Below, piece by piece: positions 1-57,710 of a DNA stretch of 57,710 bases (the stretch's first letter is position 1; each line of letters begins with the position of its first letter). The position numbers were made by a program, and so were the translations under genes. The stretch comes from Candidatus Peribacteria bacterium. GTDB taxonomy: Bacteria > Patescibacteriota > Gracilibacteria > Peribacterales > Peribacteraceae. Under the pieces are notes generated by a model that saw only the letters and a list, made by a program, of their open reading frames with translations, did not search any database and was not told where the DNA came from. The stretch spans positions 1 through 57,710 of the forward strand of contig JAHFJP010000002.1 in assembly GCA_023245765.1 (NCBI GenBank), written 5' to 3'.

Positions 1-129
1 CATCTCAGCAGTCTTCAGAATAGATGATTTGGCATCTATAGGTTGTACAGTTGGGTAACGGGAAACAGTACGATCCCGAATCGAGGCAAACACACACCAT
101 GAATCACGCTGTCGAAGCCTTGCATCCCC
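1..129 (-). ncRNA. ssrA: tmRNA (ssrA), 5' part; continues past the left edge
   Basis: Read on the minus strand, the RNA would begin GGGGATGCAAGGCTTCGACA, which fits the conserved tmRNA 5' end (GGGG, then GG-TTCGAC). The GGGG is the complement of 126-129. tmRNA rescues stalled ribosomes with SmpB and adds a degradation tag. About 100 nt downstream a possible resume codon GCC opens a frame reading A-K-S-S-I-L-K-T-A-E-M before the window ends, so the tag end and the 3' tRNA-like half are not visible. The assignment rests on the 5' motif and spacing only. Confidence 0.8.
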
Positions 130-159
130 ATGATGTCACAGAACGAAGCGTACTATTCT

Positions 160-187
160 AGCATATTTTTCATCGCTATTGTAACAA
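160..187 (-). promoter_or_regulatory. Promoter of the tmRNA
   Basis: On the minus strand a -35-like TTGTTA (complement of 182-187) is followed after 16 nt by -10 TATGCT (complement of 160-165). Transcription would start near 153, about 24 nt before the mature 5' GGGG, as expected for a precursor trimmed by RNase P. An alternative -10, TAGAAT, overlaps at 155-160. Confidence 0.5.
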
Positions 188-249
188 TCCCCTCAGATTT
201 TCCCGATCAAATAGGCACGCCCCATGCGGATCGGGATTAGAATAATGCT

Positions 250-534
250 ATGACCGAAAAAACGATAGCCACAGGCGTCGTCCATACCGTACCGACCGAT
301 TTAAAAAGGGAGTTACTCGCCAATCCGGACGTGCTCGAGAAATGGAATGGCCTTACCCCTCTGGCGCGTAACGAGTGGATCTGCTGGACGACCATTGTGA
401 AGCAACCAGAAACGAGAAAAAATCATATCGAACGCTTGCGTGCAGAGCTTCTGGAAGGAAAACGTCGGCCGTGTTGCTGGCCAGGTTGCCCTCATCGCAG
501 ACCAAAGGCGAAAAAATGGTTTAAAGGAATGTGA
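250..534 (+). CDS. YdeI/OmdA (OmpD-associated) family protein
   Basis: This 94-residue protein matches the short YdeI/OmdA C-terminal type. The central stretch with LTPLARNEWICW followed by ETRKNHIERLRAELLEG is the family signature of a helical domain. Relatives have been linked to bacteriocin protection and envelope stress, but the biochemical role is unknown. The C-terminus is rich in Cys, Pro and basic residues (CCWPGCPH), which could bind a metal. The ATG lies 6 nt after a TAGAAT -10 box (238-243) and no Shine-Dalgarno is present, so the mRNA is probably leaderless. The next gene is convergent on the other strand. Confidence 0.75.
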   Translation: MTEKTIATGVVHTVPTDLKRELLANPDVLEKWNGLTPLARNEWICWTTIVKQPETRKNHIERLRAELLEGKRRPCCWPGCPHRRPKAKKWFKGM

Positions 535-549
535 GATGAGGATATTTGA

Positions 550-1431
550 CTACGGAATTCCAATCTTCCATACACCTTTCTCCCGGAACGCGGGAATCGT
601 CTGGCGATGTGCCGCGTTCAGCAGAGTGTGCACCGATTTCTTGCCGGTCTTCGCGAAATCGGCAAGCGTCACGATGGAGAAGCCCTGAAGATAGGCGATT
701 CTCTTCTGCAACGATTCCATCAGCGCGAGGGTCACAATATGTTCCATACCCGCCCTCCGCTTCTTTTTGGAATCGCGGTATTCGGTAAATGCGTCGTAGT
801 ATTTTCGCTTCTCCTTGTCGCGGATAATGATGAGCGGGAATCCCAAACGAAGTAGCTGTTCGTTCATGAGAACGCGTCCGATCCTGCCGTTGCCGTCGCA
901 AAACGGGTGGATGGTTTCGAATTCCAGATGAAATGCGGCAATGGCATCGGCAAAGTACGTCTCCTGCGAACTCGCGTACTCGAGGAGCAGCGCCTCGACC
1001 ATGCTCTGCACATGCTCCGGAGCGGGAGCGATATGCGGACCGACGCGGACATATTGTCCCCGCTTGCGGAACTTCCCGGCGATTCCGTCATCGATGTTTC
1101 CCATCAGCATTCCATGCAGCAACAGAATTCGTTCCTCGTTGAGCTGCGATCCGGCCGCCGTTTTTTCGATGTACTCCATCACCCGCCCCAAATTTTTCGC
1201 CTCAAACACTTCGCGCACGGAAACGTTCCTGGACACTTCTCTATCCAGGAGAATTTTTTCCGTCTCTTTGAGCGTGAGCGTGGAGTTCTCGATGGCATTG
1301 GAGTTGAACACGCTTTCGGCGAGTTCGGTTTCGTCGATGATCTTGAGGAGGGACTCTTTTCCCTTCCGACGGCGGTCGAATTCTGTCTTCAGCTGCCGGA
1401 GCCGGTCCTTGAGAGGCTGGGTTGTGGCCAT
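550..1431 (-). CDS. Fic family protein (predicted AMPylase) with built-in inhibitory helix
   Basis: A 293-residue Fic-domain protein. The catalytic loop HPFCDGNGRIGR (residues 175-186) fits HxFx(D/E)GNGRxxR, so AMP transfer from ATP to a target hydroxyl is expected. An N-terminal SNAIEN (44-49) matches the inhibitory (S/T)xxxE(G/N) motif of class II Fic proteins, whose Glu blocks productive ATP binding. The flap that docks targets is at about 118-131, and the C-terminal 60 residues look like a winged-helix domain. No antitoxin gene is adjacent, consistent with self-inhibition. A -10 TATACA (complement of 1440-1445) ends 8 nt before the ATG. The target is unknown. Confidence 0.88.
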   Translation of the reverse strand: MATTQPLKDRLRQLKTEFDRRRKGKESLLKIIDETELAESVFNSNAIENSTLTLKETEKILLDREVSRNVSVREVFEAKNLGRVMEYIEKTAAGSQLNEERILLLHGMLMGNIDDGIAGKFRKRGQYVRVGPHIAPAPEHVQSMVEALLLEYASSQETYFADAIAAFHLEFETIHPFCDGNGRIGRVLMNEQLLRLGFPLIIIRDKEKRKYYDAFTEYRDSKKKRRAGMEHIVTLALMESLQKRIAYLQGFSIVTLADFAKTGKKSVHTLLNAAHRQTIPAFREKGVWKIGIP

Positions 1432-1447
1432 AGGGAAAGTGTATAGA

Positions 1448-1478
1448 ATTAACGATATTTTGTCAATTTATCGTTAAT
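1448..1478. promoter_or_regulatory. Inverted repeat between divergent fic and methyltransferase genes (possible operator)
   Basis: ATTAACGATA (1448-1457) and its exact reverse complement TATCGTTAAT (1469-1478) are separated by 11 bp. They lie directly upstream of the fic -10 box and about 30 bp before the divergent methyltransferase promoter. A 10-bp perfect dyad fits a dimeric repressor site. The Fic C-terminal winged helix is one candidate binder, but this is inference. Confidence 0.45.
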
Positions 1479-1520
1479 TTATCTATATTTATCACTAAAT
1501 TAACGTGTTATTATCTTCCC

Positions 1521-2156
1521 ATGGACCTCACCAACGTCGACAAGGCCGCGCTCGCGCAGCAGCTGCGCAAGCCCGAGGGCAGTATGGGTAAAGAGGTTGG
1601 CAAGGCGATGGAGCTGTACAACGGTAAAGCGATTTCGTTCACGCTCGAGTCACTGCACATCCAACCTCGCGATCATGTTCTGGAGATCGGCTTTGGGCCC
1701 GGTGAAGGAATTGCCCAAGCCGTGCAGCTGACGCCGCAGGGCTATGTTGCCGGCATCGATCACTCCCCGGTCATGCTCACGATGGCCGGGGAGCGCAATC
1801 ACCGCGCGATCATGCAGGAACATGTGGAGCTCACGCTCGGCAGCGCCGACAAACTTCCGTACGAGGATGCGAGCTTCGACAAAATCTTTTCCGTGAACGT
1901 CTTCCATTTTTGGACGGATCCCGCGCGTGAACTGGCCGAGTGTCGCCGGGTGTTGAAACCGGGCGGGAGTATCGCCTTCTTCCTCACGCATCCCTCATCG
2001 TGGTTGCCGGGTCTACGCGACACGGGTGTCTTTATCGCGCGCGAGGCAGAGGACATTGAAAAACTCCTTTTGGCTGCGGGGTTTGGCAACGTTGAGACTC
2101 ACACAACGAAAACAGAACCGGATGGGAAGGGGTTTGTGGTGGTGGGGAGGGGGTAG
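1521..2156 (+). CDS. Class I SAM-dependent methyltransferase (Methyltransf_11 type)
   Basis: A 211-residue Rossmann-fold methyltransferase. Motif I, VLEIGFGPGEG (residues 53-63), binds S-adenosylmethionine. The next strand ends in GIDHSP, and LPYEDASFDKIFSVNVFHF plus the LKPGG loop are typical of UbiE/Methyltransf_11 enzymes. The substrate cannot be told from sequence; small molecules, quinones or lipids are all possible. The ATG lies 6 nt after TATTAT (1509-1514), implying a leaderless transcript. It is divergent from fic and shares the dyad at 1448-1478. Confidence 0.85.
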   Translation: MDLTNVDKAALAQQLRKPEGSMGKEVGKAMELYNGKAISFTLESLHIQPRDHVLEIGFGPGEGIAQAVQLTPQGYVAGIDHSPVMLTMAGERNHRAIMQEHVELTLGSADKLPYEDASFDKIFSVNVFHFWTDPARELAECRRVLKPGGSIAFFLTHPSSWLPGLRDTGVFIAREAEDIEKLLLAAGFGNVETHTTKTEPDGKGFVVVGRG

Positions 2157-2169
2157 GTTGGATCCGGGT

Positions 2170-2577
2170 TCACTTCCGCGGCATCGCCTTCTCATCCATC
2201 CAAAACACCTCCCACAGATGCCCGTCGAGATCCTCGAAGCCTTTGGAGTACATCCATCCATAATCCTGGTCCGCCATGGGGGTCTTCGCCCCCGCGGCCA
2301 CTGCTTTTTGAACGTAGTCATCCACCTTCTCTTTGCTCTCCACCTGGACGGCAAGGATCATTTCGGCAGTCTGTGTTGCATCGGCGATGGGCTTTTTGAC
2401 GAAGCTGCTGAAGTGCTTGTGGGTCAGCAGCATCACGTTGATCTCATCGCTGATGATCATGCAGGTGGCGTTCTCGTCGGTGAATTGCGGATTAAAGGTG
2501 AAGCCGACCGTCGTAAAGAAGTCGATCGACTTCTGGAGATTGTTCACGGGAAGGTTCACGAAGATTTTTTTCGGCAT
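2170..2577 (-). CDS. VOC-superfamily (glyoxalase/bleomycin-resistance-like) protein
   Basis: A 135-residue protein with the two beta-alpha-beta-beta-beta modules of the vicinal oxygen chelate fold. It begins FVNLPVNNLQKSIDFFTTVGF and ends with the DLDGHLWEVFWMD signature, where the Glu would be a metal ligand. The subgroup resembles PhnB/YycE-like proteins of unknown substrate rather than true glyoxalase I. Its stop lies 13 nt from the stop of the convergent methyltransferase gene. No clear -10 box sits immediately upstream. Confidence 0.8.
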   Translation of the reverse strand: MPKKIFVNLPVNNLQKSIDFFTTVGFTFNPQFTDENATCMIISDEINVMLLTHKHFSSFVKKPIADATQTAEMILAVQVESKEKVDDYVQKAVAAGAKTPMADQDYGWMYSKGFEDLDGHLWEVFWMDEKAMPRK

Positions 2578-2659
2578 AGCAGCAGGTGGAAAAAAAGAGT
2601 GTACGCATTCCGGTCTCCACGTTCAACGAATATCACCGGAATTTTTTGCAGAGCAGCTC

Positions 2660-3424
2660 TCAGGTTCGCGCCCGGATCTCGTCGCGCCGGGTGACCGTGA
2701 GGTAGACAACGAGAACCAGGATCAAACCGAGGAAGATCGCGCTTGTCGTGGTCGTGCCCAGGCCCAGGCCCCCGTCATCAGCGGTCTGCGAGAGGTAATC
2801 GCCGATGGAGGCTCCCAGCGGACGGGTGAGGATGTACGCGATCCAGAAGGCCAGGACCGCGTTGAGTTTGAAGGCTTTGTAGGCGATGGTGACTGCCGCG
2901 ATCAGTGCGGCGAACAGGAAGAGCGAGTTCAAATAGCCGATTTCAAAACTCTCCGCGATCAGATCGCCTGCTGCGGTGCCGAGGGCGAACGTAAAGAGAA
3001 TGGCCAGCCAGTAGAACGCTTCGCGCTTTGTCGTCACGATGGTATGGATGGAGAGCGTCTTTTCGCTGCCGTACCATGCGGCGAATGTTGCTGCGAGGGC
3101 GATGGCAAAGAGAACGGTCGTCGTCACCAGAGACACTTCAAAATTGTCCGTGAGGTTATCGGTAATGAGCGTGCCGACGACGCTGATAAAGACGACCGCG
3201 AGCCAGTAGATCGCGGGAACATACTTTTTGGCTTTGAATTGGAAGAAGAGCATCACGAGCAGGATTGCACCGATGACGTACGTGGTATTGGTAAGCCCCA
3301 GGCCCAGCGCGCCATTGAGGTAATCCGCGAACGTCTCGCCCACGGTGGTGCAGAGGATCTTAATGATCCAGAAGTAGAGCGTGACTTCCGGGACTTTGTT
3401 GAGCATCTGGCGGAGGTTCTTCAT
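2660..3424 (-). CDS. Polytopic membrane protein with DUF347 repeats (COG4705-like)
   Basis: A 254-residue hydrophobic protein with about seven or eight membrane segments. Three related segments recur, with cores TVGETFADYLN, ALGTAAGDLIAE and PLGASIGDYLSQ. Each has a helix followed by a Gly-(Glu/Asp) turn, the pattern of the repeat family of unknown function DUF347. Members are often called membrane-anchored proteins and sometimes linked to metal or manganese handling, without firm evidence. The conserved acidic residues inside the membrane suggest ion binding or transport (inference). Confidence 0.75.
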   Translation of the reverse strand: MKNLRQMLNKVPEVTLYFWIIKILCTTVGETFADYLNGALGLGLTNTTYVIGAILLVMLFFQFKAKKYVPAIYWLAVVFISVVGTLITDNLTDNFEVSLVTTTVLFAIALAATFAAWYGSEKTLSIHTIVTTKREAFYWLAILFTFALGTAAGDLIAESFEIGYLNSLFLFAALIAAVTIAYKAFKLNAVLAFWIAYILTRPLGASIGDYLSQTADDGGLGLGTTTTSAIFLGLILVLVVYLTVTRRDEIRART

Positions 3425-3595
3425 GGAAAGAAATGGAGAAGCAACTAAGGGAGTGTAGTGCGGTACGATAGAGAGACAAAGCGCAATGTCTTAATGTACA
3501 TCCGCGTTTCAGAATCTTTCCGTCAAGGCCCCGTTGATCTTCTGTCTGTCCGCGATTCTCTCTATACTCATCGCGTTCTCTTCCCCATTCATTCT

Positions 3596-3997
3596 ATGAA
3601 GACCCGTATCGGTCCCATCGTCGGTTGGATCTGTGCCATCCTCGTTGCTGCATTCAACACATTCGCCGGCATCATGAAATTTATGCCCGTCACGCCCGGC
3701 TCGGATGCGGACGTGATGATGGCGAAGCTTGGAATGACTCCGAGTATGATGGCGCCGTTCGGCGTGCTGGAACTGGCGATCGTCATCCTGTTCCTCGTGC
3801 CCCGCACCTCGACTGTCGGTTTCGTATTGATGATCGGATATCTCGGCGGCGCACTGGCAACAAACCTCACGCACGGCTTTACGAACATGGAAGCCCTGCC
3901 CATCTACATTTTGTTCGTGCTCCTTATGATCAGCGCGTGGTTCAGGAATCCCGAACTGGTCGCCCGGTTGCTCAAGCGGCCGATGCCGAAAGCGTGA
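3596..3997 (+). CDS. DoxX-like small membrane protein
   Basis: A 133-residue protein with four predicted membrane helices, matching the DoxX/DoxX-like arrangement: helix 1 runs into FAGIMKF, then an acidic loop, then FGVLELAIVILFLVPR and GYLGGALATNLTHG. Members sit in the membrane and are linked to redox or thiosulfate metabolism in some bacteria; no role is clear here. The ATG at 3596 is preferred over an upstream in-frame start at 3458 because the extra 46 residues are unlike the family and helix 1 starts right after this Met. A terminator follows 7 nt after the stop. Confidence 0.7.
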   Translation: MKTRIGPIVGWICAILVAAFNTFAGIMKFMPVTPGSDADVMMAKLGMTPSMMAPFGVLELAIVILFLVPRTSTVGFVLMIGYLGGALATNLTHGFTNMEALPIYILFVLLMISAWFRNPELVARLLKRPMPKA

Positions 3998-4003
3998 ACA
4001 ACG

Positions 4004-4033
4004 AAAAAGCCGCCTTCCCCGGCGGCCTTTTCC
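4004..4033 (+). terminator. Intrinsic terminator after the DoxX-like gene
   Basis: GCCGCC (4009-4014) pairs with GGCGGC (4021-4026) around a 6-nt loop, followed by CTTTT and preceded by a run of A residues, so it could also act on the opposite strand. Confidence 0.8.
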
Positions 4034-4149
4034 CGTTCCTCTCTTTCTCTCTCTGTCTTGCACGGGCAAGTCTACGGATGCGGTCTTAAGGGGAGATTAA
4101 GGAAGTTTTTGGCTTATACGTGCGGATTTTTTTATCCTACAAAACACTG

Positions 4150-6297
4150 TCACCACTTTTTCCCCTGCAATCTCCGTGCCCTGAAGACGGCCAAGGCCAC
4201 CGTTGGGGGAACACTCATGAGCAGACAGAAGAGGAAGCGGGGATCCGGCTCCGGGATCTCACGAAGTTCGTGTTCCGGTGGCAGCAGCACGTGCTCCTCC
4301 TGCCGTCCCACATCGGGATGGAAGTACGCTGCGTTGCCATTGTAGAAATCGCCCTTGCCGTCGCGGACATCTTTGGCAAACGTCACGCATGTGGGATCCA
4401 CCGGCTCCGCCCCACTATTCTTGTAGAAGACCGTGAACGCGCGCAGAGCGTCTTCAATCGTGGCGAATCCCTTGTGATCGTCATCAGACAGATCGAGCTT
4501 CTCGCCGTTGCGCGAGACGCCGAAATTGCAGGCCGTGTAGATGTCGAACCGCCCGTCGGGGCGCTTTTCCAGCCACAGGCAGAGCGCGTGTGATGATTTT
4601 TTGTCATTTTTTTCTTTGACGGAAATAATCACCATCTGCGCGTTCTTCTTTTGCTCGCGCAGGACTGAGCGAAAGAGCCACGCAATATCGTCGCAGTCAC
4701 CGCAGAACTTGCCGTTCTTTTCGCGCCTCAGCGTTTCGTGGACGGTCTGAATGTAATCTCCGTGGTCATCCTCCGTGCCTTCGCGGAGAGGATCCTTGGG
4801 ATCCGGCGTGTCGTGGACGTAGTGCCACCATTCTTTGGAAACGATCGCGAGTTTCTCGGGCGTGTCGAGTGCTCGGCAGAGCAGAGCGAAGTATTCGGCC
4901 TCTGCCATCTTTGGATTTTTGGTGCGTTCATGTGCCAAAGTACCGAGACGCCGACCATCCACAAGCAGTGACGTACGCGTCTTCGGCGCGTCCTTTCCGG
5001 ATGCGGGGAAAGTTTCCACGACATGTGACGGGATCCCGCGACTGTCGTGATGGATGGTCGGTTGCCCGGGAACTTCCTTTGCGACGATCTTTCCCGTGCG
5101 TTTGTGATAGTGCTCCGTCCATTGCTTCTCGAATCCCCTGGGCCCTTTTGTTTCGTACCGGAGGGATTCTTTGCGTCCGTCCCGATCAAAAATCGTCGTG
5201 CGTTTCGATGCGTGATCCGGCGCGTACTGCGCTTGTGCCTGTAACTGGCCCATCACGAAGATGTCCGATTGCTGACCGTTGTTGCGCGAACGACTGAAGC
5301 CGAAGTGATCTGTTATGCCGCTATCCCACTCCTCAATCAGTGTGCCATCCCCCTCATCGCGCAGCATGCGCTTGGTGACGATCTCTTCCCTCTTCCGTCT
5401 CTCCGCATGCGCTTCGCGATGCTTTGAATGGACGGTCTCCAGTTCTTTGCGGGCATCCGGTGCTACTTTCGCATTGATTCTCTTCGTGAGATCGCTGGCC
5501 AGCAGATCGATAAACCGCGCATCCGCGAGCGTTTTGCCGAGACCTTCTTCGTTCAGGAAGACCTTGTCGTTCACATGCTTCTGAATCAGCGTGAAGTGCG
5601 CGTGTTGCGCCTCTTGCTCAGTCTTCGCGGCAGCGCGCCACTTCTCCCAGTCGGCCGCGGAGGGTTGGGAGACGATCGTCAGAACGTCGAATGGCGTAGC
5701 GACGTACTGCTGTTTTCCTGCCGTGAAATCTATCCGTATTGAATCCTTGCCAGAACACTGTAAGGTTTCGCCTTCCTTCGGAAGCATGCCTCTTTTGCCG
5801 ATCTGTGCGGCGCTTTTCGGGAGGTTTTTCGCCGCCTGCACGAGTTCGATAAAAAGCACCGGAGGATCGAGGCGAAGATCAACGTGCGGAGATGCGAGCG
5901 TAAAGTTCTCGAAGCGAAAATTGGGCAGCATCGTTGCGCTCAGGCGGTTGCCCGTGTGCGTAAAACTCACGGTGCGCCCATTCCATTGCACGTTCGTGCA
6001 ATCGTTCTTCAGTAAATGCTTCTCGATGATTTCTCGAACGTGTGCGAACTTGTCGCCCTCTCCCGCCTCCTTCACATGGATTATTTTGGGTCCCGGCGGG
6101 GGTGGCAGAACCTGCGCAGTCGCTGTCGCATCCGCGAGAATCCCCGTCGTGATGGTGCCGAGCCCCCAGGCGATGCGCTGGAGCAAACGACTCACCGTGG
6201 ACGAGCTCTCCGCTGGAGCCGTCAGAGCGCGGGGTGCATTCGCCGCATCCCCGTCGAAGAGTATCGACGGTAGTTCTTGACCACGGGTGGCCTCCAT
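4150..6297 (-). CDS. Membrane-anchored transglutaminase-like protein, 715 residues
   Basis: A large protein with an N-terminal hydrophobic stretch (about residues 43-62) and a C-terminal membrane segment (about 684-704). The middle is long, charged and unrecognised. The C-terminal third carries a transglutaminase-like cysteine-protease core: Cys in GKFCGDCDDIAWLFRSVL, His in SSHALCLWLE and a following Asp in FDIYTACN, in the usual C-H-D order. Such domains in bacteria are often peptidases or cross-linkers at the cell surface. Both membrane segments suggest the bulk lies outside the cytoplasm. TATATC (-10) ends 6 nt before the ATG. The substrate is unknown. Confidence 0.65.
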   Translation of the reverse strand: MEATRGQELPSILFDGDAANAPRALTAPAESSSTVSRLLQRIAWGLGTITTGILADATATAQVLPPPPGPKIIHVKEAGEGDKFAHVREIIEKHLLKNDCTNVQWNGRTVSFTHTGNRLSATMLPNFRFENFTLASPHVDLRLDPPVLFIELVQAAKNLPKSAAQIGKRGMLPKEGETLQCSGKDSIRIDFTAGKQQYVATPFDVLTIVSQPSAADWEKWRAAAKTEQEAQHAHFTLIQKHVNDKVFLNEEGLGKTLADARFIDLLASDLTKRINAKVAPDARKELETVHSKHREAHAERRKREEIVTKRMLRDEGDGTLIEEWDSGITDHFGFSRSRNNGQQSDIFVMGQLQAQAQYAPDHASKRTTIFDRDGRKESLRYETKGPRGFEKQWTEHYHKRTGKIVAKEVPGQPTIHHDSRGIPSHVVETFPASGKDAPKTRTSLLVDGRRLGTLAHERTKNPKMAEAEYFALLCRALDTPEKLAIVSKEWWHYVHDTPDPKDPLREGTEDDHGDYIQTVHETLRREKNGKFCGDCDDIAWLFRSVLREQKKNAQMVIISVKEKNDKKSSHALCLWLEKRPDGRFDIYTACNFGVSRNGEKLDLSDDDHKGFATIEDALRAFTVFYKNSGAEPVDPTCVTFAKDVRDGKGDFYNGNAAYFHPDVGRQEEHVLLPPEHELREIPEPDPRFLFCLLMSVPPTVALAVFRARRLQGKKW

Positions 6298-6374
6298 AGT
6301 GTGGATATATTGATATATTTTATGAAAAAGTCAATGTTTTTCGAATACACGCGATACTCCTACAAAAAGGCACT

Positions 6375-6617
6375 TCAGGTGCGTCTGAGCGCTCCTGCAA
6401 CACCGAGCAGGACCACCGCGCCGACAACGGCCATCGCGAGGGCACCGATCGAGCCGTAGGCGTTGATGCCGAGGAGCCCAAACAGGAAGCCGCCGATCAC
6501 GGCGCCGACGATGCCGATCACGAAATCGGCGATCATGCCAAAGCCATGCCCGCGCATGATGAGGCCGGCGATCCAGCCTGCGAGAATGCCGATGATGATG
6601 AATCCGAGAATGCTCAT
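6375..6617 (-). CDS. GlsB/YeaQ/YmgE family small membrane protein
   Basis: An 80-residue, Gly-rich protein with three membrane helices. GWIAGLIMRGHGFGMIADFVIGIVGAVIGG is the typical core of the transglycosylase-associated/GlsB family. Despite the name these are not proven enzymes; many are stress-induced membrane proteins. The ATG lies 6 nt from TATACC (complement of 6624-6629), suggesting a leaderless mRNA. It is divergent from trhO, with 52 bp between the start codons. Confidence 0.85.
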   Translation of the reverse strand: MSILGFIIIGILAGWIAGLIMRGHGFGMIADFVIGIVGAVIGGFLFGLLGINAYGSIGALAMAVVGAVVLLGVAGALRRT

Positions 6618-6669
6618 AGTACTGGTATAGACACATCAGAGGCGAATCTCTGACAGGTATACTCCCCAC

Positions 6670-7545
6670 ATGTCCTCGTCTGTTTCCATCACCTCGTGCT
6701 ACGCGTTTGTCCCGCTCGAAGCAGCGGGGCTCGAGGATCTTCGCGACGAGCTGCTCTCGTTTGGCCGCGCGCGCGACATGCGCGGTCTCACACTCATTGC
6801 AACCGAAGGCATCAATGCGACCGTCAGTGGAACCGCAGAATCCATCGAGGAGTGGAAGGTCCGACTCAAGGATCTTGTTGGCGAAATCGAGTGGAAAGAC
6901 AGCGTTGCATCAAAGCAGCCGTTCGAGCGCTGGTCGGTGAAAATCAAATCCGAGATTGTCGGGCTCAAAGATCCTGCGATTTGCGTCAGCGGTAAGCGCG
7001 GCCATCTCTCTCCCCAAGAATGGCAGTCGATGTTCGAGCGCGATGACGTTGTCGTGGTCGATGCGCGCAATGCCTACGAAGTCGCGATCGGGAAGTTTCG
7101 CAGTGCCATTGATCCCGGCATCGATGCGTTCCATGAATTTCCTGCATGGGCGAAGAATGCGGCGCTTCCAAAGGAGAAGAAAATCCTGATGTACTGCACC
7201 GGCGGCATTCGTTGCGAAAAGGCACTCCTCACATTGGAGGCGCAGGGTTACCATGACGTGTATCAATTAGAAGGGGGGATTCTCGCGTACCTCGAACGCT
7301 TCCCGCACGGTGATTTTGAAGGTGAGTGCTTCGTGTTCGATCACCGCGTGGCGGTCGATCAACACCTCCGTCCATCACAAACCTATGGGCTCTGCCCCCA
7401 CTGCGGCAATGCCGGGGATAGAGCGATTACGTGCGTGTGCGGAAAAGAGCAGAAAATCTGCGGCGATTGCGAGCGAGAAGAAACGCGCAAAACATGCTCA
7501 AAACGCTGCAGGAATGAGGTCCAGAGAAGGGTAAGGAATAGTTGA
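6670..7545 (+). CDS. trhO: tRNA uridine(34) hydroxylase TrhO (rhodanese-related)
   Basis: This 291-residue protein matches TrhO/YceA, which forms 5-hydroxyuridine at the wobble position of some tRNAs. An N-terminal acylphosphatase-like domain (TEGINATVSG, 45-54) precedes a rhodanese domain with the active-site loop YCTGGIRCEKA (Cys176, Cys182). A Cys-rich C-terminal tail with several Cys pairs (about 244-283) probably binds zinc. Length and domain order are normal. The ATG is 6 nt after TATACT (6658-6663), so it is probably leaderless. Together with the queuosine salvage genes at 10.7-11.8 kb it points to active wobble-base modification. Confidence 0.9.
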   Translation: MSSSVSITSCYAFVPLEAAGLEDLRDELLSFGRARDMRGLTLIATEGINATVSGTAESIEEWKVRLKDLVGEIEWKDSVASKQPFERWSVKIKSEIVGLKDPAICVSGKRGHLSPQEWQSMFERDDVVVVDARNAYEVAIGKFRSAIDPGIDAFHEFPAWAKNAALPKEKKILMYCTGGIRCEKALLTLEAQGYHDVYQLEGGILAYLERFPHGDFEGECFVFDHRVAVDQHLRPSQTYGLCPHCGNAGDRAITCVCGKEQKICGDCEREETRKTCSKRCRNEVQRRVRNS

Positions 7546-7569
7546 CTTTTGGGCTTCCCTCAGTACAAT
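7542..7569 (+). promoter_or_regulatory. Promoter of the STAS-like gene
   Basis: TTGACT (7542-7547) and TACAAT (7564-7569) are separated by 16 bp and overlap the trhO stop codon region. The start would fall near 7576, giving a leader of about 18 nt before the ATG at 7594. Confidence 0.65.
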
Positions 7570-7593
7570 AGGTGCACTTTCCCCCTCACCCCT

Positions 7594-8079
7594 ATGGGTC
7601 ACGAATCCATCCAACACGATGAGAGTAATGAATCCGCTGTGATTCAGCTGGGTTCGAGAGCCGGTGAAATTCAGTTCGGAAAAGGTGGATTGCACCACGC
7701 CGAGCAGGTAAGAGGACTGACCAAAGGCGACAAGAACGGCAACGTTCTCCAAACTCTTCAGAGTGATGAATTCAAGAGAGAGGTGTACAGCAGAATTTCC
7801 AAGGGTGAGACCAACATTACGCTCGACCTGAGCAGAGAAGCCAAAGTCTCCGATGAGACAGTCGAGGCGCTGACGGAACTGCGCGACAAGCTGCACCGTG
7901 AGCATGGAATCACTCTGACACTCACCGGTGTCGATGCTACACGTGCAGAAGATCTCCAGAGACATGGTATCAGGAACAACGGCTTGGAAATCTTTACCGA
8001 GGAACACACGGTCAACGCCTTCAAAAAGGCTGATACAGAAGAGAAGGTCCCAGCTGCTCGCTTCGACACGGCCGCGTAG
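7594..8079 (+). CDS. Small cytoplasmic protein with a possible STAS-like domain
   Basis: A 161-residue protein without signal peptide or membrane segments. Residues about 64-125 read as beta-strand, helix, strand (NITLDLSREAKVSDETVEAL, then GITLTLTGVDA), resembling the STAS fold of anti-sigma-factor antagonists. No phosphorylatable Ser at the usual place can be asserted. The N-terminal 35 residues are hydrophilic and probably disordered. The ATG at 7594 is chosen over an in-frame TTG at 7549 because the promoter would place the TTG upstream of the transcript. It has its own promoter and a strong terminator, so it is a single-gene unit. Family assignment is tentative. Confidence 0.5.
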   Translation: MGHESIQHDESNESAVIQLGSRAGEIQFGKGGLHHAEQVRGLTKGDKNGNVLQTLQSDEFKREVYSRISKGETNITLDLSREAKVSDETVEALTELRDKLHREHGITLTLTGVDATRAEDLQRHGIRNNGLEIFTEEHTVNAFKKADTEEKVPAARFDTAA

Positions 8080-8101
8080 GCAATCCCATATTTGCATCTT
8101 C

Positions 8102-8129
8102 ATCCCGGCCTCGTGGCCGGGATTTTTTT
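8102..8129 (+). terminator. Strong intrinsic terminator
   Basis: ATCCCGGCC (8102-8110) pairs perfectly with GGCCGGGAT (8115-8123) around TCGT, followed by six or more T residues. It ends the STAS-like gene unit. Confidence 0.9.
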
Positions 8130-8183
8130 ATCCTTAAGATTCTTCGCGCAATGCAATAAAGTCCAAGAGCTGCCGTACGGCGT

Positions 8184-8231
8184 CCTCCCTTCGCTCCGCC
8201 TGCCTGCCGGCAGGCAGGCTCAGGGTGACAA
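8184..8231. repeat. Palindromic repeat downstream of doc (TGTCACCCTGAG family)
   Basis: On the minus strand the element runs TGTCACCCTGAG, then a perfect palindrome CTGCCTGCCGGCAGGCAG, then GGAGCGAAGGGA. The same outer ends occur at 8753-8797. The doc stop codon (TGA, 8220-8222) lies inside it. Confidence 0.75.
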
Positions 8232-8732
8232 GAGGGGGGCAGCCGCGATGAATGACAGCAACTGTTTCACAGCATCTTGTTCTTGTTTGAACGTCATTTT
8301 GCCCTTCTGGGCGCGGTCGGCGATAATCAGCGCTAGGTGGTAAAAGAAGAACTCGTGCGGATGGCGGAATGCGTGCACATCTTCCCATTTGAGGTTGGGG
8401 AAGAATCTCTCCAGTTCTGCGCGCACGGCGATCATGCTCTGTGCACTGATGCGGTAGCCGTTCATGAGCAGCACGTACGTGAGCAGCGTCACGGCCAGGC
8501 GCTTGTTGCCGTTACTGAACGGATGCCCGTCGATGATCGAACAGAAGAGGTAGGCCGCTTTACTGAGGAGATCGGGGTAGTTATCGCGCTGCATCAGCCC
8601 AAAGATGCCCTCCAGTTTATCGAGCCCCCGGCGCTCGTCGTCGTAGTATGGCGCGGGTTCGGTGATCGCCATGTGATGGCGAATCATCGGGAAGAGCAAT
8701 TTCTGGCAGATGGGGATCGACGGATAGTTCAT
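8220..8732 (-). CDS. doc: Doc-type Fic toxin (kinase-like) of a Phd-Doc module
   Basis: A 170-residue single-domain Fic protein. The loop HPFSNGNKRLA (residues 70-80) has the Doc form HxFx(N/D)GNKR, with Lys replacing the Gly of AMP-transferring Fic enzymes. Classical Doc phosphorylates EF-Tu and stops translation. The predicted antitoxin gene lies 66 bp upstream on the same strand, with a repeat between them. The C-terminus is odd: the stop codon is supplied by a palindromic repeat, and just beyond it a second, diverged copy of the last helix (DAVRQLLDFIA against DAVKQLLSFIA) is encoded in another frame. Confidence 0.85.
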   Translation of the reverse strand: MNYPSIPICQKLLFPMIRHHMAITEPAPYYDDERRGLDKLEGIFGLMQRDNYPDLLSKAAYLFCSIIDGHPFSNGNKRLAVTLLTYVLLMNGYRISAQSMIAVRAELERFFPNLKWEDVHAFRHPHEFFFYHLALIIADRAQKGKMTFKQEQDAVKQLLSFIAAAPLLSP

Positions 8733-8752
8733 CGAAGTGGAAAATGGAAAGT

Positions 8753-8797
8753 GTCCCTCGTACGCTCGCCTCCGGCGAGCTACTCGGGATGACAGGC
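8753..8797. repeat. Palindromic repeat between phd and doc (same family as 8184-8231)
   Basis: On the minus strand: TGTCATCCCGAG, then a hairpin GCTCGCC/GGCGAGC, then CGAGGGAC. The outer parts match the element downstream of doc in the same orientation, so doc is bracketed by two copies. Confidence 0.7.
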
Positions 8798-8798
8798 A

Positions 8799-9080
8799 TC
8801 AGCGTTTACTGAGCTCACGGAGGACATTGCCAATGAGCTTCTCGAGCTCCGGACCGACGGCGGGGCGGGTGGGAGAATCTGCGCGCTGCTCTGCCCACGT
8901 CTTGCGCAGCGCATCGAGCATGCCCGACTCCAGCAGTATCCTGCCGAGTTCGGGGTGCAGCACGAACGCGCGGTCGCGGCCGTGGCTCTGGATGACGGCG
9001 TAGTCTTTGACCGCTGCGAGCGCGTCTTTGGCGCTGCGCTGGAGTTCGGTCACGCTGATGATGGGGAGGATGGAGTCCAT
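8799..9080 (-). CDS. phd: Phd/YefM-type antitoxin
   Basis: A 93-residue protein. Its N-terminal half (ISVTELQRSAKDALAAVKDYAVIQSHGRDRAFVL, shown here only as the family-typical pattern) matches the Phd/YefM DNA-binding domain, in which the antitoxin dimer represses its own operon. The C-terminal half is charged and helical and would fold on the Doc toxin and block its active site. It precedes doc on the same strand. The promoter region contains a TATTATA/TATAATA dyad suitable for autorepression. A TACACT box lies 7 nt upstream of the ATG. Confidence 0.8.
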   Translation of the reverse strand: MDSILPIISVTELQRSAKDALAAVKDYAVIQSHGRDRAFVLHPELGRILLESGMLDALRKTWAEQRADSPTRPAVGPELEKLIGNVLRELSKR

Positions 9081-9091
9081 ACCGGATAGTG

Positions 9092-9107
9092 TATTATATG
9101 TATAATA
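9092..9107. promoter_or_regulatory. Candidate Phd operator
   Basis: TATTATA (9092-9098) and TATAATA (9101-9107) form a perfect inverted repeat with a 2-bp centre, just upstream of phd and overlapping its likely -10/-35 region. Phd antitoxins bind such short AT-rich dyads. The divergent membrane-protein promoter begins about 35 bp away. Confidence 0.5.
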
Positions 9108-9154
9108 TTATGTCAAATACTATGTATACGAAATAATGGTGTATAGTCCGATCC

Positions 9155-10684
9155 GTGCGTAAAAACCTGACCCCCGTCACGATTTTGCTGGGTCTCGCGG
9201 CCGTTATCGGCACGTGGGTCTTGCTGCAGCAAATTCTTTTTGAACTCGCTGGCGCGTACCACACCGATACAGCGATCTATCTGACGGTCGCGCGCGGGGT
9301 GCTCAACGGTCTCACACCCTACGCGGACCTGTACGAGAACAAACCGCCGGGGATCTTTCTGCTCGCGGCACTATCGCTCAAACTTTTCGGTGACGTGACG
9401 CTCCTCACCGCGCTGCAGGCGCTGATCCTGATGCTGTTTCCGTTCTGTCTGCTGATGCCGGTGCTCTACGGTCGGTCATTTTCCCCGCGCGGAAGTATCC
9501 GCGCGCTGGTTGCATGGATGATCGGCTGCGCACTCGCGCTCTATGCCGCGGCGATGGCGGGCACATTGCTCCCGGAATCGTTCGGCGCGTTCTTCGGTTG
9601 CGCATTCGTTGCCGTCGTCGCGACACGGCAACGCTTCACGTGGGCGGTCACGGCGGTGCTCTCGCTGCTGCTCGCGTGCGCTGTCGGAATCAAAGAACCG
9701 TTTGTTCTTTCCACACTCGCAGGCGCGCTGCTCGTGTTGCCGTCTCTGCGGTCTACTCAGCGTTTGGTACTGCCCGTGTTGATCACCGCTGCTGCGGGCA
9801 TCCAGGCCATGATCCTCCTCGGTTACCTGTGGCCGTATGTGACGATCGACCTCGCGCATATCTTCGGCTTCCATCTCTTCAATGCCTGGGGCACGGTCGG
9901 GGAACCGCTGTGGCTACGGACCATCGATATCCCGCGTATTTTCTGGAACCTCTGGTCAGTCTCTCCCGTGCTCCCGTTCATCATCGCGCCGCTCTGGATC
10001 GGTTCATTGGTGTTGCTGCTTCGCCGCGAGTCGGTGCGCACGGCGAGGCTCAGCGTCCTCGCGCGGTGGCTGGCTGCATCGTGGCTCACGACTCTGGCGG
10101 TGGGGCTCACCGGTGACTTTTACGGCCATCACTTCGTGTTCGCTGTCCCGCTCTATGCGGGGTGCGCGTTGGTGTGCCTTCGCGAGTGGGATGCAAGGAT
10201 CGTCCCGCAGATCCGGATGATCGTTCCCGGCGTCCTGACTGCTGCGCTCATCGCATTCTTCTTCACGCTTGATACTAACTACGCGGGAGCTATCGAAGGC
10301 TGGAAGCAGTGGGCAGCGCCGCGGCAGGAAGCTGCAGCAGTTCTGGATGACGTCATGGATCGGTGCAAGGTCGACCGCTACTTCGACTTCATCGATCGTC
10401 CCGAGGGCTTCTACGGCTTTACCCGCCATTCACCGTACGGCCCAATCTTCACCGAGTACGGGCGCTTTATCGGTGTGCTCCAGGTCTATCTGGACGGCTT
10501 TGCAACGGCGCTTGAGGAAGCCCCGATCATGGTCATGCGCACCGATGCAGAAGGCGTCTCCGTCGATCCCCAGACCGCAGCGTCGCTCAAGAAGGTCTTC
10601 ACGGAAAAAGCGTGGGAGTGCGCGGGGCCGGGGTTCACGCAGCCGAAGGAGTACAGGATTCTCTTCAGAGAAGGAGCTCGCTGA
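9155..10684 (+). CDS. GT-C-type membrane glycosyltransferase-like protein (PMT/ArnT-like)
   Basis: A 509-residue protein with about ten membrane helices. After helix 1 comes the first external loop with DTAIY (Asp38) and ENKPPG (61-66), the acidic and PP motifs shared by dolichyl/undecaprenyl-phosphate-sugar mannosyltransferases of the GT-C fold. A soluble C-terminal part of about 130 residues follows. It probably transfers a sugar from a lipid carrier to a surface glycan or protein outside the membrane; the sugar is unknown. The start is GTG, 7 nt after TATAGT (9142-9147), so the mRNA is likely leaderless. Confidence 0.7.
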   Translation: MRKNLTPVTILLGLAAVIGTWVLLQQILFELAGAYHTDTAIYLTVARGVLNGLTPYADLYENKPPGIFLLAALSLKLFGDVTLLTALQALILMLFPFCLLMPVLYGRSFSPRGSIRALVAWMIGCALALYAAAMAGTLLPESFGAFFGCAFVAVVATRQRFTWAVTAVLSLLLACAVGIKEPFVLSTLAGALLVLPSLRSTQRLVLPVLITAAAGIQAMILLGYLWPYVTIDLAHIFGFHLFNAWGTVGEPLWLRTIDIPRIFWNLWSVSPVLPFIIAPLWIGSLVLLLRRESVRTARLSVLARWLAASWLTTLAVGLTGDFYGHHFVFAVPLYAGCALVCLREWDARIVPQIRMIVPGVLTAALIAFFFTLDTNYAGAIEGWKQWAAPRQEAAAVLDDVMDRCKVDRYFDFIDRPEGFYGFTRHSPYGPIFTEYGRFIGVLQVYLDGFATALEEAPIMVMRTDAEGVSVDPQTAASLKKVFTEKAWECAGPGFTQPKEYRILFREGAR

Positions 10685-10697
10685 TCGAGGAACCTTT

Positions 10698-11096
10698 CTA
10701 CTTCTTGTACCACTTCCACGTCGCATCAATCGCGATCCCGCCGCGCACGTGGAACTTTACGGTCACGTTGACCGCGAGCGGTTTGACGAACTTCACGAAG
10801 TCCTCGCCGATGTCGACGGCCAGATGCTCGTGGAACACGCCGACGCTACGGAAGGTTTCGAGGTAGAGCTTCATCGATTTCGATTCGACGACGAACTTGT
10901 CGGGAATGTAGAAAATCTCAATGTCCGCGTAGTCCGGCTGGCCGGTCATCGGACAGATGCAAGTGAACTCGGTGCAGTGCAGCGTCACCTCGATCTTCCC
11001 CGGCGCGTGGTTGGGGAATACCTCAAGAGAACGTGAAGCCTTTGCGGTTTTCCCAAGCTTCGTCAGTGCCGTCAGATCGGTCTTTTTGGTCGGCAT
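10698..11096 (-). CDS. queF: NADPH-dependent preQ0 reductase QueF (type I)
   Basis: A 132-residue QueF of the short, unimodular type. The motif TCICPMTGQPDYAD (residues 45-58) holds the nucleophilic Cys48 and the catalytic Asp55; ESKSMKLYL (71-79) is the family's NADPH/substrate motif. It reduces 7-cyano-7-deazaguanine (preQ0) to preQ1, which is then inserted into tRNA at position 34. It lies 2 bp after the queuosine-precursor transporter gene on the same strand, so the two are one operon. No other queuosine biosynthesis gene is in the window, consistent with salvage rather than full synthesis. Confidence 0.92.
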   Translation of the reverse strand: MPTKKTDLTALTKLGKTAKASRSLEVFPNHAPGKIEVTLHCTEFTCICPMTGQPDYADIEIFYIPDKFVVESKSMKLYLETFRSVGVFHEHLAVDIGEDFVKFVKPLAVNVTVKFHVRGGIAIDATWKWYKK

Positions 11097-11098
11097 CC

Positions 11099-11764
11099 CT
11101 AGAAGCGGAACGGATTAAAGCGCATGGCCTTATCAAATACATCGATGCCCTCATGGCGTTTGATCGCGGCAATTACGGTGTAGGTCAGGGGTGTGGCCAG
11201 CACCTCGACACCGACTTTGAAGAGCCACTGCGCGATGATGAGGCTCACGATCTGAGCGCCCGGCATGAGCCCGCCAAAGGCGAGCGTGATGAAGATCAAT
11301 GAATCGATACCTTCACCCACCACGGTCGAGCTGATCGTCCGGAGCCACAGGTGTCTGCCCTTCGTCTTCACTTTGAGCATTGAGAGAATCGCGGAATTCG
11401 AAAATCCGCCGGCGAGGTAGGCGATAAAGGATGCAACGAGGAGGCGTGGCGTAAATCCGAGGATCTGCGCATACGCAGCCTGGCCGTCAAAGAACGGTGC
11501 CGCGGGGATCTCTCTGCCAATGGTGATGGCGATCACCGCCAGCAGATTGCAGAGGAACCCCGTCCAGATGACTCGGCGCATCGCGGCAAAGCCGTACACT
11601 TCGGTGATGATGTCGCCCAGAATGTAGCTCAGCGGGAAAATCACGACCGCTACCGGCAGGTACACCCCGGCGAAATCGCCGATTTTTACGGCGATGATGT
11701 TGCTCACCACGAGTGCAGTGACGAAGAGTGCCGAGAGCAAATCGCGAAGACCCCGCTGTTCCAT
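11099..11764 (-). CDS. yhhQ: Queuosine precursor transporter (YhhQ/QPTR family)
   Basis: A 221-residue membrane protein with six predicted helices matching the YhhQ (former DUF165) family. Conserved stretches include VSNIIAVKI, YILGDIITEVYGF and the later WLRTISSTVVGEGIDSLIF with its Gly-Glu-Asp core. These proteins import queuosine precursors such as preQ0 or preQ1. The direct coupling to queF, with a 2-bp gap, supports preQ0 as cargo. Only 35 bp separate it from the upstream SLH gene on the same strand, so it may be co-transcribed. No preQ1 riboswitch fits in that space. Confidence 0.9.
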   Translation of the reverse strand: MEQRGLRDLLSALFVTALVVSNIIAVKIGDFAGVYLPVAVVIFPLSYILGDIITEVYGFAAMRRVIWTGFLCNLLAVIAITIGREIPAAPFFDGQAAYAQILGFTPRLLVASFIAYLAGGFSNSAILSMLKVKTKGRHLWLRTISSTVVGEGIDSLIFITLAFGGLMPGAQIVSLIIAQWLFKVGVEVLATPLTYTVIAAIKRHEGIDVFDKAMRFNPFRF

Positions 11765-11799
11765 AGCGGGGTCAGGATGTCAGATTTTGGGCCGCGGAT

Positions 11800-12873
11800 C
11801 TAGGGCTTGATCTGCACGCCGCTCGTGTGCGTGCGGTCCGCGTAGGCTTGCTGCTGCAGGATGCGGTTCGGGATGCGTTGTACAACATCGGGACGGGCTT
11901 TGGCGCCGAGCAGGAGGACTGCCGCGCCGGGTGAGCGTGCAACAATCGTGTTCTTGCAGCGACTCAGAATGCCAGAACTGCGCTGTGCGAAGGTTCCGTT
12001 CTCATAGGCGGCTTCGACTTTCTCCCGCAGAACCCGGTGTGAATTACGCGTCAGTGAGCGAACGAGCGCCGGCTGTCCCAGCACCATCATGGCGACGCCT
12101 GGCGATCCCGGTCCGGTCATTGCGGCAATGCATCCTTCATCCATTGTGACCGCTCTCACTGTCGGCACTGCAGCCGGAGTCGGCATTGTCGGATTGTACG
12201 GCGAGGGGGCGGCAACGGGCGCCGTCGGTTCGGTTGTCGAAGGCGTTCCCTGCCCCTGCATGTTTGTCATCATTGGCGTAAAGGTGAGGCGGGGGACATT
12301 GCGCAGTCCGTAGAACATCTTGGCCATGTCCTCACGTGTCACCGGCTTGCCGGCAATAGCGGACTTTGCGATCGCGCCGCGCATCGAGAGCGCCGACATC
12401 GCATCCGTGTACCAGGCTTTGCCGGCATCTGTTCCGTAGGCGAGTCCGTAGGCTTTGGCGAGAATCTTCGATGCTTCCGCAGTGGTGACCGTAGCAAACG
12501 GACGGAAGCTGCCATCGGTATTGCCCTGGATCACACCCGCATGCATACCGACGCACAGCTGCTTGCCGTACCAGTCGGTGCGTGCGACGTCGGAGAAGAG
12601 CTTCTCGTAACTCACCGGTTGCGACGGGGAAATGTCGCTGTAGCAGCGTTCGAAATTTGCATTACCGTACAGGTGATTGATTGCGGCCAGAGTGAATTCG
12701 AGACGCGTGACCGATCCGTTCCCGTGGAAGTCGCCATCCTCCGATCGAAACATGATCGACTGCTCCACTGCGTAGTCGACTGCGGGGTTCTGTACGTTCT
12801 GCGTTTGTGCCGTAAAAGCAGGAACGGGGAACAGTCCAACGACCAAAGCACCGAGGAGCAGGAGATGTTTCAT
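11800..12873 (-). CDS. Secreted SLH-domain protein
   Basis: A 357-residue exported protein. It starts with a signal peptide (MKHLLLLGALVVGLFPVPAF, cleaved near FTA-QT), followed by three SLH-like repeats up to about residue 190. GVIQGNTDGSFRPFATVTTAEASKILAKA is the clearest core, and conserved Cys pairs suggest disulfides. A Pro/Thr-rich linker follows, then a C-terminal domain of about 110 residues that I do not recognise. SLH repeats bind cell-wall polymers, so this is probably an S-layer or surface-anchored protein. The start at 12873 is chosen over 12930 because it puts the signal peptide at the N-terminus. Confidence 0.8.
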   Translation of the reverse strand: MKHLLLLGALVVGLFPVPAFTAQTQNVQNPAVDYAVEQSIMFRSEDGDFHGNGSVTRLEFTLAAINHLYGNANFERCYSDISPSQPVSYEKLFSDVARTDWYGKQLCVGMHAGVIQGNTDGSFRPFATVTTAEASKILAKAYGLAYGTDAGKAWYTDAMSALSMRGAIAKSAIAGKPVTREDMAKMFYGLRNVPRLTFTPMMTNMQGQGTPSTTEPTAPVAAPSPYNPTMPTPAAVPTVRAVTMDEGCIAAMTGPGSPGVAMMVLGQPALVRSLTRNSHRVLREKVEAAYENGTFAQRSSGILSRCKNTIVARSPGAAVLLLGAKARPDVVQRIPNRILQQQAYADRTHTSGVQIKP

Positions 12874-13081
12874 ACGGATGGGGGAGTGAACAAAAGGACA
12901 TAATTTACGATTAAAATCACTATTTGTCAATACGTGGTTTTCTACCCTATTTTACCGAGCATGGACCGGGCCCACATCCAAACCACCCCGGGAGTAGCGG
13001 CTGGGATTTTTAGGGGAAAATGACCGATATTGTAGAGAAAATATTTTGATTTAGCCCTATTTTAAGCCAAAAAGTCGATAT

Positions 13082-13459
13082 TCACTTCAATGACACTTTC
13101 ATGAACCATTTTGCCACTCCCAGTACCAACATCACGACAATCCAGCCTCCGATACCCCCTAGAATATCGAGGGTCACCAGAGTCCGTTCCATGTGGTCGA
13201 CGATCCAGACCGTCAGCCAGAGGAACAGGCCGTTGACCAGGATGACCGCGAGGATTGTGGCAAAGAACTTGAGTGGCAGCACGATCAGGTCGAGGACCGG
13301 CCGCACGAGGAGGTTCATCAGCGTCAGCAATGCGGCAATAATCACGTACGCCTTCCATCCTCCTGTGACGAAGAAGTACTGGTCCAGGTAGGTCGAGAGG
13401 GCCCAGACGAGGAGGAGGGTCAGGAAGAAACGAAACAGGATTCGCAACCACAACGGCAT
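13082..13459 (-). CDS. Phage-holin-family (4-TMS) membrane protein
   Basis: A 125-residue protein with four membrane helices. The segment LLTLMNLLVRPVLDLIVLPL is the hallmark of the chromosomal holin-like superfamily IV (Phage_holin_4_2). These are common single genes in non-phage settings, and their physiological role is unclear. There are no phage genes nearby. The start at 13459 is preferred over 13504: a TATACT box (complement of 13467-13472) sits 7 nt upstream of this ATG, inside the longer frame, and helix 1 follows at once. Confidence 0.75.
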   Translation of the reverse strand: MPLWLRILFRFFLTLLLVWALSTYLDQYFFVTGGWKAYVIIAALLTLMNLLVRPVLDLIVLPLKFFATILAVILVNGLFLWLTVWIVDHMERTLVTLDILGGIGGWIVVMLVLGVAKWFMKVSLK

Positions 13460-13512
13460 GTCATCTAGTATACAGAATTTCATGCGTCTAGTTGTGTTGT
13501 TCATTGATAGAT

Positions 13513-13584
13513 GATGCCTAGTTTCCTGCCCTCACCCGGCGCGCGACGCGCCACCCTCTCCCGCTGCGGCAGGAGAGGGACGAG
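13513..13584. repeat. GC-rich palindromic repeat, copy A
   Basis: Two hairpins in tandem: one around GGCGCG/CGCGCC and one around CCCTCTCC/GGAGAGGG. The first roughly 50 bp are identical to copy B at 32528-32597, including the flank GATGCCTAGTTTCCTG. A related composite copy is inside ileS at 15135-15218. Confidence 0.8.
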
Positions 13585-13624
13585 TACAGATGATTCATGC
13601 TACTCGTTGGAATTGAGTTTTATT

Positions 13625-16600
13625 TCAGATTTTCTCAAATTTCACGATCACCTTCATCCCATCAAGCTCAACACTATGCCCCTCACCTTTCACGGTTCCG
13701 AGCGTCGCCTGCACCGCCGTCAGCACCGTTTCGCCGTGGACCTTCATGACGTCATCGGCTCCTTCAACGTTCAGCGTGATCCGGTCCTCAAGTTTGAGTC
13801 CGTTCTCCTTGCGCAGGCTCTGGATCGCGCGGATCAGATCGCGCGCGTTGCCCTGGAGCGTGAGCTCCGGCGTCACTCGGGTATCGAGCGAAACGACGAC
13901 GCCTTTGTCGGCCGCGACGTTTTCGCCTTCCCGTCCGCGGTACATCACACGTGCTTCCTCCTGTCCAAGCACTTCATCGAGGATCAGGACTGTCCCATCC
14001 GGCTGGACGGTGTACTCCCCGCGTTTGCCGGCCTGAATGATCTCCTGCACCCGGCTTCCCAGGCGCGGACCGACTTTGCGCGCGTCGACAAACACGAACT
14101 GCTCGGCAATCTTCCCGGGGTCAGTCACCAGGTCGATTGCCTGGACGTTCAGTTCCTCCTGGAGCAATGCCAGTTCGGCATCGGTGATGGCGTCGCCCGC
14201 AAGCATCGCGGGGGGCACTGCGATTGTCGCCTTGGCAAGCGGTTGGCGCAGCTTTACGGTCGCGGTGCTGCGCACAGCGAGGCCGAGTGACGCGATAATC
14301 CGAAGCAGCCTGTTCTTGCGCAGGAGCTTTTCCTCCATCGTCGTGAGCGGCCGGATGGCCGGCCAATCGGTCAGATGGATGCTGCCGTGCTCTTCGGGCA
14401 CCAGATTCAAATAGATACTCTCGGTGATGAACGGACAGAATGGTGCAAGCAGCTGGCAGAGTGTCACCAGCACTTCGTAGAGCGTCGTGAGCGCATCGAG
14501 GCGATCCTGTTCATTCATTTCTTCCAACGCTTCTTCATGCGTATGGAGCCCGGCCTTGCCGGCGAATCTCCTCCTGGAGAGTCGCACGTACCAGTTGGTG
14601 AGTGCGTCGATGGTCTCATGGAGTTCCGCACACGTGGCACTCAGATCGTACCCGTCGAGTTCCTTCGTCATGCGGTTGACCAGATCCTGCACTTCGGCGC
14701 GGATCCAGGTATCAAGCGGATGGCTGGAGCTCCGTCGCGTTGCCACGGCCTGCCACTTGGCGGCATTCGCGTACGTGACGAAGAAGCTGTAGGTGTTCCA
14801 AAGCGGGAGGAGGACCGAGCGGACGACTTCCTCCACCGTTCGTTCAGAAAACCTCAAGTCTTCGCCCCGTACGGCGGGGGAGCTCATCAGCGCGAACCGC
14901 ACCGCGTCGGCGCCGTGTTTTTCGACCACCTCCAGCGGCTCGGGATAATTCTTGAGCTTCTTGCTCATCTTCTTGCCGTCTTCGGCGAGCACGGTTCCGT
15001 TGACGATGCAGTTTTTGAAGGCGGGTTGGTCAAACAGCGCGGCGCTCAAGACTGTCAGTGTGTAGAACCAGCCGCGGGTTTGGTCTATTCCCTCTGCTAT
15101 GAAATCTGCAGGGAAACCCGACGGCATCTCAATACCCTCACCCGGCGCCGCGACGGCGCCCGCCCTCATCCGGCGCGCTCGAAGCGCGCCACCTTCTCCC
15201 ACTGCGGTAGGAGAAGGACCCATCGCGAATGGGAAGTGAGACTGTGCGTATGGCATCGACCCCGACTCAAACCAGCAGTCGAGAACTTCCGGAATACGGC
15301 GCATCAGCGGGCGGAGCGTGAAGGTCGTTGCGGTGGCATTCCCCGGGTCCAGGACTGCCGCTTCACGGTACGTCATCGCGTTTGCAAAGGCATGGAAGGC
15401 ACGAATGAAGCCGCCGTGGGAGACCACGAGAACGCGTTTGCCCGGGTATTCCCGCATCGTGCGCTCGTAGGCTTTCTGCGCGCGCATGATGAACTGGGAG
15501 AGAGTCTCGGCATCGGGAGGTCCCAGGTGATGGAACGAGGCGACGGCCATCGTCTCGGGATCCACGTTGGGGAACTTCGCCAGAATCTCCTTCATCGGTT
15601 TTCCTTCCCACGAGCCGTCCCACCGCTCATTCCACTCGGGCCACTCCGCCACATGCGGGACGCCCAACTGCTCCGAAAGAATCTTCGCGGTTTCCACGGC
15701 CCTCCTGCGGTCGGAGGAAATGATCACGTCGAACGTTTTCTTCTTCAGTTTCTCCGCCGCTTCCCGTGCCTGCCGTCGGCCATTCTCGTTGAGAGATGTA
15801 TCGGTGCCGCTGCCCTGGTTGATTTTCTGGACGTTGAAGTCGGTTTCCCCGTGCCGCACGAGCGTCAGTTCCACATTTGTCTCGTGATCGCCGGTGCCGG
15901 GCCACATGATCGGGTCGACGGTTTCTTTGTGCAGATCAAGCTGCGCGGACGCATTGTGATCCCAAAAATAACTGCTCGGCGCCGCGAATCCGGGGTACGG
16001 CTGGTGCGTCAACTTCAACGGCTCTTCTTTGGTAAAGAAATGCTTGAGGTTCATCGCCAGGTCCGCGTGGGTCACCACAACGATGTGCTCCCCGCGGTGA
16101 CGCGGCAGCGTCTCGTCCATAAAGAGCTGGAGGCGGCCCGCCACCTGGCTCCAGGTTTCCATACCCGGGAAGTGGTAGATGCTCTCGACCTTGCCGGTCT
16201 CGAGCTTGTGGGCCCGCCTCGCCTTCACGAACGTGAGATCGCTGAAGTCCACACTTTTTCCCTCGTAGTCGCCAAACTCCACTTCGCGCAGCCGGTCATC
16301 GACGATCACCTTGGCGCCGGTCGTCTTCGCGATTGCTTCGGCGGTCTGGCGTGTCCGCGCGAGAGGGGAGCAGTAGATCACGTTCACGTTGCCCGTCTGG
16401 AGCGTCATGGCGGCTGCCTTCGCTTGTTCTTTGCCCCGCGCGGTCAGGTCGGTTCCCGGGAGTTTGCCCTGGTACACCGGCGCAATGTTGCCGTCGCTCT
16501 CGGCGTGGCGAAGCACCGTCACTTTGGTGAAGCGGATCGGCATGCGGCTCATCAGGTCGTCACGACTGCCGATGACGTCAAGCTCACCGGAATCCGATCT

Positions 16601-18100
16601 CCAAATCGGCAGCGGCGTGCCCCAGTAGCGGCTGCGGGAGATGGCCCAGTCGCGTGCGCCGTCGAGCCATTTTCCAAACCGTCCATCTCTCAAGTGCCCC
16701 GGGACCCAGCGGGTCTTCGCATTCGCATCGAGCATCTTCCGTTTGATCTTCTCGACCGCGACGAACCAGGATGCGGTCGTGTACGGCAGCAGGGGGGTAT
16801 CGCAGCGCCAGCAGTGGGGGTAGCTGTGGTTGATCGTGTACGAGGAGAACGCGCGGTCATGCTTCTTCAGATAATCGATCATCAACTTGTCCGTTGCCAT
16901 CGGGTCTTTGCCTTCCGGCTTCACGTGGGTGCCGGCGAAATCTTTCACTGCCGGGACGAAGTACCCATCAATCTGCACGTGCGGCAGAACATCGACCTTC
17001 TCGGCGACTGCGGCGGCATTACTGTCTTCACCCGTCGAGGAGGTCAAATGCACGATGCCCGTTCCCTCCTCGTCACTTACCGCGACGGCAGCGTTGACGA
17101 TTACTTTGAAGACACGTTGCCCGTACGTCTGTGGCTTCTTGCTCTTCTGTGTTGAGGGAATCACGGTATCGACGAAGTAGGGGAACAGCGGCGTGTAGTG
17201 CTTTCCGACCAGTTCCTTCGCGGAGATTGCTCCGATGATTTCATGCTCTTTTTTGCCGAAGACTTTCTCAACGAGTTTCTCGGCGAGCACGTACGTCTTG
17301 CCCTCGCTCTTCACCTTTGCGTATGTGATCTTTGGACCGATGGCGAGCCACATGTTGCCGGGCAGCGACCACGGCGTTGTCGTCCAGGCGAGGAGTATTG
17401 TTCCCGGATCATCCAGCAGCGGAAACGTCGCGATCACCGACTGGTCTGTCCGGTCTCTGTAACCTTGGGTCACTTCGAAGTTGCTCAGGGGAGTCGCGCA
17501 CCGGGGGCATACATACATCGGCTTGTGGCCTTCATAGATCAATTTCTTGTCGAAGAGCGACTTGAATACCCACCAGATGCTTTCCATGAAGTCTGCGTCC
17601 ATCGTGCGGTAGTCCCAGTCCATATCGACCCACCGGCCCATGCGTTCCACAACAACACGCCACTCTTTGGTGTAGCGCTGCACGGCGCCGCGACAGAGAT
17701 CGTTGAACGCCTTCACGCCCATCTCCTCGATCTGTTTTTTGCTGCCGAGATTATTTTCCTTCTCGATGATGTTCTCGATCGGCAGCCCGTGGCAGTCCCA
17801 CCCAAACCGCCGCTGCACGCGCTTGCCGCGCATTGTCTGGTAGCGCGGGATCACGTCTTTGATCGTGCCGGCAAGCAGGTGGCCGTAGTGCGGCAGACCG
17901 GTGGCAAACGGAGGGCCATCATAAAAACTGAAACTCTCCTCCTTGTCCGCCTTCGCCATCCCGTTGAGCGGATCGCCCTTATGCCCGCGGCTGGTGCGCA
18001 GACTAATGCTGCGCTTGAACGTATCTTCTTCCTTCCAGTACTTCTGGATGCCCCGTTCAAGGGCAGGGAAGCTTTGTTTTGGATCAACGGAGTCAAACAT
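13625..18100 (-). CDS. ileS: Isoleucyl-tRNA synthetase with two inserted histidine-phosphatase domains
   Basis: A 1491-residue class I synthetase; typical enzymes have about 900-1050 residues. HYGH (71-74) is the HIGH motif and KMSKK (1044-1048) the KMSKS motif. The Zn-type CPRC (198-201) and the DGKKMSK context fit the eukaryote-like IleS2 group. The CP1 editing domain is at about 220-450. Two histidine-phosphatase domains interrupt the sequence between IGSRDDL (510-516) and IPEVLDCWFESGS (936-948), on either side of the native LDLHKETVD segment (721-729). A further 28 residues (about 961-988) come from a GC-rich palindromic repeat, inserted in frame. All inserts keep the frame open, and every core motif is intact. 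C-terminal anticodon-binding regions are present. Confidence 0.95.
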   Translation of the reverse strand: MFDSVDPKQSFPALERGIQKYWKEEDTFKRSISLRTSRGHKGDPLNGMAKADKEESFSFYDGPPFATGLPHYGHLLAGTIKDVIPRYQTMRGKRVQRRFGWDCHGLPIENIIEKENNLGSKKQIEEMGVKAFNDLCRGAVQRYTKEWRVVVERMGRWVDMDWDYRTMDADFMESIWWVFKSLFDKKLIYEGHKPMYVCPRCATPLSNFEVTQGYRDRTDQSVIATFPLLDDPGTILLAWTTTPWSLPGNMWLAIGPKITYAKVKSEGKTYVLAEKLVEKVFGKKEHEIIGAISAKELVGKHYTPLFPYFVDTVIPSTQKSKKPQTYGQRVFKVIVNAAVAVSDEEGTGIVHLTSSTGEDSNAAAVAEKVDVLPHVQIDGYFVPAVKDFAGTHVKPEGKDPMATDKLMIDYLKKHDRAFSSYTINHSYPHCWRCDTPLLPYTTASWFVAVEKIKRKMLDANAKTRWVPGHLRDGRFGKWLDGARDWAISRSRYWGTPLPIWRSDSGELDVIGSRDDLMSRMPIRFTKVTVLRHAESDGNIAPVYQGKLPGTDLTARGKEQAKAAAMTLQTGNVNVIYCSPLARTRQTAEAIAKTTGAKVIVDDRLREVEFGDYEGKSVDFSDLTFVKARRAHKLETGKVESIYHFPGMETWSQVAGRLQLFMDETLPRHRGEHIVVVTHADLAMNLKHFFTKEEPLKLTHQPYPGFAAPSSYFWDHNASAQLDLHKETVDPIMWPGTGDHETNVELTLVRHGETDFNVQKINQGSGTDTSLNENGRRQAREAAEKLKKKTFDVIISSDRRRAVETAKILSEQLGVPHVAEWPEWNERWDGSWEGKPMKEILAKFPNVDPETMAVASFHHLGPPDAETLSQFIMRAQKAYERTMREYPGKRVLVVSHGGFIRAFHAFANAMTYREAAVLDPGNATATTFTLRPLMRRIPEVLDCWFESGSMPYAQSHFPFAMGPSPTAVGEGGALRARRMRAGAVAAPGEGIEMPSGFPADFIAEGIDQTRGWFYTLTVLSAALFDQPAFKNCIVNGTVLAEDGKKMSKKLKNYPEPLEVVEKHGADAVRFALMSSPAVRGEDLRFSERTVEEVVRSVLLPLWNTYSFFVTYANAAKWQAVATRRSSSHPLDTWIRAEVQDLVNRMTKELDGYDLSATCAELHETIDALTNWYVRLSRRRFAGKAGLHTHEEALEEMNEQDRLDALTTLYEVLVTLCQLLAPFCPFITESIYLNLVPEEHGSIHLTDWPAIRPLTTMEEKLLRKNRLLRIIASLGLAVRSTATVKLRQPLAKATIAVPPAMLAGDAITDAELALLQEELNVQAIDLVTDPGKIAEQFVFVDARKVGPRLGSRVQEIIQAGKRGEYTVQPDGTVLILDEVLGQEEARVMYRGREGENVAADKGVVVSLDTRVTPELTLQGNARDLIRAIQSLRKENGLKLEDRITLNVEGADDVMKVHGETVLTAVQATLGTVKGEGHSVELDGMKVIVKFEKI
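15135..15218. repeat. Palindromic repeat embedded in frame inside ileS
   Basis: 84 bp (28 codons) with the same CCCTCACCCGGCG...CTTCTCCC...GGAGAAGG organisation as copies A and B, here as two nested units. It encodes a Gly/Ala/Arg-rich stretch between HFPFA and FPADFIAEG. In ordinary IleRS these two motifs are separated by only a few residues. Confidence 0.75.
15311..15874 (-). other. Second histidine-phosphatase domain inside IleRS (about residues 743-930)
   Basis: LVRHGETDFN (748-757) carries the catalytic RHG, and VVSHGGFIRAFH (892-903) the second His. The NERWDGSWEG segment (824-833) resembles the acid/phosphate-binding loop. The domain begins after VDPIMWPGTGDHE and ends just before MRRIPEVLD. 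All histidine-phosphatase catalytic residues appear present. Confidence 0.85.
16001..16528 (-). other. First histidine-phosphatase domain inside IleRS (about residues 525-700)
   Basis: VLRHAESDGN (529-538) contains the catalytic RH(A/G)E, LREVEFGDYEG (604-614) the acid loop, and VVVTHADLAM (674-683) the second His. It is inserted after the IGSRDDLMSRM segment and before the native LDLHKETVD. It is clearly diverged from the second copy, so the two need not be a recent duplication. Confidence 0.85.
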
Positions 18101-18127
18101 GATTCAGGGGGATGGATGCGGGGCCTG

Positions 18128-18159
18128 CCCTGTACCGGAGCGTAGCGACTGGTACAGGG
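18128..18159. repeat. Palindrome CCCTGTACC...GGTACAGGG, copy 1
   Basis: 9-bp arms CCCTGTACC (18128-18136) and GGTACAGGG (18151-18159) enclose a 14-bp loop. The same arms recur at 56905-56941 with a different loop. It lies just upstream of the ileS start. Confidence 0.75.
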
Positions 18160-18229
18160 TCGACGGGGTCGAACATGCTGAGGAAATACGGAAAAAACTT
18201 CAGTCGTAGGATAGCAGAGAAGATCTCTG

Positions 18230-18871
18230 CTAGGCCGCGATCGACAACGCTGGACTAACGTATGCTCTAAAAAATTCGCCGTGAAGATCCCCTGCGTTCG
18301 GGTGAATGCCGGTTTTTGTCAGCATGTCTTTGAATGTCGGTTCTTTCATCCATTCCATGATCGTCTCTTTCACTCTCATTGCCTCAAAGAGTTCATGTGG
18401 AATGCGCCCAAGCAATTCCAGATAATTCAATACACAGAAGAAGTCCGCGGTCGATTGAATGCTCAAGTCTATGTCTTGCAAAATGCCACACGAAAACCAT
18501 TCCAGAGCAAGCTCCGCCTGCTCACGTGTTTGCGGTCCGAGTACCTGTTCCCGCTTTTTTTCCAACATGAAGATGTATCCTTGCTCCGTATCCTTTCCTG
18601 TGAAATTTCCGCAATCCTGGAGAAATGGATGTGATCCTTTGAGGTGATGAACGTCGCATACATACAAACCTTCCCCTGACCGTGTGAGAAAAGGACAGCG
18701 CTCGCCTGCGCGCTTGCGTATGCTCCTCGTGATGTCCAAAGGTGCAGATGGGTCCGGTACTGTTACATTGAGTACATCACAACACACGCCGCACTGTGAG
18801 CACGCCCCATCGTCACAGCCTTCCAATTCTTTCTTGGAGAAGACGTGCAATGGAAAACGGTCAGGCGGCAT
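18230..18871 (-). CDS. YkgJ-family cysteine-cluster protein
   Basis: A 213-residue protein. The CSQCGVCC motif near the N-terminus, with later conserved Cys residues (GERCPFL, YVCDVHHL, DCGNFTG), is the CxxCxxCC-type cluster of the YkgJ family, thought to bind Zn or an Fe-S cluster. The function is unknown in general. The start at 18871 is chosen because upstream in-frame sequence overlaps the preceding gene in a different frame and is low in similarity to the family. The start overlaps the stop of the upstream gene by 11 bp, so the two are probably translationally coupled. Confidence 0.7.
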   Translation of the reverse strand: MPPDRFPLHVFSKKELEGCDDGACSQCGVCCDVLNVTVPDPSAPLDITRSIRKRAGERCPFLTRSGEGLYVCDVHHLKGSHPFLQDCGNFTGKDTEQGYIFMLEKKREQVLGPQTREQAELALEWFSCGILQDIDLSIQSTADFFCVLNYLELLGRIPHELFEAMRVKETIMEWMKEPTFKDMLTKTGIHPNAGDLHGEFFRAYVSPALSIAA

Positions 18872-19277
18872 GTTCGGGAGTGGAGGCAGTAGGCTCTGGT
18901 TCCGCAGGCATTTGTGTTGCTTTCCCAGCCTTCGTGGCGTGCATCGCAATCTCCGCCGCGAGAGCCTTCTGTTCTGCAAACATGTCCTTATCGCCCGGAT
19001 CCGGATAATGAGGCTCCCTCTTGTAGAAGATCGGCCAGAGATCGGCGTGGTGCGCAAATACTCGGCGGAGTTTTTCGACAAGACCTGCGACTACTTTTCC
19101 TCTCTTCAAATCGTGGGGTTGCAAATCAGGCTGCAATTTGCCCACAGCAAACCTCACCGCTTCGATCTGCTGAGGGGTTCCGTGTGTTCCTGCCAGCATT
19201 TCGATCACTGCATGGTGCTGGTCGCTCGGTGCAATCTCCGGCGTTTCATAGTCGGCCGGTTGTAAGGAGGGACTCAT
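18861..19277 (-). CDS. Hypothetical 138-residue protein, coupled to ykgJ
   Basis: I do not recognise this protein. It is hydrophilic, largely helical, without membrane segments or Cys. Two regions stand out: TPQQIEAVRFAVGKLQPDLQ, which could be a DNA- or protein-binding helix pair, and a C-terminal tail rich in Ala, Pro, Glu and Thr. The stop overlaps the start of the YkgJ-like gene, implying a shared transcript. TACAAT lies 9 nt upstream of the ATG. The convergent or co-linear ansA unit begins downstream on the same strand after a gap of about 30 bp upstream of this start. Confidence 0.55.
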   Translation of the reverse strand: MSPSLQPADYETPEIAPSDQHHAVIEMLAGTHGTPQQIEAVRFAVGKLQPDLQPHDLKRGKVVAGLVEKLRRVFAHHADLWPIFYKREPHYPDPGDKDMFAEQKALAAEIAMHATKAGKATQMPAEPEPTASTPEHAA

Positions 19278-19310
19278 GAGATTGCTATTGTATGTATCTT
19301 ACAGTTTCTG

Positions 19311-20327
19311 TCAACTTCCAATCGTCACTTCCCCTGCTATGTCGGTATTGAAAATCACGGCAATTTTGCCCAAATCCTTCGTTTGATGCAGAGCCCATTT
19401 GAGCTTCACAAAGGCCGCTTCCGGGGTCATATCACGCGTGGGGATCACGCCGAGTTCCATGGCCTGGCGGCCGACCTCGTACAGGTACATGCGGGTCGTG
19501 CCGTAGATGCATTGGGTGCAGATGAGGACGGGGATACCTTTCTTGTTGGCGAGCTTGATGCAGGGCAGCAGGGAGTTCTCGTCATTCGGAACGTTGCCCG
19601 GACCGAAGGACTCGATGATGAGCCCCTGGATGCCGGAGTTGATGATGGCGTCGAGCGTTTTGGGATTGAAGCCGGGGACGCATTTGACCACCGCGACGTT
19701 GCCCGAAAATCCGCCGCGTAGTTCGACCATGCCGGTGTGGCGGCGTTTGATGTTGGGGTAGGTGAGTTCGGGTTGAAGGCGGACGAAGCCGAGCTCCGGG
19801 AACACGGGAGAGATGAACGCGTCGCGTTCACTCTCGCTCACCTTCGTGCTGCGTGCGCCGCGGAGGATCCTGTTGCCGAAGACGATCGCGACTTCGGCGA
19901 AGTCCATCGTCGCGACCTGGAACGCGTGGACGAGATTACTCATCGCGTCGGTCCCCACGATTTCGGGCGGCACCTGTGCGCCGGTAAAGACCACCGGCTT
20001 GCCCAGGTTCTGGAGCGCGAACGATACTGCCGACGCGGTGTACGCCATGGTGTCGGTGCCGTGCGCCACCACGAAGCCGTCGAAGTCTGCGTAGTTCTGC
20101 ACGATGGCTTTCGCCACGGTTTCCCAGTGGTGCGGCTGCATATTGGTGCTGTCGATGTTCGTAATGGTCTTGGTCTTGATCGAGAATTCCTCGCGCAAAT
20201 GCACGTCGCTTGCCACAAGGTCCTTGGCGGAGAGATACGGGGCGAGGGCGGAGGTCACGACGTCTTGGCGCATGGCGATCGTGCCGCCGCAGAACAGGAG
20301 GAGCAGTGATGGCTTGGGAGTATTCAT
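19311..20327 (-). CDS. ansA: L-asparaginase, type I
   Basis: A 338-residue cytoplasmic asparaginase, hydrolysing L-asparagine to aspartate and ammonia. GGTIAM (14-19) holds the nucleophile Thr16; NIDSTNM (57-63) the substrate Ser; AHGTDTM (88-94) Thr91-Asp92; and STKVSESERDAF (160-171) Lys162. All catalytic residues are present and the length is usual. The start at 20327 is chosen over 20417 because GGTIAM normally lies near the N-terminus. It begins 5 nt after the stop of the relA/spoT-like gene, so it is the second gene of that operon. Two distant paralogues lie divergently upstream. Confidence 0.92.
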   Translation of the reverse strand: MNTPKPSLLLLFCGGTIAMRQDVVTSALAPYLSAKDLVASDVHLREEFSIKTKTITNIDSTNMQPHHWETVAKAIVQNYADFDGFVVAHGTDTMAYTASAVSFALQNLGKPVVFTGAQVPPEIVGTDAMSNLVHAFQVATMDFAEVAIVFGNRILRGARSTKVSESERDAFISPVFPELGFVRLQPELTYPNIKRRHTGMVELRGGFSGNVAVVKCVPGFNPKTLDAIINSGIQGLIIESFGPGNVPNDENSLLPCIKLANKKGIPVLICTQCIYGTTRMYLYEVGRQAMELGVIPTRDMTPEAAFVKLKWALHQTKDLGKIAVIFNTDIAGEVTIGS

Positions 20328-20332
20328 AATTT

Positions 20333-22375
20333 TTACCCTGGTGTGAGGCGGAAGAGTTCGGTCACGTGGGGGAGACTGCGCAGGTACTTGTAGCCGAATT
20401 GCAGTGTGCGCAGGCAATCGGTTCTAAAACCCAGCGTGACCGAGCCCTGGACGAACTGCAAGAGGTGCACGGGAGTATCGAGGAAGCTCTCGAGTGCGGC
20501 GATATCTTTGAGGGGGTTGGCATCCTCGGGAAAGTTCCATTGAATCGCAAAAAGGAAAGGCAAGTCGACCCGGTCTTGGCGAATCTGCAGAGGGACGATC
20601 TCGCGGGAGAAGAGTTTTTTTTCCGGATGTTTCAGTTCACTCGTGGAGACCACGTCCACAACGTCGGGGCCGACCTGCAAGCCGACGATCTCTCCTTTGC
20701 GCAGTTCGTCGACCGTTGCGCGCAGCACGTACCGCATGGCGAGCGGTGTCTGCATCCCCGCGGGGAGGTGGAAGCAGGCGGGATCGAGCAGAAAAAAGTC
20801 TTCGGGACGACCGTTGGCTTCCACGTGCAGGAAGGCGTCGATCATGCCGCTGCCGATTTTGGCGAGAATATCCGTGCGGCGCGAAATATGTTTTCCAACC
20901 TGCTTCTGCCAGCCGATGCTGAAGAACGGGTCCATCGTAAAGTTGAGAGCGTTTTGGAGCAGCGATTCTCCGCGGCGGACGCGTTCCCGTTTGGGGAGAC
21001 TCCCGAGATGCGCCACGAGATGCTTATGGGCCAGCGCGGTATGGATGCAGTAGAGATCTTCGGCATCGCGCGGTGACTTTCCGTTGCTGCCCACTTCCAC
21101 AATGTCGCCGTCATAGACGAGCTGCTTGAGGCTCGCGTGCTTTCCATTGATCAATGCCGTCGTCGCAACATTGCCGGTCTCCATGCCCGCGTAGTACGCC
21201 GCATCAAGCACGCTCGCGTACGTGGGCAGATCTACCGATTTCTTCTTCCTTCCGAGCAATACTTGGATGCGGTTGCGGTCGCCGAAAATCTCGCTCTGGA
21301 CCCGCTGGAAGAACGCCCGCAGATCCTGTTCGCTCTCGTCGAGCGTCAGGAGCGCTTCGAGCCAGTCGGGCACCGACGTGTGCCAGTGTTTCTGCTTCTG
21401 CCGGTAGAGCAGCGCCATGCCCAGTTGTGCCTGCCTGCGCATGTCTTCGGTTTGGAGCGTGACGGTGATGGGGTTTCCCGATGATGCCAGCACCACCGTG
21501 TGTAACGCCTGGTATCCGTTCACTTTTGGCGAGGAGATGAAGTCATAAATCCCGTCTCCCGTCGGCGCGGCAAAATGGTGCACGTCCCCCAGTGCCTCAT
21601 AGCAGTCGGCGCCGCTGCGCAGTGCCACGGACACTGTGTGGAACGATTCCACACGTTGGAGCACATCTTCGTGTTCCACGGAGATCGCTCGCACGTCGCG
21701 GAAGTGGCGACGCTGTAATTCGACGGAGGCGATCTTCACTTTTCGCGTCTTGAGAGACGCCTCCAGGCGCGCTGTCCACTTTTGCAGAGGGCGGTGTCCC
21801 TGCTTCCAGGTCTGGTCGAATTTTCTGCGCATCGAACTGTATTCGACGGGATCAAGCACCCGGAAGCAGTGATCGGTCAGTTCCTCATACCAGCCGCGGA
21901 TACCCAGCAGCCGCGCCAGCGGACAGTAGATATCCATCGTTTCCCGCGCGATGCGCGCCTGTTTTTCGACCGGCACGAATTCGATCGTCCGCATGTTGTG
22001 GAGACGGTCAGCGAGCTTGATAAAGAGCACGCGAATGTCGCGACCCATGCTGCGGAACATTTTCCGGACCGATTCCATGTTGCGGACGCGCTTGTCGAAC
22101 GTCTTCTCCAATTGCTGCACTTTCGTCACGCCTTCCACGAGTGCCGTGACGACTGGACCGAACTCCTTCCTCAGTTGCTTCGCGGTGACCTCGGTATCTT
22201 CCAGTGTGTCGTGCAGCCACGCAGCCGTCAGCGTTTCCTCATCCGCGCCGATGCCCTTGAGCAATTCCACCACGGCTGCGAGGTGGGTAATGAAGGGTTC
22301 TCCGGACGTTCTCTTCTGCTCGGCGTGCGCCTGAGTGGCGAAGCGCATGGCCTTCGGCAATTGCGAAGAGGGCAT
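20333..22375 (-). CDS. RelA/SpoT-like (p)ppGpp enzyme with intact HD hydrolase and degenerate synthetase site
   Basis: A 680-residue RSH protein. The N-terminal hydrolase has His31 (GEPFITH), the HDTLED motif (55-60) and LADRLHNMRT (about 118-127), all intact. In the synthetase domain the YQALHTVV core remains, but the usual E-V-Q-I-R-T motif with the catalytic Glu reads ITVTLQT, and the early RxxD region is unlike active enzymes. A TGS domain (GKHASLKQLVYDGDIVEVG) follows; no ACT domain was recognised. It is therefore probably a (p)ppGpp hydrolase (inference). GAGAAT lies 7 nt before the ATG at 22375; the alternative start is 22438. It is the first gene of an operon with ansA. Confidence 0.85.
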   Translation of the reverse strand: MPSSQLPKAMRFATQAHAEQKRTSGEPFITHLAAVVELLKGIGADEETLTAAWLHDTLEDTEVTAKQLRKEFGPVVTALVEGVTKVQQLEKTFDKRVRNMESVRKMFRSMGRDIRVLFIKLADRLHNMRTIEFVPVEKQARIARETMDIYCPLARLLGIRGWYEELTDHCFRVLDPVEYSSMRRKFDQTWKQGHRPLQKWTARLEASLKTRKVKIASVELQRRHFRDVRAISVEHEDVLQRVESFHTVSVALRSGADCYEALGDVHHFAAPTGDGIYDFISSPKVNGYQALHTVVLASSGNPITVTLQTEDMRRQAQLGMALLYRQKQKHWHTSVPDWLEALLTLDESEQDLRAFFQRVQSEIFGDRNRIQVLLGRKKKSVDLPTYASVLDAAYYAGMETGNVATTALINGKHASLKQLVYDGDIVEVGSNGKSPRDAEDLYCIHTALAHKHLVAHLGSLPKRERVRRGESLLQNALNFTMDPFFSIGWQKQVGKHISRRTDILAKIGSGMIDAFLHVEANGRPEDFFLLDPACFHLPAGMQTPLAMRYVLRATVDELRKGEIVGLQVGPDVVDVVSTSELKHPEKKLFSREIVPLQIRQDRVDLPFLFAIQWNFPEDANPLKDIAALESFLDTPVHLLQFVQGSVTLGFRTDCLRTLQFGYKYLRSLPHVTELFRLTPG

Positions 22376-22454
22376 GGAGGGAATTCTCGCATATTTCTCT
22401 ATGGAAAACCACGTGTTTTTCCCTCGCAGATGCTCCAAACAACGTATATCATTT

Positions 22455-22483
22455 TTGACATCTCCCCGGTCGGATTTTATCCT
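22455..22483 (+). promoter_or_regulatory. Promoter of the first asparaginase-like paralogue
   Basis: Consensus TTGACA (22455-22460), a 17-bp spacer and TATCCT (22478-22483). The ATG at 22493 is 9 nt downstream of the -10 box, leaving almost no leader. Confidence 0.75.
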
Positions 22484-22492
22484 TAATGACCC

Positions 22493-23746
22493 ATGACGCT
22501 CAAAGCCGAAAACATCACGGTTGAAGGCCCGATTGGCGGCCTGAGGGTCATAGGAGTGGCGCTGGGCGGAACACCCATGGGGCGCCTAGTGCACGCACCC
22601 GGCCGTGGCGTCCCCGCCGTCGTTCCGGCGTACAGCCCGAAAGATATTTTCCGGGCTGCGTACAATTTGGCCTCGCAGAGTGTTCGTCGGAGAATTTCGG
22701 AGTTCACAATTTTTTCCCCGAAGCCCATCGACAGTTCGGATGGTACTGCGGGGATTCATCAACGGTACATCGAATTTTTCCGTAACCTCCTGACGAAATT
22801 TTCTCCAGATGCCGTTATCATCGTGGAGGGCTCGGACGAAGTGGAAGAATTGGTGACGGCAGCGCAGATAGGTCTTCCGCCCAGTCGTACACGATGGGTG
22901 TCGTGGTGTTCGATGGATACCATGGATGACGAGAGCAACGAAGCGTTGCGGAGTGGTCGCAGCGCAATCGAATTGGGAGTGGCCGACGAGATGATCGATA
23001 GAACCAATGGGGAAGCCCGCGGTCGCATGGCCGTGGTTTGCAACGATGCGCGGCAAGCGTTGTCGTACTTCGGATTGACCAAGTGCAATAACGCGCGAGC
23101 CGGAGCTTTTCCGTCGTTTCAATCCCGTGCGGAACCCATTGCCGTTCGTACGTCCGATGATACTGCTTGGGACTTCAGCGGAAGAGGACCATGGCCATGT
23201 GATATTCCGGTGGGCAATGTACGCAGTCCATTCAGACTGATCTCTGGGATAAAAACTGTAAAACTGGGCTCCGCTTCCGATTATCGTCTCTTGCATGATC
23301 ATGAAGTGGAAGGTGCGCGCAAGGAGCACCATTTGCCTCCCGGGCAAAAGCGGTTCCAAGGATTGATCTTGGCGGCACCTGGTCCGGGGAACATTCGTTC
23401 AAACAGCAAAGACCGTTCCCTGTTGCGGAGAGCAGTGGATACGTTGGCCAGGTGGGGTATTCCTGTTGCAGTGCGGGGACGAGCAACTGTCGATTACAAG
23501 CCAACGCTTGCCGAGGGGGAATTTCCGGGTGACGTGTACGGGAATGATGCGGGATTTCTCGGGGGGGCATTGATTTCGGCAAGAGGAATGGCAGAGGGGG
23601 AATCGACGGTTGTCATGCAGCATCTTGTTGCAAAGACTATCGCTGACGGAAAGAAAGGGGAGGAACTCGTCGACATCGTCGGTCGTCGGTTCGCGAGTTA
23701 TGCTCAGTATTTCATGCCAAAAGTCGGGGAGGCGGAACAGGATTGA
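22493..23746 (+). CDS. Divergent asparaginase-fold protein, paralogue 1 (417 residues)
   Basis: Overall order of motifs follows L-asparaginase but with low identity: ALGGTPMG (24-30, Thr27 as possible nucleophile), KPIDSSDGT (77-85), IIVEGSDEVEE (109-119, Ser114-Asp115 in place of Thr-Asp), LTKCNN (195-200, Lys197), and GLILAAPGPGNIR in place of the VLEGxGxGN motif. A C-terminal GxxISxxG-like segment also fits. It is about 80 residues longer than AnsA, with an insertion before the GLILAAP motif. It may be an amidohydrolase with another substrate or a non-enzymatic partner. It has its own strong promoter and is followed by a second paralogue. Confidence 0.6.
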   Translation: MTLKAENITVEGPIGGLRVIGVALGGTPMGRLVHAPGRGVPAVVPAYSPKDIFRAAYNLASQSVRRRISEFTIFSPKPIDSSDGTAGIHQRYIEFFRNLLTKFSPDAVIIVEGSDEVEELVTAAQIGLPPSRTRWVSWCSMDTMDDESNEALRSGRSAIELGVADEMIDRTNGEARGRMAVVCNDARQALSYFGLTKCNNARAGAFPSFQSRAEPIAVRTSDDTAWDFSGRGPWPCDIPVGNVRSPFRLISGIKTVKLGSASDYRLLHDHEVEGARKEHHLPPGQKRFQGLILAAPGPGNIRSNSKDRSLLRRAVDTLARWGIPVAVRGRATVDYKPTLAEGEFPGDVYGNDAGFLGGALISARGMAEGESTVVMQHLVAKTIADGKKGEELVDIVGRRFASYAQYFMPKVGEAEQD

Positions 23747-23808
23747 ATCGCGAAATTAGCCTTGCGGCTACGAAGTATAACCGTACAATATTATTCTGCT
23801 TTTGTCGT

Positions 23809-25065
23809 ATGAGTAACGGAAACAACCTCCGCATCATCGTTTTCGGCGGCACTGGTGCCGGTGAAGATGTCAGTGATGATGCGAAAGTCAAAGATATTCG
23901 TCCAAAGCGAGGAAAAGTTGAAGAAGTACTTCATCACAACGTCGGCGCTGAAGTGAAAGGCTTATTCCGGTCCATTGATGTGGAAGAGGCCGATCCTTTT
24001 CAGGACAGCGGTGAGGCGCGGTGCGACACGATCGAAGGCAATGTGAACACCCTTCGCGAGCATGTTCGACGCCGCGTGGGCAAGACCATCGTTATCGTTG
24101 GAACGGATAATGCTGCGGAAATCATCCAGGCAGTCGCAGATGGGATTGATCCCGAAAAACTTGAAAACAACAGCATTCTCTTCACCATTGCCATGGAGGC
24201 TGTTCCCAAACGCCGACGAAACAATCCCGCCTCGCTGTTATCCAGTGATTTTCCTGGAAATTTAACGAACGCCATCTATTTAAGTTCGCGAGACGAATTG
24301 GAAGGGAAGATGGCATTGTATTGTGATGGCAATCTCTTCGCGCCGCGCGGGTTGCACAAAGTACTTGCCAACGATACGTTCCAGCCGTTCATCAGCAGGT
24401 ATGAGTCCGTGACGACTGGGTCGAATCCTCCGGTCTACAACTGGAGTCGGTTCAACATCGATGTCGATTCCGGAACAAAACAACAGCGACCGAGAAATGT
24501 TCTTCGTCCGACAGGAACAAGCGGACGTTTCAAGCTTTTGCCAGGTATCGAATCCGTTACCGCAGATGCATTGTCGAATTATCGCAATCTTGTCGCTTTC
24601 ATAAAAGGAGGGATCTTGGAAGGAACGCTCAATGGCTTTGTCCTGCAATTACCTGGTATCGCGTATGCAAGACGAGACCAGAAGGAAGATATGAGGAATA
24701 TCATGGAGGCGGCAAGCATTGCCTACGACGCCGGTGTGCCGTTCATTGTGATCTCCGATCCCGATCAGCGTCAGGTGGGAACTGACCGTGTGCAAACGAT
24801 TGCGGCTACTCCAACATTCTATCGGGGCAGTGTTGGTCGAACAGATATAGAAAAATCCATCATCAACTGTAGTCCGCTGAGTCTTGCCGAAACGAAGATC
24901 AGGGTTGCAGAGAGCGCGTATCGCTCCGTGAAGTACAAACAATTGCACGGAAGCGATATTGTGGATGATGTTCGTTTGGATCTCGATGCCTATCAACGTT
25001 TCGTCACCGATCAAATATCATTTGAGGAATATATGAAATTCCGCAGAGCCAGGAGTTCGATGTGA
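23809..25065 (+). CDS. Divergent asparaginase-fold protein, paralogue 2 (418 residues)
   Basis: The motifs again follow the asparaginase order: IIVFGGTGAGED (9-20, Thr15), SIDVEEADPF (55-64), IVIVGTDNAAE (94-104, Thr99-Asp100), a Lys in GLHKVLANDTFQPF (Lys184), and GFVLQLPGI. It is about as distant from AnsA as from paralogue 1. The two genes are co-directional, 62 bp apart, and similar in size, so their products may work together. The ATG at 23809 is preferred to a TTG at 23743 that overlaps the upstream stop; a TACAAT/TATTCT region lies just before it. The gene ends 6 bp from the convergent nudix gene. Confidence 0.55.
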   Translation: MSNGNNLRIIVFGGTGAGEDVSDDAKVKDIRPKRGKVEEVLHHNVGAEVKGLFRSIDVEEADPFQDSGEARCDTIEGNVNTLREHVRRRVGKTIVIVGTDNAAEIIQAVADGIDPEKLENNSILFTIAMEAVPKRRRNNPASLLSSDFPGNLTNAIYLSSRDELEGKMALYCDGNLFAPRGLHKVLANDTFQPFISRYESVTTGSNPPVYNWSRFNIDVDSGTKQQRPRNVLRPTGTSGRFKLLPGIESVTADALSNYRNLVAFIKGGILEGTLNGFVLQLPGIAYARRDQKEDMRNIMEAASIAYDAGVPFIVISDPDQRQVGTDRVQTIAATPTFYRGSVGRTDIEKSIINCSPLSLAETKIRVAESAYRSVKYKQLHGSDIVDDVRLDLDAYQRFVTDQISFEEYMKFRRARSSM

Positions 25066-25071
25066 ACATGT

Positions 25072-25548
25072 TTATTGGAGTGTGCGCAAAATATACTCTT
25101 TCACATTCGCAAATATCTCCGTCCGCTCATCCAACTTCTCGATCTCCTTTTTCATGAACCACCGCATGCCGTCGCTCTCGTCCGTGATTTCTTCCGCCTG
25201 ATCTTCATTCAGTGGTTTGGCGATGTAGAGAAAGTCCATGTGTTGATGCGCAGGTTCATTCCTCTCTTTGGACTCCGGAATGTTTTCGAGGAGCATTGCG
25301 ATCGGTTTCTTCAGCATCCGGCCTTCATCTGGATTCCCAGCGAAGAGGTCATCCTGTGCGTCACCGATGATCTCCACATCTAGGTTCGTTTCTTCTTTGC
25401 ATTCGCGCTTCGCTGCATCTTCCGGTGCCTCATCCGGGTCCACGTGCCCACCGGGCGGCATCCAGCGCTGGAGGCGTTTGTGCCATAACAGAAGGACTCT
25501 TTTCTTTGAGTCGATGACGAAGGCCGTTGCGGTGAAGTGGCGCTTCAA
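25072..25548 (-). CDS. Nudix hydrolase
   Basis: A 158-residue protein with a complete Nudix box: G34 HVDPDE40, then REckEE (48-53) in the GX5EX7REUXEEXGU pattern. It would hydrolyse a nucleoside diphosphate linked to another moiety; the exact substrate cannot be inferred. The start codon is TTG at 25548, 7 nt downstream of TATTCT, giving a leaderless architecture; the MKRHFTATAF N-terminus forms the first beta-strand of the fold. The gene is divergent from the thioredoxin-like gene. Confidence 0.88.
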   Translation of the reverse strand: MKRHFTATAFVIDSKKRVLLLWHKRLQRWMPPGGHVDPDEAPEDAAKRECKEETNLDVEIIGDAQDDLFAGNPDEGRMLKKPIAMLLENIPESKERNEPAHQHMDFLYIAKPLNEDQAEEITDESDGMRWFMKKEIEKLDERTEIFANVKEYILRTLQ

Positions 25549-25634
25549 GAGTATGAGAATATTAGAGTAATAGAATAATAGGAAACTGTGTCTAAAGCTT
25601 GTCCTAGTATTCCATTACTCTATTATTCCTTTCT

Positions 25635-26186
25635 ATGGTCCTCATCGACTCCAACTCCACCGTCCTCGCCATCGGCGCCCCGCTCCCGCACTTCCAATTA
25701 CCGTCCGCGGACGGTCTCACGATCGATACCCACATGATCAAGGACCCCGTGCTGGTCGTGATCTTTACGTGCAATCACTGCCCGTACGCGCAGGCGGTCG
25801 AAGACCGGCTCATTGCGCTCGCGGAGCATTTTGACGAGGAAGGCGCACAGTTCGTCCTCATCAACAGCAACGATGCCGAGCAGTATCCCGATGATTCGTT
25901 CGACGCGATGAAGGTTCGCTACAAAGAGAAAGGATTCCCGTTCCCGTACTGTTACGATGCCTCGCAGGAAGTCGCCAAAGCGTACGGTGCGCTCTGTACA
26001 CCGCATTGCTTCGTGTTCGATCAGAAGCGCACGCTCCAGTACAAAGGTCGGGTCGACGATAACTGGAAGAATCCGGCGGAGGTGAAGGAACAGAATCTGC
26101 GCGACGCGATTGAGGCGAGTCTCAAAGGGGAGGCCCCCGCGAAGCAGGAGGCCAATGCGATTGGGTGCAGTATTAAGTGGAAGTGA
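25635..26186 (+). CDS. Thioredoxin-fold redox protein (AhpC/TSA-like)
   Basis: A 183-residue cytoplasmic protein of the thioredoxin/redoxin type. TCNHCPYA gives a CxxC pair (Cys46, Cys49) at the end of strand 1, and YGALCTPHCFVFD contains the cis-Pro loop. The family (often annotated as thioredoxin family protein) is related to peroxiredoxins, but the resolving mechanism is unproven. A Cys near the C-terminus (IGCSIKWK) is also typical. The ATG lies 8 nt after TATTAT (25621-25626). It converges on uvrA across an inverted ACCGA-type repeat. Confidence 0.8.
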   Translation: MVLIDSNSTVLAIGAPLPHFQLPSADGLTIDTHMIKDPVLVVIFTCNHCPYAQAVEDRLIALAEHFDEEGAQFVLINSNDAEQYPDDSFDAMKVRYKEKGFPFPYCYDASQEVAKAYGALCTPHCFVFDQKRTLQYKGRVDDNWKNPAEVKEQNLRDAIEASLKGEAPAKQEANAIGCSIKWK

Positions 26187-26196
26187 TGGGAGGGCG

Positions 26197-26292
26197 CCGA
26201 AGGGACCGATGGCACCGAAGGTACCGAAGTGTCTTCATACAATGCCGAAAAGGCACCTCGGTTTCGTCGGTCCCCTCGGTCCCGTCGGTCAC
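26197..26292. repeat. 9-nt-period ACCGA repeat arranged as a long inverted repeat
   Basis: ACCGANGGN units repeat about four times at 26197-26231 and again in reverse complement at 26254-26292. Together they can form a long hairpin between the convergent thioredoxin-like and uvrA genes. It overlaps the last codons of uvrA (stop at 26289) and probably acts as a two-way terminator. Confidence 0.7.
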
Positions 26293-29192
26293 TTCTTTCT
26301 CTTCCCCAACATCTTCTTCAAATATTCTCCGGTGTAACTCCCTTTGACCTCCGCGACTTCCTCCGGTGTTCCCTGCGCCACAATCAATCCACCTCCACTC
26401 CCGCCGTCGGGTCCGAGGTCCAGGATCCAATCCACGCACTTGAGAACATCAAGGTTGTGTTCGATCACGAGGACGGTGTTGCCTTTTTCGACCAGGCGCT
26501 GGAGAACTTCGAGGAGCTTTTGGATATCATCGAAGTGCAGACCGGTCGTCGGTTCATCAAGGATGTAGAAGGTCTTGCCCGTCGCGCGCTTGGTCAGCTC
26601 GGTGGCGAGCTTCACGCGTTGGGCTTCGCCGCCCGAGAGCGTGGTCGCGCTCTGGCCGAGGTGGATGTAGCCGAGGCCGACATCTTCGAGCGTCTGGAGC
26701 TTGCTCTTGATCGAAGGCACGGCGTTGAAGAACTCCAGTGCTTCGGTGATCGTCATATCCAGCGCTTGCGCGATGTTCTTTCCCTTGTAGGTGATCTCCA
26801 GCGTCTCGCGGTTGTAGCGCTCGCCATGGCAGGTCTCGCAGGTCACAAAGACGTCAGGGAGAAAATGCATTTCGATTCGCTTGAGTCCATCACCTTCACA
26901 TTCCTCGCATCGTCCGCCTTTCACGTTGAAGCTGAATCGTCCGGGCTTGTAGCCGCGCAGTTTCGCTTCCGGCGTTGCCGAGAACATGTCGCGCACGTCG
27001 GTGAAGACGCCGGTATAGGTGGCGGGATTGCTGCGGGGAGTCCGTCCGATGGGGGACTGATCGATGACGATCGCTTTATCCAGATGCTGCAGACCGTCGA
27101 TGGTCTTCACATTCTGCGGCTTCGTGTGGGCTTTATTGAGCACGCGCTGGAGCTCTGGTCCTAAGATCCCGTGGATCAAGCTCGATTTTCCCGATCCCGA
27201 GACGCCGGAGACTCCAATCAATGTCCCGAGCGGGAACGTTACATCAATATTCTGGAGGTTATGGTGCTCCGCACCAGTGATCGTGACCGTCTTGCCGCTT
27301 CCTTTGCGGCGCTTCCCCGGAATCGCGATGAACTTCTTGCCGCTCAGATACTGGCCGGTCACGGAGTTCGGCTGCTTGATCAGGTCTGCCGGTGTGCCCT
27401 GCGCGATCACTTCGCCGCCGTACTTGCCCGCGCCGGGGCCGATTTCGAGCAGATAGTCCGCTGCCTCAATCGTCTCTTCGTCATGTTCAACGACGATCAC
27501 GGTGTTGCCGAGGTCGCGCAGCTGCGTGAGTGTCGTGATCAGTTTCGCATTGTCGCGCTGGTGAAGTCCGATACTCGGCTCATCGAGCACGTAGAGCACT
27601 CCCTGCAGCGCGGAGCCGATCTGCGTTGCCAAACGAATGCGCTGCGCTTCGCCTCCGGACAACGTCGCTGCAGAGCGTGACAAAGTGAGGTATTTCAGAC
27701 CCACGTTCTCGAGGAAACTCAGGCGTGCGATGATCTCTGTCAGCACCTTCTTCACAATCGTCCGTTCATACTCGGAGATCTTGATGGTCGAGAAGAATTC
27801 CCGTGCCTCATCCACACTCATATCCGTTCCCTCCACAATATTTTTGTCGCCGACCGTCACGGCCAAAATTTCTTTCTTGAGTCTTCGTCCGCCGCATTCG
27901 TCGCAGGGGAGTTCCAACATGTATTCCTCAATCTGCGTCCGCATGTAACTGCTCTCGGTTTCGCTGTGGCGACGGCGTAAATTTGGGATCACGCCTTCGT
28001 ATGTTGTCTGATAACTACCGCCGAACTTCTGCGTATTGATGTTCACGCTCAGGGATTTCGGGTAGCCCCACAGGATGATCTTGCGATGATCGTCGCTGAG
28101 TTTTTCCCACGGCGTATCCATGCTGAAGCCGACTTCTTCACTGAGCGCCTCAAGGAGTTGCGTCATGAATCCGGTGCGGCTCGCCGATGTCGCCCACGGA
28201 TGAATTGCACCTTCGCCGAGCGATAATCTCGGGTTCGGGATCACCGAGCTCTCTTCCACCTGGAGGATCGACCCGAGTCCGTGGCATGTTTCGCACGCGC
28301 CGTGGGGAGAGTTGAACGAGAAGCTGCGCGGTTCGATATCCGGGATCGGCTGGTCGGGATGGTCGGGACAGACGAAGGATTCCGAAAATCGCGTCTGCTC
28401 GTTGCTCTCGACATCGAGGACCATCAACGACCCTTCGCCTTTCTTCAACGCAAGTTCGACGGAATCTGCGAGACGACTGCGGTTGGGATTCGCCTTCCCA
28501 TCCGTCACCTCCAGATCGCGGACGATCAACCGGTCCACGACGATCTCAATCGTGTGGGGCTTCTTGGGATCGAGTTTCGTGTCCTCGTCGGTCGTCACGA
28601 CGTTCCCGTCCACCCGCATGCGGACGAATCCTTCGCGGCGGATCGTCTCAATGATCTTCACGTGTTCGCCCTTGCGGCCCTGGACGACCGGCGCGAGGAG
28701 GAAAATTTTTCGTCCCTCCGGCATCTTCGCGATGGTCTCGACGATCTGGCTCGTGGATTGTTTGCCGAGCATCTTGCCGCAGACGGCACAATGCACTTTA
28801 CCGATCTTTGCCCAGAGTAGACGCATGTAGTCGTAGATCTCCGTCACCGTGCCGACGGTCGAGCGGGGATTGCGAGGCGCCGTCTTTTGGTCGATCGAAA
28901 TTGCCGGGCTCAGGCCTTCAATAGATTCGACTTCCGGTTTCTCCATCTGCGCGATGAACTGCCGGGCGTATGCGCTCAAGCTCTCCACATACCGGCGCTG
29001 GCCTTCGGCGAAGATGGTGTCAAAGGCGAGTGATGATTTCCCTGATCCGGAGAGGCCGGTGATCACGGTCAATTTATTCCGGGGAATCTGCACGTCGATG
29101 TTCTTGAGGTTGTGCATCTTTGCCCCACGGACGGAGATCACGTCGTTTCGTCGGGGTTCGGGATGTGCGCCTTTGGCAGCGGTTTTTTCCAT
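26289..29192 (-). CDS. uvrA: Excinuclease ABC subunit A
   Basis: A 967-residue UvrA, the damage-recognition ATPase of nucleotide excision repair, acting with UvrB and UvrC. Both ABC halves are complete: Walker A GLSGSGKSS and GVSGSGKSS, two LSGGEAQR signatures and two Walker B regions. The zinc-finger Cys pairs (CETCHG and CEEC...CETCHG) are present. Length is normal. The ATG at 29192 is preferred over an in-frame TTG at 29201, because GAAAAT lies 8 nt upstream and the next residues match the family. ACCGA-type repeats lie at both ends of the gene. Confidence 0.97.
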   Translation of the reverse strand: MEKTAAKGAHPEPRRNDVISVRGAKMHNLKNIDVQIPRNKLTVITGLSGSGKSSLAFDTIFAEGQRRYVESLSAYARQFIAQMEKPEVESIEGLSPAISIDQKTAPRNPRSTVGTVTEIYDYMRLLWAKIGKVHCAVCGKMLGKQSTSQIVETIAKMPEGRKIFLLAPVVQGRKGEHVKIIETIRREGFVRMRVDGNVVTTDEDTKLDPKKPHTIEIVVDRLIVRDLEVTDGKANPNRSRLADSVELALKKGEGSLMVLDVESNEQTRFSESFVCPDHPDQPIPDIEPRSFSFNSPHGACETCHGLGSILQVEESSVIPNPRLSLGEGAIHPWATSASRTGFMTQLLEALSEEVGFSMDTPWEKLSDDHRKIILWGYPKSLSVNINTQKFGGSYQTTYEGVIPNLRRRHSETESSYMRTQIEEYMLELPCDECGGRRLKKEILAVTVGDKNIVEGTDMSVDEAREFFSTIKISEYERTIVKKVLTEIIARLSFLENVGLKYLTLSRSAATLSGGEAQRIRLATQIGSALQGVLYVLDEPSIGLHQRDNAKLITTLTQLRDLGNTVIVVEHDEETIEAADYLLEIGPGAGKYGGEVIAQGTPADLIKQPNSVTGQYLSGKKFIAIPGKRRKGSGKTVTITGAEHHNLQNIDVTFPLGTLIGVSGVSGSGKSSLIHGILGPELQRVLNKAHTKPQNVKTIDGLQHLDKAIVIDQSPIGRTPRSNPATYTGVFTDVRDMFSATPEAKLRGYKPGRFSFNVKGGRCEECEGDGLKRIEMHFLPDVFVTCETCHGERYNRETLEITYKGKNIAQALDMTITEALEFFNAVPSIKSKLQTLEDVGLGYIHLGQSATTLSGGEAQRVKLATELTKRATGKTFYILDEPTTGLHFDDIQKLLEVLQRLVEKGNTVLVIEHNLDVLKCVDWILDLGPDGGSGGGLIVAQGTPEEVAEVKGSYTGEYLKKMLGKRKK

Positions 29193-29214
29193 AGAAGGCA
29201 ATTTTCAGGAACAC

Positions 29215-29244
29215 AAAAAAAGCGGCCCGCGTTGCTGCGGCCGC
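29215..29244 (-). terminator. Terminator-like hairpin just upstream of uvrA
   Basis: Read on the minus strand, GCGGCC and GGCCGC arms are followed by seven T residues, ending 23 nt before the uvrA start. It would stop any transcript entering from the ribE side. A TGTAAGCT -10-like element lies upstream at 29256-29263, so a very short attenuated RNA is possible but unproven. Confidence 0.65.
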
Positions 29245-29301
29245 GAAGGCCCTTCAGCTTACAGGAAAAAATGAGAGATGTCTAGGGTAAGACAAGAAGA
29301 A

Positions 29302-29342
29302 ACCGAGGAAACCGAGGGGACCGACGCGACCGAGGATTCCGA
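29302..29342. repeat. ACCGA-type 9-nt repeat upstream of ribE
   Basis: ACCGAGGAA, ACCGAGGGG, ACCGACGCG and ACCGAGGAT follow each other in one array, the same unit as at 26197-26292. It lies between the divergent uvrA and ribE genes. Confidence 0.7.
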
Positions 29343-29374
29343 ATTTGGTCATTTTCGCTCTATAATGGTCCTCC

Positions 29375-29989
29375 ATGTTTACTGGAATCATCGAAGCAAC
29401 GGCGAAAGTTCTCGAGCGCGGGTCTTCGACCCGCGGATCTCCGTTAGGTCTGACGATCGAACGGCCCAAGAGTTTCACGGATCTGAAGATCGGATCGAGC
29501 ATCTGCGTCTCTGGCGTCTGCCTTTCGGTCGTCAAACTCACAAAAGCTTCAATGCAGTTCGATGTCGTTCCCGAAACGCTCAAGAAGTCACGTCTTGGTA
29601 AACTCAAGAAAGGGGAGAGAGTGAATCTGGAGCGGGCGATGAAGGCGGGAGAGAGACTCGACGGACACGTGGTGCAGGGGCATGTAGAAGGAACGGGACG
29701 AGTGAAAAGTGTAAAGAGAAAAGAGAAAAGTGCGGAAATAATTATTCACTTTCCCCGTCCGACCGCGGCCGGGCGGGCACTTTTCACTTTTCACTCAATC
29801 GTGCCCAAGGGTTCTATCGCCATCGATGGAGTGTCACTCACCATCGCGAAAGTGAACAGCAAAGAAGTAACGATTGCGCTTATCCCTCATACAATGAAGA
29901 ACACTACGCTCGGGTCGCTCAAGAAAGGGGATCGGGTGAATGTTGAGACAGATATGCTCGGACGGTATTTGCTGAAAAACAAAAAATAA
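29375..29989 (+). CDS. ribE: Riboflavin synthase, alpha chain
   Basis: A 204-residue protein starting MFTGIIE, with two lumazine-binding repeats of about 95 residues each (LKIGSSICVSGVCLSV in the first and KGSIAIDGVSLTI in the second). It converts two molecules of 6,7-dimethyl-8-ribityllumazine into riboflavin and the pyrimidine co-product. It is the first of three riboflavin genes in this region. TATAAT (29361-29366) sits 8 nt before the ATG, so the transcript is almost certainly leaderless. No FMN-riboswitch-like sequence was seen upstream. Confidence 0.95.
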   Translation: MFTGIIEATAKVLERGSSTRGSPLGLTIERPKSFTDLKIGSSICVSGVCLSVVKLTKASMQFDVVPETLKKSRLGKLKKGERVNLERAMKAGERLDGHVVQGHVEGTGRVKSVKRKEKSAEIIIHFPRPTAAGRALFTFHSIVPKGSIAIDGVSLTIAKVNSKEVTIALIPHTMKNTTLGSLKKGDRVNVETDMLGRYLLKNKK

Positions 29990-30022
29990 TCTATAATATC
30001 AAGTAAACATACACATCATTCT

Positions 30023-30517
30023 TTGATCAAAAACACCCCAAATATTGATGTTATCGAGCTGCGCGAGACGCTCGCGGATCTTCATGCGTCCGCATCTCCA
30101 GAGCGCATCCAACATTTGACGCAGAACGAGCTCCGCGAGCTTTCTTCCCGCGTACAATCGGAGTTCAGAAACATTGCTGACAATTTGCGTACTATCGAAA
30201 AAACTTTAGACGTGGCCACGAAGAAAGACAGGGAGCTTCTGAACATCTGGAGCCGCCTGCGGCCACAGCAGGTCAACGATGTCAGTTTGAATGTGCGTGG
30301 TGACTATTATGCGGCCCTTGCCGGACTTCGGCCGCAATATGCGCGATTGCCGGAGAAGATTCCCCATGATTTCCATAAGGTGCTTGGTCCGCTTGCAAAA
30401 ATTAAACATGTCAGCGGGCAATGGTTGAATGTTCTCGAGAATTCCTCGGTGTTAGAGGTATTGGAGCCCACACAACCTGGATCCGCGAACGTTTTGCGGA
30501 GGCAGGATGCGGCATAA
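30023..30517 (+). CDS. Hypothetical helical protein between ribE and ribH
   Basis: I do not recognise this 164-residue protein. It is almost entirely helical, with a probable coiled coil at about residues 34-75 (LTQNELRELSSRVQSEF followed by IEKTLDVATKKDRE). No membrane segments or Cys are seen. The start appears to be TTG at 30023, 27 nt after TATAAT (29991-29996). It lies between two riboflavin genes but has its own promoter, so a role in flavin metabolism is only a guess. Confidence 0.5.
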   Translation: MIKNTPNIDVIELRETLADLHASASPERIQHLTQNELRELSSRVQSEFRNIADNLRTIEKTLDVATKKDRELLNIWSRLRPQQVNDVSLNVRGDYYAALAGLRPQYARLPEKIPHDFHKVLGPLAKIKHVSGQWLNVLENSSVLEVLEPTQPGSANVLRRQDAA

Positions 30518-30544
30518 GGGGCTCTGGCATGCTAGAATCCGGAT

Positions 30545-31024
30545 ATGAAGCGTGCGTCCGGATTCGTTCACAGTTCCATTCGTGTCGATCCCCAATGGCG
30601 GATCGGCATCGTGTATTCCTCCTTCTATGAAGATGAGATCGATCAACTTGTCAAAGGAGCGAGGGAAGTCTTGCTCAAAGCTGGAATCAAAGCGGCGAAC
30701 ATTACGGAATATCCAGCGGCCGGCTCATTCGAGCTGCCGTTAATAGGCATGACGCTTGCCAAAGCGAAGAAGGCTGACGCACTCATTGGTATCGGGATTA
30801 TCGTAGAGGGCCAGACGCACCATGCCGAACTTCTCGCTCGGGAGAGCGCTCGGGGCATCATGGATGTTCAAGTGAAGTATGGAATCCCGTTCGCGTTTGA
30901 GGTGCTCTACGTCAAGAAGTTGCGCCATGCGAAGGCGCGTTCGCGGGGGGCGGAGAACAAAGGAGGAGAGGCGGCGCGCGCGGTTCTACATTCGCTTGCG
31001 CAGATACGGAAACAGCGTTGCTGA
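30545..31024 (+). CDS. ribH: 6,7-dimethyl-8-ribityllumazine synthase
   Basis: A 159-residue lumazine synthase, condensing 5-amino-6-ribitylaminouracil with dihydroxybutanone phosphate. AAGSFELP (58-65) binds the ribityl chain, and GIIVEGQTHHAE (84-95) contains the catalytic His93. An N-terminal extension of about 18 residues and the basic C-terminal end (AKARSRGAENKGG) are a little unusual. The ATG is 6 nt after TAGAAT (30533-30538), again leaderless. Its product feeds RibE, encoded 0.6 kb upstream. Confidence 0.93.
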   Translation: MKRASGFVHSSIRVDPQWRIGIVYSSFYEDEIDQLVKGAREVLLKAGIKAANITEYPAAGSFELPLIGMTLAKAKKADALIGIGIIVEGQTHHAELLARESARGIMDVQVKYGIPFAFEVLYVKKLRHAKARSRGAENKGGEAARAVLHSLAQIRKQRC

Positions 31025-31081
31025 ATTATTGAACAATTCAATTGTTCACGTTACGATGGGGCCCTCCTCCCCGATTCTTCG

Positions 31082-32500
31082 ATGCGCACACGCCTCTCCG
31101 TTGTTCTCACGCTCTCGCTTCTCATCGTCTCTTTCCCGGTGTTCGCACTCCGGTTCCCCGACGTGTCGTCCAAGTATCCGCACCGCCAAGCGATCGAGAA
31201 GCTTACCGATGCCGGGGTGATCAGCGGCAATCCCGACGGCACCTTCCGTCCAACGGATCCGGTGAATCGTGCAGCGATGCTCAAGATGCTCTACATCGCC
31301 GCCAAGATTGAGCCGGAGAAGGTTGGGGGATGCTTTAGCGACATCGCGATCGACAGCTGGTATGAGTTCTACGTCTGCGATGCGTACGGCAAAGGTTTTG
31401 TGAAGGGATATGATGGCGGTGTCTTCAAGCCCGGACAGCCTGTAACGCGTGCCGAGGCACTCAAGCTCGCAGTGGTCGTGTTCGGTATTCCCGAAGCCGA
31501 TCTCAATGCCCAGGTGAAGATGTATACCGATGTCTCCGCGAGTGACTGGTTCGCAGGGTATGTGCACACCGCGCTCGTCGAAAAAATTCTCCCGATTCCC
31601 GGCCAAGATGGCGAGCTCTACCATCCCGCGCAGATTATGGAGCGTGGAGAGGCGGCCGCCTACATCTGGAACGCGATGGCTGCGCACAGTCTTGCGCGTT
31701 CGCGCGCGTCGTCGTCGGTAATCGTCAGTGAAACGCCCGGAGACAGTAACGCCGCATCATCGGCCATGACCGAGCTCGAAAAACGCGCTGCCGCCGCTCT
31801 GAGAGTCATCGAACAGGAGCGCAAGGCGATGGAGCATGCTCAGGCCAATACAAAGAACGTGACTGTGCCCTTCAGCGATAAGAACACCTTCGATGGGAAG
31901 ACACCGTTCTCCTACGAGTTCTCGGTGACCAGCGCGATGGTGGTCGATATCCAGACTGCCATCACGGAATGGAATAACGGTTCGCTCACCTGCCGCCTCT
32001 ACCATTTAGGACGCAGCGGATTTTCGCAGGAGTATTATTTGGGATTCCAGGACGGAAAAAACTGCATCATCCGCGCGGCGCTCTCGCCCGGCAACTGGCG
32101 GTTGCAGCTTGAACCCGAAAAGCTTGCGCCCATGTACAGCGTGTCGGTCAAGACAACAACCGGTGATGGAAACGACGGCTTCTCGCAGGCCGCCACATTG
32201 CCCCTTGGCAAAGCTCGTTCCGACAGTCTCGATACCGGCGATCTGGAGGATTGGTTTACCTTCACGGTACCGAAGAACCCGACCGTTGCCGAAGATGTCG
32301 GCCGGCAGATGGTGCTCGAGGTCAGCAGCGCGGATCCCGTCGGTTGCTTGATCTATCCGCTCGATGACGTTGACCAGTACGGTTTTAAAGGCCCCGAGTG
32401 CGGATTCCGCTACACGTATCCTCCGGGGACGTATATGGCGAGTGTGCGGCATGGGGTGCCGCTCAGTGTCAGGGAGTCGTACTCGATTCAGATTAAGTAA
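31082..32500 (+). CDS. Secreted SLH-domain protein with C-terminal beta-domain
   Basis: A 472-residue exported protein. A signal peptide (MRTRLSVVLTLSLLIVSFPV) precedes three SLH repeats (about 25-200), with the signature GVISGNPDGTFRPTDPVNRA and a repeated Cys pair in SLH modules 1-2. A Ser/Ala-rich and coiled-coil linker follows, then about 220 residues of mostly beta-strand reminiscent of pre-peptidase C-terminal (PPC) domains. It is likely anchored to cell-wall polymer as an S-layer or surface protein. It sits inside the riboflavin cluster without obvious functional link. Confidence 0.8.
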   Translation: MRTRLSVVLTLSLLIVSFPVFALRFPDVSSKYPHRQAIEKLTDAGVISGNPDGTFRPTDPVNRAAMLKMLYIAAKIEPEKVGGCFSDIAIDSWYEFYVCDAYGKGFVKGYDGGVFKPGQPVTRAEALKLAVVVFGIPEADLNAQVKMYTDVSASDWFAGYVHTALVEKILPIPGQDGELYHPAQIMERGEAAAYIWNAMAAHSLARSRASSSVIVSETPGDSNAASSAMTELEKRAAAALRVIEQERKAMEHAQANTKNVTVPFSDKNTFDGKTPFSYEFSVTSAMVVDIQTAITEWNNGSLTCRLYHLGRSGFSQEYYLGFQDGKNCIIRAALSPGNWRLQLEPEKLAPMYSVSVKTTTGDGNDGFSQAATLPLGKARSDSLDTGDLEDWFTFTVPKNPTVAEDVGRQMVLEVSSADPVGCLIYPLDDVDQYGFKGPECGFRYTYPPGTYMASVRHGVPLSVRESYSIQIK

Positions 32501-32527
32501 TCTCGTTTGTGTCGTTCACCGAAGGGT

Positions 32528-32597
32528 GATGCCTAGTTTCCTGCCCTCACCCGGCGCGCGACGCGCCACCCTCTCCCGCAAGCGGGAGAGGGGCGAG
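32528..32597. repeat. GC-rich palindromic repeat, copy B
   Basis: Identical to copy A (13513-13584) over the first roughly 50 bp. The second hairpin is tighter here: CTCTCCCGC and GCGGGAGAG with an AA loop. It follows the SLH gene and could end transcription. Confidence 0.8.
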
Positions 32598-32701
32598 CTC
32601 CTGGAATGGGTCCTGAACTGTGGTGAAGAGCGTCAATGTAACGCAAACCTTGATAAAACTCTTTCCAAATATTCCATTATTCTAGTATTCTCGTCCTTCC
32701 C

Positions 32702-33913
32702 ATGACTTCGTTATCTTCCATCCCCGCCGCCCTCGATGCCCTCCGTGCCGGCCGCTTCGTCATCGTCACCGATGATGAGCAGCGCGAGAACGAGGGGGAT
32801 CTTGTTCTTGCGGCCGAGCATGTCACTGCAGAAAAAATGGCGTTCATGATTCGCCATACGGGCGGCGTCGTCTGCCTGCCGGTGAGCAACGACATCGCCG
32901 ATCAGCTCAAACTCCCGCCGATGGTTGCCGAGAACACATCGCGCCTCGGGACGCCGTTCACGATCAGCATCGATGCTGCCGACAAGATCACGACGGGCAT
33001 TTCGGCGGCCGATCGGGCCGAGACCGTGCGCGCGGCGATCAATCCTGTCGCACGACCGGAGGATCTCCGCCATCCCGGACACATCTTCCCGCTGCGCGCG
33101 AGTGACGGCGGCGTGCTGGTGCGCGCGGGACACACCGAAGCGTCGGTGGATCTGTGCCGGCTCGCGGGACTGCGCAGCGGCGGCATCCTCAGTGAACTCA
33201 TGCATGACGATGGCGCGATGATGCGGCGGGTCGCGATCTCGGTGTTCGCCGCGGAGCACGATATCCCCGTCATCTCCATTGCCGATCTGATCGCCTGGCG
33301 GAGCCGGCACGAAACACTCGTGCGCCTGGAGGCAACCTCGGAGCTTCAGACAGATACGGGCACGTGGACGGTGCACGTGTACCGCGACATGCTGCATCAT
33401 CTCGATCATGTCGCACTGGTCAAAGGATCGATCAACGCGCTGAGTCCCACGCTCGTCCGCGTGCACTCCGAATGTTTGACGGGCGATGCGCTTGGATCGG
33501 TCCACTGCGATTGTGGTCATCAGCTCAAGGTCGCGATGGGTCGCATCGCAGACGAAGGCACAGGTGTACTGCTCTACTTGCGACAGGAAGGGCGGGGCAT
33601 CGGGTTGGCCAATAAGATCAAGGCCTATGCCCTCCAGAGCGCCCACGGCATCGACACTGCCGAAGCCAATGAGCGTCTTGGTTTTCCCGTGGACCTGCGT
33701 ACGTATGGCATCGGCGCGCAGATTCTCAAGGCCGTCGGCGTCGGCAAGCTCAGACTCCTCACGAATAATCCCAAGAAGGTCGTCGGTCTCGAAGGGTACG
33801 GACTGCACATCGTCGATCAACTTCCCATCGAAATCGCGGCGTCATCGGAGCTCCAGAAAAAATATTTGAAGACAAAAAAAGAAAAAATGGGACATCTTCT
33901 TGAAAATCTCTAA
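32702..33913 (+). CDS. ribBA: Bifunctional DHBP synthase / GTP cyclohydrolase II
   Basis: A 403-residue fusion for both entry reactions of riboflavin synthesis. RibB domain (1-200) has DDEQRENEGDLVLAAE for metal and substrate binding and the GHTEASVDL segment. The RibA domain (about 208-395) has the zinc site CLTGDALGSVHCDC and LYLRQEGRGIGL. Both look complete. The ATG is 10 nt after TATTCT. RibD, the deaminase/reductase needed between RibA and RibH, is not encoded here. A terminator follows. Confidence 0.95.
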   Translation: MTSLSSIPAALDALRAGRFVIVTDDEQRENEGDLVLAAEHVTAEKMAFMIRHTGGVVCLPVSNDIADQLKLPPMVAENTSRLGTPFTISIDAADKITTGISAADRAETVRAAINPVARPEDLRHPGHIFPLRASDGGVLVRAGHTEASVDLCRLAGLRSGGILSELMHDDGAMMRRVAISVFAAEHDIPVISIADLIAWRSRHETLVRLEATSELQTDTGTWTVHVYRDMLHHLDHVALVKGSINALSPTLVRVHSECLTGDALGSVHCDCGHQLKVAMGRIADEGTGVLLYLRQEGRGIGLANKIKAYALQSAHGIDTAEANERLGFPVDLRTYGIGAQILKAVGVGKLRLLTNNPKKVVGLEGYGLHIVDQLPIEIAASSELQKKYLKTKKEKMGHLLENL

Positions 33914-33945
33914 AATTTCTTTTTTTCACAACAAAACAATTTTGC

Positions 33946-33969
33946 ATTTCCGCTTCGGAAATTTCTTTT
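33946..33969 (+). terminator. Terminator after ribBA
   Basis: ATTTCCG and CGGAAAT arms with a CTT loop, followed by TTCTTTT, 33 nt after the ribBA stop. Confidence 0.65.
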
Positions 33970-34026
33970 CAAAAATAAAATTTTCTCGTAGAGTCGGAAG
34001 AAGTTTTATTTCTTCCCCACTCTTCT

Positions 34027-34092
34027 ATGGTTAAGAAGAAAAAGAAGAAGGCGACGAAAAAGAGGAAGTCGACCAAGAAGCGCCGCCGATAA
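34027..34092 (+). CDS. 21-codon, extremely basic micro-ORF
   Basis: ATG to TAA, 21 codons. The peptide begins M-V and then carries 15 Lys/Arg among its 19 remaining residues: six Lys at positions 3-8, further Lys-Lys, Arg-Lys and Lys-Lys pairs, and three Arg at the end; the only others are Ala, Thr, Ser, Thr. It has a T-rich upstream region and a strong terminator 17 nt after the stop, so the unit looks like a real short gene. Such a peptide would bind RNA or DNA, as small ribosomal or nucleoid peptides do (inference). I know no family match. Coding status is unproven. Confidence 0.45.
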   Translation: MVKKKKKKATKKRKSTKKRRR

Positions 34093-34109
34093 CGCTGTGC
34101 GCTCAACAG

Positions 34110-34147
34110 GGCGTCATACATCCGAACGGATGGCTGGCGCCTTTTTT
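34110..34147 (+). terminator. Strong terminator after the basic micro-ORF
   Basis: A long stem (GGCG...CATCCG against CGGATG...CGCC, two mismatches, AA loop) is followed by six T residues. Confidence 0.8.
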
Positions 34148-34273
34148 GAATTCGTGGAAGGGCCACCTAGCGGTGTCCCTCCCACGGGCCCACCCTTCCC
34201 TTTCAGCGGTGTCCTCAGGCGCGGGGCCCACGAGACCCGCGCCTTCGGACGATTAATTTGATATCGTTGTTGC

Positions 34274-35350
34274 ATGGATGTATTTCTTGATTTGCTGAAA
34301 GTATTCATTGCGTTTCGTTCTGTGGGCACTGACAGCGCCGAGAAGTCGCGATGTCTCGATTGGATTCTCACAACATTTCTTTCTTCATCCGGTCTAACAC
34401 CTATACGTGGTGAAGTGAAAGGATCGCCGTACGTTTTTCTGCAACATCCGCAACCGAAACTGCTCTGGTTCGGGCACACCGATGTCGTGCCGGGTTCCGA
34501 TGATCAATTCAGCCTCCGCGTCGACGGCGATCGCGCATACGGCCGTGGCGTCAAAGACATGAAGGGGGCAGACCTCACGTTCCTGATTGCATACAAAGAA
34601 GCGTGCGAATCAGGATCGATCCCACCTATCAGCGTTCTCCTCACGAGTGACGAAGAAGTCGGTGGTCATACGCCGGGAGAACTGCTCGACCAGAAGATAC
34701 TCGGCTCCGCCCCCGTTGCGTTTACGCCGGACACCGGTGAGGCCGATGGCATTGTCACCGAACTCAAAGGAGCGCTCTGGGCCAAGCTCACGGCGACCGG
34801 AACAAGCGGCCATGCCGCGATGCCCTGGAAGAGCGACAATCCTGTGCCGCGCCTGATGGACGCTGTGCGGCAACTGACGTCACGGTTCTCCATCGAGGGC
34901 GACTGGCAGGTGACGGTGACGCCGACGCAACTGTTCGGCAGCGACGCGTTCAACCGGATTCCAGGGGAGGCAAGCTGTGTGCTCGACGTGCGCTTCCCGC
35001 CGGAAATCTGGAAAACCCCGTCCGATGCACTCTCGGCGCTCTCCGCACTGATGCCGAAGGACTGCCGTATTGCGGAAGTTGAGCATGGCGATTGCGTCTA
35101 CTGCGATCCAGAGCACCCGATGGTTCTGTTGATGCAGCGTATCGGGACCGCGGTCACCGGCGTCTCCGTGCCTGTCCTGCGAGAACATGGTTCCTCTGAT
35201 GCACGCTTCTTCACCGCACGCGGCATCCCCGCGTTCCTGTACGGCCCCGTGGGGGGAGATCTGCATGGTGCGAAGGAGTGGGTATCGATTGCGTCGCTTG
35301 AGCAGCATGTGGAGATTAATCGGAGGTTGTTGAAGGAATTGTCTTCATGA
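34274..35350 (+). CDS. M20-family zinc peptidase/deacylase (DapE/ArgE-like)
   Basis: A 358-residue M20 metallohydrolase. Zinc ligands and catalytic residues are visible: GHTDVVPG (His68, Asp70), GRGVKDMKG (Asp95 bridging), TSDEEVGG (Glu127-Glu128), a lidding dimerisation domain with SGHAAMPW, and HGSSDARFF and DLHGAKEWV for the C-terminal ligands. It cleaves an amide bond in a small peptide or N-acyl amino acid; succinyl-diaminopimelate is one possible substrate but cannot be fixed. TATCGT lies 6 nt before the ATG. A palindromic repeat follows the stop. Confidence 0.88.
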   Translation: MDVFLDLLKVFIAFRSVGTDSAEKSRCLDWILTTFLSSSGLTPIRGEVKGSPYVFLQHPQPKLLWFGHTDVVPGSDDQFSLRVDGDRAYGRGVKDMKGADLTFLIAYKEACESGSIPPISVLLTSDEEVGGHTPGELLDQKILGSAPVAFTPDTGEADGIVTELKGALWAKLTATGTSGHAAMPWKSDNPVPRLMDAVRQLTSRFSIEGDWQVTVTPTQLFGSDAFNRIPGEASCVLDVRFPPEIWKTPSDALSALSALMPKDCRIAEVEHGDCVYCDPEHPMVLLMQRIGTAVTGVSVPVLREHGSSDARFFTARGIPAFLYGPVGGDLHGAKEWVSIASLEQHVEINRRLLKELSS

Positions 35351-35355
35351 CACAT

Positions 35356-35429
35356 GTAGGGGCGCAGCATGCTGCGCCCCTACGAACATGAACGCGTACT
35401 GGTAGGGGCGTTGCATGCAACGCCCCGAC
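35356..35429. repeat. Two GTAGGGGCG...CGCCCC palindromes in tandem
   Basis: 35356-35383 is a perfect 28-bp palindrome built on GTAGGGGCGCAGCATG and its complement. 35402-35429 is a near-perfect second copy with TTGCATGCAA at the centre. Together they separate the convergent M20 and Cys-rich genes and could terminate both. Confidence 0.85.
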
Positions 35430-35440
35430 ATGCCATCGAA

Positions 35441-37096
35441 TTAATAAACCTCTTTGAGGTAACATCCTTCACACAAAATCCTACCGTCATATTCTTTCGG
35501 CCACGACGTTTCCGTTTTCGTTTTGCATTTGGCGCATGTGGTTATCCGCAACGTTCCGTTGAACGGAATCCACCGGAAGTTTTCCTGGATACGCCGCATG
35601 TAGTACGTGTAGGGCAGGGGAATGCCGAGGTCTTGGGCGAATGTCACGTCCGCAGCCTGAATCTGAAACGGGCGGTTCTCTGATGCATCCCAGAAAACTT
35701 TCTGCGCGATGTCAGCGTTCGCGGCATCACACCGATCCGGAATCGTCGCTGCATCCTGCGCATCTGGTGTTCGTTCAGACGGCTTTCCTCGCAGCCAGAA
35801 GCCATATTTCGTCGCCTGGTCCTTTGAGAGCGGCCAGTAGAAACCAGCCAGAGATTCCTCGTACGGACTCGCCGCGAAGGAGCCCGGGAAGAAGTCGCCG
35901 TAGATTCCCTCTTTCTTCATCTGCGTGATGATCTGCGCTTTGCGCTTCTCGAATTCCTCCGGCTCGCATGGTTTGTTGAAGAGATGATATTTTTTCCCAA
36001 CGAGACCGCAGCAGCCAAAACAATGCTCGCATTGGAAGCAATGCGCGGAATATTCCATGTACTTGCACTGGACCATGTCACAGCAACATCGAATGTCGTA
36101 GCAGTGGTCCTGTGGCAATGAGCTGTTGAAGACGAGTTCCGTCGGGCCGAAAGGGCTCACCGCATCCACGCAATCTTTCACGTCGATGCCCCCGCGCAGG
36201 ACGTTGACGCAATCTTCCATCCGCTCGGAGAGGAAGAAGCTGTTTTCACAGTTCTTGCACTGGTCGAGGTAATTGCCGGTCGCGCTCTCCGACCGGTCAA
36301 CGAAGAGCGCGCGGTGCCATGCTTTCGTTAGCAGCATCGTCGCGAACTCCGCTTTGCCTCGCTCATAATTGGTTCTTGACCGGAAGTCCCAGATTTTACT
36401 CTGCTTCTCGTATTCTTCCTTCGTCAGCTGTTTATTTCCGATGCAGTAGGATTTGTTCCGGAGGTTGCAGCAGAACAAGCAGTCATGGCAGTTGCGGCAG
36501 TCATACAAGAACGCCGAGTCACGGCACTGCCAGGATTTGGAGGCATAGGCGACGCGGAAGCAACTATGACAATCAATCAGATCGACGCATTTCTCACTCT
36601 CGAAGCTGAACACGCAATATTGAGAATCCTTGCAATGGATTGTTCTGTAACAGTAGCGCAAATCCTCGCATTCGACTCCGCTGTGGCAGAGGTAACAATT
36701 CTTGCAGTACCACCAGTCGTCGGTGTACTCGCAGTTCTCATTTCCCGCGCCGACGTTGTGGGGAATCGGGCAGCGCCGGAAAAGTTCGAGCAGTTGAGGA
36801 AAGAACGGCTTGGACGGATCGTAGTCCGCTCCTGGCGGGTTTGCGTTCTTAATCCACTCATCACGCTGCCAGACGGGGTATGGGCAATTCTCCGGGAAGA
36901 CGGAGATGATCGGGTTGTCAGTCTTATCGCATGTTCGTTTATGCAAATTCCAGTGTTGCCAGAATGCTCCGAGTTGCATGAAGCGGAAGATCGGGTGAAA
37001 TTTCGGTTCTTCTTCAATTCCCAGCTTTTTGCGCATGCTCATTTCTATCGCGGTGATCTCAAACGGCGCGCCGGTCATCGGACAGGTCTTCGGCAT
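35441..37096 (-). CDS. Cys-rich protein A of unknown function (551 residues, 42 Cys)
   Basis: No known domain is recognised. 42 Cys occur, mostly as CxxC or CC pairs, concentrated in two related blocks: DSAFLYDCRNCHDCLFCC then LRNKSYCIGNKQLTKEEY, and HCFQCEHCFGCCGL then GKKYHLFNKPCEPEEF. The blocks look like an internal duplication. N-terminal (MPKTCPMTG) and C-terminal (TTCAKCK...LCEGCYLKEVY) zinc-ribbon-like ends are present. The C-terminus is almost the same as in protein B. It lacks signal peptide and membrane segments, so it is probably cytoplasmic. Related Cys-rich proteins are common in CPR genomes, but their role is unknown to me. Zinc or Fe-S binding is inference. Confidence 0.75.
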   Translation of the reverse strand: MPKTCPMTGAPFEITAIEMSMRKKLGIEEEPKFHPIFRFMQLGAFWQHWNLHKRTCDKTDNPIISVFPENCPYPVWQRDEWIKNANPPGADYDPSKPFFPQLLELFRRCPIPHNVGAGNENCEYTDDWWYCKNCYLCHSGVECEDLRYCYRTIHCKDSQYCVFSFESEKCVDLIDCHSCFRVAYASKSWQCRDSAFLYDCRNCHDCLFCCNLRNKSYCIGNKQLTKEEYEKQSKIWDFRSRTNYERGKAEFATMLLTKAWHRALFVDRSESATGNYLDQCKNCENSFFLSERMEDCVNVLRGGIDVKDCVDAVSPFGPTELVFNSSLPQDHCYDIRCCCDMVQCKYMEYSAHCFQCEHCFGCCGLVGKKYHLFNKPCEPEEFEKRKAQIITQMKKEGIYGDFFPGSFAASPYEESLAGFYWPLSKDQATKYGFWLRGKPSERTPDAQDAATIPDRCDAANADIAQKVFWDASENRPFQIQAADVTFAQDLGIPLPYTYYMRRIQENFRWIPFNGTLRITTCAKCKTKTETSWPKEYDGRILCEGCYLKEVY

Positions 37097-37215
37097 GCTC
37101 TCATGATTGCGGCGATTCGTTCATCCAACAACATTCTTTGGCATCTTCTGTAATTTTCTCTTCCAGAAGAGCAAATCACCTCATAGATTATTTCATACAG
37201 CTGTGACAATCCTGG

Positions 37216-37995
37216 TTATACGGATGCTTTCCACAACTTCTCGAAGTGCTGCTTGTGCATGGCGACGAGTTCTGGCTGCTTCATGACGATCACGCGAGGA
37301 TGGTCCGGTTCACAGAGGAAGTACGATGCTTGATGTTCGGTGATTCCGAGATAGTTCTTCACAATAGGGAGAGCATCAGTGAGCTTCGTCGTCCGCATTT
37401 CGCGGGAATCGTTTTCCCGGAATTCTTCGGCGATTGGAGAGTAGATGTTGATGATGCGGCAACTGACCCCCTTGTTCATCCGTTTGTGAATGAAGCCGCG
37501 CTCTTCGGGGCAATCGTAGGTCAAATTTGCGGACTTCCAGAGATTCTCCATTGAACCGATATGCAAATACTCACCTTCGCAGAGCTCGGGGAACTTGAGG
37601 TACTCCTCGCGAAATGCATCGAGGCCGTCGCGAATTTCAACCAATTCATTGTTCTCGCCCTCCTCTGTTTGCATGTACGGCAATAGACGATCCATGTTCC
37701 GGAGGTTGAGTGCCAGTCTGCGGAACCGGCGTTCCTGATGTTCGACAGTGTTAATCAGTGCATCGAGGGACAGCGGCGCGTACAGATCCTGCTTGTCGTT
37801 GAGGCGGGTCACTTCGAGAAGATTGCGCTCCTGCAGGCGCTTGATCGCGCGGTAGACCGTCATGCGGTGCAGCCCGCTTTCCCCGATGAGCTGCGGAACG
37901 GTCGCTTTTCGGAGCTTCAAGAGCAGGAGATACAGTGCAGTCTCGTCTTCCCGGAGATCGCAGAGACGCAGAAGTTCGGTGAGTTGGCGGCGCAT
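37216..37995 (-). CDS. TrmB-family transcriptional regulator
   Basis: A 259-residue protein. The N-terminal winged helix (about 8-75: DETALYLLLLKLRKATVPQLI, GLHRMTVYRAIKRLQERNLL) matches the TrmB DNA-binding domain, followed by a short coiled coil and a C-terminal effector-like domain of about 150 residues of the PLD-like regulator type. TrmB proteins usually sense sugars; the ligand here is unknown. TATCAT (complement of 38004-38009) lies 8 nt before the ATG, directly downstream of a tRNA-like element. Its position between two Cys-rich paralogues makes them likely targets. Confidence 0.8.
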   Translation of the reverse strand: MRRQLTELLRLCDLREDETALYLLLLKLRKATVPQLIGESGLHRMTVYRAIKRLQERNLLEVTRLNDKQDLYAPLSLDALINTVEHQERRFRRLALNLRNMDRLLPYMQTEEGENNELVEIRDGLDAFREEYLKFPELCEGEYLHIGSMENLWKSANLTYDCPEERGFIHKRMNKGVSCRIINIYSPIAEEFRENDSREMRTTKLTDALPIVKNYLGITEHQASYFLCEPDHPRVIVMKQPELVAMHKQHFEKLWKASV

Positions 37996-38014
37996 AGTAA
38001 GAGATGATACCGAA

Positions 38015-38088
38015 TGGTGGAGGGTGGGGGAATCGAACCCCGTCTCAGAATTGTCGAGATTTGAGCGCTAACCATAGCGTCACCCCCC
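38015..38088 (-). tRNA. tRNA-like element with defective anticodon arm (pseudo-tRNA or mimic)
   Basis: 74 nt with a 7-bp acceptor stem (one G-U pair), D-stem CGCT/AGCG with GG in the loop, a TTCGATT T-loop on a 4-bp GGGG/CCCC stem, discriminator A and encoded CCA. The anticodon arm does not form a normal 5-bp stem. The best fold has a bulged C and a 7-nt loop CTCGACA that would read CGA (Ser), yet the long variable arm of tRNA-Ser is missing. It may be a pseudogene, an unusual tRNA or a regulatory mimic. A small RNA encoded 70 bp away can pair with its D/anticodon region. Confidence 0.5.
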
Positions 38089-38124
38089 AACGATTCGGCA
38101 GTGGGGAACATACGTGAAAGGAAT

Positions 38125-38154
38125 TTGACATGCTGTTTTTGCTTGTGATATGCT
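38125..38154 (+). promoter_or_regulatory. Strong promoter of the small RNA
   Basis: Consensus TTGACA (38125-38130), an 18-bp spacer and an extended -10 TG-A-TATGCT (38146-38154). Transcription should start near 38161. No open frame follows before the terminator. Confidence 0.8.
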
Positions 38155-38160
38155 GCAGGT

Positions 38161-38222
38161 ACTGTCGAGGTTTGAGTTCTAACCAGGGTAATCGAATTCC
38201 GCCCCAAAAGGCGGTTTTCTTT
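38161..38222 (+). ncRNA. Candidate small RNA of about 60 nt, complementary to the tRNA-like element
   Basis: Bounded by a strong promoter and a terminator (CCGCC/GGCGG arms at 38199-38203 and 38210-38214, then TTTTCTTTT). About 38 nt of unstructured sequence precede the hairpin. The 23 nt at 38163-38185 contain the blocks TGTCGAG, TTTGAG and CTAACCA, which pair with the tRNA-like transcript (7, 6 and 7 pairs) joined by two G-U pairs and one mismatch. Also present is AATCGAATTCC, resembling the antisense of a T-arm. No start codon or plausible frame. The expected role is base-pairing with the tRNA-like RNA or with related tRNAs (inference). Confidence 0.65.
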
Positions 38223-38223
38223 T
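38199..38223 (+). terminator. Terminator of the small RNA
   Basis: CCGCC (38199-38203), loop CCAAAA, GGCGG (38210-38214), then TTTTCTTTT. Confidence 0.85.
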
Positions 38224-38321
38224 ATCTGACCTCTCTAGGACGTTCCATCCCACCATAGAACATCCAAATCTGGCTTACTGATGAGTAAAACTGAGAATCC
38301 AGAAAAGTGATTTTTCACTGT

Positions 38322-39980
38322 TCAATACACAGCCTTCAAATAGCAGTCTTCACAGACAATTTTCTCCGTCCGGTCAGGAGAATATGTGGTTTCGATGGCT
38401 TTGCTGCAGTTCTGGCACGAACGCTTCCACAGCTTCCGCGGATTGCGGTTCTTCAGTCGTGCGAGGTAGCGACACTCGGGGCAGGAGCGGGGGAGCGGAA
38501 AACCCATCTCGCGATAGATTTTCAGTTCCTGCGGAATGATTTTGTAATTCCGTTTGCATTCCACGCATGCCAAAACTTCTTTTGTCATACTGTCCGGCAC
38601 GTCCTGAATCTTCACGGGGAGTTGATCCTGTGTGATCGTTTCTTTCCCTTTCGTCGCGATTGTCTCGTGGGTCCAGCGCCAGCCGTGCTTCTTCACTTCC
38701 GCTTCGGAGAGGGGGAATTCCTGCTGGGCCATCGTTTCGTTGTAGGCGAACGGACTCATGGCAATTGGGAAGAATCGGCCCCACTCATCATGCTGTTTCA
38801 TCTGCGCGACGATCGTCGGCAGCATCTTCACATAGTCCTCTTTTGAGTACTGCTTGTTCAGGATGCAGTACTTCTTGTGCCGGAGCGATACACAGCCAAA
38901 GCAGTGGCTGCAGTGCTGGCAGTTGTCGCAGTAGAAGAGGTTGTTGCCGTCCCAGCATTGGATGGTGAATGCTGTGCTCTTCTGTCGGACGGGGGAGTAG
39001 TTTTCGTAGATAAAGTCCGACCAGCCGGGGTGGTAGCAGTGCAGAGCGTCATTGGTCTCGGCATCTTGCACATGCATGCAATCGCGGGAACGGTACATCT
39101 GGAAGCAATGACTGCAGTCCTTCGATTCAAAGATGTAATCCCCGGTGCAGTCGTCCGTTTTGTCCTGAACGGAATAGAGGTGCGGATGCTCTGTCCGCAA
39201 TTCCATCACGCGCTTGCGCATGAGCGCAACGTGCGCAGGATTCTCCAGATCGAATTGTTTCAATCGCTTGCGGTATTCCTCTTTCGTCAGCTGCTCGTTG
39301 AAGATGCAATGCGATTTCCTGCGTAATCCCACGCAGCCCAGGCATTCCGTGCACGTGCGGCAGTCGTAGAGGAACGCGGAGTCGCTACAGGTATGCGAGA
39401 GCACGCAGGACCGGCAACTGTGGCAGTGGTTACAGTCCGTGCAGTCGATGCATCGTTCTGTCTGCAGACAGAAGCTGCAATCCACATCATCTTTGCAGTC
39501 GAGCATCCAGTACGAGTAGAGCAGTCCTTCGCTGTTGTAGCTCAGATGACTCAGGTAACAGTTGCGGGAATCGAACGCGAAATTGCAGTAGTCGCAGTTC
39601 TCGACATTGATTGAGTTGAGCGCCGAGCGCGGGACGGTCTTCACAAGATCTCCAAACTGCTCAAAGAACGGTCGGTCATCCCACGGCTTCCCAAACTCCA
39701 ATGCATCCCAATCGTCTCCCCACCATGCGGATCGCTCATAGACAGGAAACAGCGTCTTCTCCGGATAGACGGAGAGGATCATCTTGCCGCTCTTGTCACA
39801 CTTCCGGTGATACAAATGCCGTTCATTGCGCCATGCCATCTTCTTCTGTAGCCGACAGTCTGGGCAGATCTGTGGCGGATCCATCGGCCCAGTCTCGAAC
39901 GTCGACACAATTTTTTCATGCAGAGCCGCTTCGCCGGGCAGAAGTTCGTACGAAGAGCTGCAGGAGGGGCAGGAGGGCAT
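38322..39980 (-). CDS. Cys-rich protein B, paralogue of the 35.4-37.1 kb protein (552 residues, 43 Cys)
   Basis: Same layout as protein A: N-terminal zinc ribbon (CPSC...CPDC), HRKCDKSGKMILSVYPE (compare HKRTCDKTDNPIISVFPE in A), a long Cys ladder with DSAFLYDCRTCTECLGC then LRRKSHCIFNEQLTKEEY, a second block with CDNCQHCSHCFGC and KKYCILNKQYSKEDY, then two further Cys pairs and the end VCEDCYLKAVY. The conserved blocks suggest metal-organising repeats. No signal peptide. TATACT (complement of 39988-39993) lies 7 nt upstream of the ATG. It may be regulated by the TrmB-like protein encoded nearby. Function unknown. Confidence 0.75.
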   Translation of the reverse strand: MPSCPSCSSSYELLPGEAALHEKIVSTFETGPMDPPQICPDCRLQKKMAWRNERHLYHRKCDKSGKMILSVYPEKTLFPVYERSAWWGDDWDALEFGKPWDDRPFFEQFGDLVKTVPRSALNSINVENCDYCNFAFDSRNCYLSHLSYNSEGLLYSYWMLDCKDDVDCSFCLQTERCIDCTDCNHCHSCRSCVLSHTCSDSAFLYDCRTCTECLGCVGLRRKSHCIFNEQLTKEEYRKRLKQFDLENPAHVALMRKRVMELRTEHPHLYSVQDKTDDCTGDYIFESKDCSHCFQMYRSRDCMHVQDAETNDALHCYHPGWSDFIYENYSPVRQKSTAFTIQCWDGNNLFYCDNCQHCSHCFGCVSLRHKKYCILNKQYSKEDYVKMLPTIVAQMKQHDEWGRFFPIAMSPFAYNETMAQQEFPLSEAEVKKHGWRWTHETIATKGKETITQDQLPVKIQDVPDSMTKEVLACVECKRNYKIIPQELKIYREMGFPLPRSCPECRYLARLKNRNPRKLWKRSCQNCSKAIETTYSPDRTEKIVCEDCYLKAVY

Positions 39981-40009
39981 GGATCAGAGTATACCGCTGG
40001 GTTCATCGC

Positions 40010-41353
40010 TTACGTATACGTCGGTGCCGGGAACGCATACGCCATTTCATGAACGCGGCCTCGAATTTTTCCGATTTTTGCGTCCTTTGCTCCCAATAGC
40101 AGAGTTTCATCAATCATTCCTGCGAGTTCTCTCATTTCCGTTTCTCCCACGCCGAGTGCGGATACAGCCTGCGTACCGAATCGCAGACCCGCCGGTCGCA
40201 CGGCGGTTCCCGGAGAATGCGGTACGGCATTTTTATTGGCATAAATACCGACACTCTCCAGAGCGAACGCCGCCGACCAGCTGTCGTGTTTCCCTCCAAA
40301 TTTTGCGGTTTTCGTGATGTCTGTGAGGACGATATGGTTATCGGTGCCATCCGTGACGACATTCCAACCGCGCTTTTTGAGCTCGGCTGCCAACATTTTC
40401 GCGTAGCGTAAGGTTCGCTCTTGCTCCTCGCGAAATTCCCGACTCTGTGCGCGCAGGAAAGTGGACGCATGCGCGGCAATCGCGGGGTTGTATGCTCCTC
40501 CCAGGAGCCCGGGAAATTCGGCGAAGTCCATTCCTTTCCGTCCCTCGCTTTTCAATCGTTGAGCCAGAGACTCGCGCCACAGGAGCACGGCTCCCTTCGC
40601 GCCTCGCAGAGTTTTGTGTGTCGTTGTCATGATCACATCAACACCGGCGGCATATGGATCATTCATGATGCCGGCAGCGATGGGTCCCGCCGGATGAGAA
40701 ATATCCGCCATGGTGATTGCGTTGTGCGCCCTTGCGATCTCGACGATTTTTGCCCAATCGATATCTCGGGGATACGACGATCCTCCCGCAAGAAGCACGC
40801 GTGGCTTATGCTCTTCTACCAAACGAGCGATTGCATCGTAATCGAGCCGCAACGTCTGCGGATCCGCGACGTAGCCGCGGACGTTGAACATTTTTCCAAC
40901 GATACTTGGTGAATTTGCACCGTGAGAAAGGTGACCATATCCATCCTTCAGGTCTGGTGAGACCATTTTCTCTCCTAACTCCATTATTCCAAGGAAGGCA
41001 GCGAGATTGGCTACTGCTCCGGAGGGTGCGTGTACATTCACATGCGCTTCGCCGGGTGCGGCTTTTGCTAATACTGTGGCAACACGTTCTTTTGCCAAAA
41101 GTTCGAGCAGATCCACCTGCGCCGTTTGTTGATAATAGCGGCCGCTCTGGAGATCTTTTCCATCAGCAGGAGTATGCCCTTCGGAATATTGATCGAAGCC
41201 CGAGTCCTGGGCATCCCTGATCGCAGCGACATCTTTTGGGTGAAGATAGTTTTCGGAAGCGATCATCCGTACTCCGTTTACGTGTTCCGATCGACGGTCT
41301 CTCATGATTGTTGCAAGTGCTGGGTCATGTGGAGTCGAGCGGGGGGTGTTCAT
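40010..41353 (-). CDS. glyA: Serine hydroxymethyltransferase (divergent type)
   Basis: A 447-residue PLP enzyme. VDVIMTTTHKTLRGAKGAV contains the PLP Lys247, and ADISH (216-220) the cofactor Asp. IASENY (31-36) and SEGHTPADGKDLQSGRYYQQ (57-76) occupy the substrate loop. In ordinary GlyA that loop reads AEGYPGxRYYGG, so about five residues are inserted and the GG is lost. The reaction (serine + tetrahydrofolate to glycine + methylene-THF) is expected, but the altered loop may change substrate preference. The start at 41353 is chosen over 41407, as the upstream residues are not conserved. Confidence 0.85.
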   Translation of the reverse strand: MNTPRSTPHDPALATIMRDRRSEHVNGVRMIASENYLHPKDVAAIRDAQDSGFDQYSEGHTPADGKDLQSGRYYQQTAQVDLLELLAKERVATVLAKAAPGEAHVNVHAPSGAVANLAAFLGIMELGEKMVSPDLKDGYGHLSHGANSPSIVGKMFNVRGYVADPQTLRLDYDAIARLVEEHKPRVLLAGGSSYPRDIDWAKIVEIARAHNAITMADISHPAGPIAAGIMNDPYAAGVDVIMTTTHKTLRGAKGAVLLWRESLAQRLKSEGRKGMDFAEFPGLLGGAYNPAIAAHASTFLRAQSREFREEQERTLRYAKMLAAELKKRGWNVVTDGTDNHIVLTDITKTAKFGGKHDSWSAAFALESVGIYANKNAVPHSPGTAVRPAGLRFGTQAVSALGVGETEMRELAGMIDETLLLGAKDAKIGKIRGRVHEMAYAFPAPTYT

Positions 41354-41365
41354 AGAAAAAAATGG

Positions 41366-41388
41366 AAAAAGGGGATCAGCGTATCCCC
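41366..41388 (-). terminator. Terminator upstream of glyA (end of the hypothetical gene)
   Basis: On the minus strand GGGGAT and ATCCCC enclose a 6-nt loop and are followed by TTTTT. It lies 57 nt downstream of the stop at 41445 and 12 nt upstream of the glyA start. Confidence 0.7.
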
Positions 41389-41444
41389 GTTGCCTTGCCA
41401 CGGTCAAACAACGACGTTTTCTCTCGTTGAAGCCAATGGATCAA

Positions 41445-42485
41445 TCACCGCGGCGCCGTGCGCACGATCTTCCCCTCCACTGCGTCAAACAAAATCACCT
41501 GCGTGCGGGTCACGACGAGGTAGAGGCCGCTATCCAGTGGATACACACCACGCTTGATCGGAATATCGGATGGCAGCATGTTCCCGAAGCCGTCGTACAC
41601 GTTTGCGCTCGCTCCCGCTTTGGTCGAATACCGCACGAACACGGACTCGGCGGGAAGCGCCGTGGCTGGACGCTCCACCGTTACCGCTGCATTGGTGCTG
41701 CGGAATCGCCCGCGGAAGCTTGCCAGGAGGGGCAGCGTTTCCTCCTTCCCCGGAACACCGGTGAGCTGAGCATCTGCCTTCGCCTGGAACTCGAGCAGTT
41801 TGAGCGTATGTCCTTTGTCCATATCGAGCCGCATATCGACGTGGATATCGACCGAGCCCGGATCCACGATCACCGGGCCGGGCTGACTGGCGAGCGCCGC
41901 CGCGATGACGGGCTGCCAGGCATCCTTTCGTAGGTGAAGGATGTACGTCTGTCCGTTACTCAGGGGGCCGTTATCCATCGTGAAGATCTTGTCCGACACG
42001 CGCAGGAAATCCTCTGCGCTCTGCCGCTGCTGCTCCGGCGTTTTCTTTTTGGAGGGATCAGGCGGTGGAGTATCCGGCAGTAAGATCCAGAGACCGACGA
42101 TGCGCGCCACGCGTGGATCGGACATCGGCTTTCCGTTGACGAACATGGAACGCAGCCGCATGTACATGCTCCCATCGATGAATCGGAATTCGTACGACAT
42201 CTCGACGGCCTGGCGATCCATTTCCCCAGACATGTCGCAGAGCATCTGTTCCCGGACATGCGACGGACCTTTTACTTCGCCGGAACCCTCGCAGCGCATC
42301 GCAAATTGTGCGGGCCCGATCGAGAGTTCACCATCCATCGAAATTTCGTGGGAGGGAGTGCCGTGGATCTCCATCGAAAAGAGATCCGACGGCGTGTGCG
42401 AAATCATTGCGAGTCCGGCACCAACGGGGAGGGAGCAGATCGTCGCGAGAATCCACAGCCGAATGTTTGTGTGAGAACGGAGCAT
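41445..42485 (-). CDS. Hypothetical exported or membrane-anchored protein
   Basis: I do not recognise this 346-residue protein. An N-terminal hydrophobic segment (about residues 9-26) is followed by a soluble, mostly beta-strand region: paired strands such as ISMDGELSIGPAQFAMRC and AVEMSYEFRFIDGSMYMRL resemble LolA/LppX-like lipid-binding folds, but this is only a pattern impression. Residues about 250-330 form a second part ending in YLVVTRTQVILFDAVEGKIV. A Pro/Lys-rich insertion (DTPPPDPSKKKTPEQQ) separates parts. TATAAT lies 11 nt before the ATG. Confidence 0.5.
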   Translation of the reverse strand: MLRSHTNIRLWILATICSLPVGAGLAMISHTPSDLFSMEIHGTPSHEISMDGELSIGPAQFAMRCEGSGEVKGPSHVREQMLCDMSGEMDRQAVEMSYEFRFIDGSMYMRLRSMFVNGKPMSDPRVARIVGLWILLPDTPPPDPSKKKTPEQQRQSAEDFLRVSDKIFTMDNGPLSNGQTYILHLRKDAWQPVIAAALASQPGPVIVDPGSVDIHVDMRLDMDKGHTLKLLEFQAKADAQLTGVPGKEETLPLLASFRGRFRSTNAAVTVERPATALPAESVFVRYSTKAGASANVYDGFGNMLPSDIPIKRGVYPLDSGLYLVVTRTQVILFDAVEGKIVRTAPR

Positions 42486-42552
42486 TGTTATCTATTATTA
42501 TACAATAAAATAACAATATTTCAAAATCCATCAACGTGCCTTCCAATGGCCA

Positions 42553-43584
42553 TTATGCGGCTTCTTCGACGGCAATACGCATGCTGGCAGGATCGTATTT
42601 GGCATCGAAGAATTTCTGGTCGTTCACCAGATCCCGCGCCGTTCGCAGCAAATGCGCGCGCCGATACTCGCGCATGAGTTGAAGACAGCGGGCGACGTTG
42701 ATATCGGCCAACCGTGAAATTTCCAGTGCCTGCTCGACCCACGCCCGTTCACTCTGCTGCTCCACCTGGGGATGGATAACGAAAAGCGAGGATGGCCGTC
42801 CGTCGCTGCGTCGAATCACCGACGGCTGAATCATCGGCACGATCGTTCGTGCATCGAAGGGCGCGTCCGTGGAAACTCTCAGAACGGATTTTTCTTCGTG
42901 CTCGCCGTGCAGCACTGCGTAGTCCATGTTACGATCCCGGTCCCATTTTCGCGCGAAGAAATTTTCCATCACAGCATCCATGATCTCGGGCGTGATGCCG
43001 GGATACTCGTCCGTACCGGCATGTGTTTTGAGTCGCGCCGCGTGGCCGCAGCCCATGCTCTTCGGATCTTTGAGCAGATTCATCAGGCGGACGCGGTGCC
43101 CCTGCGGATCGTGCAGCACCGCGAGAATTTCCTGATCGGAAACGCCGAGTTCATGCGCGAGATGGTGCAGGGCGTGATCGTCGGTGTGCATGTAAAATCT
43201 GCCAGGAAATACTTCCCGGTGACGATCGAACATGTTGCCGACCTGCGCTTTGGTGAATCTCCGGCCCGTTGCATCCTGCAATGCGCCGATCTTCATCGCG
43301 AAATCTCCCGCATTACCCCCCGCGGTGCCGACCGCGCACTGCGTTCCGCGTCCGTCGAGACAGTCTTGTTGCGCGATCTCCCCCGCCGGCTGCCAGACGA
43401 TTCTGCTGCTGCGAATATGCTCTTCCACATCTTCTTTCGAGTGCACGCCCGACGATTGGTACCAATTGGCGAGTCGCCTCCCGCCTTCGGTCAGCAATCC
43501 GCCGACGGTCAGTGCGGCAACAACGGACAGGAATTCCCGTTTGGTGATTCCGTCACGAGATTGGCGGGTTTCCGGTGTGCGCAT
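42553..43584 (-). CDS. Exported carbonic-anhydrase-like protein (CxDxR type, possibly cadmium-type)
   Basis: A 343-residue protein with an N-terminal TKREFLS...hydrophobic segment (14-31), possibly a Tat-type or anchor signal. C75-L-D-G-R79 followed by GTAGGNAGDF (86-95), then a His-rich TDDHALHHLAHE (134-145) and GCGHAARLKTH (178-188), recall the CxDxR, NAGG and H-x-C zinc sites of beta- and cadmium-type carbonic anhydrases. The exact metal ligands cannot be fixed by eye. It is encoded 99 bp downstream of a SulP transporter on the same strand, and SulP/carbonic anhydrase pairs are well known for bicarbonate uptake. The start at 43584 places the signal at the N-terminus. Confidence 0.5.
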   Translation of the reverse strand: MRTPETRQSRDGITKREFLSVVAALTVGGLLTEGGRRLANWYQSSGVHSKEDVEEHIRSSRIVWQPAGEIAQQDCLDGRGTQCAVGTAGGNAGDFAMKIGALQDATGRRFTKAQVGNMFDRHREVFPGRFYMHTDDHALHHLAHELGVSDQEILAVLHDPQGHRVRLMNLLKDPKSMGCGHAARLKTHAGTDEYPGITPEIMDAVMENFFARKWDRDRNMDYAVLHGEHEEKSVLRVSTDAPFDARTIVPMIQPSVIRRSDGRPSSLFVIHPQVEQQSERAWVEQALEISRLADINVARCLQLMREYRRAHLLRTARDLVNDQKFFDAKYDPASMRIAVEEAA

Positions 43585-43683
43585 GAGAGAAAATGGGGAA
43601 GAAATACGAAAGAACATCATCCACATTCCATCGGGAAAGTCAAGGGTCTAAGACCACGCTTTCTTTCCGTTCCCATCATTCAA

Positions 43684-45315
43684 TTACCGCAGTGGGAAGC
43701 CCAACGCTGTCAGTGCATCGGTCGTGCTCGCGAAGATCTTCTGTTGCGCATCCATCTGTCGGAACCAGTCGGTCTTCTTCAGCATTTTCTCATTGAACGG
43801 ACTCACGGCGCTCAGGATCACGTCGATGCCGTGCTTGCGGCGGTCTTCGATGATTACATGGAGAACATGCAGTCCGTCGACATCCAGATAGAAGAGGTTG
43901 CGTAGGCTCAGGATCAGCGTTTCGCACTTGATGCGCTTGATCGATCGTTCGTGGGATTCAGCATTGAAGTATGTCAGTTCTCCCGCAAAGCGGTACACGG
44001 TGATATCGCCGTGATCTTCGTGCTTGTGGATGTCCCGATGACTCAGTCTGCGGATGATTTTGCGATCGCGGTGGATCGTGATGTCGCTGCGGCCCACCGA
44101 GAGGTGCTGCACGAAGATGAGCAATGCGACTGCGGCGCCCGCGAGAATGCCGACGATGGGATCAATCGCCACCGTCAGAGCCGCGACGACCAGCGCAAGC
44201 CCCCACATGGTTTTGTCGAAGCGGAAGAGCTGGCGGAAGTGTTCCAGCTCAACCATGCGGATGGCGACGAAGACGAGAATGCCCGCAACCACCGCGAGTG
44301 GCAGGTATTGGAAAACGGGGAAGAGGAGCAGAGCGATCACGAGGATGCAGACGGCGTTGATGGCGGACGACATGCGCGAGGTCGCACCCATTTTCACATT
44401 GAGGGCCGTACGCGCGAGGACGCCCGTGGCCGGCAATCCACCCACGAGCCCGGAGGCGATATTGGCAAGGCCCAGCCCGAACATCTCTTTCTTTTGATCG
44501 AATCGGGTTTTGGTCATGCCATCGGCGATTTTTGCCGAGAGCAAGGTCTCCAGCACCGCGACGACGGAGATCGTGAGCACGGCTTTTGCGAGGGTGAAGT
44601 TGAGCGTCGGCATTGTGAACACAGGAATCTGGATCAACGTTGCCTTCAATGCCCCATACTTAGAGAGAAGCGTCAGGAACGTGAAGGGCAGTGCTCCGGT
44701 TTCGGAGAGATATCCAATGCCGATGCCGAGTGTCGCCGCGATGACTGCGCCGGGTAATTTCGGGATGAATCGAAGGAGCAGAAAGAGAAGTGCGAGAGTT
44801 GCGAAGAAGAGTCCGAGTGTCGGCAAATGTGCATCAGACACGTGCATGACGGATTCCATCAGGTTCTCCATAAAGGATTCATGCGCCGGCAATCCCTTGA
44901 GACCCAGCGCGAAGTTGATCTGGTTTAAGCCAATGATCAGCCCTACGCCGAGCGTAAAACCGTGCATTACGCTTGAGGGGATGAAGATCAGATACCGGTC
45001 CCAACGAAGAATCCCAAAAAGAATAATGACAATCCCGGAGGCAATCGCGAGAATCGGCAGAATCCCGACACCCAGGAGAATCGCATACGTTGTCAGGATT
45101 CCCGAAAGCGCGCCTGCCGGTCCGACGACATTGAATCTGCTTCCCCCGAATATAGCAGCGACGAATCCAGCCCAGATGGCAGTGATGATTCCCATCACGG
45201 GCGTTGCGTCAGATGCGATCGCGAGCGAGATGGAGAGCGGCAGCGAGATGAGGGCGACCGTGAGGCCGGACTTCCAGTTTGTGAGGAGTTGTTGTCCGAA
45301 AGAACGGTGGGGCAT
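43684..45315 (-). CDS. SulP-family anion transporter with STAS domain
   Basis: A 543-residue membrane protein. The N-terminal ~400 residues hold 12-14 helices with the SulP signatures (ALISLPLSISLAIASDATPV, FGGSRFNVVGPAGAL, ANIASGLVGGLPATGVLARTALN). A cytoplasmic STAS domain follows (about 425-543). SulP carriers move sulfate, bicarbonate or other anions. The downstream carbonic-anhydrase-like gene favours bicarbonate (inference). The start at 45315 is chosen because the longer frame to 45426 runs through tRNA-Arg and its extra residues are not SulP-like. Confidence 0.88.
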   Translation of the reverse strand: MPHRSFGQQLLTNWKSGLTVALISLPLSISLAIASDATPVMGIITAIWAGFVAAIFGGSRFNVVGPAGALSGILTTYAILLGVGILPILAIASGIVIILFGILRWDRYLIFIPSSVMHGFTLGVGLIIGLNQINFALGLKGLPAHESFMENLMESVMHVSDAHLPTLGLFFATLALLFLLLRFIPKLPGAVIAATLGIGIGYLSETGALPFTFLTLLSKYGALKATLIQIPVFTMPTLNFTLAKAVLTISVVAVLETLLSAKIADGMTKTRFDQKKEMFGLGLANIASGLVGGLPATGVLARTALNVKMGATSRMSSAINAVCILVIALLLFPVFQYLPLAVVAGILVFVAIRMVELEHFRQLFRFDKTMWGLALVVAALTVAIDPIVGILAGAAVALLIFVQHLSVGRSDITIHRDRKIIRRLSHRDIHKHEDHGDITVYRFAGELTYFNAESHERSIKRIKCETLILSLRNLFYLDVDGLHVLHVIIEDRRKHGIDVILSAVSPFNEKMLKKTDWFRQMDAQQKIFASTTDALTALGFPLR

Positions 45316-45373
45316 GGGGAAAGGTAAAAGGTAGAACACGTCTCGGCGTAGCTCCCGCAGGAGCGAAGCCGGA

Positions 45374-45451
45374 TGGTGCCCCCGGCAGGATTTGAACCTA
45401 CGACCTACTGGTTCGAAGCCAGTCACTCTATCCAGGCTGAGCTACGGGGGC
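45374..45451 (-). tRNA. tRNA-Arg (anticodon TCG)
   Basis: Full cloverleaf on the minus strand: GCCCCCG acceptor with CGGGGGC, D-arm with GCTC, anticodon stem ACTGG/CCAGT around CTTCGAA (anticodon TCG), T-loop TTCAAAT and encoded CCA. 78 nt including CCA. Confidence 0.95.
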
Positions 45452-45473
45452 ACGACTTTGGTATACTACCACT

Positions 45474-45788
45474 ATGTTTGAAGGCGACTCCGACGAAGAT
45501 CTGCTCCGTAAGGCCGGGGTGAACCGGATGATGGATCCGAACAAATATTACAAAATGAAGCAGGAGCTGAAGGCAAAGATGAACAAGGCGAAGTTGCAGA
45601 AGGAGAAGCAGCAGGCGCGTAAGGAGATCGCCGAGAACAGCAAGAAGCTCAAGGAGGAGATGAGCAAGAAGGGTGTGGTTACCGCAGACCAGAAGATGAA
45701 GAACGAGCAGGTCATCAAAGACCTCGACCGTCAGCAGGCAATGCAGAAAGAGCAGGGAACGACCGAACAGGGGTCACAAACGGTCTGA
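45474..45788 (+). CDS. Small Lys-rich coiled-coil protein
   Basis: A 104-residue protein, unrecognised. After an acidic N-terminus (FEGDSDEDLL) come about 65 residues of Lys/Glu/Gln-rich helix (KMKQELKAKMNKAKLQKEKQ and so on), predicted to be a long coiled coil, then a Gln/Thr-rich tail. No membrane segment. It may be a structural or nucleic-acid-associated protein (inference). TATACT (45462-45467) lies 6 nt before the ATG, so the mRNA is probably leaderless. The stop codon abuts the stop of the convergent ZIP gene with no base between. Confidence 0.6.
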   Translation: MFEGDSDEDLLRKAGVNRMMDPNKYYKMKQELKAKMNKAKLQKEKQQARKEIAENSKKLKEEMSKKGVVTADQKMKNEQVIKDLDRQQAMQKEQGTTEQGSQTV

Positions 45789-46553
45789 TCACTCCAAGAA
45801 TAACATCAGGTACATTGCCCCCATGCCCGCGGCCATAATGCATGCCTGCAAGATCCCGCGCCCCAACCCGGTCTGCTTATGCAACTCGGGAATCAAATCA
45901 GATCCTGCAATGTAGAGCAGGTTCCCGGCGGCGAACGGAAGAAGGTAATCGCTCACGGAACCGACGGAGGAGCTTGCGAGCAACACGATGACCGCGCCGA
46001 GAACGGCGGTGAGCGCGGAGACAAAATTCCATCCCAGCGCGCTTTGTTTGCTGAAGCCGCTGTGGATCAGAATCGCGAAGTCACCGATCTCCTGTGGGAT
46101 TTCGTGCAGAATCACGGCAATGGTCGTTGCGACGCCGATCTCGACGCTCACGAGGTAGCTGCTGGCAATCAGGACGCCATCGATGAAGTTGTGCATTCCG
46201 TCACCGAGCAGACAGAGGTACCCAACAGGGTGGTGATGCGCGTGATGGTGTTCCCCTTCGTCGGGAAGCACGTGACAGTGATGCCAGTGAATGACTTTCT
46301 CGATGAGGAATGAGAAGAGGATGCCACCAAGGACAATAATCATTGCGCGGCCGAAATTCGGTGTCGTTTCGGCGAGTTCGGGGAGCATATGCAGGAAGAC
46401 GTCGCCGAGGATCGCCCCCGTCGAAAAACTGACGAGCAAGAGCAGGCTCTCCTGGAGAAATCGGACATGGACGACGAGCAGCAGAATCCCGACAAGCGAT
46501 ACGAGGCTGACGAGGGCGACGCTGCCGAGAGTGAGGAGGATGACGTTGTTCAC
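45789..46553 (-). CDS. ZIP-family metal transporter
   Basis: A 254-residue membrane protein with eight helices. [10 protein letters not shown] in TM4 and [13 protein letters not shown] in TM5 are the metal-binding motifs of ZIP (zinc/iron) carriers, and a His-rich loop ([12 protein letters not shown]) sits between TM3 and TM4. It imports divalent metal, probably zinc. The start is probably GTG at 46553, 9 nt downstream of the TACACT box on the minus strand (46563-46568). An ATG at 46580 in the same frame would overlap the msrA start codon and lie upstream of that -10. It is divergent from msrA. Confidence 0.85.
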
Positions 46554-46562
46554 ACGATGCAC

Positions 46563-46572
46563 AGTGTACACT
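46563..46572. promoter_or_regulatory. Symmetric double -10 element AGTGTACACT between ZIP and msrA
   Basis: The palindrome AGTGTACACT presents TACACT on both strands. On the plus strand (46567-46572) it ends 6 nt before the msrA ATG. On the minus strand (46563-46568) it ends 9 nt before the proposed ZIP GTG. One 10-bp sequence may thus serve as -10 box for both divergent genes. Confidence 0.5.
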
Positions 46573-46578
46573 GGAGCC

Positions 46579-47052
46579 ATGCAGGAAATCGCGACCTTCG
46601 CGGCTGGATGCTTCTGGGGAGTCGAAGAAACGTTTCTCCGGACGCCAGGAGTCATCAAGACCGAAGTCGGTTACAGTGGCGGTTCAGCAAAAGATCCGAC
46701 CTATGAGATGGTCTGCACGGGGACGACGGGCCATGCCGAAGCGGTGCAGGTGACGTTCGATCCGGAGAAAGTGTCGTACGAAGCACTGCTGAAAATTTTC
46801 TTCGAGAATCACGACCCGACGACGCGCAACCGTCAGGGTCCGGATATCGGCGATCAATACCGTTCCGTGATCTTCTACCACACGCCGGCGCAGCAGACGG
46901 CCGCGCAGAAGTTCACTGCAGATCTGGAGCGATCAGGAAAGTTTAAGCGGCCGATCGTGACGCAGATCGTCGCTTCCTCAAACTTCTATCCCGCTGAAGA
47001 TTATCATCAGCAGTATTTGCGAAAGAGGGGACTGGGGTCGTGTCATCTCTAA
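46579..47052 (+). CDS. msrA: Peptide methionine-S-sulfoxide reductase
   Basis: A 157-residue MsrA with the catalytic GCFWG (Cys11), then [28 protein letters not shown] and [18 protein letters not shown], all family hallmarks. It reduces the S-form of methionine sulfoxide in proteins. The C-terminus ends GSCHL, with a possible resolving Cys. The start is fixed by GCFWG lying near the N-terminus and by TACACT 6 nt upstream (leaderless). Its stop is 1 nt from the stop of the convergent cupredoxin gene. Confidence 0.95.
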
Positions 47053-47053
47053 A

Positions 47054-47446
47054 TCATTCAATAATGATCTGCCCCGTCATCGCCGCGTTGCTCGTGGAGT
47101 GGAATTCGAACGTGCCGGCGTTGTCCGTCGGGATGTTGAATCCCTTCGTCTCGCCTTCGCTGATCGCAACATCGAGGCCGAGGGCGGCGCTGGTAAACGT
47201 GTGAGTGCCGGACGTCGCGACAAGACGCAGGACGACATTTTCGCCTTTGCGGAGGTTGATGATGGTGGGAGAGAACTGGAAATTGCTTGCCACCATATCA
47301 ATCACCCGTGACTCATTCATGGGATCGGGGGCGGGTTGCTCAGTGCCGGTGGTATCAGACGGTTGGTTCGGAATCACGCTTGCCTGGTTGGCGCTACAGG
47401 CGGCAAGGAGAGTGCAGAGGGCGAGCAGGGGGAGCAGTTTTTTCAT
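47054..47446 (-). CDS. Cupredoxin-like lipoprotein with altered copper ligands
   Basis: A 130-residue protein with a lipoprotein signal peptide (LLALCTLLAAC lipobox; Cys at about 17). The mature part is a cupredoxin-type beta sandwich (FQFSPTIINLRKGENVVLRLV, SGTHTF, GTFEFHSTSNAAMTGQIIIE). In ordinary cupredoxins the last loop has Cys, His and Met ligands. Here the Cys position is His (FEFHSTS) and the next His is Asn, leaving His (GTHTF), His and Met. Copper binding or another metal site of altered chemistry is possible. The start at 47446 places the signal sequence first; GTG/ATG codons upstream are less likely. Confidence 0.75.
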   Translation of the reverse strand: MKKLLPLLALCTLLAACSANQASVIPNQPSDTTGTEQPAPDPMNESRVIDMVASNFQFSPTIINLRKGENVVLRLVATSGTHTFTSAALGLDVAISEGETKGFNIPTDNAGTFEFHSTSNAAMTGQIIIE

Positions 47447-47511
47447 GGATAAAGAGGGAAAGTGCCAGGACTGTAGCATCCAAACAGGTCGACCAACAAG
47501 AATCTCTCCTT

Positions 47512-47545
47512 CTTAATGTCATCTTAATCTTCCTGCGATTAGACT
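47512..47545 (+). promoter_or_regulatory. Response-regulator box and -10 of the two-component operon
   Basis: Direct repeats CTTAAT at 47512-47517 and 47523-47528 (11-bp period, one helical turn) lie where the -35 box would be, 11 nt upstream of TAGACT (47540-47545). The same layout precedes the gene at 49522. This fits an OmpR/PhoB-type activator site. Confidence 0.6.
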
Positions 47546-47551
47546 CCTTCC

Positions 47552-48214
47552 GTGCATATCCTCCTGATCGAAGACCAGAAGAAACTTGCAGAGAACATCC
47601 GGCAATTTCTCACGCTCGAACAGTATGCGGTCACCGTCTGCAACGACGGCAAGGAGGGCTTTGAGAAGGCGATGACACAGGACGTCGATCTGCTGATCCT
47701 CGATATCAACCTCCCCGGCATGGACGGGTACGTGATCTGCGCGATGCTCAGACAAAACAAGAAGAACATGCCGATCCTGATGCTCACGGCGCGCACGAAG
47801 CAGCAGGAGATTATTCACGGTCTCAATACCGGAGCCGACGATTACCTCAGCAAGCCGTTCGATATGGATGAACTGCTCGCGCGGGTGCGCGCGCTCCTGC
47901 GTCGCAGCGCCACCGAGAAAGATCCGACGCTCGGCACCGGCAAGATCACGCTCGATACCAATACCCGCGAGGTTTCCCGCAATGGGAAGAAGGTCAGTCT
48001 CTCCCCCAAAGAGTACGGTCTGCTCGAGTATCTGCTCCGTACCAAAGGAACGGTCCAGGACCGCCCGAAGATCATCGAGCACGTGTGGGGCGCCCGCGAT
48101 GACCTGATGTTCTCGCAAACCGTCGACGTGCATGTGGCCTACCTGCGCCGAAAACTCGGCAAGGATCTGATCGAGACCGTTCCCGGCAAGGGGTATATGA
48201 TTGCCGCCTCCTGA
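47552..48214 (+). CDS. OmpR/PhoB-family response regulator
   Basis: A 220-residue regulator. Receiver domain (1-118) with Asp8, phosphoacceptor Asp51, Thr79 and Lys101; winged-helix DNA-binding domain (about 125-220) with the usual SPKEYGLLEYLLR and TVDVHVAYLRRKLG. GTG start at 47552, 6 nt after TAGACT, leaderless. The sensor kinase gene follows 2 nt after the stop. The CTTAAT repeats upstream suggest that it activates its own operon. Confidence 0.92.
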   Translation: MHILLIEDQKKLAENIRQFLTLEQYAVTVCNDGKEGFEKAMTQDVDLLILDINLPGMDGYVICAMLRQNKKNMPILMLTARTKQQEIIHGLNTGADDYLSKPFDMDELLARVRALLRRSATEKDPTLGTGKITLDTNTREVSRNGKKVSLSPKEYGLLEYLLRTKGTVQDRPKIIEHVWGARDDLMFSQTVDVHVAYLRRKLGKDLIETVPGKGYMIAAS

Positions 48215-48216
48215 TC

Positions 48217-49389
48217 ATGCTGCTCCGACGCATCAGCTACCGGATCGCCCTGCAGTTCACGGCGTTCGTTTTTGGACTGCTCGTGATCAACGGCGCTCTG
48301 TTTCTGGCCGTGGACATCGTCAACGCTGGCAGACTGGCGCACCTGCGATTGATGAATCACGCGTCGGGATTTACGCAGCAGCACAGCGAGGTCGCCCCCG
48401 AAGGTCTGGGGGCCTTCCTGCCGCCGATGCTTCGGGAGCGCACGCGCATCGCGGATCCCGAAGGCAATTCCGTCTACGCCGGAGAACTCTTTTCCGATGT
48501 TCCTTTTTCTTCCGCTCCCGAATTCTCTTCCGCGCGCATTCATGGCGAAGAATACACAATTTTCACGGCGCCGATTCTGCAGGATGAGCACGTGGTCGGC
48601 TATATGCAGATCGCGGACACGGCCCGTATTCCCCGTCGCGACCTGCCGGAGCGGGTGCTGCTCTTTCTTGTTCTGAGCGCTGCAGTCTCCGCGTTGACGT
48701 TTTTCGTCGGGCTCTACTTTGCGCGTAAGAGTCTGGCGCCGGCCGAAGAGACCATGGAACGTTTGGCGCAGTTCACGCAGGATGCAAGCCACGAACTACG
48801 CACGCCGCTGGCAGTGCTCAATTCCTCACTCGACGTCGCGCTCAAGTCGAAGAACTATAAAGAGGGCATTGAGTCGGCGAAGGACGACGTCAAACAGATC
48901 TCCGTGCTCGTCGAGCGTCTGCTGGAACTCACGCGTCTCGATTCCTTCGCACTCGACTGCACGCGCGTTGACCTCTCCCAGATGCTGACCGAAGCGGCCG
49001 AGAAGTTCTCGCATCTTGCCAAAGAGAAGTCCATCCGCCTTGAGAGCGATATTGCCCCGGGTATCTCTATCCAGGCAGACGCCACGCTGCTGCGCCAGAT
49101 CACCACCAATCTCCTCAGTAACGCGATCAAGTTCAATCACTCCGGCGGTACTGTCATCGTACGACTCACGAAAAAGGCATTCACGATCACCGACACCGGC
49201 ATCGGCATCTCACCGGAGGATCTCCCGCACCTCTTCGACAGGTTCTACCAGGCGGACGGCTCGCGGTCTCGCGGGGGGCTCGGTCTCGGCCTTGCACTCG
49301 TGAAGAGAATCGTCGATCTCCATGACTGGAAGATCGGCGTCGAGAGTGAGGAGGGGCAGGGGACGACGTTCAAGGTCACTTTCTCATGA
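48217..49389 (+). CDS. Membrane sensor histidine kinase
   Basis: A 390-residue kinase. Two membrane helices (about 11-33 and 147-168) bracket an external sensor region of about 110 residues that I do not recognise. The cytoplasmic part has HisKA with His192 (QDASHELRTPL), N box (NLLSNAIKFN, Asn302), DTGIGIS and GLGLGLALVKR. It phosphorylates the regulator encoded 2 bp upstream, with which it forms an operon. The next gene downstream is a likely target (a metal-binding protein), so a metal or envelope signal is a reasonable guess (inference). Confidence 0.9.
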   Translation: MLLRRISYRIALQFTAFVFGLLVINGALFLAVDIVNAGRLAHLRLMNHASGFTQQHSEVAPEGLGAFLPPMLRERTRIADPEGNSVYAGELFSDVPFSSAPEFSSARIHGEEYTIFTAPILQDEHVVGYMQIADTARIPRRDLPERVLLFLVLSAAVSALTFFVGLYFARKSLAPAEETMERLAQFTQDASHELRTPLAVLNSSLDVALKSKNYKEGIESAKDDVKQISVLVERLLELTRLDSFALDCTRVDLSQMLTEAAEKFSHLAKEKSIRLESDIAPGISIQADATLLRQITTNLLSNAIKFNHSGGTVIVRLTKKAFTITDTGIGISPEDLPHLFDRFYQADGSRSRGGLGLGLALVKRIVDLHDWKIGVESEEGQGTTFKVTFS

Positions 49390-49410
49390 TCTTGAAGCCA
49401 AAAATACACT

Positions 49411-49443
49411 CTTAATCCTCCCTTAAACACGCACCCATACACT
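49411..49443 (+). promoter_or_regulatory. Response-regulator box and -10 of the Gly/His-tail gene
   Basis: CTTAAT (49411-49416) and CTTAAA (49422-49427) again with an 11-bp period, then 10 nt to TACACT (49438-49443). It mirrors the boxes before the response regulator at 47512-47545. Confidence 0.55.
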
Positions 49444-49477
49444 GCTGCTCGGACCGTCCATCTTCGTTCTTTCTATC

Positions 49478-49495
49478 GCAGGCAAGAATGCCTGC
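49478..49495 (+). promoter_or_regulatory. 5'-leader hairpin, possibly an attenuator
   Basis: GCAGGCA-AGAA-TGCCTGC forms a 7-bp hairpin followed by ATTTGTATTTTTTT, in the leader of the gene at 49522. It could partly terminate transcription. Similar GCAGGCA hairpins are common in bacterial intergenic DNA. Confidence 0.4.
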
Positions 49496-49521
49496 ATTTG
49501 TATTTTTTTCCCTCATTCTCT

Positions 49522-50079
49522 ATGAACTTCAAGACTTCGATGACTGCCGCGGCGTCGGTTGCGGCCGGCGCCGTGCTGACGATAGCAATAGCCGCGTTTG
49601 CCCAGAGCAGCGCGGCATCCGATTCAACCACCCGTCCTATCCCGACCCAAACCTGCGTGCAGGCGATGGCGACCGAAATGGGATCACATCTGGCGAACTT
49701 CGATACCGAAAACGCGAAACGCAAGACCCTGATGCAGACGCAGCTGGCCGCACTCGCGGCCGCCGCCAACATCACGGATGACACTGCCCGCGGAGAGGCT
49801 CTCACGAAAGCTCGTGAGGACTTCCATGCGGCCATGAAAGCCGACATGGAAGCACACAAAGCCGAGCGAGAAGCCTCAATGGCAGCGATCAAGACTGCCT
49901 GCGGTGATTCCTTCAGGCATGGTTTTGGAATGGGAATGATGAAGGGGCCTGGCTTCTTCGGTGGACCCGGTCACGGGAAGGGCTTCGGCCCGCACGACAG
50001 GCACCACGATGATGACGGCGACGGTGATGGGGAAACCAATGATGACGCAAACGCCAACACCCAGACGCAAAACCAGTAA
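49522..50079 (+). CDS. Exported helical protein with Gly/His/Asp-rich tail
   Basis: A 185-residue protein with a signal peptide (MNFKTSMTAAASVAAGAV..., cleaved near AFA-QS). The mature part is a helical region (about 45-125) with a regular pattern reminiscent of periplasmic Spy/CpxP proteins; no family is certain. The C-terminal 60 residues are rich in Gly, Met, His, Asp (HGFGMGMMKG, HDRHHDDDGDGDGE), suitable for metal binding. Its promoter carries the same CTTAAT-type repeats as the two-component system upstream, so it is probably the system's target. The start at 49522 puts the signal peptide first. A terminator follows. Confidence 0.65.
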   Translation: MNFKTSMTAAASVAAGAVLTIAIAAFAQSSAASDSTTRPIPTQTCVQAMATEMGSHLANFDTENAKRKTLMQTQLAALAAAANITDDTARGEALTKAREDFHAAMKADMEAHKAEREASMAAIKTACGDSFRHGFGMGMMKGPGFFGGPGHGKGFGPHDRHHDDDGDGDGETNDDANANTQTQNQ

Positions 50080-50106
50080 TGGGGAAACATCACAGGCTTG
50101 GGAAAG

Positions 50107-50134
50107 AAAGCCGCGGGGAAGCGGCTTCTTTCTT
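50107..50134 (+). terminator. Terminator after the Gly/His-tail gene
   Basis: AAGCCGC and GCGGCTT arms around GGGGAA, followed by CTTTCTT. Confidence 0.7.
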
Positions 50135-50201
50135 ATACAACAGGGGAAATTGCGACTTTTTGAGGGCTCTCCGCCGATGATCCCGCTATTCTTTTCGCCA
50201 C

Positions 50202-51569
50202 ATGAACAGACTCAGGATTCTCGCGGTTTCTCTGATGTTCCTCATTGGTTTCCCGCTTGTTCCGACGGTATCGGCGGCACCCGTTCCATTCCCGGACATG
50301 TCCAATTCGTGGTTCCGCTACCGCGAGTCGGTGCAGTATCTCCGTGACCGCAATGCCATCAGTGGTTATCCCGATGGGACCTTCAAACCGTCTTCAACCG
50401 TGAACCGTGCCGAATTTCTCAAACTCGTCTTCCGTGCCAAAGGAGCACCGGAACCCGTGAGCGGCGATTGTTTCGTCGATGTGAAGGAGAGTGACTGGTT
50501 CGCGCCGTTCGTCTGCGCGGCAAAGCGGCGCGGGATCATCGAAGGCTACCCCACTGCGAGTGGCAGCGTCTTTAAACCCGGCCAGCCAGTCGTCTTCGCT
50601 GAGGCGATCAAGATGGCGCTCGCGGCGTACGGAAAAGACGTGACGACTGCGGCACCTGGCGAGAAATGGTATGAACCGTACGCGCTTGATCTCGACCGGA
50701 CGGGCATCCTGTGGCGGCACTCGTATCTGCCGTGGGAGCCGCTCTCTCGCGAGCGGGCGGCAGATCTGATCGCGCGGTTCCTGCACGTGGAGGAAGAACG
50801 CATCGATCCCAGCCGCTCGACTGGCTGCGGAAAGCCGCTGCCCCCACAGCCGTCATCGGTCTCCGTGAACGGCGTCGACCGGACGTTCTACCTCACCGTT
50901 CCCGGCAACTACCGCTCCAGCGAGCTGACGCCGCTCATCATCGCGTTCCATGGGCGCACCAACAGCAACGAAGAGCTGCGCGCGTACATCGGGCTCGATA
51001 AGAATGCACCTGGATTCTTTATCGCCTATCCCACCGCGATTCGCAGTCCTTCGGGGACATTTTCTTGGAGCGGGTCCAACGGAAATGCGGCCGATGTCTC
51101 GTTTTTTGACGCACTGGTGGAATCCATTGCCGACAAGTATTGCATCGACATGGACCGGATCTTCGTCGCGGGCCATTCGCTCGGTGCGTGGATGAGTAAC
51201 AGCGTGGCGTGCCTCCGTGGAGGAGTCGTGCGGGCATCGGGAACCGTCGCGGGCGATTCCGTGATTGCCGACTGTACGGGCCCCTCGGCGGCCCTCCTGA
51301 TCAATAATCCCCACGACGCCCTCTCGCCCTTCGCGGCCGCCGAGCGCACGCGCAACACGCGGCTCAAAGAAAACGGTTGCGAGCTGACCTCCGAACTCGT
51401 CCAACCCGATGCGCTCAAATGCCAGCTCTACAAAAACTGCGATGGGGGCAATACCGTGATGTGGTGCCCGCATGAGCTCGACAAGGATCCCCGGGGTGTT
51501 CTCTACCCGCACAACTGGCCACGCGAGGCGGCCCCGACGATCGTGAAGTTCTTTGAGGGAATGCGGTGA
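50202..51569 (+). CDS. SLH-anchored esterase (PHB-depolymerase/feruloyl-esterase-like)
   Basis: A 455-residue exported protein. After a signal peptide come three SLH repeats (about 30-205; GYPDGTFKPSSTVNRAEFLKL is the clearest) and then an alpha/beta-hydrolase domain (about 215-455): an oxyanion loop LIIAFHGRTNS, the nucleophile in VAGHSLGAW (Ser in GHSLG), and a later His in the PHNWPREA region. It resembles the LpqC/polyhydroxybutyrate depolymerase family. This would be a surface-bound esterase acting on extracellular polymer or cell-wall esters; the substrate is unknown. The stop is 4 nt from the convergent sigma-factor stop. Confidence 0.8.
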   Translation: MNRLRILAVSLMFLIGFPLVPTVSAAPVPFPDMSNSWFRYRESVQYLRDRNAISGYPDGTFKPSSTVNRAEFLKLVFRAKGAPEPVSGDCFVDVKESDWFAPFVCAAKRRGIIEGYPTASGSVFKPGQPVVFAEAIKMALAAYGKDVTTAAPGEKWYEPYALDLDRTGILWRHSYLPWEPLSRERAADLIARFLHVEEERIDPSRSTGCGKPLPPQPSSVSVNGVDRTFYLTVPGNYRSSELTPLIIAFHGRTNSNEELRAYIGLDKNAPGFFIAYPTAIRSPSGTFSWSGSNGNAADVSFFDALVESIADKYCIDMDRIFVAGHSLGAWMSNSVACLRGGVVRASGTVAGDSVIADCTGPSAALLINNPHDALSPFAAAERTRNTRLKENGCELTSELVQPDALKCQLYKNCDGGNTVMWCPHELDKDPRGVLYPHNWPREAAPTIVKFFEGMR

Positions 51570-51573
51570 GTGT

Positions 51574-52212
51574 TCAATCAACCGTGTACGACATCGAGAT
51601 CTTTGAGCGTGGAGCAGTGGTAAGGCGCAGTCTCAAATTTTTTAATCCACGGAAGATGCGGACAGACACCACGTTCGCCGTCTCTCCCGTTCGCCTCGCG
51701 ATTTCCGCGGGAGCGATTCCCAGAATGAAGCGTTGGTGCAGGACGTGCCTGTACGGGATCGGCATGTTGTCGAGTTCTTTGAGCGGCTTCTCGGAGTCGA
51801 GCTGACTGTAGGTGTAATGCCACGGGTCGACCGCAGGTTCGAATCCCGTTTCCAGCAGCTGATCGAGCGAAGTCTCCTTTTTCCTGCGCACGTGATTGAC
51901 GAAGAGGTTATGGGCGATCCGGTAGAGGAACGCACGCGCATGCAGAATCGATTCTTCGCGCTGGAGGCACATCCAGAAGCGGAGGAACGTCTCCTGCGTC
52001 AGATCCAGGGAGGCGTTGCGGTCGCGGCACTTCCAGAGGCAATAGCGGAAGATCGCATCCTTGTGGAGGTCATACAGAGCGGTGAAGTCGTCCATCATGG
52101 GCGGATATGACTCAACCGTGTCTGCTTCGTCCGCAAAGTTCGGGCGGGTTGCCGCAACGGCAGCAGTGCGATTCAGACGATGATTCTTTGAGTGAGGATG
52201 AGTGTTTTTCAT
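51574..52212 (-). CDS. ECF-type sigma-70 factor
   Basis: A 212-residue alternative sigma factor. Region 2 (DFTALYDLHKDAIFRYCLWKCRDRNASLDLTQETFLRFW) binds core polymerase and the -10 element; region 4 (LPIPYRHVLHQRF, IAPAEIARRTGETANVVSVRIFRGLKNLR) the -35. A His/Arg-rich N-terminal extension of about 35 residues is present. No anti-sigma gene is adjacent, unusual for ECF factors, so control may be by transcription or a tail. The upstream 313 bp contain no recognisable gene. Confidence 0.85.
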   Translation of the reverse strand: MKNTHPHSKNHRLNRTAAVAATRPNFADEADTVESYPPMMDDFTALYDLHKDAIFRYCLWKCRDRNASLDLTQETFLRFWMCLQREESILHARAFLYRIAHNLFVNHVRRKKETSLDQLLETGFEPAVDPWHYTYSQLDSEKPLKELDNMPIPYRHVLHQRFILGIAPAEIARRTGETANVVSVRIFRGLKNLRLRLTTAPRSKISMSYTVD

Positions 52213-52525
52213 AAGAGGGAGAGAAGAAAGAGGCAGAACATTTCATGCGCGATTCATTGTCCGCCGCACAACGGATCGTGTTCCTGCGATGCCGGATGTT
52301 CCCGGAAACGTTTTCTGATGAATCGTGGGGAACCACGATTGCTGCATGCGGGAGAAACGCCAGATAGTCCGGAGAGACGTTTGGTAGAGACGATGAGTAC
52401 GCATAGGAGTGAGAAGGTATGGGCTAGGACTCACGACAATAGATGCGTGCGCTTTTTGCGCAAGCACATGCGAATACATGAAGTCGCCAGCATCAGAGAC
52501 GCCTCGTACTCCTTTGGACCAGGTA
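52213..52525. other. Gene-poor intergenic region upstream of the sigma factor
   Basis: 313 bp with no supported gene, RNA or repeat. It must contain the sigma-factor promoter on the minus strand and the end of the zinc-ribbon gene. I saw no clear -10/-35 pair or terminator. Confidence 0.5.
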
Positions 52526-52948
52526 TCAGATAGACCAGCTCGTCTGAAAATCCGCAGGCATGCGTTCGATGAGAGCCCGTGCCTGCGAATCAGGATGATT
52601 TTTTTCCTGAGGAAGATCTGCTTCGGTTAGGAGTTTGCGAAAATGAACATAGTAGGCTGCCACCAGCCGGTAGCGGTGCCCCGTGATCTGTGCTGTTTTG
52701 TGTGCTGAGAAATCGATACAGAAACACAGGAGAATCTCGGCACATTGCTGCAGCTTGTTCTGCTTCGTCACTTTGTGGATCCGGAACTTCTTTCCGCACA
52801 CGGTGCATTTTTTGCGTCCGTCTCCCAGGGTATTGAGCTTCGTTCGCACCTCACAATGAGGACACAGGATGTGCCTGGAGTCATCACTCTGGGTGGGACG
52901 CACCTTTTCCCTGAGGTGCGGCACGAGGGAATCCGCGTTAATGATCAT
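52526..52948 (-). CDS. Zinc-ribbon/HTH protein resembling the N-terminal part of an IS1595-type transposase
   Basis: A 140-residue protein. Two Cys pairs (CPHCEVRTKL, KKCTVCGKKFRIHK) form a zinc ribbon, followed by helices with ILLCFCIDFSAHKTAQITGHRYRLVAAYYVHFRKLL. This order resembles the start of IS1595-family transposases, where the ribbon and HTH precede the DDE domain. The catalytic domain is absent here and not found nearby. It may be a remnant or a domesticated DNA-binding protein. No terminal inverted repeats were found. Confidence 0.45.
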   Translation of the reverse strand: MIINADSLVPHLREKVRPTQSDDSRHILCPHCEVRTKLNTLGDGRKKCTVCGKKFRIHKVTKQNKLQQCAEILLCFCIDFSAHKTAQITGHRYRLVAAYYVHFRKLLTEADLPQEKNHPDSQARALIERMPADFQTSWSI

Positions 52949-53067
52949 AGGCAGAGCGCAAAAGTCAGACTGTGAACTGTCATTCTAGTCCTTTCCAGGG
53001 GCCAATAGTGGAAAAACAAGAGAGAAGCGACAGATTTTGAAAATGGTGCTTGGTATTTTTTCATCGC

Positions 53068-53439
53068 TCACCGAAGGTATTTTCCGACGGAAGTCCAGAT
53101 CTGATCGTCATCCATATCGCTTTTGATCAGGTATTCGGCCACATCGAACTCTTCGCACCGGATGATGGTTTTTTTGTCACTGAGATTAGTACAGACGAAT
53201 ACGGGGAATTTCATGTTCTTGTTTTTCCTGTACTGCAAAACGGCAAAACCATCCACATTCGGCATAATCAGGTCCAGGAGCAGGAGATCAGGAGGATCGT
53301 TGTCGATGACGTCAATGGCCTCCTGGCCGTTGATCGCGGTGCTCACGCGAACACCGTGCTTGCTGAGAACTTTTCGTATCATCTCGAGCAGGAATGCATC
53401 ATCCTCGGCAACGAGTACGTGTTTTTGGTGGTCGTTCAT
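53068..53439 (-). CDS. Single-domain response regulator (RR1)
   Basis: A 123-residue receiver-only protein. Acidic pocket Glu12-Asp13-Asp14 region, phosphoacceptor Asp56 (DLLLLDLIMP), Thr in FVCTNLSD and Lys in YLIKSDMD. There is no output domain. It shares about 40-50% identity with the neighbouring RR2 gene and lies downstream of it and of the PAS kinase on the same strand, so it is probably phosphorylated by that kinase. Its output is unknown; phosphorelay or protein-protein signalling is likely. Confidence 0.85.
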   Translation of the reverse strand: MNDHQKHVLVAEDDAFLLEMIRKVLSKHGVRVSTAINGQEAIDVIDNDPPDLLLLDLIMPNVDGFAVLQYRKNKNMKFPVFVCTNLSDKKTIIRCEEFDVAEYLIKSDMDDDQIWTSVGKYLR

Positions 53440-53494
53440 GGGTGGGTTGGGGAATCAGAGAGGTAAAAGTATGCATGTGGAGGTCTTGTATTTT

Positions 53495-53866
53495 TTAACG
53501 CAGATACTTTTCAATCGCGGGCCAGAGCGCCTCGTCGTCCATGTCGTTCTTCACGAAGTAATCCTGCACATTCATCTGCCTGCATTTTTCTTTCGTCATC
53601 TTGTCACTCATGTTGGATATCACGATCACGGGGCAGTTCACGTGGCGTTCCCGTATGACCTTGAGGACGCCGTGCCCATCCAGCACTGGCATGAGGACAT
53701 CGAGGAGCACCACGTCGGGCACGTCCTTCTCCAGTGCCTCCAGTGCCTCCAGTGCCTCCTGTCCGTTGTAGGTGATCGTGACGCGTACATTCTTCTTGCT
53801 CAGAATTTTCCCCATCATATCGGCCAGGAGGGCATCATCTTCGGCGATGAGAACGTGTTTGCTCAT
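53495..53866 (-). CDS. Single-domain response regulator (RR2) with expanded 9-bp repeat
   Basis: A 123-residue receiver protein with Asp10-Asp11, phosphoacceptor Asp56, Ser in VISNMSD and Lys in YFVKNDMD. The helix before strand 3 contains EALEALEALE, encoded by three tandem copies of a 9-bp unit (CAGTGCCTC on the plus strand, about 53733-53759), which lengthens the loop by three residues compared with RR1. It starts 6 nt after the PAS kinase stop, so kinase, RR2 and RR1 form one unit. Confidence 0.87.
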   Translation of the reverse strand: MSKHVLIAEDDALLADMMGKILSKKNVRVTITYNGQEALEALEALEKDVPDVVLLDVLMPVLDGHGVLKVIRERHVNCPVIVISNMSDKMTKEKCRQMNVQDYFVKNDMDDEALWPAIEKYLR

Positions 53867-53872
53867 AAAACA

Positions 53873-55177
53873 TCAGGAAGGAAATAGAAGAGTGAATGTG
53901 GTGCCTTTGTTTTCCTGTGAGACAAACGAAATCGTCCCGCCGATCAGCCGTACGATGTTGTAGACCATGTATAGGCCGATACCGGTTCCCGATGCCGCCG
54001 GACTCGCGATGTTCGATGCACGGAAGAATTTTTTCGGAATTTTCCGTTGTTCTTCCTTTGGAATGCCGTACCCCGTATCCGCCACATCAATACGGATCAT
54101 CATCCCCTGCAGAGCTGCGGTCAGTTTCACTTTGCCGCCTTTTGGCGTGTATTTGTATGCATTACTGAGGAGGTTATCCAGTATTTCGATGAGCAACTGC
54201 TCATCCGTTTCCGCAACCAGATCCTGCGGGCACCGGACTTCGATCTCGAGCCCGTTCCTCAGCCGGTGCGCATCGTGCAAACGCACGACTTTTTCGAGCA
54301 CTGCCTTCAGGTTCATCTCCACCATTTCCGGTTCCGTGGCACTCTCTTCAAGATACGAGATCATCAACATTCTCCGGATCGTCACCGCCATCTGCGTCGA
54401 CGTTTCGTGCGCGGTGTGCACCAGCTTTTTGAGATTATCGGGAAGATTTTCCCTCTTGAGACTCGAGAGTGCCCACCGGATCGCCGTCAGCGGTGTACGC
54501 AGCTGATGTGATGCGATGGCCATGAATTCCGACCGGGCTTTGTCGATTTCTTTCTCTTTGGTGATGTCCCGGAACACATTCACGGCGCCCATCAGCTCCT
54601 TGCCGATAAAAATGGGAGCAACCGTCATCGCAACGGGGAACGAAGTTTCATCTTTCTTTTTATAGAAGAGGGTGCTGCCGCTCGCGCCGTTCACCGTAGC
54701 AGAAATGTCTTTGAGCGAATGCCGCGGCTGCAAAATGATTTTGCCATCGGAATCCACCATCGGTATCACCCCGGACAGGAACTTTCCCCGCACTTCCGAC
54801 TCCTTCCAGCCGAGCAATCTCTCAAACGCTTTGTTCGTCATCAGAATTCTGCCGTCTTTATCCGTCGCCACGAGACCATCGCCGATACTCGCCAGGATTG
54901 CCTCGTCTTTCGCCTTCATTTGTTCCAGATCTTTCGTGCGTTCAAAAACTTTTTTTTCAAGCGTTTCGTGCGAGATTTTGAGCTTTTTCGCCGTGACGAC
55001 CAGCTTGCGCCGGACTCTCTCCTTTTCCCGGGCGGTTGCGGCAAGTTGCGTGGCTTTACGACGGAGTTTCTTCGCTGTCACGACGAGCTTGCGTCGCACG
55101 ACTTCTTTTTCCGTCGCCAATTTCTTCAAGGCGAGGGTCGTGGCATGAGATCCGGACAGAGGGGGTTTTTTGCCCAT
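53873..55177 (-). CDS. Soluble PAS-domain histidine kinase
   Basis: A 434-residue kinase with no membrane segment. The N-terminal 70 residues are a basic coiled coil with an exact 12-residue repeat, VRRKLVVTAKKL, at 27-38 and 55-66. A PAS domain spans about 92-205 (AILASIGDGLVATDKDGRILMTN). HisKA has His224 (AIASHQLRTPL); the ATPase has NLLSNAYKY, DTGYGIP and GTGIGLYMVYN. It is the first gene of an operon with two receiver proteins. The signal sensed by PAS is unknown. Confidence 0.9.
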   Translation of the reverse strand: MGKKPPLSGSHATTLALKKLATEKEVVRRKLVVTAKKLRRKATQLAATAREKERVRRKLVVTAKKLKISHETLEKKVFERTKDLEQMKAKDEAILASIGDGLVATDKDGRILMTNKAFERLLGWKESEVRGKFLSGVIPMVDSDGKIILQPRHSLKDISATVNGASGSTLFYKKKDETSFPVAMTVAPIFIGKELMGAVNVFRDITKEKEIDKARSEFMAIASHQLRTPLTAIRWALSSLKRENLPDNLKKLVHTAHETSTQMAVTIRRMLMISYLEESATEPEMVEMNLKAVLEKVVRLHDAHRLRNGLEIEVRCPQDLVAETDEQLLIEILDNLLSNAYKYTPKGGKVKLTAALQGMMIRIDVADTGYGIPKEEQRKIPKKFFRASNIASPAASGTGIGLYMVYNIVRLIGGTISFVSQENKGTTFTLLFPS

Positions 55178-55210
55178 AAACGAAGATCAGACACTCAGAT
55201 CTCCGTTTTC

Positions 55211-55906
55211 TTACATCAGATTATGGCCCACCACGGCAAACAGCCTGGTAGGGGCTTCCGTTGCATCCTTGATCTTCATCGGTGCCACGATGATTTTGGC
55301 TCCCGTTAGGGGTAACTGGCCTGCGTTTGCGACGTTTTCGACGATCATCTTGTCTGCGCTCAGGAGCACGCGATGCACGGGAAAATCCTCCCCGCGCGCG
55401 TCGGGCGAGAGCGTATCGATGCCGATGCCGCAGATGTTCCGCTCAAGCAGCAGCTTCGCCGTGTCTTCGTGCAGGCTCGGGAACTTCAGATCATTGCGGT
55501 ACTGTGCGGGACTCTTCCAATGTTTGTCCCAGCCCGTGTAGAACATCACGAACGTTTCCGGCGCTATCTTCCCATGTTCTTTTTCAAACGCCGTAATCTT
55601 CTCCGGCATCACCAGGTACTGTTCATCCGCTTCATCATCGCTGCGAATCACCACGCAGTCGGCCATCACGTGCTCCAGATCCAGAGCATCGATCGTTTTC
55701 CCGCCCGGAATGCAGTGCGCCGGTGCATCGATGTGCGTCCCCGCGCTCGTTTTGCCTTCCATGGTTTGCACACGGAAAAGATTCGGCGCAGTGCAGTCGT
55801 TGTAATCGATCGCGACATGCAAACGAAAACAGCACTCGGCGTCCCAGTGCGGGATATCCGGCGAAAGCGCATGGGTGAGGTCGATGATTGTTCGAGTGGT
55901 CTTCAT
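55211..55906 (-). CDS. Cyclase-family metal-dependent hydrolase (kynurenine formamidase-like)
   Basis: A 231-residue protein with the metal site SAGTHIDAPAH (His58, Asp60, His64) of the cyclase/KynB family. These enzymes hydrolyse formamides, lactams or related amides; the substrate is unclear, as no tryptophan-degradation genes are near. The start overlaps the stop of the upstream amidotransferase by 4 nt (ATGA), so the two are translationally coupled. The pairing suggests a joint role in amide or nitrogen metabolism (inference). Confidence 0.82.
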   Translation of the reverse strand: MKTTRTIIDLTHALSPDIPHWDAECCFRLHVAIDYNDCTAPNLFRVQTMEGKTSAGTHIDAPAHCIPGGKTIDALDLEHVMADCVVIRSDDEADEQYLVMPEKITAFEKEHGKIAPETFVMFYTGWDKHWKSPAQYRNDLKFPSLHEDTAKLLLERNICGIGIDTLSPDARGEDFPVHRVLLSADKMIVENVANAGQLPLTGAKIIVAPMKIKDATEAPTRLFAVVGHNLM

Positions 55907-56619
55907 ACGGTCTTCGCAGGAGCCGTGATGTAATCGAGAAACCGGTAGAGGATGTTGTTGATTTCCGTAAAATCATGCGTCCGCAATTGCTCTGCCGTTT
56001 CGATATAGGGCAGACCTTTGTATTGCTCCAATTCATGTGCATTGTTTTGGATCATTCCCTCAATGGCTTCCGGTGTGAATTCGAAGTGGCATTGAAAACC
56101 GTAGATGGTCGGCGTGTATCGAACGATCTGGCGAGGACAACCGTCGCTTGTTGCAAGTACCTTCGCTTCCGGAGTGAGTCCCGGCATGTCCCCGTGCCAA
56201 TGGCCGACATCGAATGTGTCGGGAAACGATTTGAAAAAGGGATCCTTTTTCCCATCCTCGGTCAGATGCAGAGGAAAAACGCCGATCTCCCTGTTGGGGC
56301 TATGATCAAATCGTGCGCCGAGCGCCTCGCCGATCATCTGTGCGCCCAGACACACGCCGAGCAGGATCTTTTTTTCATTCACAGCTTTTTTGATGAACGC
56401 GATTTCTTTTTGCGCATCAAAATGTGGGCATTCATCGAGCGTCGTCGCTGGACTTTGCGGCCCGCCCATCACTGCCAAGAAATCAAAGTCGCATGTCGTG
56501 GGGAATGCTTCCCCCTCGTAGAGCTTCGTGTAACGGATAGTGCAACCTTTTCGCCGAGCCCAGAGTTCGATGGCTGCCGGAGCCTCGAAGCTTTCATGCA
56601 TTACGATATGGACCTTCAT
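55903..56619 (-). CDS. Class I glutamine amidotransferase-like protein
   Basis: A 238-residue protein with the full GATase1 triad: Cys90 in LGVCLGAQ, His178 and Glu180 in CHFEFTPE. It is a stand-alone domain, related to GMP-synthase-type and YfeJ-like proteins, and would release ammonia from glutamine or hydrolyse a gamma-glutamyl compound. The start has TACAAT (complement of 56627-56632) 7 nt upstream, leaderless. It is the first gene in an operon with the cyclase-family hydrolase. Confidence 0.88.
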   Translation of the reverse strand: MKVHIVMHESFEAPAAIELWARRKGCTIRYTKLYEGEAFPTTCDFDFLAVMGGPQSPATTLDECPHFDAQKEIAFIKKAVNEKKILLGVCLGAQMIGEALGARFDHSPNREIGVFPLHLTEDGKKDPFFKSFPDTFDVGHWHGDMPGLTPEAKVLATSDGCPRQIVRYTPTIYGFQCHFEFTPEAIEGMIQNNAHELEQYKGLPYIETAEQLRTHDFTEINNILYRFLDYITAPAKTV

Positions 56620-56765
56620 ATCCTTGATTGTAGTCGACTAGGATGCCAGTTCAAGGATGAGTGGAAAGGTTCGCAGTATCTGGTACCATCCTCCGGCGCT
56701 TTGGGGCCCGGCTTCGTCTGCGGACTACGCCGAGGCAAGCCCATCGTGTAATCTGTACATCGCCT

Positions 56766-56840
56766 TGGGGAGTAGCCAAGCGGTAAGGCAACGGGCTCTG
56801 AACCCGTCACGCGGGGGTTCGAATCCCTCCTCCCCAGCCA
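56766..56840 (+). tRNA. tRNA-Gln (anticodon CTG)
   Basis: TGGGGAG acceptor with CTCCCCA, anticodon stem ACGGG/CCCGT around CTCTGAA (anticodon CTG), T-loop TTCGAAT, discriminator G, and encoded CCA. The U1-A72 pair is typical of tRNA-Gln. Confidence 0.95.
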
Positions 56841-56870
56841 TGCACTACTCGCTTCGCTCGAGTGCATGGC
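56837..56870. repeat. Inverted repeat overlapping the tRNA-Gln 3' end
   Basis: GCCATGCACT (56837-56846) and AGTGCATGGC (56861-56870) pair, extended by CTCG/CGAG inside. The left arm includes the tRNA CCA. It could serve as a terminator or processing hairpin. Confidence 0.65.
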
Positions 56871-56904
56871 GGCGCCAATCACCTTAACAATCATTTTGTG
56901 CATG

Positions 56905-56941
56905 CCCTGTACCCGAGCCCCGCAGGGCGAGTGGTACAGGG
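56905..56941. repeat. Palindrome CCCTGTACC...GGTACAGGG, copy 2
   Basis: Same 9-bp arms as at 18128-18159, enclosing a 19-bp loop with its own GAG...CTC-like pairing. It lies between tRNA-Gln and the GIY-YIG gene. Confidence 0.75.
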
Positions 56942-56968
56942 CAATTCAGAGGAGTACAATCATCCGCT

Positions 56969-57235
56969 ATGCAATTTTGGTATGTCTATGTCTTGCGTAG
57001 CGCCCAAGACAAGAACTTCTACATCGGGTCGACGAATAAACTCGAACGCCGGGTGAAACAGCACCAACGTGGAGAAAATATTTCGACCGCAAAACGCTTG
57101 CCTGTTGAACTACTCTATTTCGAAGGACATGCATCAAAAGATGACGCTCTGCGACGCGAGAAGTATTTTAAGACAACAAAGGGTAAAGTTACAGTAAGAC
57201 AAGTTCTCAGAGATGCTCTAAAATCTATACAATGA
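56969..57235 (+). CDS. GIY-YIG nuclease-family protein (small, UPF0213-like)
   Basis: An 88-residue single-domain protein. YVYVLRS and FYIGST are the GIY-YIG elements, with Arg (ERRVKQHQRG) and Glu (LRREKYFK) completing the usual site. Such small proteins are common in bacteria and are presumed nucleases of unknown target. TACAAT (56955-56960) lies 8 nt before the ATG, leaderless. The stop overlaps the next start by 4 nt. Confidence 0.88.
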   Translation: MQFWYVYVLRSAQDKNFYIGSTNKLERRVKQHQRGENISTAKRLPVELLYFEGHASKDDALRREKYFKTTKGKVTVRQVLRDALKSIQ

Positions 57236-57420
57236 AGACTATGAGATTTACACGCAGGAAAATTCTTCTTCTCGCTTGGGCATTATCAATTATTGCGACG
57301 GGATGTTTGGTTGCTCAAGCATCGGGCAGTACCCAATATGGATGGGCAGCAAGCCTGTCGTTACTAGCTATCTCGCTTGGTGTACCGCTCATGCGCGCAC
57401 TCACCGAGTTTTCAAAATAA
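57232..57420 (+). CDS. Small two-helix membrane protein
   Basis: A 62-residue protein with a basic N-terminus (MKTMRFTRRK) and two hydrophobic helices (about 11-30 and 38-55). The GCLVAQASG segment resembles a lipobox but lies late. Function unknown. It overlaps the GIY-YIG gene by 4 nt (ATGA), so both are made from one mRNA. Confidence 0.6.
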   Translation: MKTMRFTRRKILLLAWALSIIATGCLVAQASGSTQYGWAASLSLLAISLGVPLMRALTEFSK

Positions 57421-57474
57421 GATAACTTGGATAATCTAAAGGTTTGTACTGCAGTGATAATGCCCAACCAATGC

Positions 57475-57710
57475 TTATTTCTTGATCTTGATGGCGAACT
57501 TGTAGATCGAATTTTCATTGTTGGTACCCCCACCATCTTTTTGATAGCTCCTCAGAAAAATTTCAGTCGCAGGTGTCAGTTTTGAAATGATGGTTGCAGG
57601 AAAATGCTTTGCCAGAATCTTTGCCATTACTTCATTCACTTTTCCATTCGCATACCAGTCGTCGTCATCTCCGCTTATTGCTTCTTCACAGGGACCGACA
57701 AGTCCTCTGA
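57475..57710 (-). CDS. C-terminal 78 residues of an unidentified protein; continues past the right edge
   Basis: An open minus-strand frame from the window edge to TAA (57475-57477). The visible end reads ...GPCEEAISGDDDDWYANGKV, then KILAKHFPATIISKLTPATEIF and a Lys-rich tail FAIKIKK. It is not recognised. Amino-acid composition and the clean stop support coding. The start and N-terminus are outside the window. Confidence 0.5.
   Translation of the reverse strand, partial: RGLVGPCEEAISGDDDDWYANGKVNEVMAKILAKHFPATIISKLTPATEIFLRSYQKDGGGTNNENSIYKFAIKIKK

Follow-up and report, generated by a model that had tools for sequence, protein, structure and literature searches.

Histidine phosphatase domains lodged in the isoleucyl-tRNA synthetase of a Candidatus Peribacteria bacterium and of other Patescibacteria

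Aminoacyl-tRNA synthetases rank among the most conserved enzymes, and to our knowledge the guests lodged in their catalytic half are rarely enzymes having an active site of their own. Isoleucyl-tRNA synthetase (IleRS) is represented by the TIGR00392 profile and by the PDB entries 1ile, 7d5c and 8c8v. Catalytic accessory domains in IleRS are already known at annotation level, since NCBIfam holds a curated model, NF040702, for an IleRS fused to an N-acetyltransferase. A further parallel is offered by microcin C immunity, in which the acetyltransferase or hydrolase proteins MccE (GNAT), MccH (HIT) and MccF shield a synthetase from a nucleotide-linked inhibitor; immunity to aminoacyl-nucleotides through a GNAT and a phosphoramidase is established for aspartyl-tRNA synthetase, AspRS (PMC7157772). 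In the open-access literature we found no report of histidine phosphatase (HP) insertions in IleRS, of insertion at multiple sites, of a phylum-wide pattern or of the set of house-cleaning guests in class Ia synthetases described below.

The stretch of DNA analysed here, hereafter the window, comprises 57,710 nucleotides of contig JAHFJP010000002.1 from a Candidatus Peribacteria bacterium. A single open reading frame on its minus strand encodes an IleRS carrying two HP domains, with the following features.

13625..18100, minus strand: ileS-HP-HP gene, one open reading frame of 1491 aa (TIGR00392, ileS, 771.5 bits against a cut-off of 621.4)
17879..17890, minus strand: HIGH motif, here HYGH, aa 71-74 (sequence)
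17498..17509, minus strand: first zinc pair, CPRC, aa 198-201 (sequence)
16871..17488, minus strand: CP1 editing domain, approximately aa 205-410 (alignment to unfused IleRS; limits approximate)
16802..16813, minus strand: second half of the first zinc site, CWRC, aa 430-433 (sequence)
16007..16528, minus strand: HP1, at site A, aa 525-698 (PF00300; HMM and alignment), with catalytic R531, H532, R582, E606 and H678
15908..15940, minus strand: native IleRS segment LDLHKETVDPI, separating both insertions, aa 721-731 (sequence and core alignment)
15314..15874, minus strand: HP2, at site B, aa 743-929 (PF00300; alignment), with catalytic R749, H750, R799, E825 and H895
14957..14971, minus strand: KMSKS motif, here KMSKK, aa 1044-1048 (sequence)
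14234..14713, minus strand: anticodon-binding domain, aa 1130-1289 (PF08264)
13700..14164, minus strand: C-terminal DUF5915, aa 1313-1467 (PF19302)

The TIGR00392 score identifies the protein as an IleRS, and its Pfam content consists of PF00133, PF08264 and PF19302 plus two PF00300 domains. Because unfused IleRS of the same class measure 1019-1065 aa, the window protein is longer by about 430-470 aa, and the figure of some 450 extra residues given in an earlier note on this DNA was right. The same note had taken the HIGH, KMSKS and zinc motifs to be intact; this holds for HYGH, KMSKK and the first zinc site, whereas the second zinc knuckle is lost. Judged from its sequence, the gene product is a working-looking IleRS, the catalytic-core surface loops of which would act as hosts for the two HPs. 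It shares HIGH, KMSKS, CP1, the first zinc site and the anticodon domain with the described enzymes, and differs from them in the two guests, in the missing knuckle and in an editing-domain motif that reads GEDS, not GxDD. It also stands apart from NF040702: the guest enzyme is a different one, no GNAT domain was found in the window protein by Pfam, and the score is 216 bits against a cut-off of 1999.

Specifically, PF00300 matches the window protein in two stretches (jointly E 2.7e-78, 262.5 bits, cut-off 21.7), which in a genome-wide PF00300 search appear as separate matches with E values of 1.6e-44 and 2.9e-35; the sole further PF00300 gene of the genome encodes a separate HP of 236 aa. The HMM places HP2 at aa 743-918, its limit reaching 929 in Pfam, and in the alignment this domain occupies the place held in other IleRS by the CxC of the second zinc knuckle. 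Both domains carry the complete set of RHG, second Arg, acid and second His, the first element reading RHA in HP1. The earlier proposal of two complete HP domains, inserted at separate sites flanking LDLHKETVD and retaining both catalytic histidines and the acid, is thus borne out by Pfam and by alignment. As to specificity, neither HP reaches the cut-off of a substrate-specific NCBIfam phosphatase model; the aminoacyl-AMP-like compounds and tRNA ends named in the earlier note are putative substrates. The best match of HP1 is the phosphoserine phosphatase PspA (NF045917; 97.4 bits for HP1 and 68.8 for HP2, cut-off 350) and that of HP2 the alpha-ribazole phosphatase CobC (TIGR03162; 88.7 and 115.4 bits, respectively, cut-off 162.9). 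The two guests share family and full catalytic set with branch 1 of the histidine phosphatases, and may be regarded as two phosphomonoesterases of its CobC/PspA-like part, differing from the modelled enzymes in scoring far below the cut-offs and in being lodged in a synthetase.

An AlphaFold2 model of aa 1-1135, computed from an alignment of the window and its relatives' locus sequences, reached a mean pLDDT of 83.5 and a pTM of 0.84, and both HPs were well folded in it, except for loops such as 636-641 and 828-860. The structures ranked first by Foldseek were IleRS (7d5c, 8wnd, 1ile), so that, by prediction, neither guest disrupts the synthetase fold.

In other IleRS, the region used by the HPs is bracketed by a second zinc knuckle (CxxC...CxC), which is absent from the window protein, where the sequence reads WRSDSG... 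and ...LMRRIPEVLD. The absence of the knuckle from all 45 scored family members that carry both HPs would fit a purely structural role, in which the HPs stand in for the lost knuckle or aid tRNA binding. Nevertheless, the knuckle is missing from many HP-free IleRS too and is kept in 20 IleRS with an HP at site A, and five near-invariant catalytic residues are not required for such a role, which we consider scarcely credible. Replacement of the knuckle by HPs as a general rule was rejected on the same distribution.

With regard to the editing domain, its acid motif, usually GxDD, reads VHLTSSTGEDS in the window protein, without the usual second Asp (STGEDSN). The GEDS variant is common to the window and seven relatives (L036, L039, L042, L044, L049, L064 and L087); GEDD is retained elsewhere in this family, and GEDS does not therefore exclude IleRS membership. 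The possibility that the HPs compensate for an altered editing motif was discarded, as GEDS is patchy and most HP-bearing IleRS have GxDD. Over the family three alternative motifs are mixed (VHIAPGFGEDD, VTINGSYGEID and VHLTSSTGEDS; approximately aa 345-365 of the window protein, about 17006-17068), as if parts of the editing domain had been exchanged.

Conservation was assessed among relatives, in searches that took in 115 genomes. The IleRS frame measures 1430-1556 aa and shows HP matches in most members of the window's family, and among 54 family IleRS extracted, the site-A domain (HP-A) was present in every one, accompanied by the site-B domain (HP-B) in 46 and alone in eight; none was free of HPs. 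In two family genomes (G003 and G045) no ileS match was obtained at the threshold used, the gene being apparently missing from the assembly. Owing to this distribution, with an identical architecture in dozens of independent genomes, an assembly chimera or a frameshift can be rejected. The earlier note had raised this doubt, together with that of an insert missing from the relatives, and neither applies.

Across the phylum, the nucleophilic His and the catalytic Arg were found in all 188 inserted HPs, and the full R-H-R-acid-H set in 184. The incomplete sets belong to HP-B of L075, to a site-A domain (HP-A1) of L130, to L156, a valyl-tRNA synthetase (ValRS) in which the second catalytic His is lost, and to L166, cut by the contig end; the catalytic residues of homologues, the loss of which was a further worry of the earlier note, are otherwise preserved. 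In pairs of relatives, dN/dS was 0.05-0.11 for HP-A, 0.09-0.26 for HP-B and 0.05-0.18 for the synthetase core. Within the family, the core and HP-A have mean identities of 63% and 62%, respectively, and HP-B has one of 44%, a value pointing to a faster drift of HP-B with its active site retained. At the level of sequence comparison, these data show that purifying selection retains the catalytic residues of the HPs.

Within one genus, L090 and L088 differ by the clean presence or absence of HP-B, the junction reading TIDDITWEGSGK-[HP]-MRRI versus TIDDITWEGSDKGTLKRIPE. This pair shows that, as read from the aligned genes, HP-B can come or go without loss of the synthetase gene. So clean a loss in close relatives also speaks for a reading in which the loops of IleRS simply tolerate insertions and the HPs perform an unrelated, general phosphatase job, their link with the synthetase being meaningless. 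We regard this as rather unlikely, and return to it below.

The earlier note did not deal with the spread of the fusion through the phylum, the use of four sites or the extension to ValRS. Aligning to 16 unfused IleRS, and numbering by core consensus, we placed the insertions at four sites.

Site A, about 488-490: directly ahead of DLHKxxVD
Site B, about 500-509: past DLHKxxVD
Site C, about 540-545: in the interval from WFESGSMPYAQ to ADFIAEG
Site D, about 669-673: in the interval from the KMSKS region to the anticodon domain

The 188 inserted HPs, found across Patescibacteria in 129 synthetases, fall into 111 at A, 53 at B, 6 at C, 13 at D and 5 in ValRS, with a maximum of three in one IleRS (L084 and L120). 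Whole-genome searches with the ileS model over the class and the phylum returned IleRS frames of about 930 to 1800 aa. HP-bearing IleRS occur in at least 21 of 145 phylum genomes, and HP-bearing ValRS in three. The ValRS concerned (L154, with two HPs, L155, L156 and L191) carry the domain in the stretch equivalent to sites A/B of IleRS, and the window genome's own ValRS (L164) has no insert. Among the matches listed, the carriers of HP-IleRS belong to Peregrinibacteria, Paceibacterota, Yanofsky-, Nomura-, Zambryski-, Colwell-, Giovannoni-, Sungiibacteria and similar groups, the IleRS of other phyla are plain, and no HP was seen in leucyl-tRNA synthetase (LeuRS); likewise, in the contig profile scan none of the HP-IleRS among the matches listed came from outside patescibacterial groups or an unspecified bacterium. 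Sister lineages also have HP-free IleRS. Hence HP activity is not generally needed, an observation compatible with insertions of no consequence for the synthetase.

The position of sites A-C in the catalytic half, with site D bordering the anticodon domain, speaks for an idea of the earlier note, namely that the HPs act on tRNA ends. The phosphate removed near the acceptor end would then be a terminal one, 3' or 5', or one added by a toxin. Action on tRNA appears very unlikely to us, given that the matched HP families act on small molecules and that no RNA-binding extension was seen.

The HP tree, built by a quick method that leaves several nodes open, groups the site-A domains of many families and classes together, and places outside this cluster the C and D groups and two sets of HP-B, one from the window's family and the other from family f9. 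From this grouping it follows that IleRS acquired HPs several times. A recent tandem duplication giving HP2 from HP1 was rejected, since the tree sets the two HPs of the window apart. On the IleRS core tree (FastTree), the minimum number of changes in HP presence is 15 at site A, 10 at B, 5 at C and 7 at D. Judging from the HP tree and from these counts, HP-A was probably inserted long ago and has since undergone losses or exchange; HP-B would have been acquired separately and be the more mobile of the two.

HPs are not the only guests of class Ia synthetases. In other families, IleRS contain GNAT domains (L118, L131, L132, L134 and L137), a Nudix domain (L133) or a weak serine-hydrolase match (L120). 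As separate observations, in L121 a Y1_Tnp (IS200-like) transposase domain lies in frame within the CP1 editing domain; L122 resembles L121 by sequence, and their sister L147 lacks Y1_Tnp. The GNAT-bearing L134 reaches 1788 aa in all, with two copies of a weak phage MuF_C-like match, and L131 is similar to it by sequence in this part. In LeuRS, we opened five long representatives from five phylum genomes (L257, L258, L259, L260 and L261) and found an inserted Nudix domain in each; two also hold a serine hydrolase, one HAD_2 and one Ham1p_like. About 25 of the 104 LeuRS in the sample have frames longer than 930 aa, and frames of this length may be similar to the Nudix-bearing LeuRS.

Taken together, these data lead us to propose, tentatively and with a probability of roughly 45%, that the IleRS-tethered HPs are active small-molecule phosphatases that would remove a phosphorylated by-product or inhibitor. 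The substrate of each HP, attacked through the phosphohistidine mechanism usual for these enzymes, would be a small phosphorylated compound that arises at the synthetase or blocks it, for example a by-product of nucleotide nature or an inhibitor bearing a phosphate. This step would be an accessory in-cis 'house-cleaning', outside aminoacylation proper, and, as part of the same proposal, the HP fusion would exemplify a more general tendency of Patescibacteria to build house-cleaning hydrolases into their class Ia synthetases.

The strongest competitor is the reading introduced with the clean loss of HP-B, and the presence of unrelated guests in the same gene (GNAT, Nudix, serine hydrolase, Y1-type transposase, MuF_C-like) adds to its appeal. 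HP, Nudix, GNAT and HAD are families common in bacteria, so that permissive loops and chance could explain the choice of guests without functional coupling. Against this, HP is the dominant guest; separate groups of it have come to all four IleRS sites, and it is found in ValRS as well, and the LeuRS we opened hold Nudix instead, a choice of partner that does not look random. Because IleRS repeatedly chose HP and LeuRS has other house-cleaning hydrolases, we favour a functional link, short of proof.

A different functional link would be immunity: by analogy with the microcin C enzymes, the HPs might destroy phosphate-containing synthetase inhibitors, such as Trojan-horse aminoacyl-nucleotide antibiotics. 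We know of no antibiotic of this kind against IleRS. GNAT is likewise found in these IleRS, HP-B evolves rapidly and is gained or lost among relatives, and the AspRS case (PMC7157772) provides a precedent. The immunity proteins MccE, MccH and MccF differ from the window HPs in being standalone, mostly encoded in antibiotic clusters, and of other folds. We hold this role to be improbable, considering that HP-A is stable family-wide and evolves at the rate of the core, unlike an arms-race gene, and that the HPs are phosphomonoesterases, whereas such inhibitors have phosphodiester-like or phosphoramide links.

Returning to the house-cleaning proposal, a broader version of it is conceivable, if doubtful: the phosphatase of IleRS, and sometimes of ValRS, would provide Patescibacteria with in-cis quality control or immunity directed at nucleotide ligands, LeuRS doing likewise with Nudix, Ham1 and HAD, and these enzymes would make up a new class of 'self-cleaning' synthetases. 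In any case, class Ia synthetases of Patescibacteria host a set of house-cleaning enzymes, and IleRS has repeatedly taken in a metabolic phosphatase, the insertions of which occupy four sites and keep their catalysis under selection, in bacteria with very small genomes. The pattern points to an extra job for a basic translation enzyme in an uncultivated ultra-small bacterium, and raises a testable question, namely which phosphorylated compound needs to be removed at isoleucyl-tRNA synthetase.

We also considered a glycolytic, dPGM-type origin of the HPs. This was rejected, as separate dPGM-like HP genes, L001 of the window genome included, and the fusions with dehydrogenase or pyruvate kinase lie on a different branch of the HP tree. 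The fusions in question join a dPGM-type HP to D-2-hydroxyacid dehydrogenase (L157 and L158) or to pyruvate kinase (L159), and are unrelated to the IleRS HPs. Finally, the IleRS genes L120, L129, L130, L136 and L137, most of which have HP inserts too, contain in-frame TGA codons that are probably recoded.
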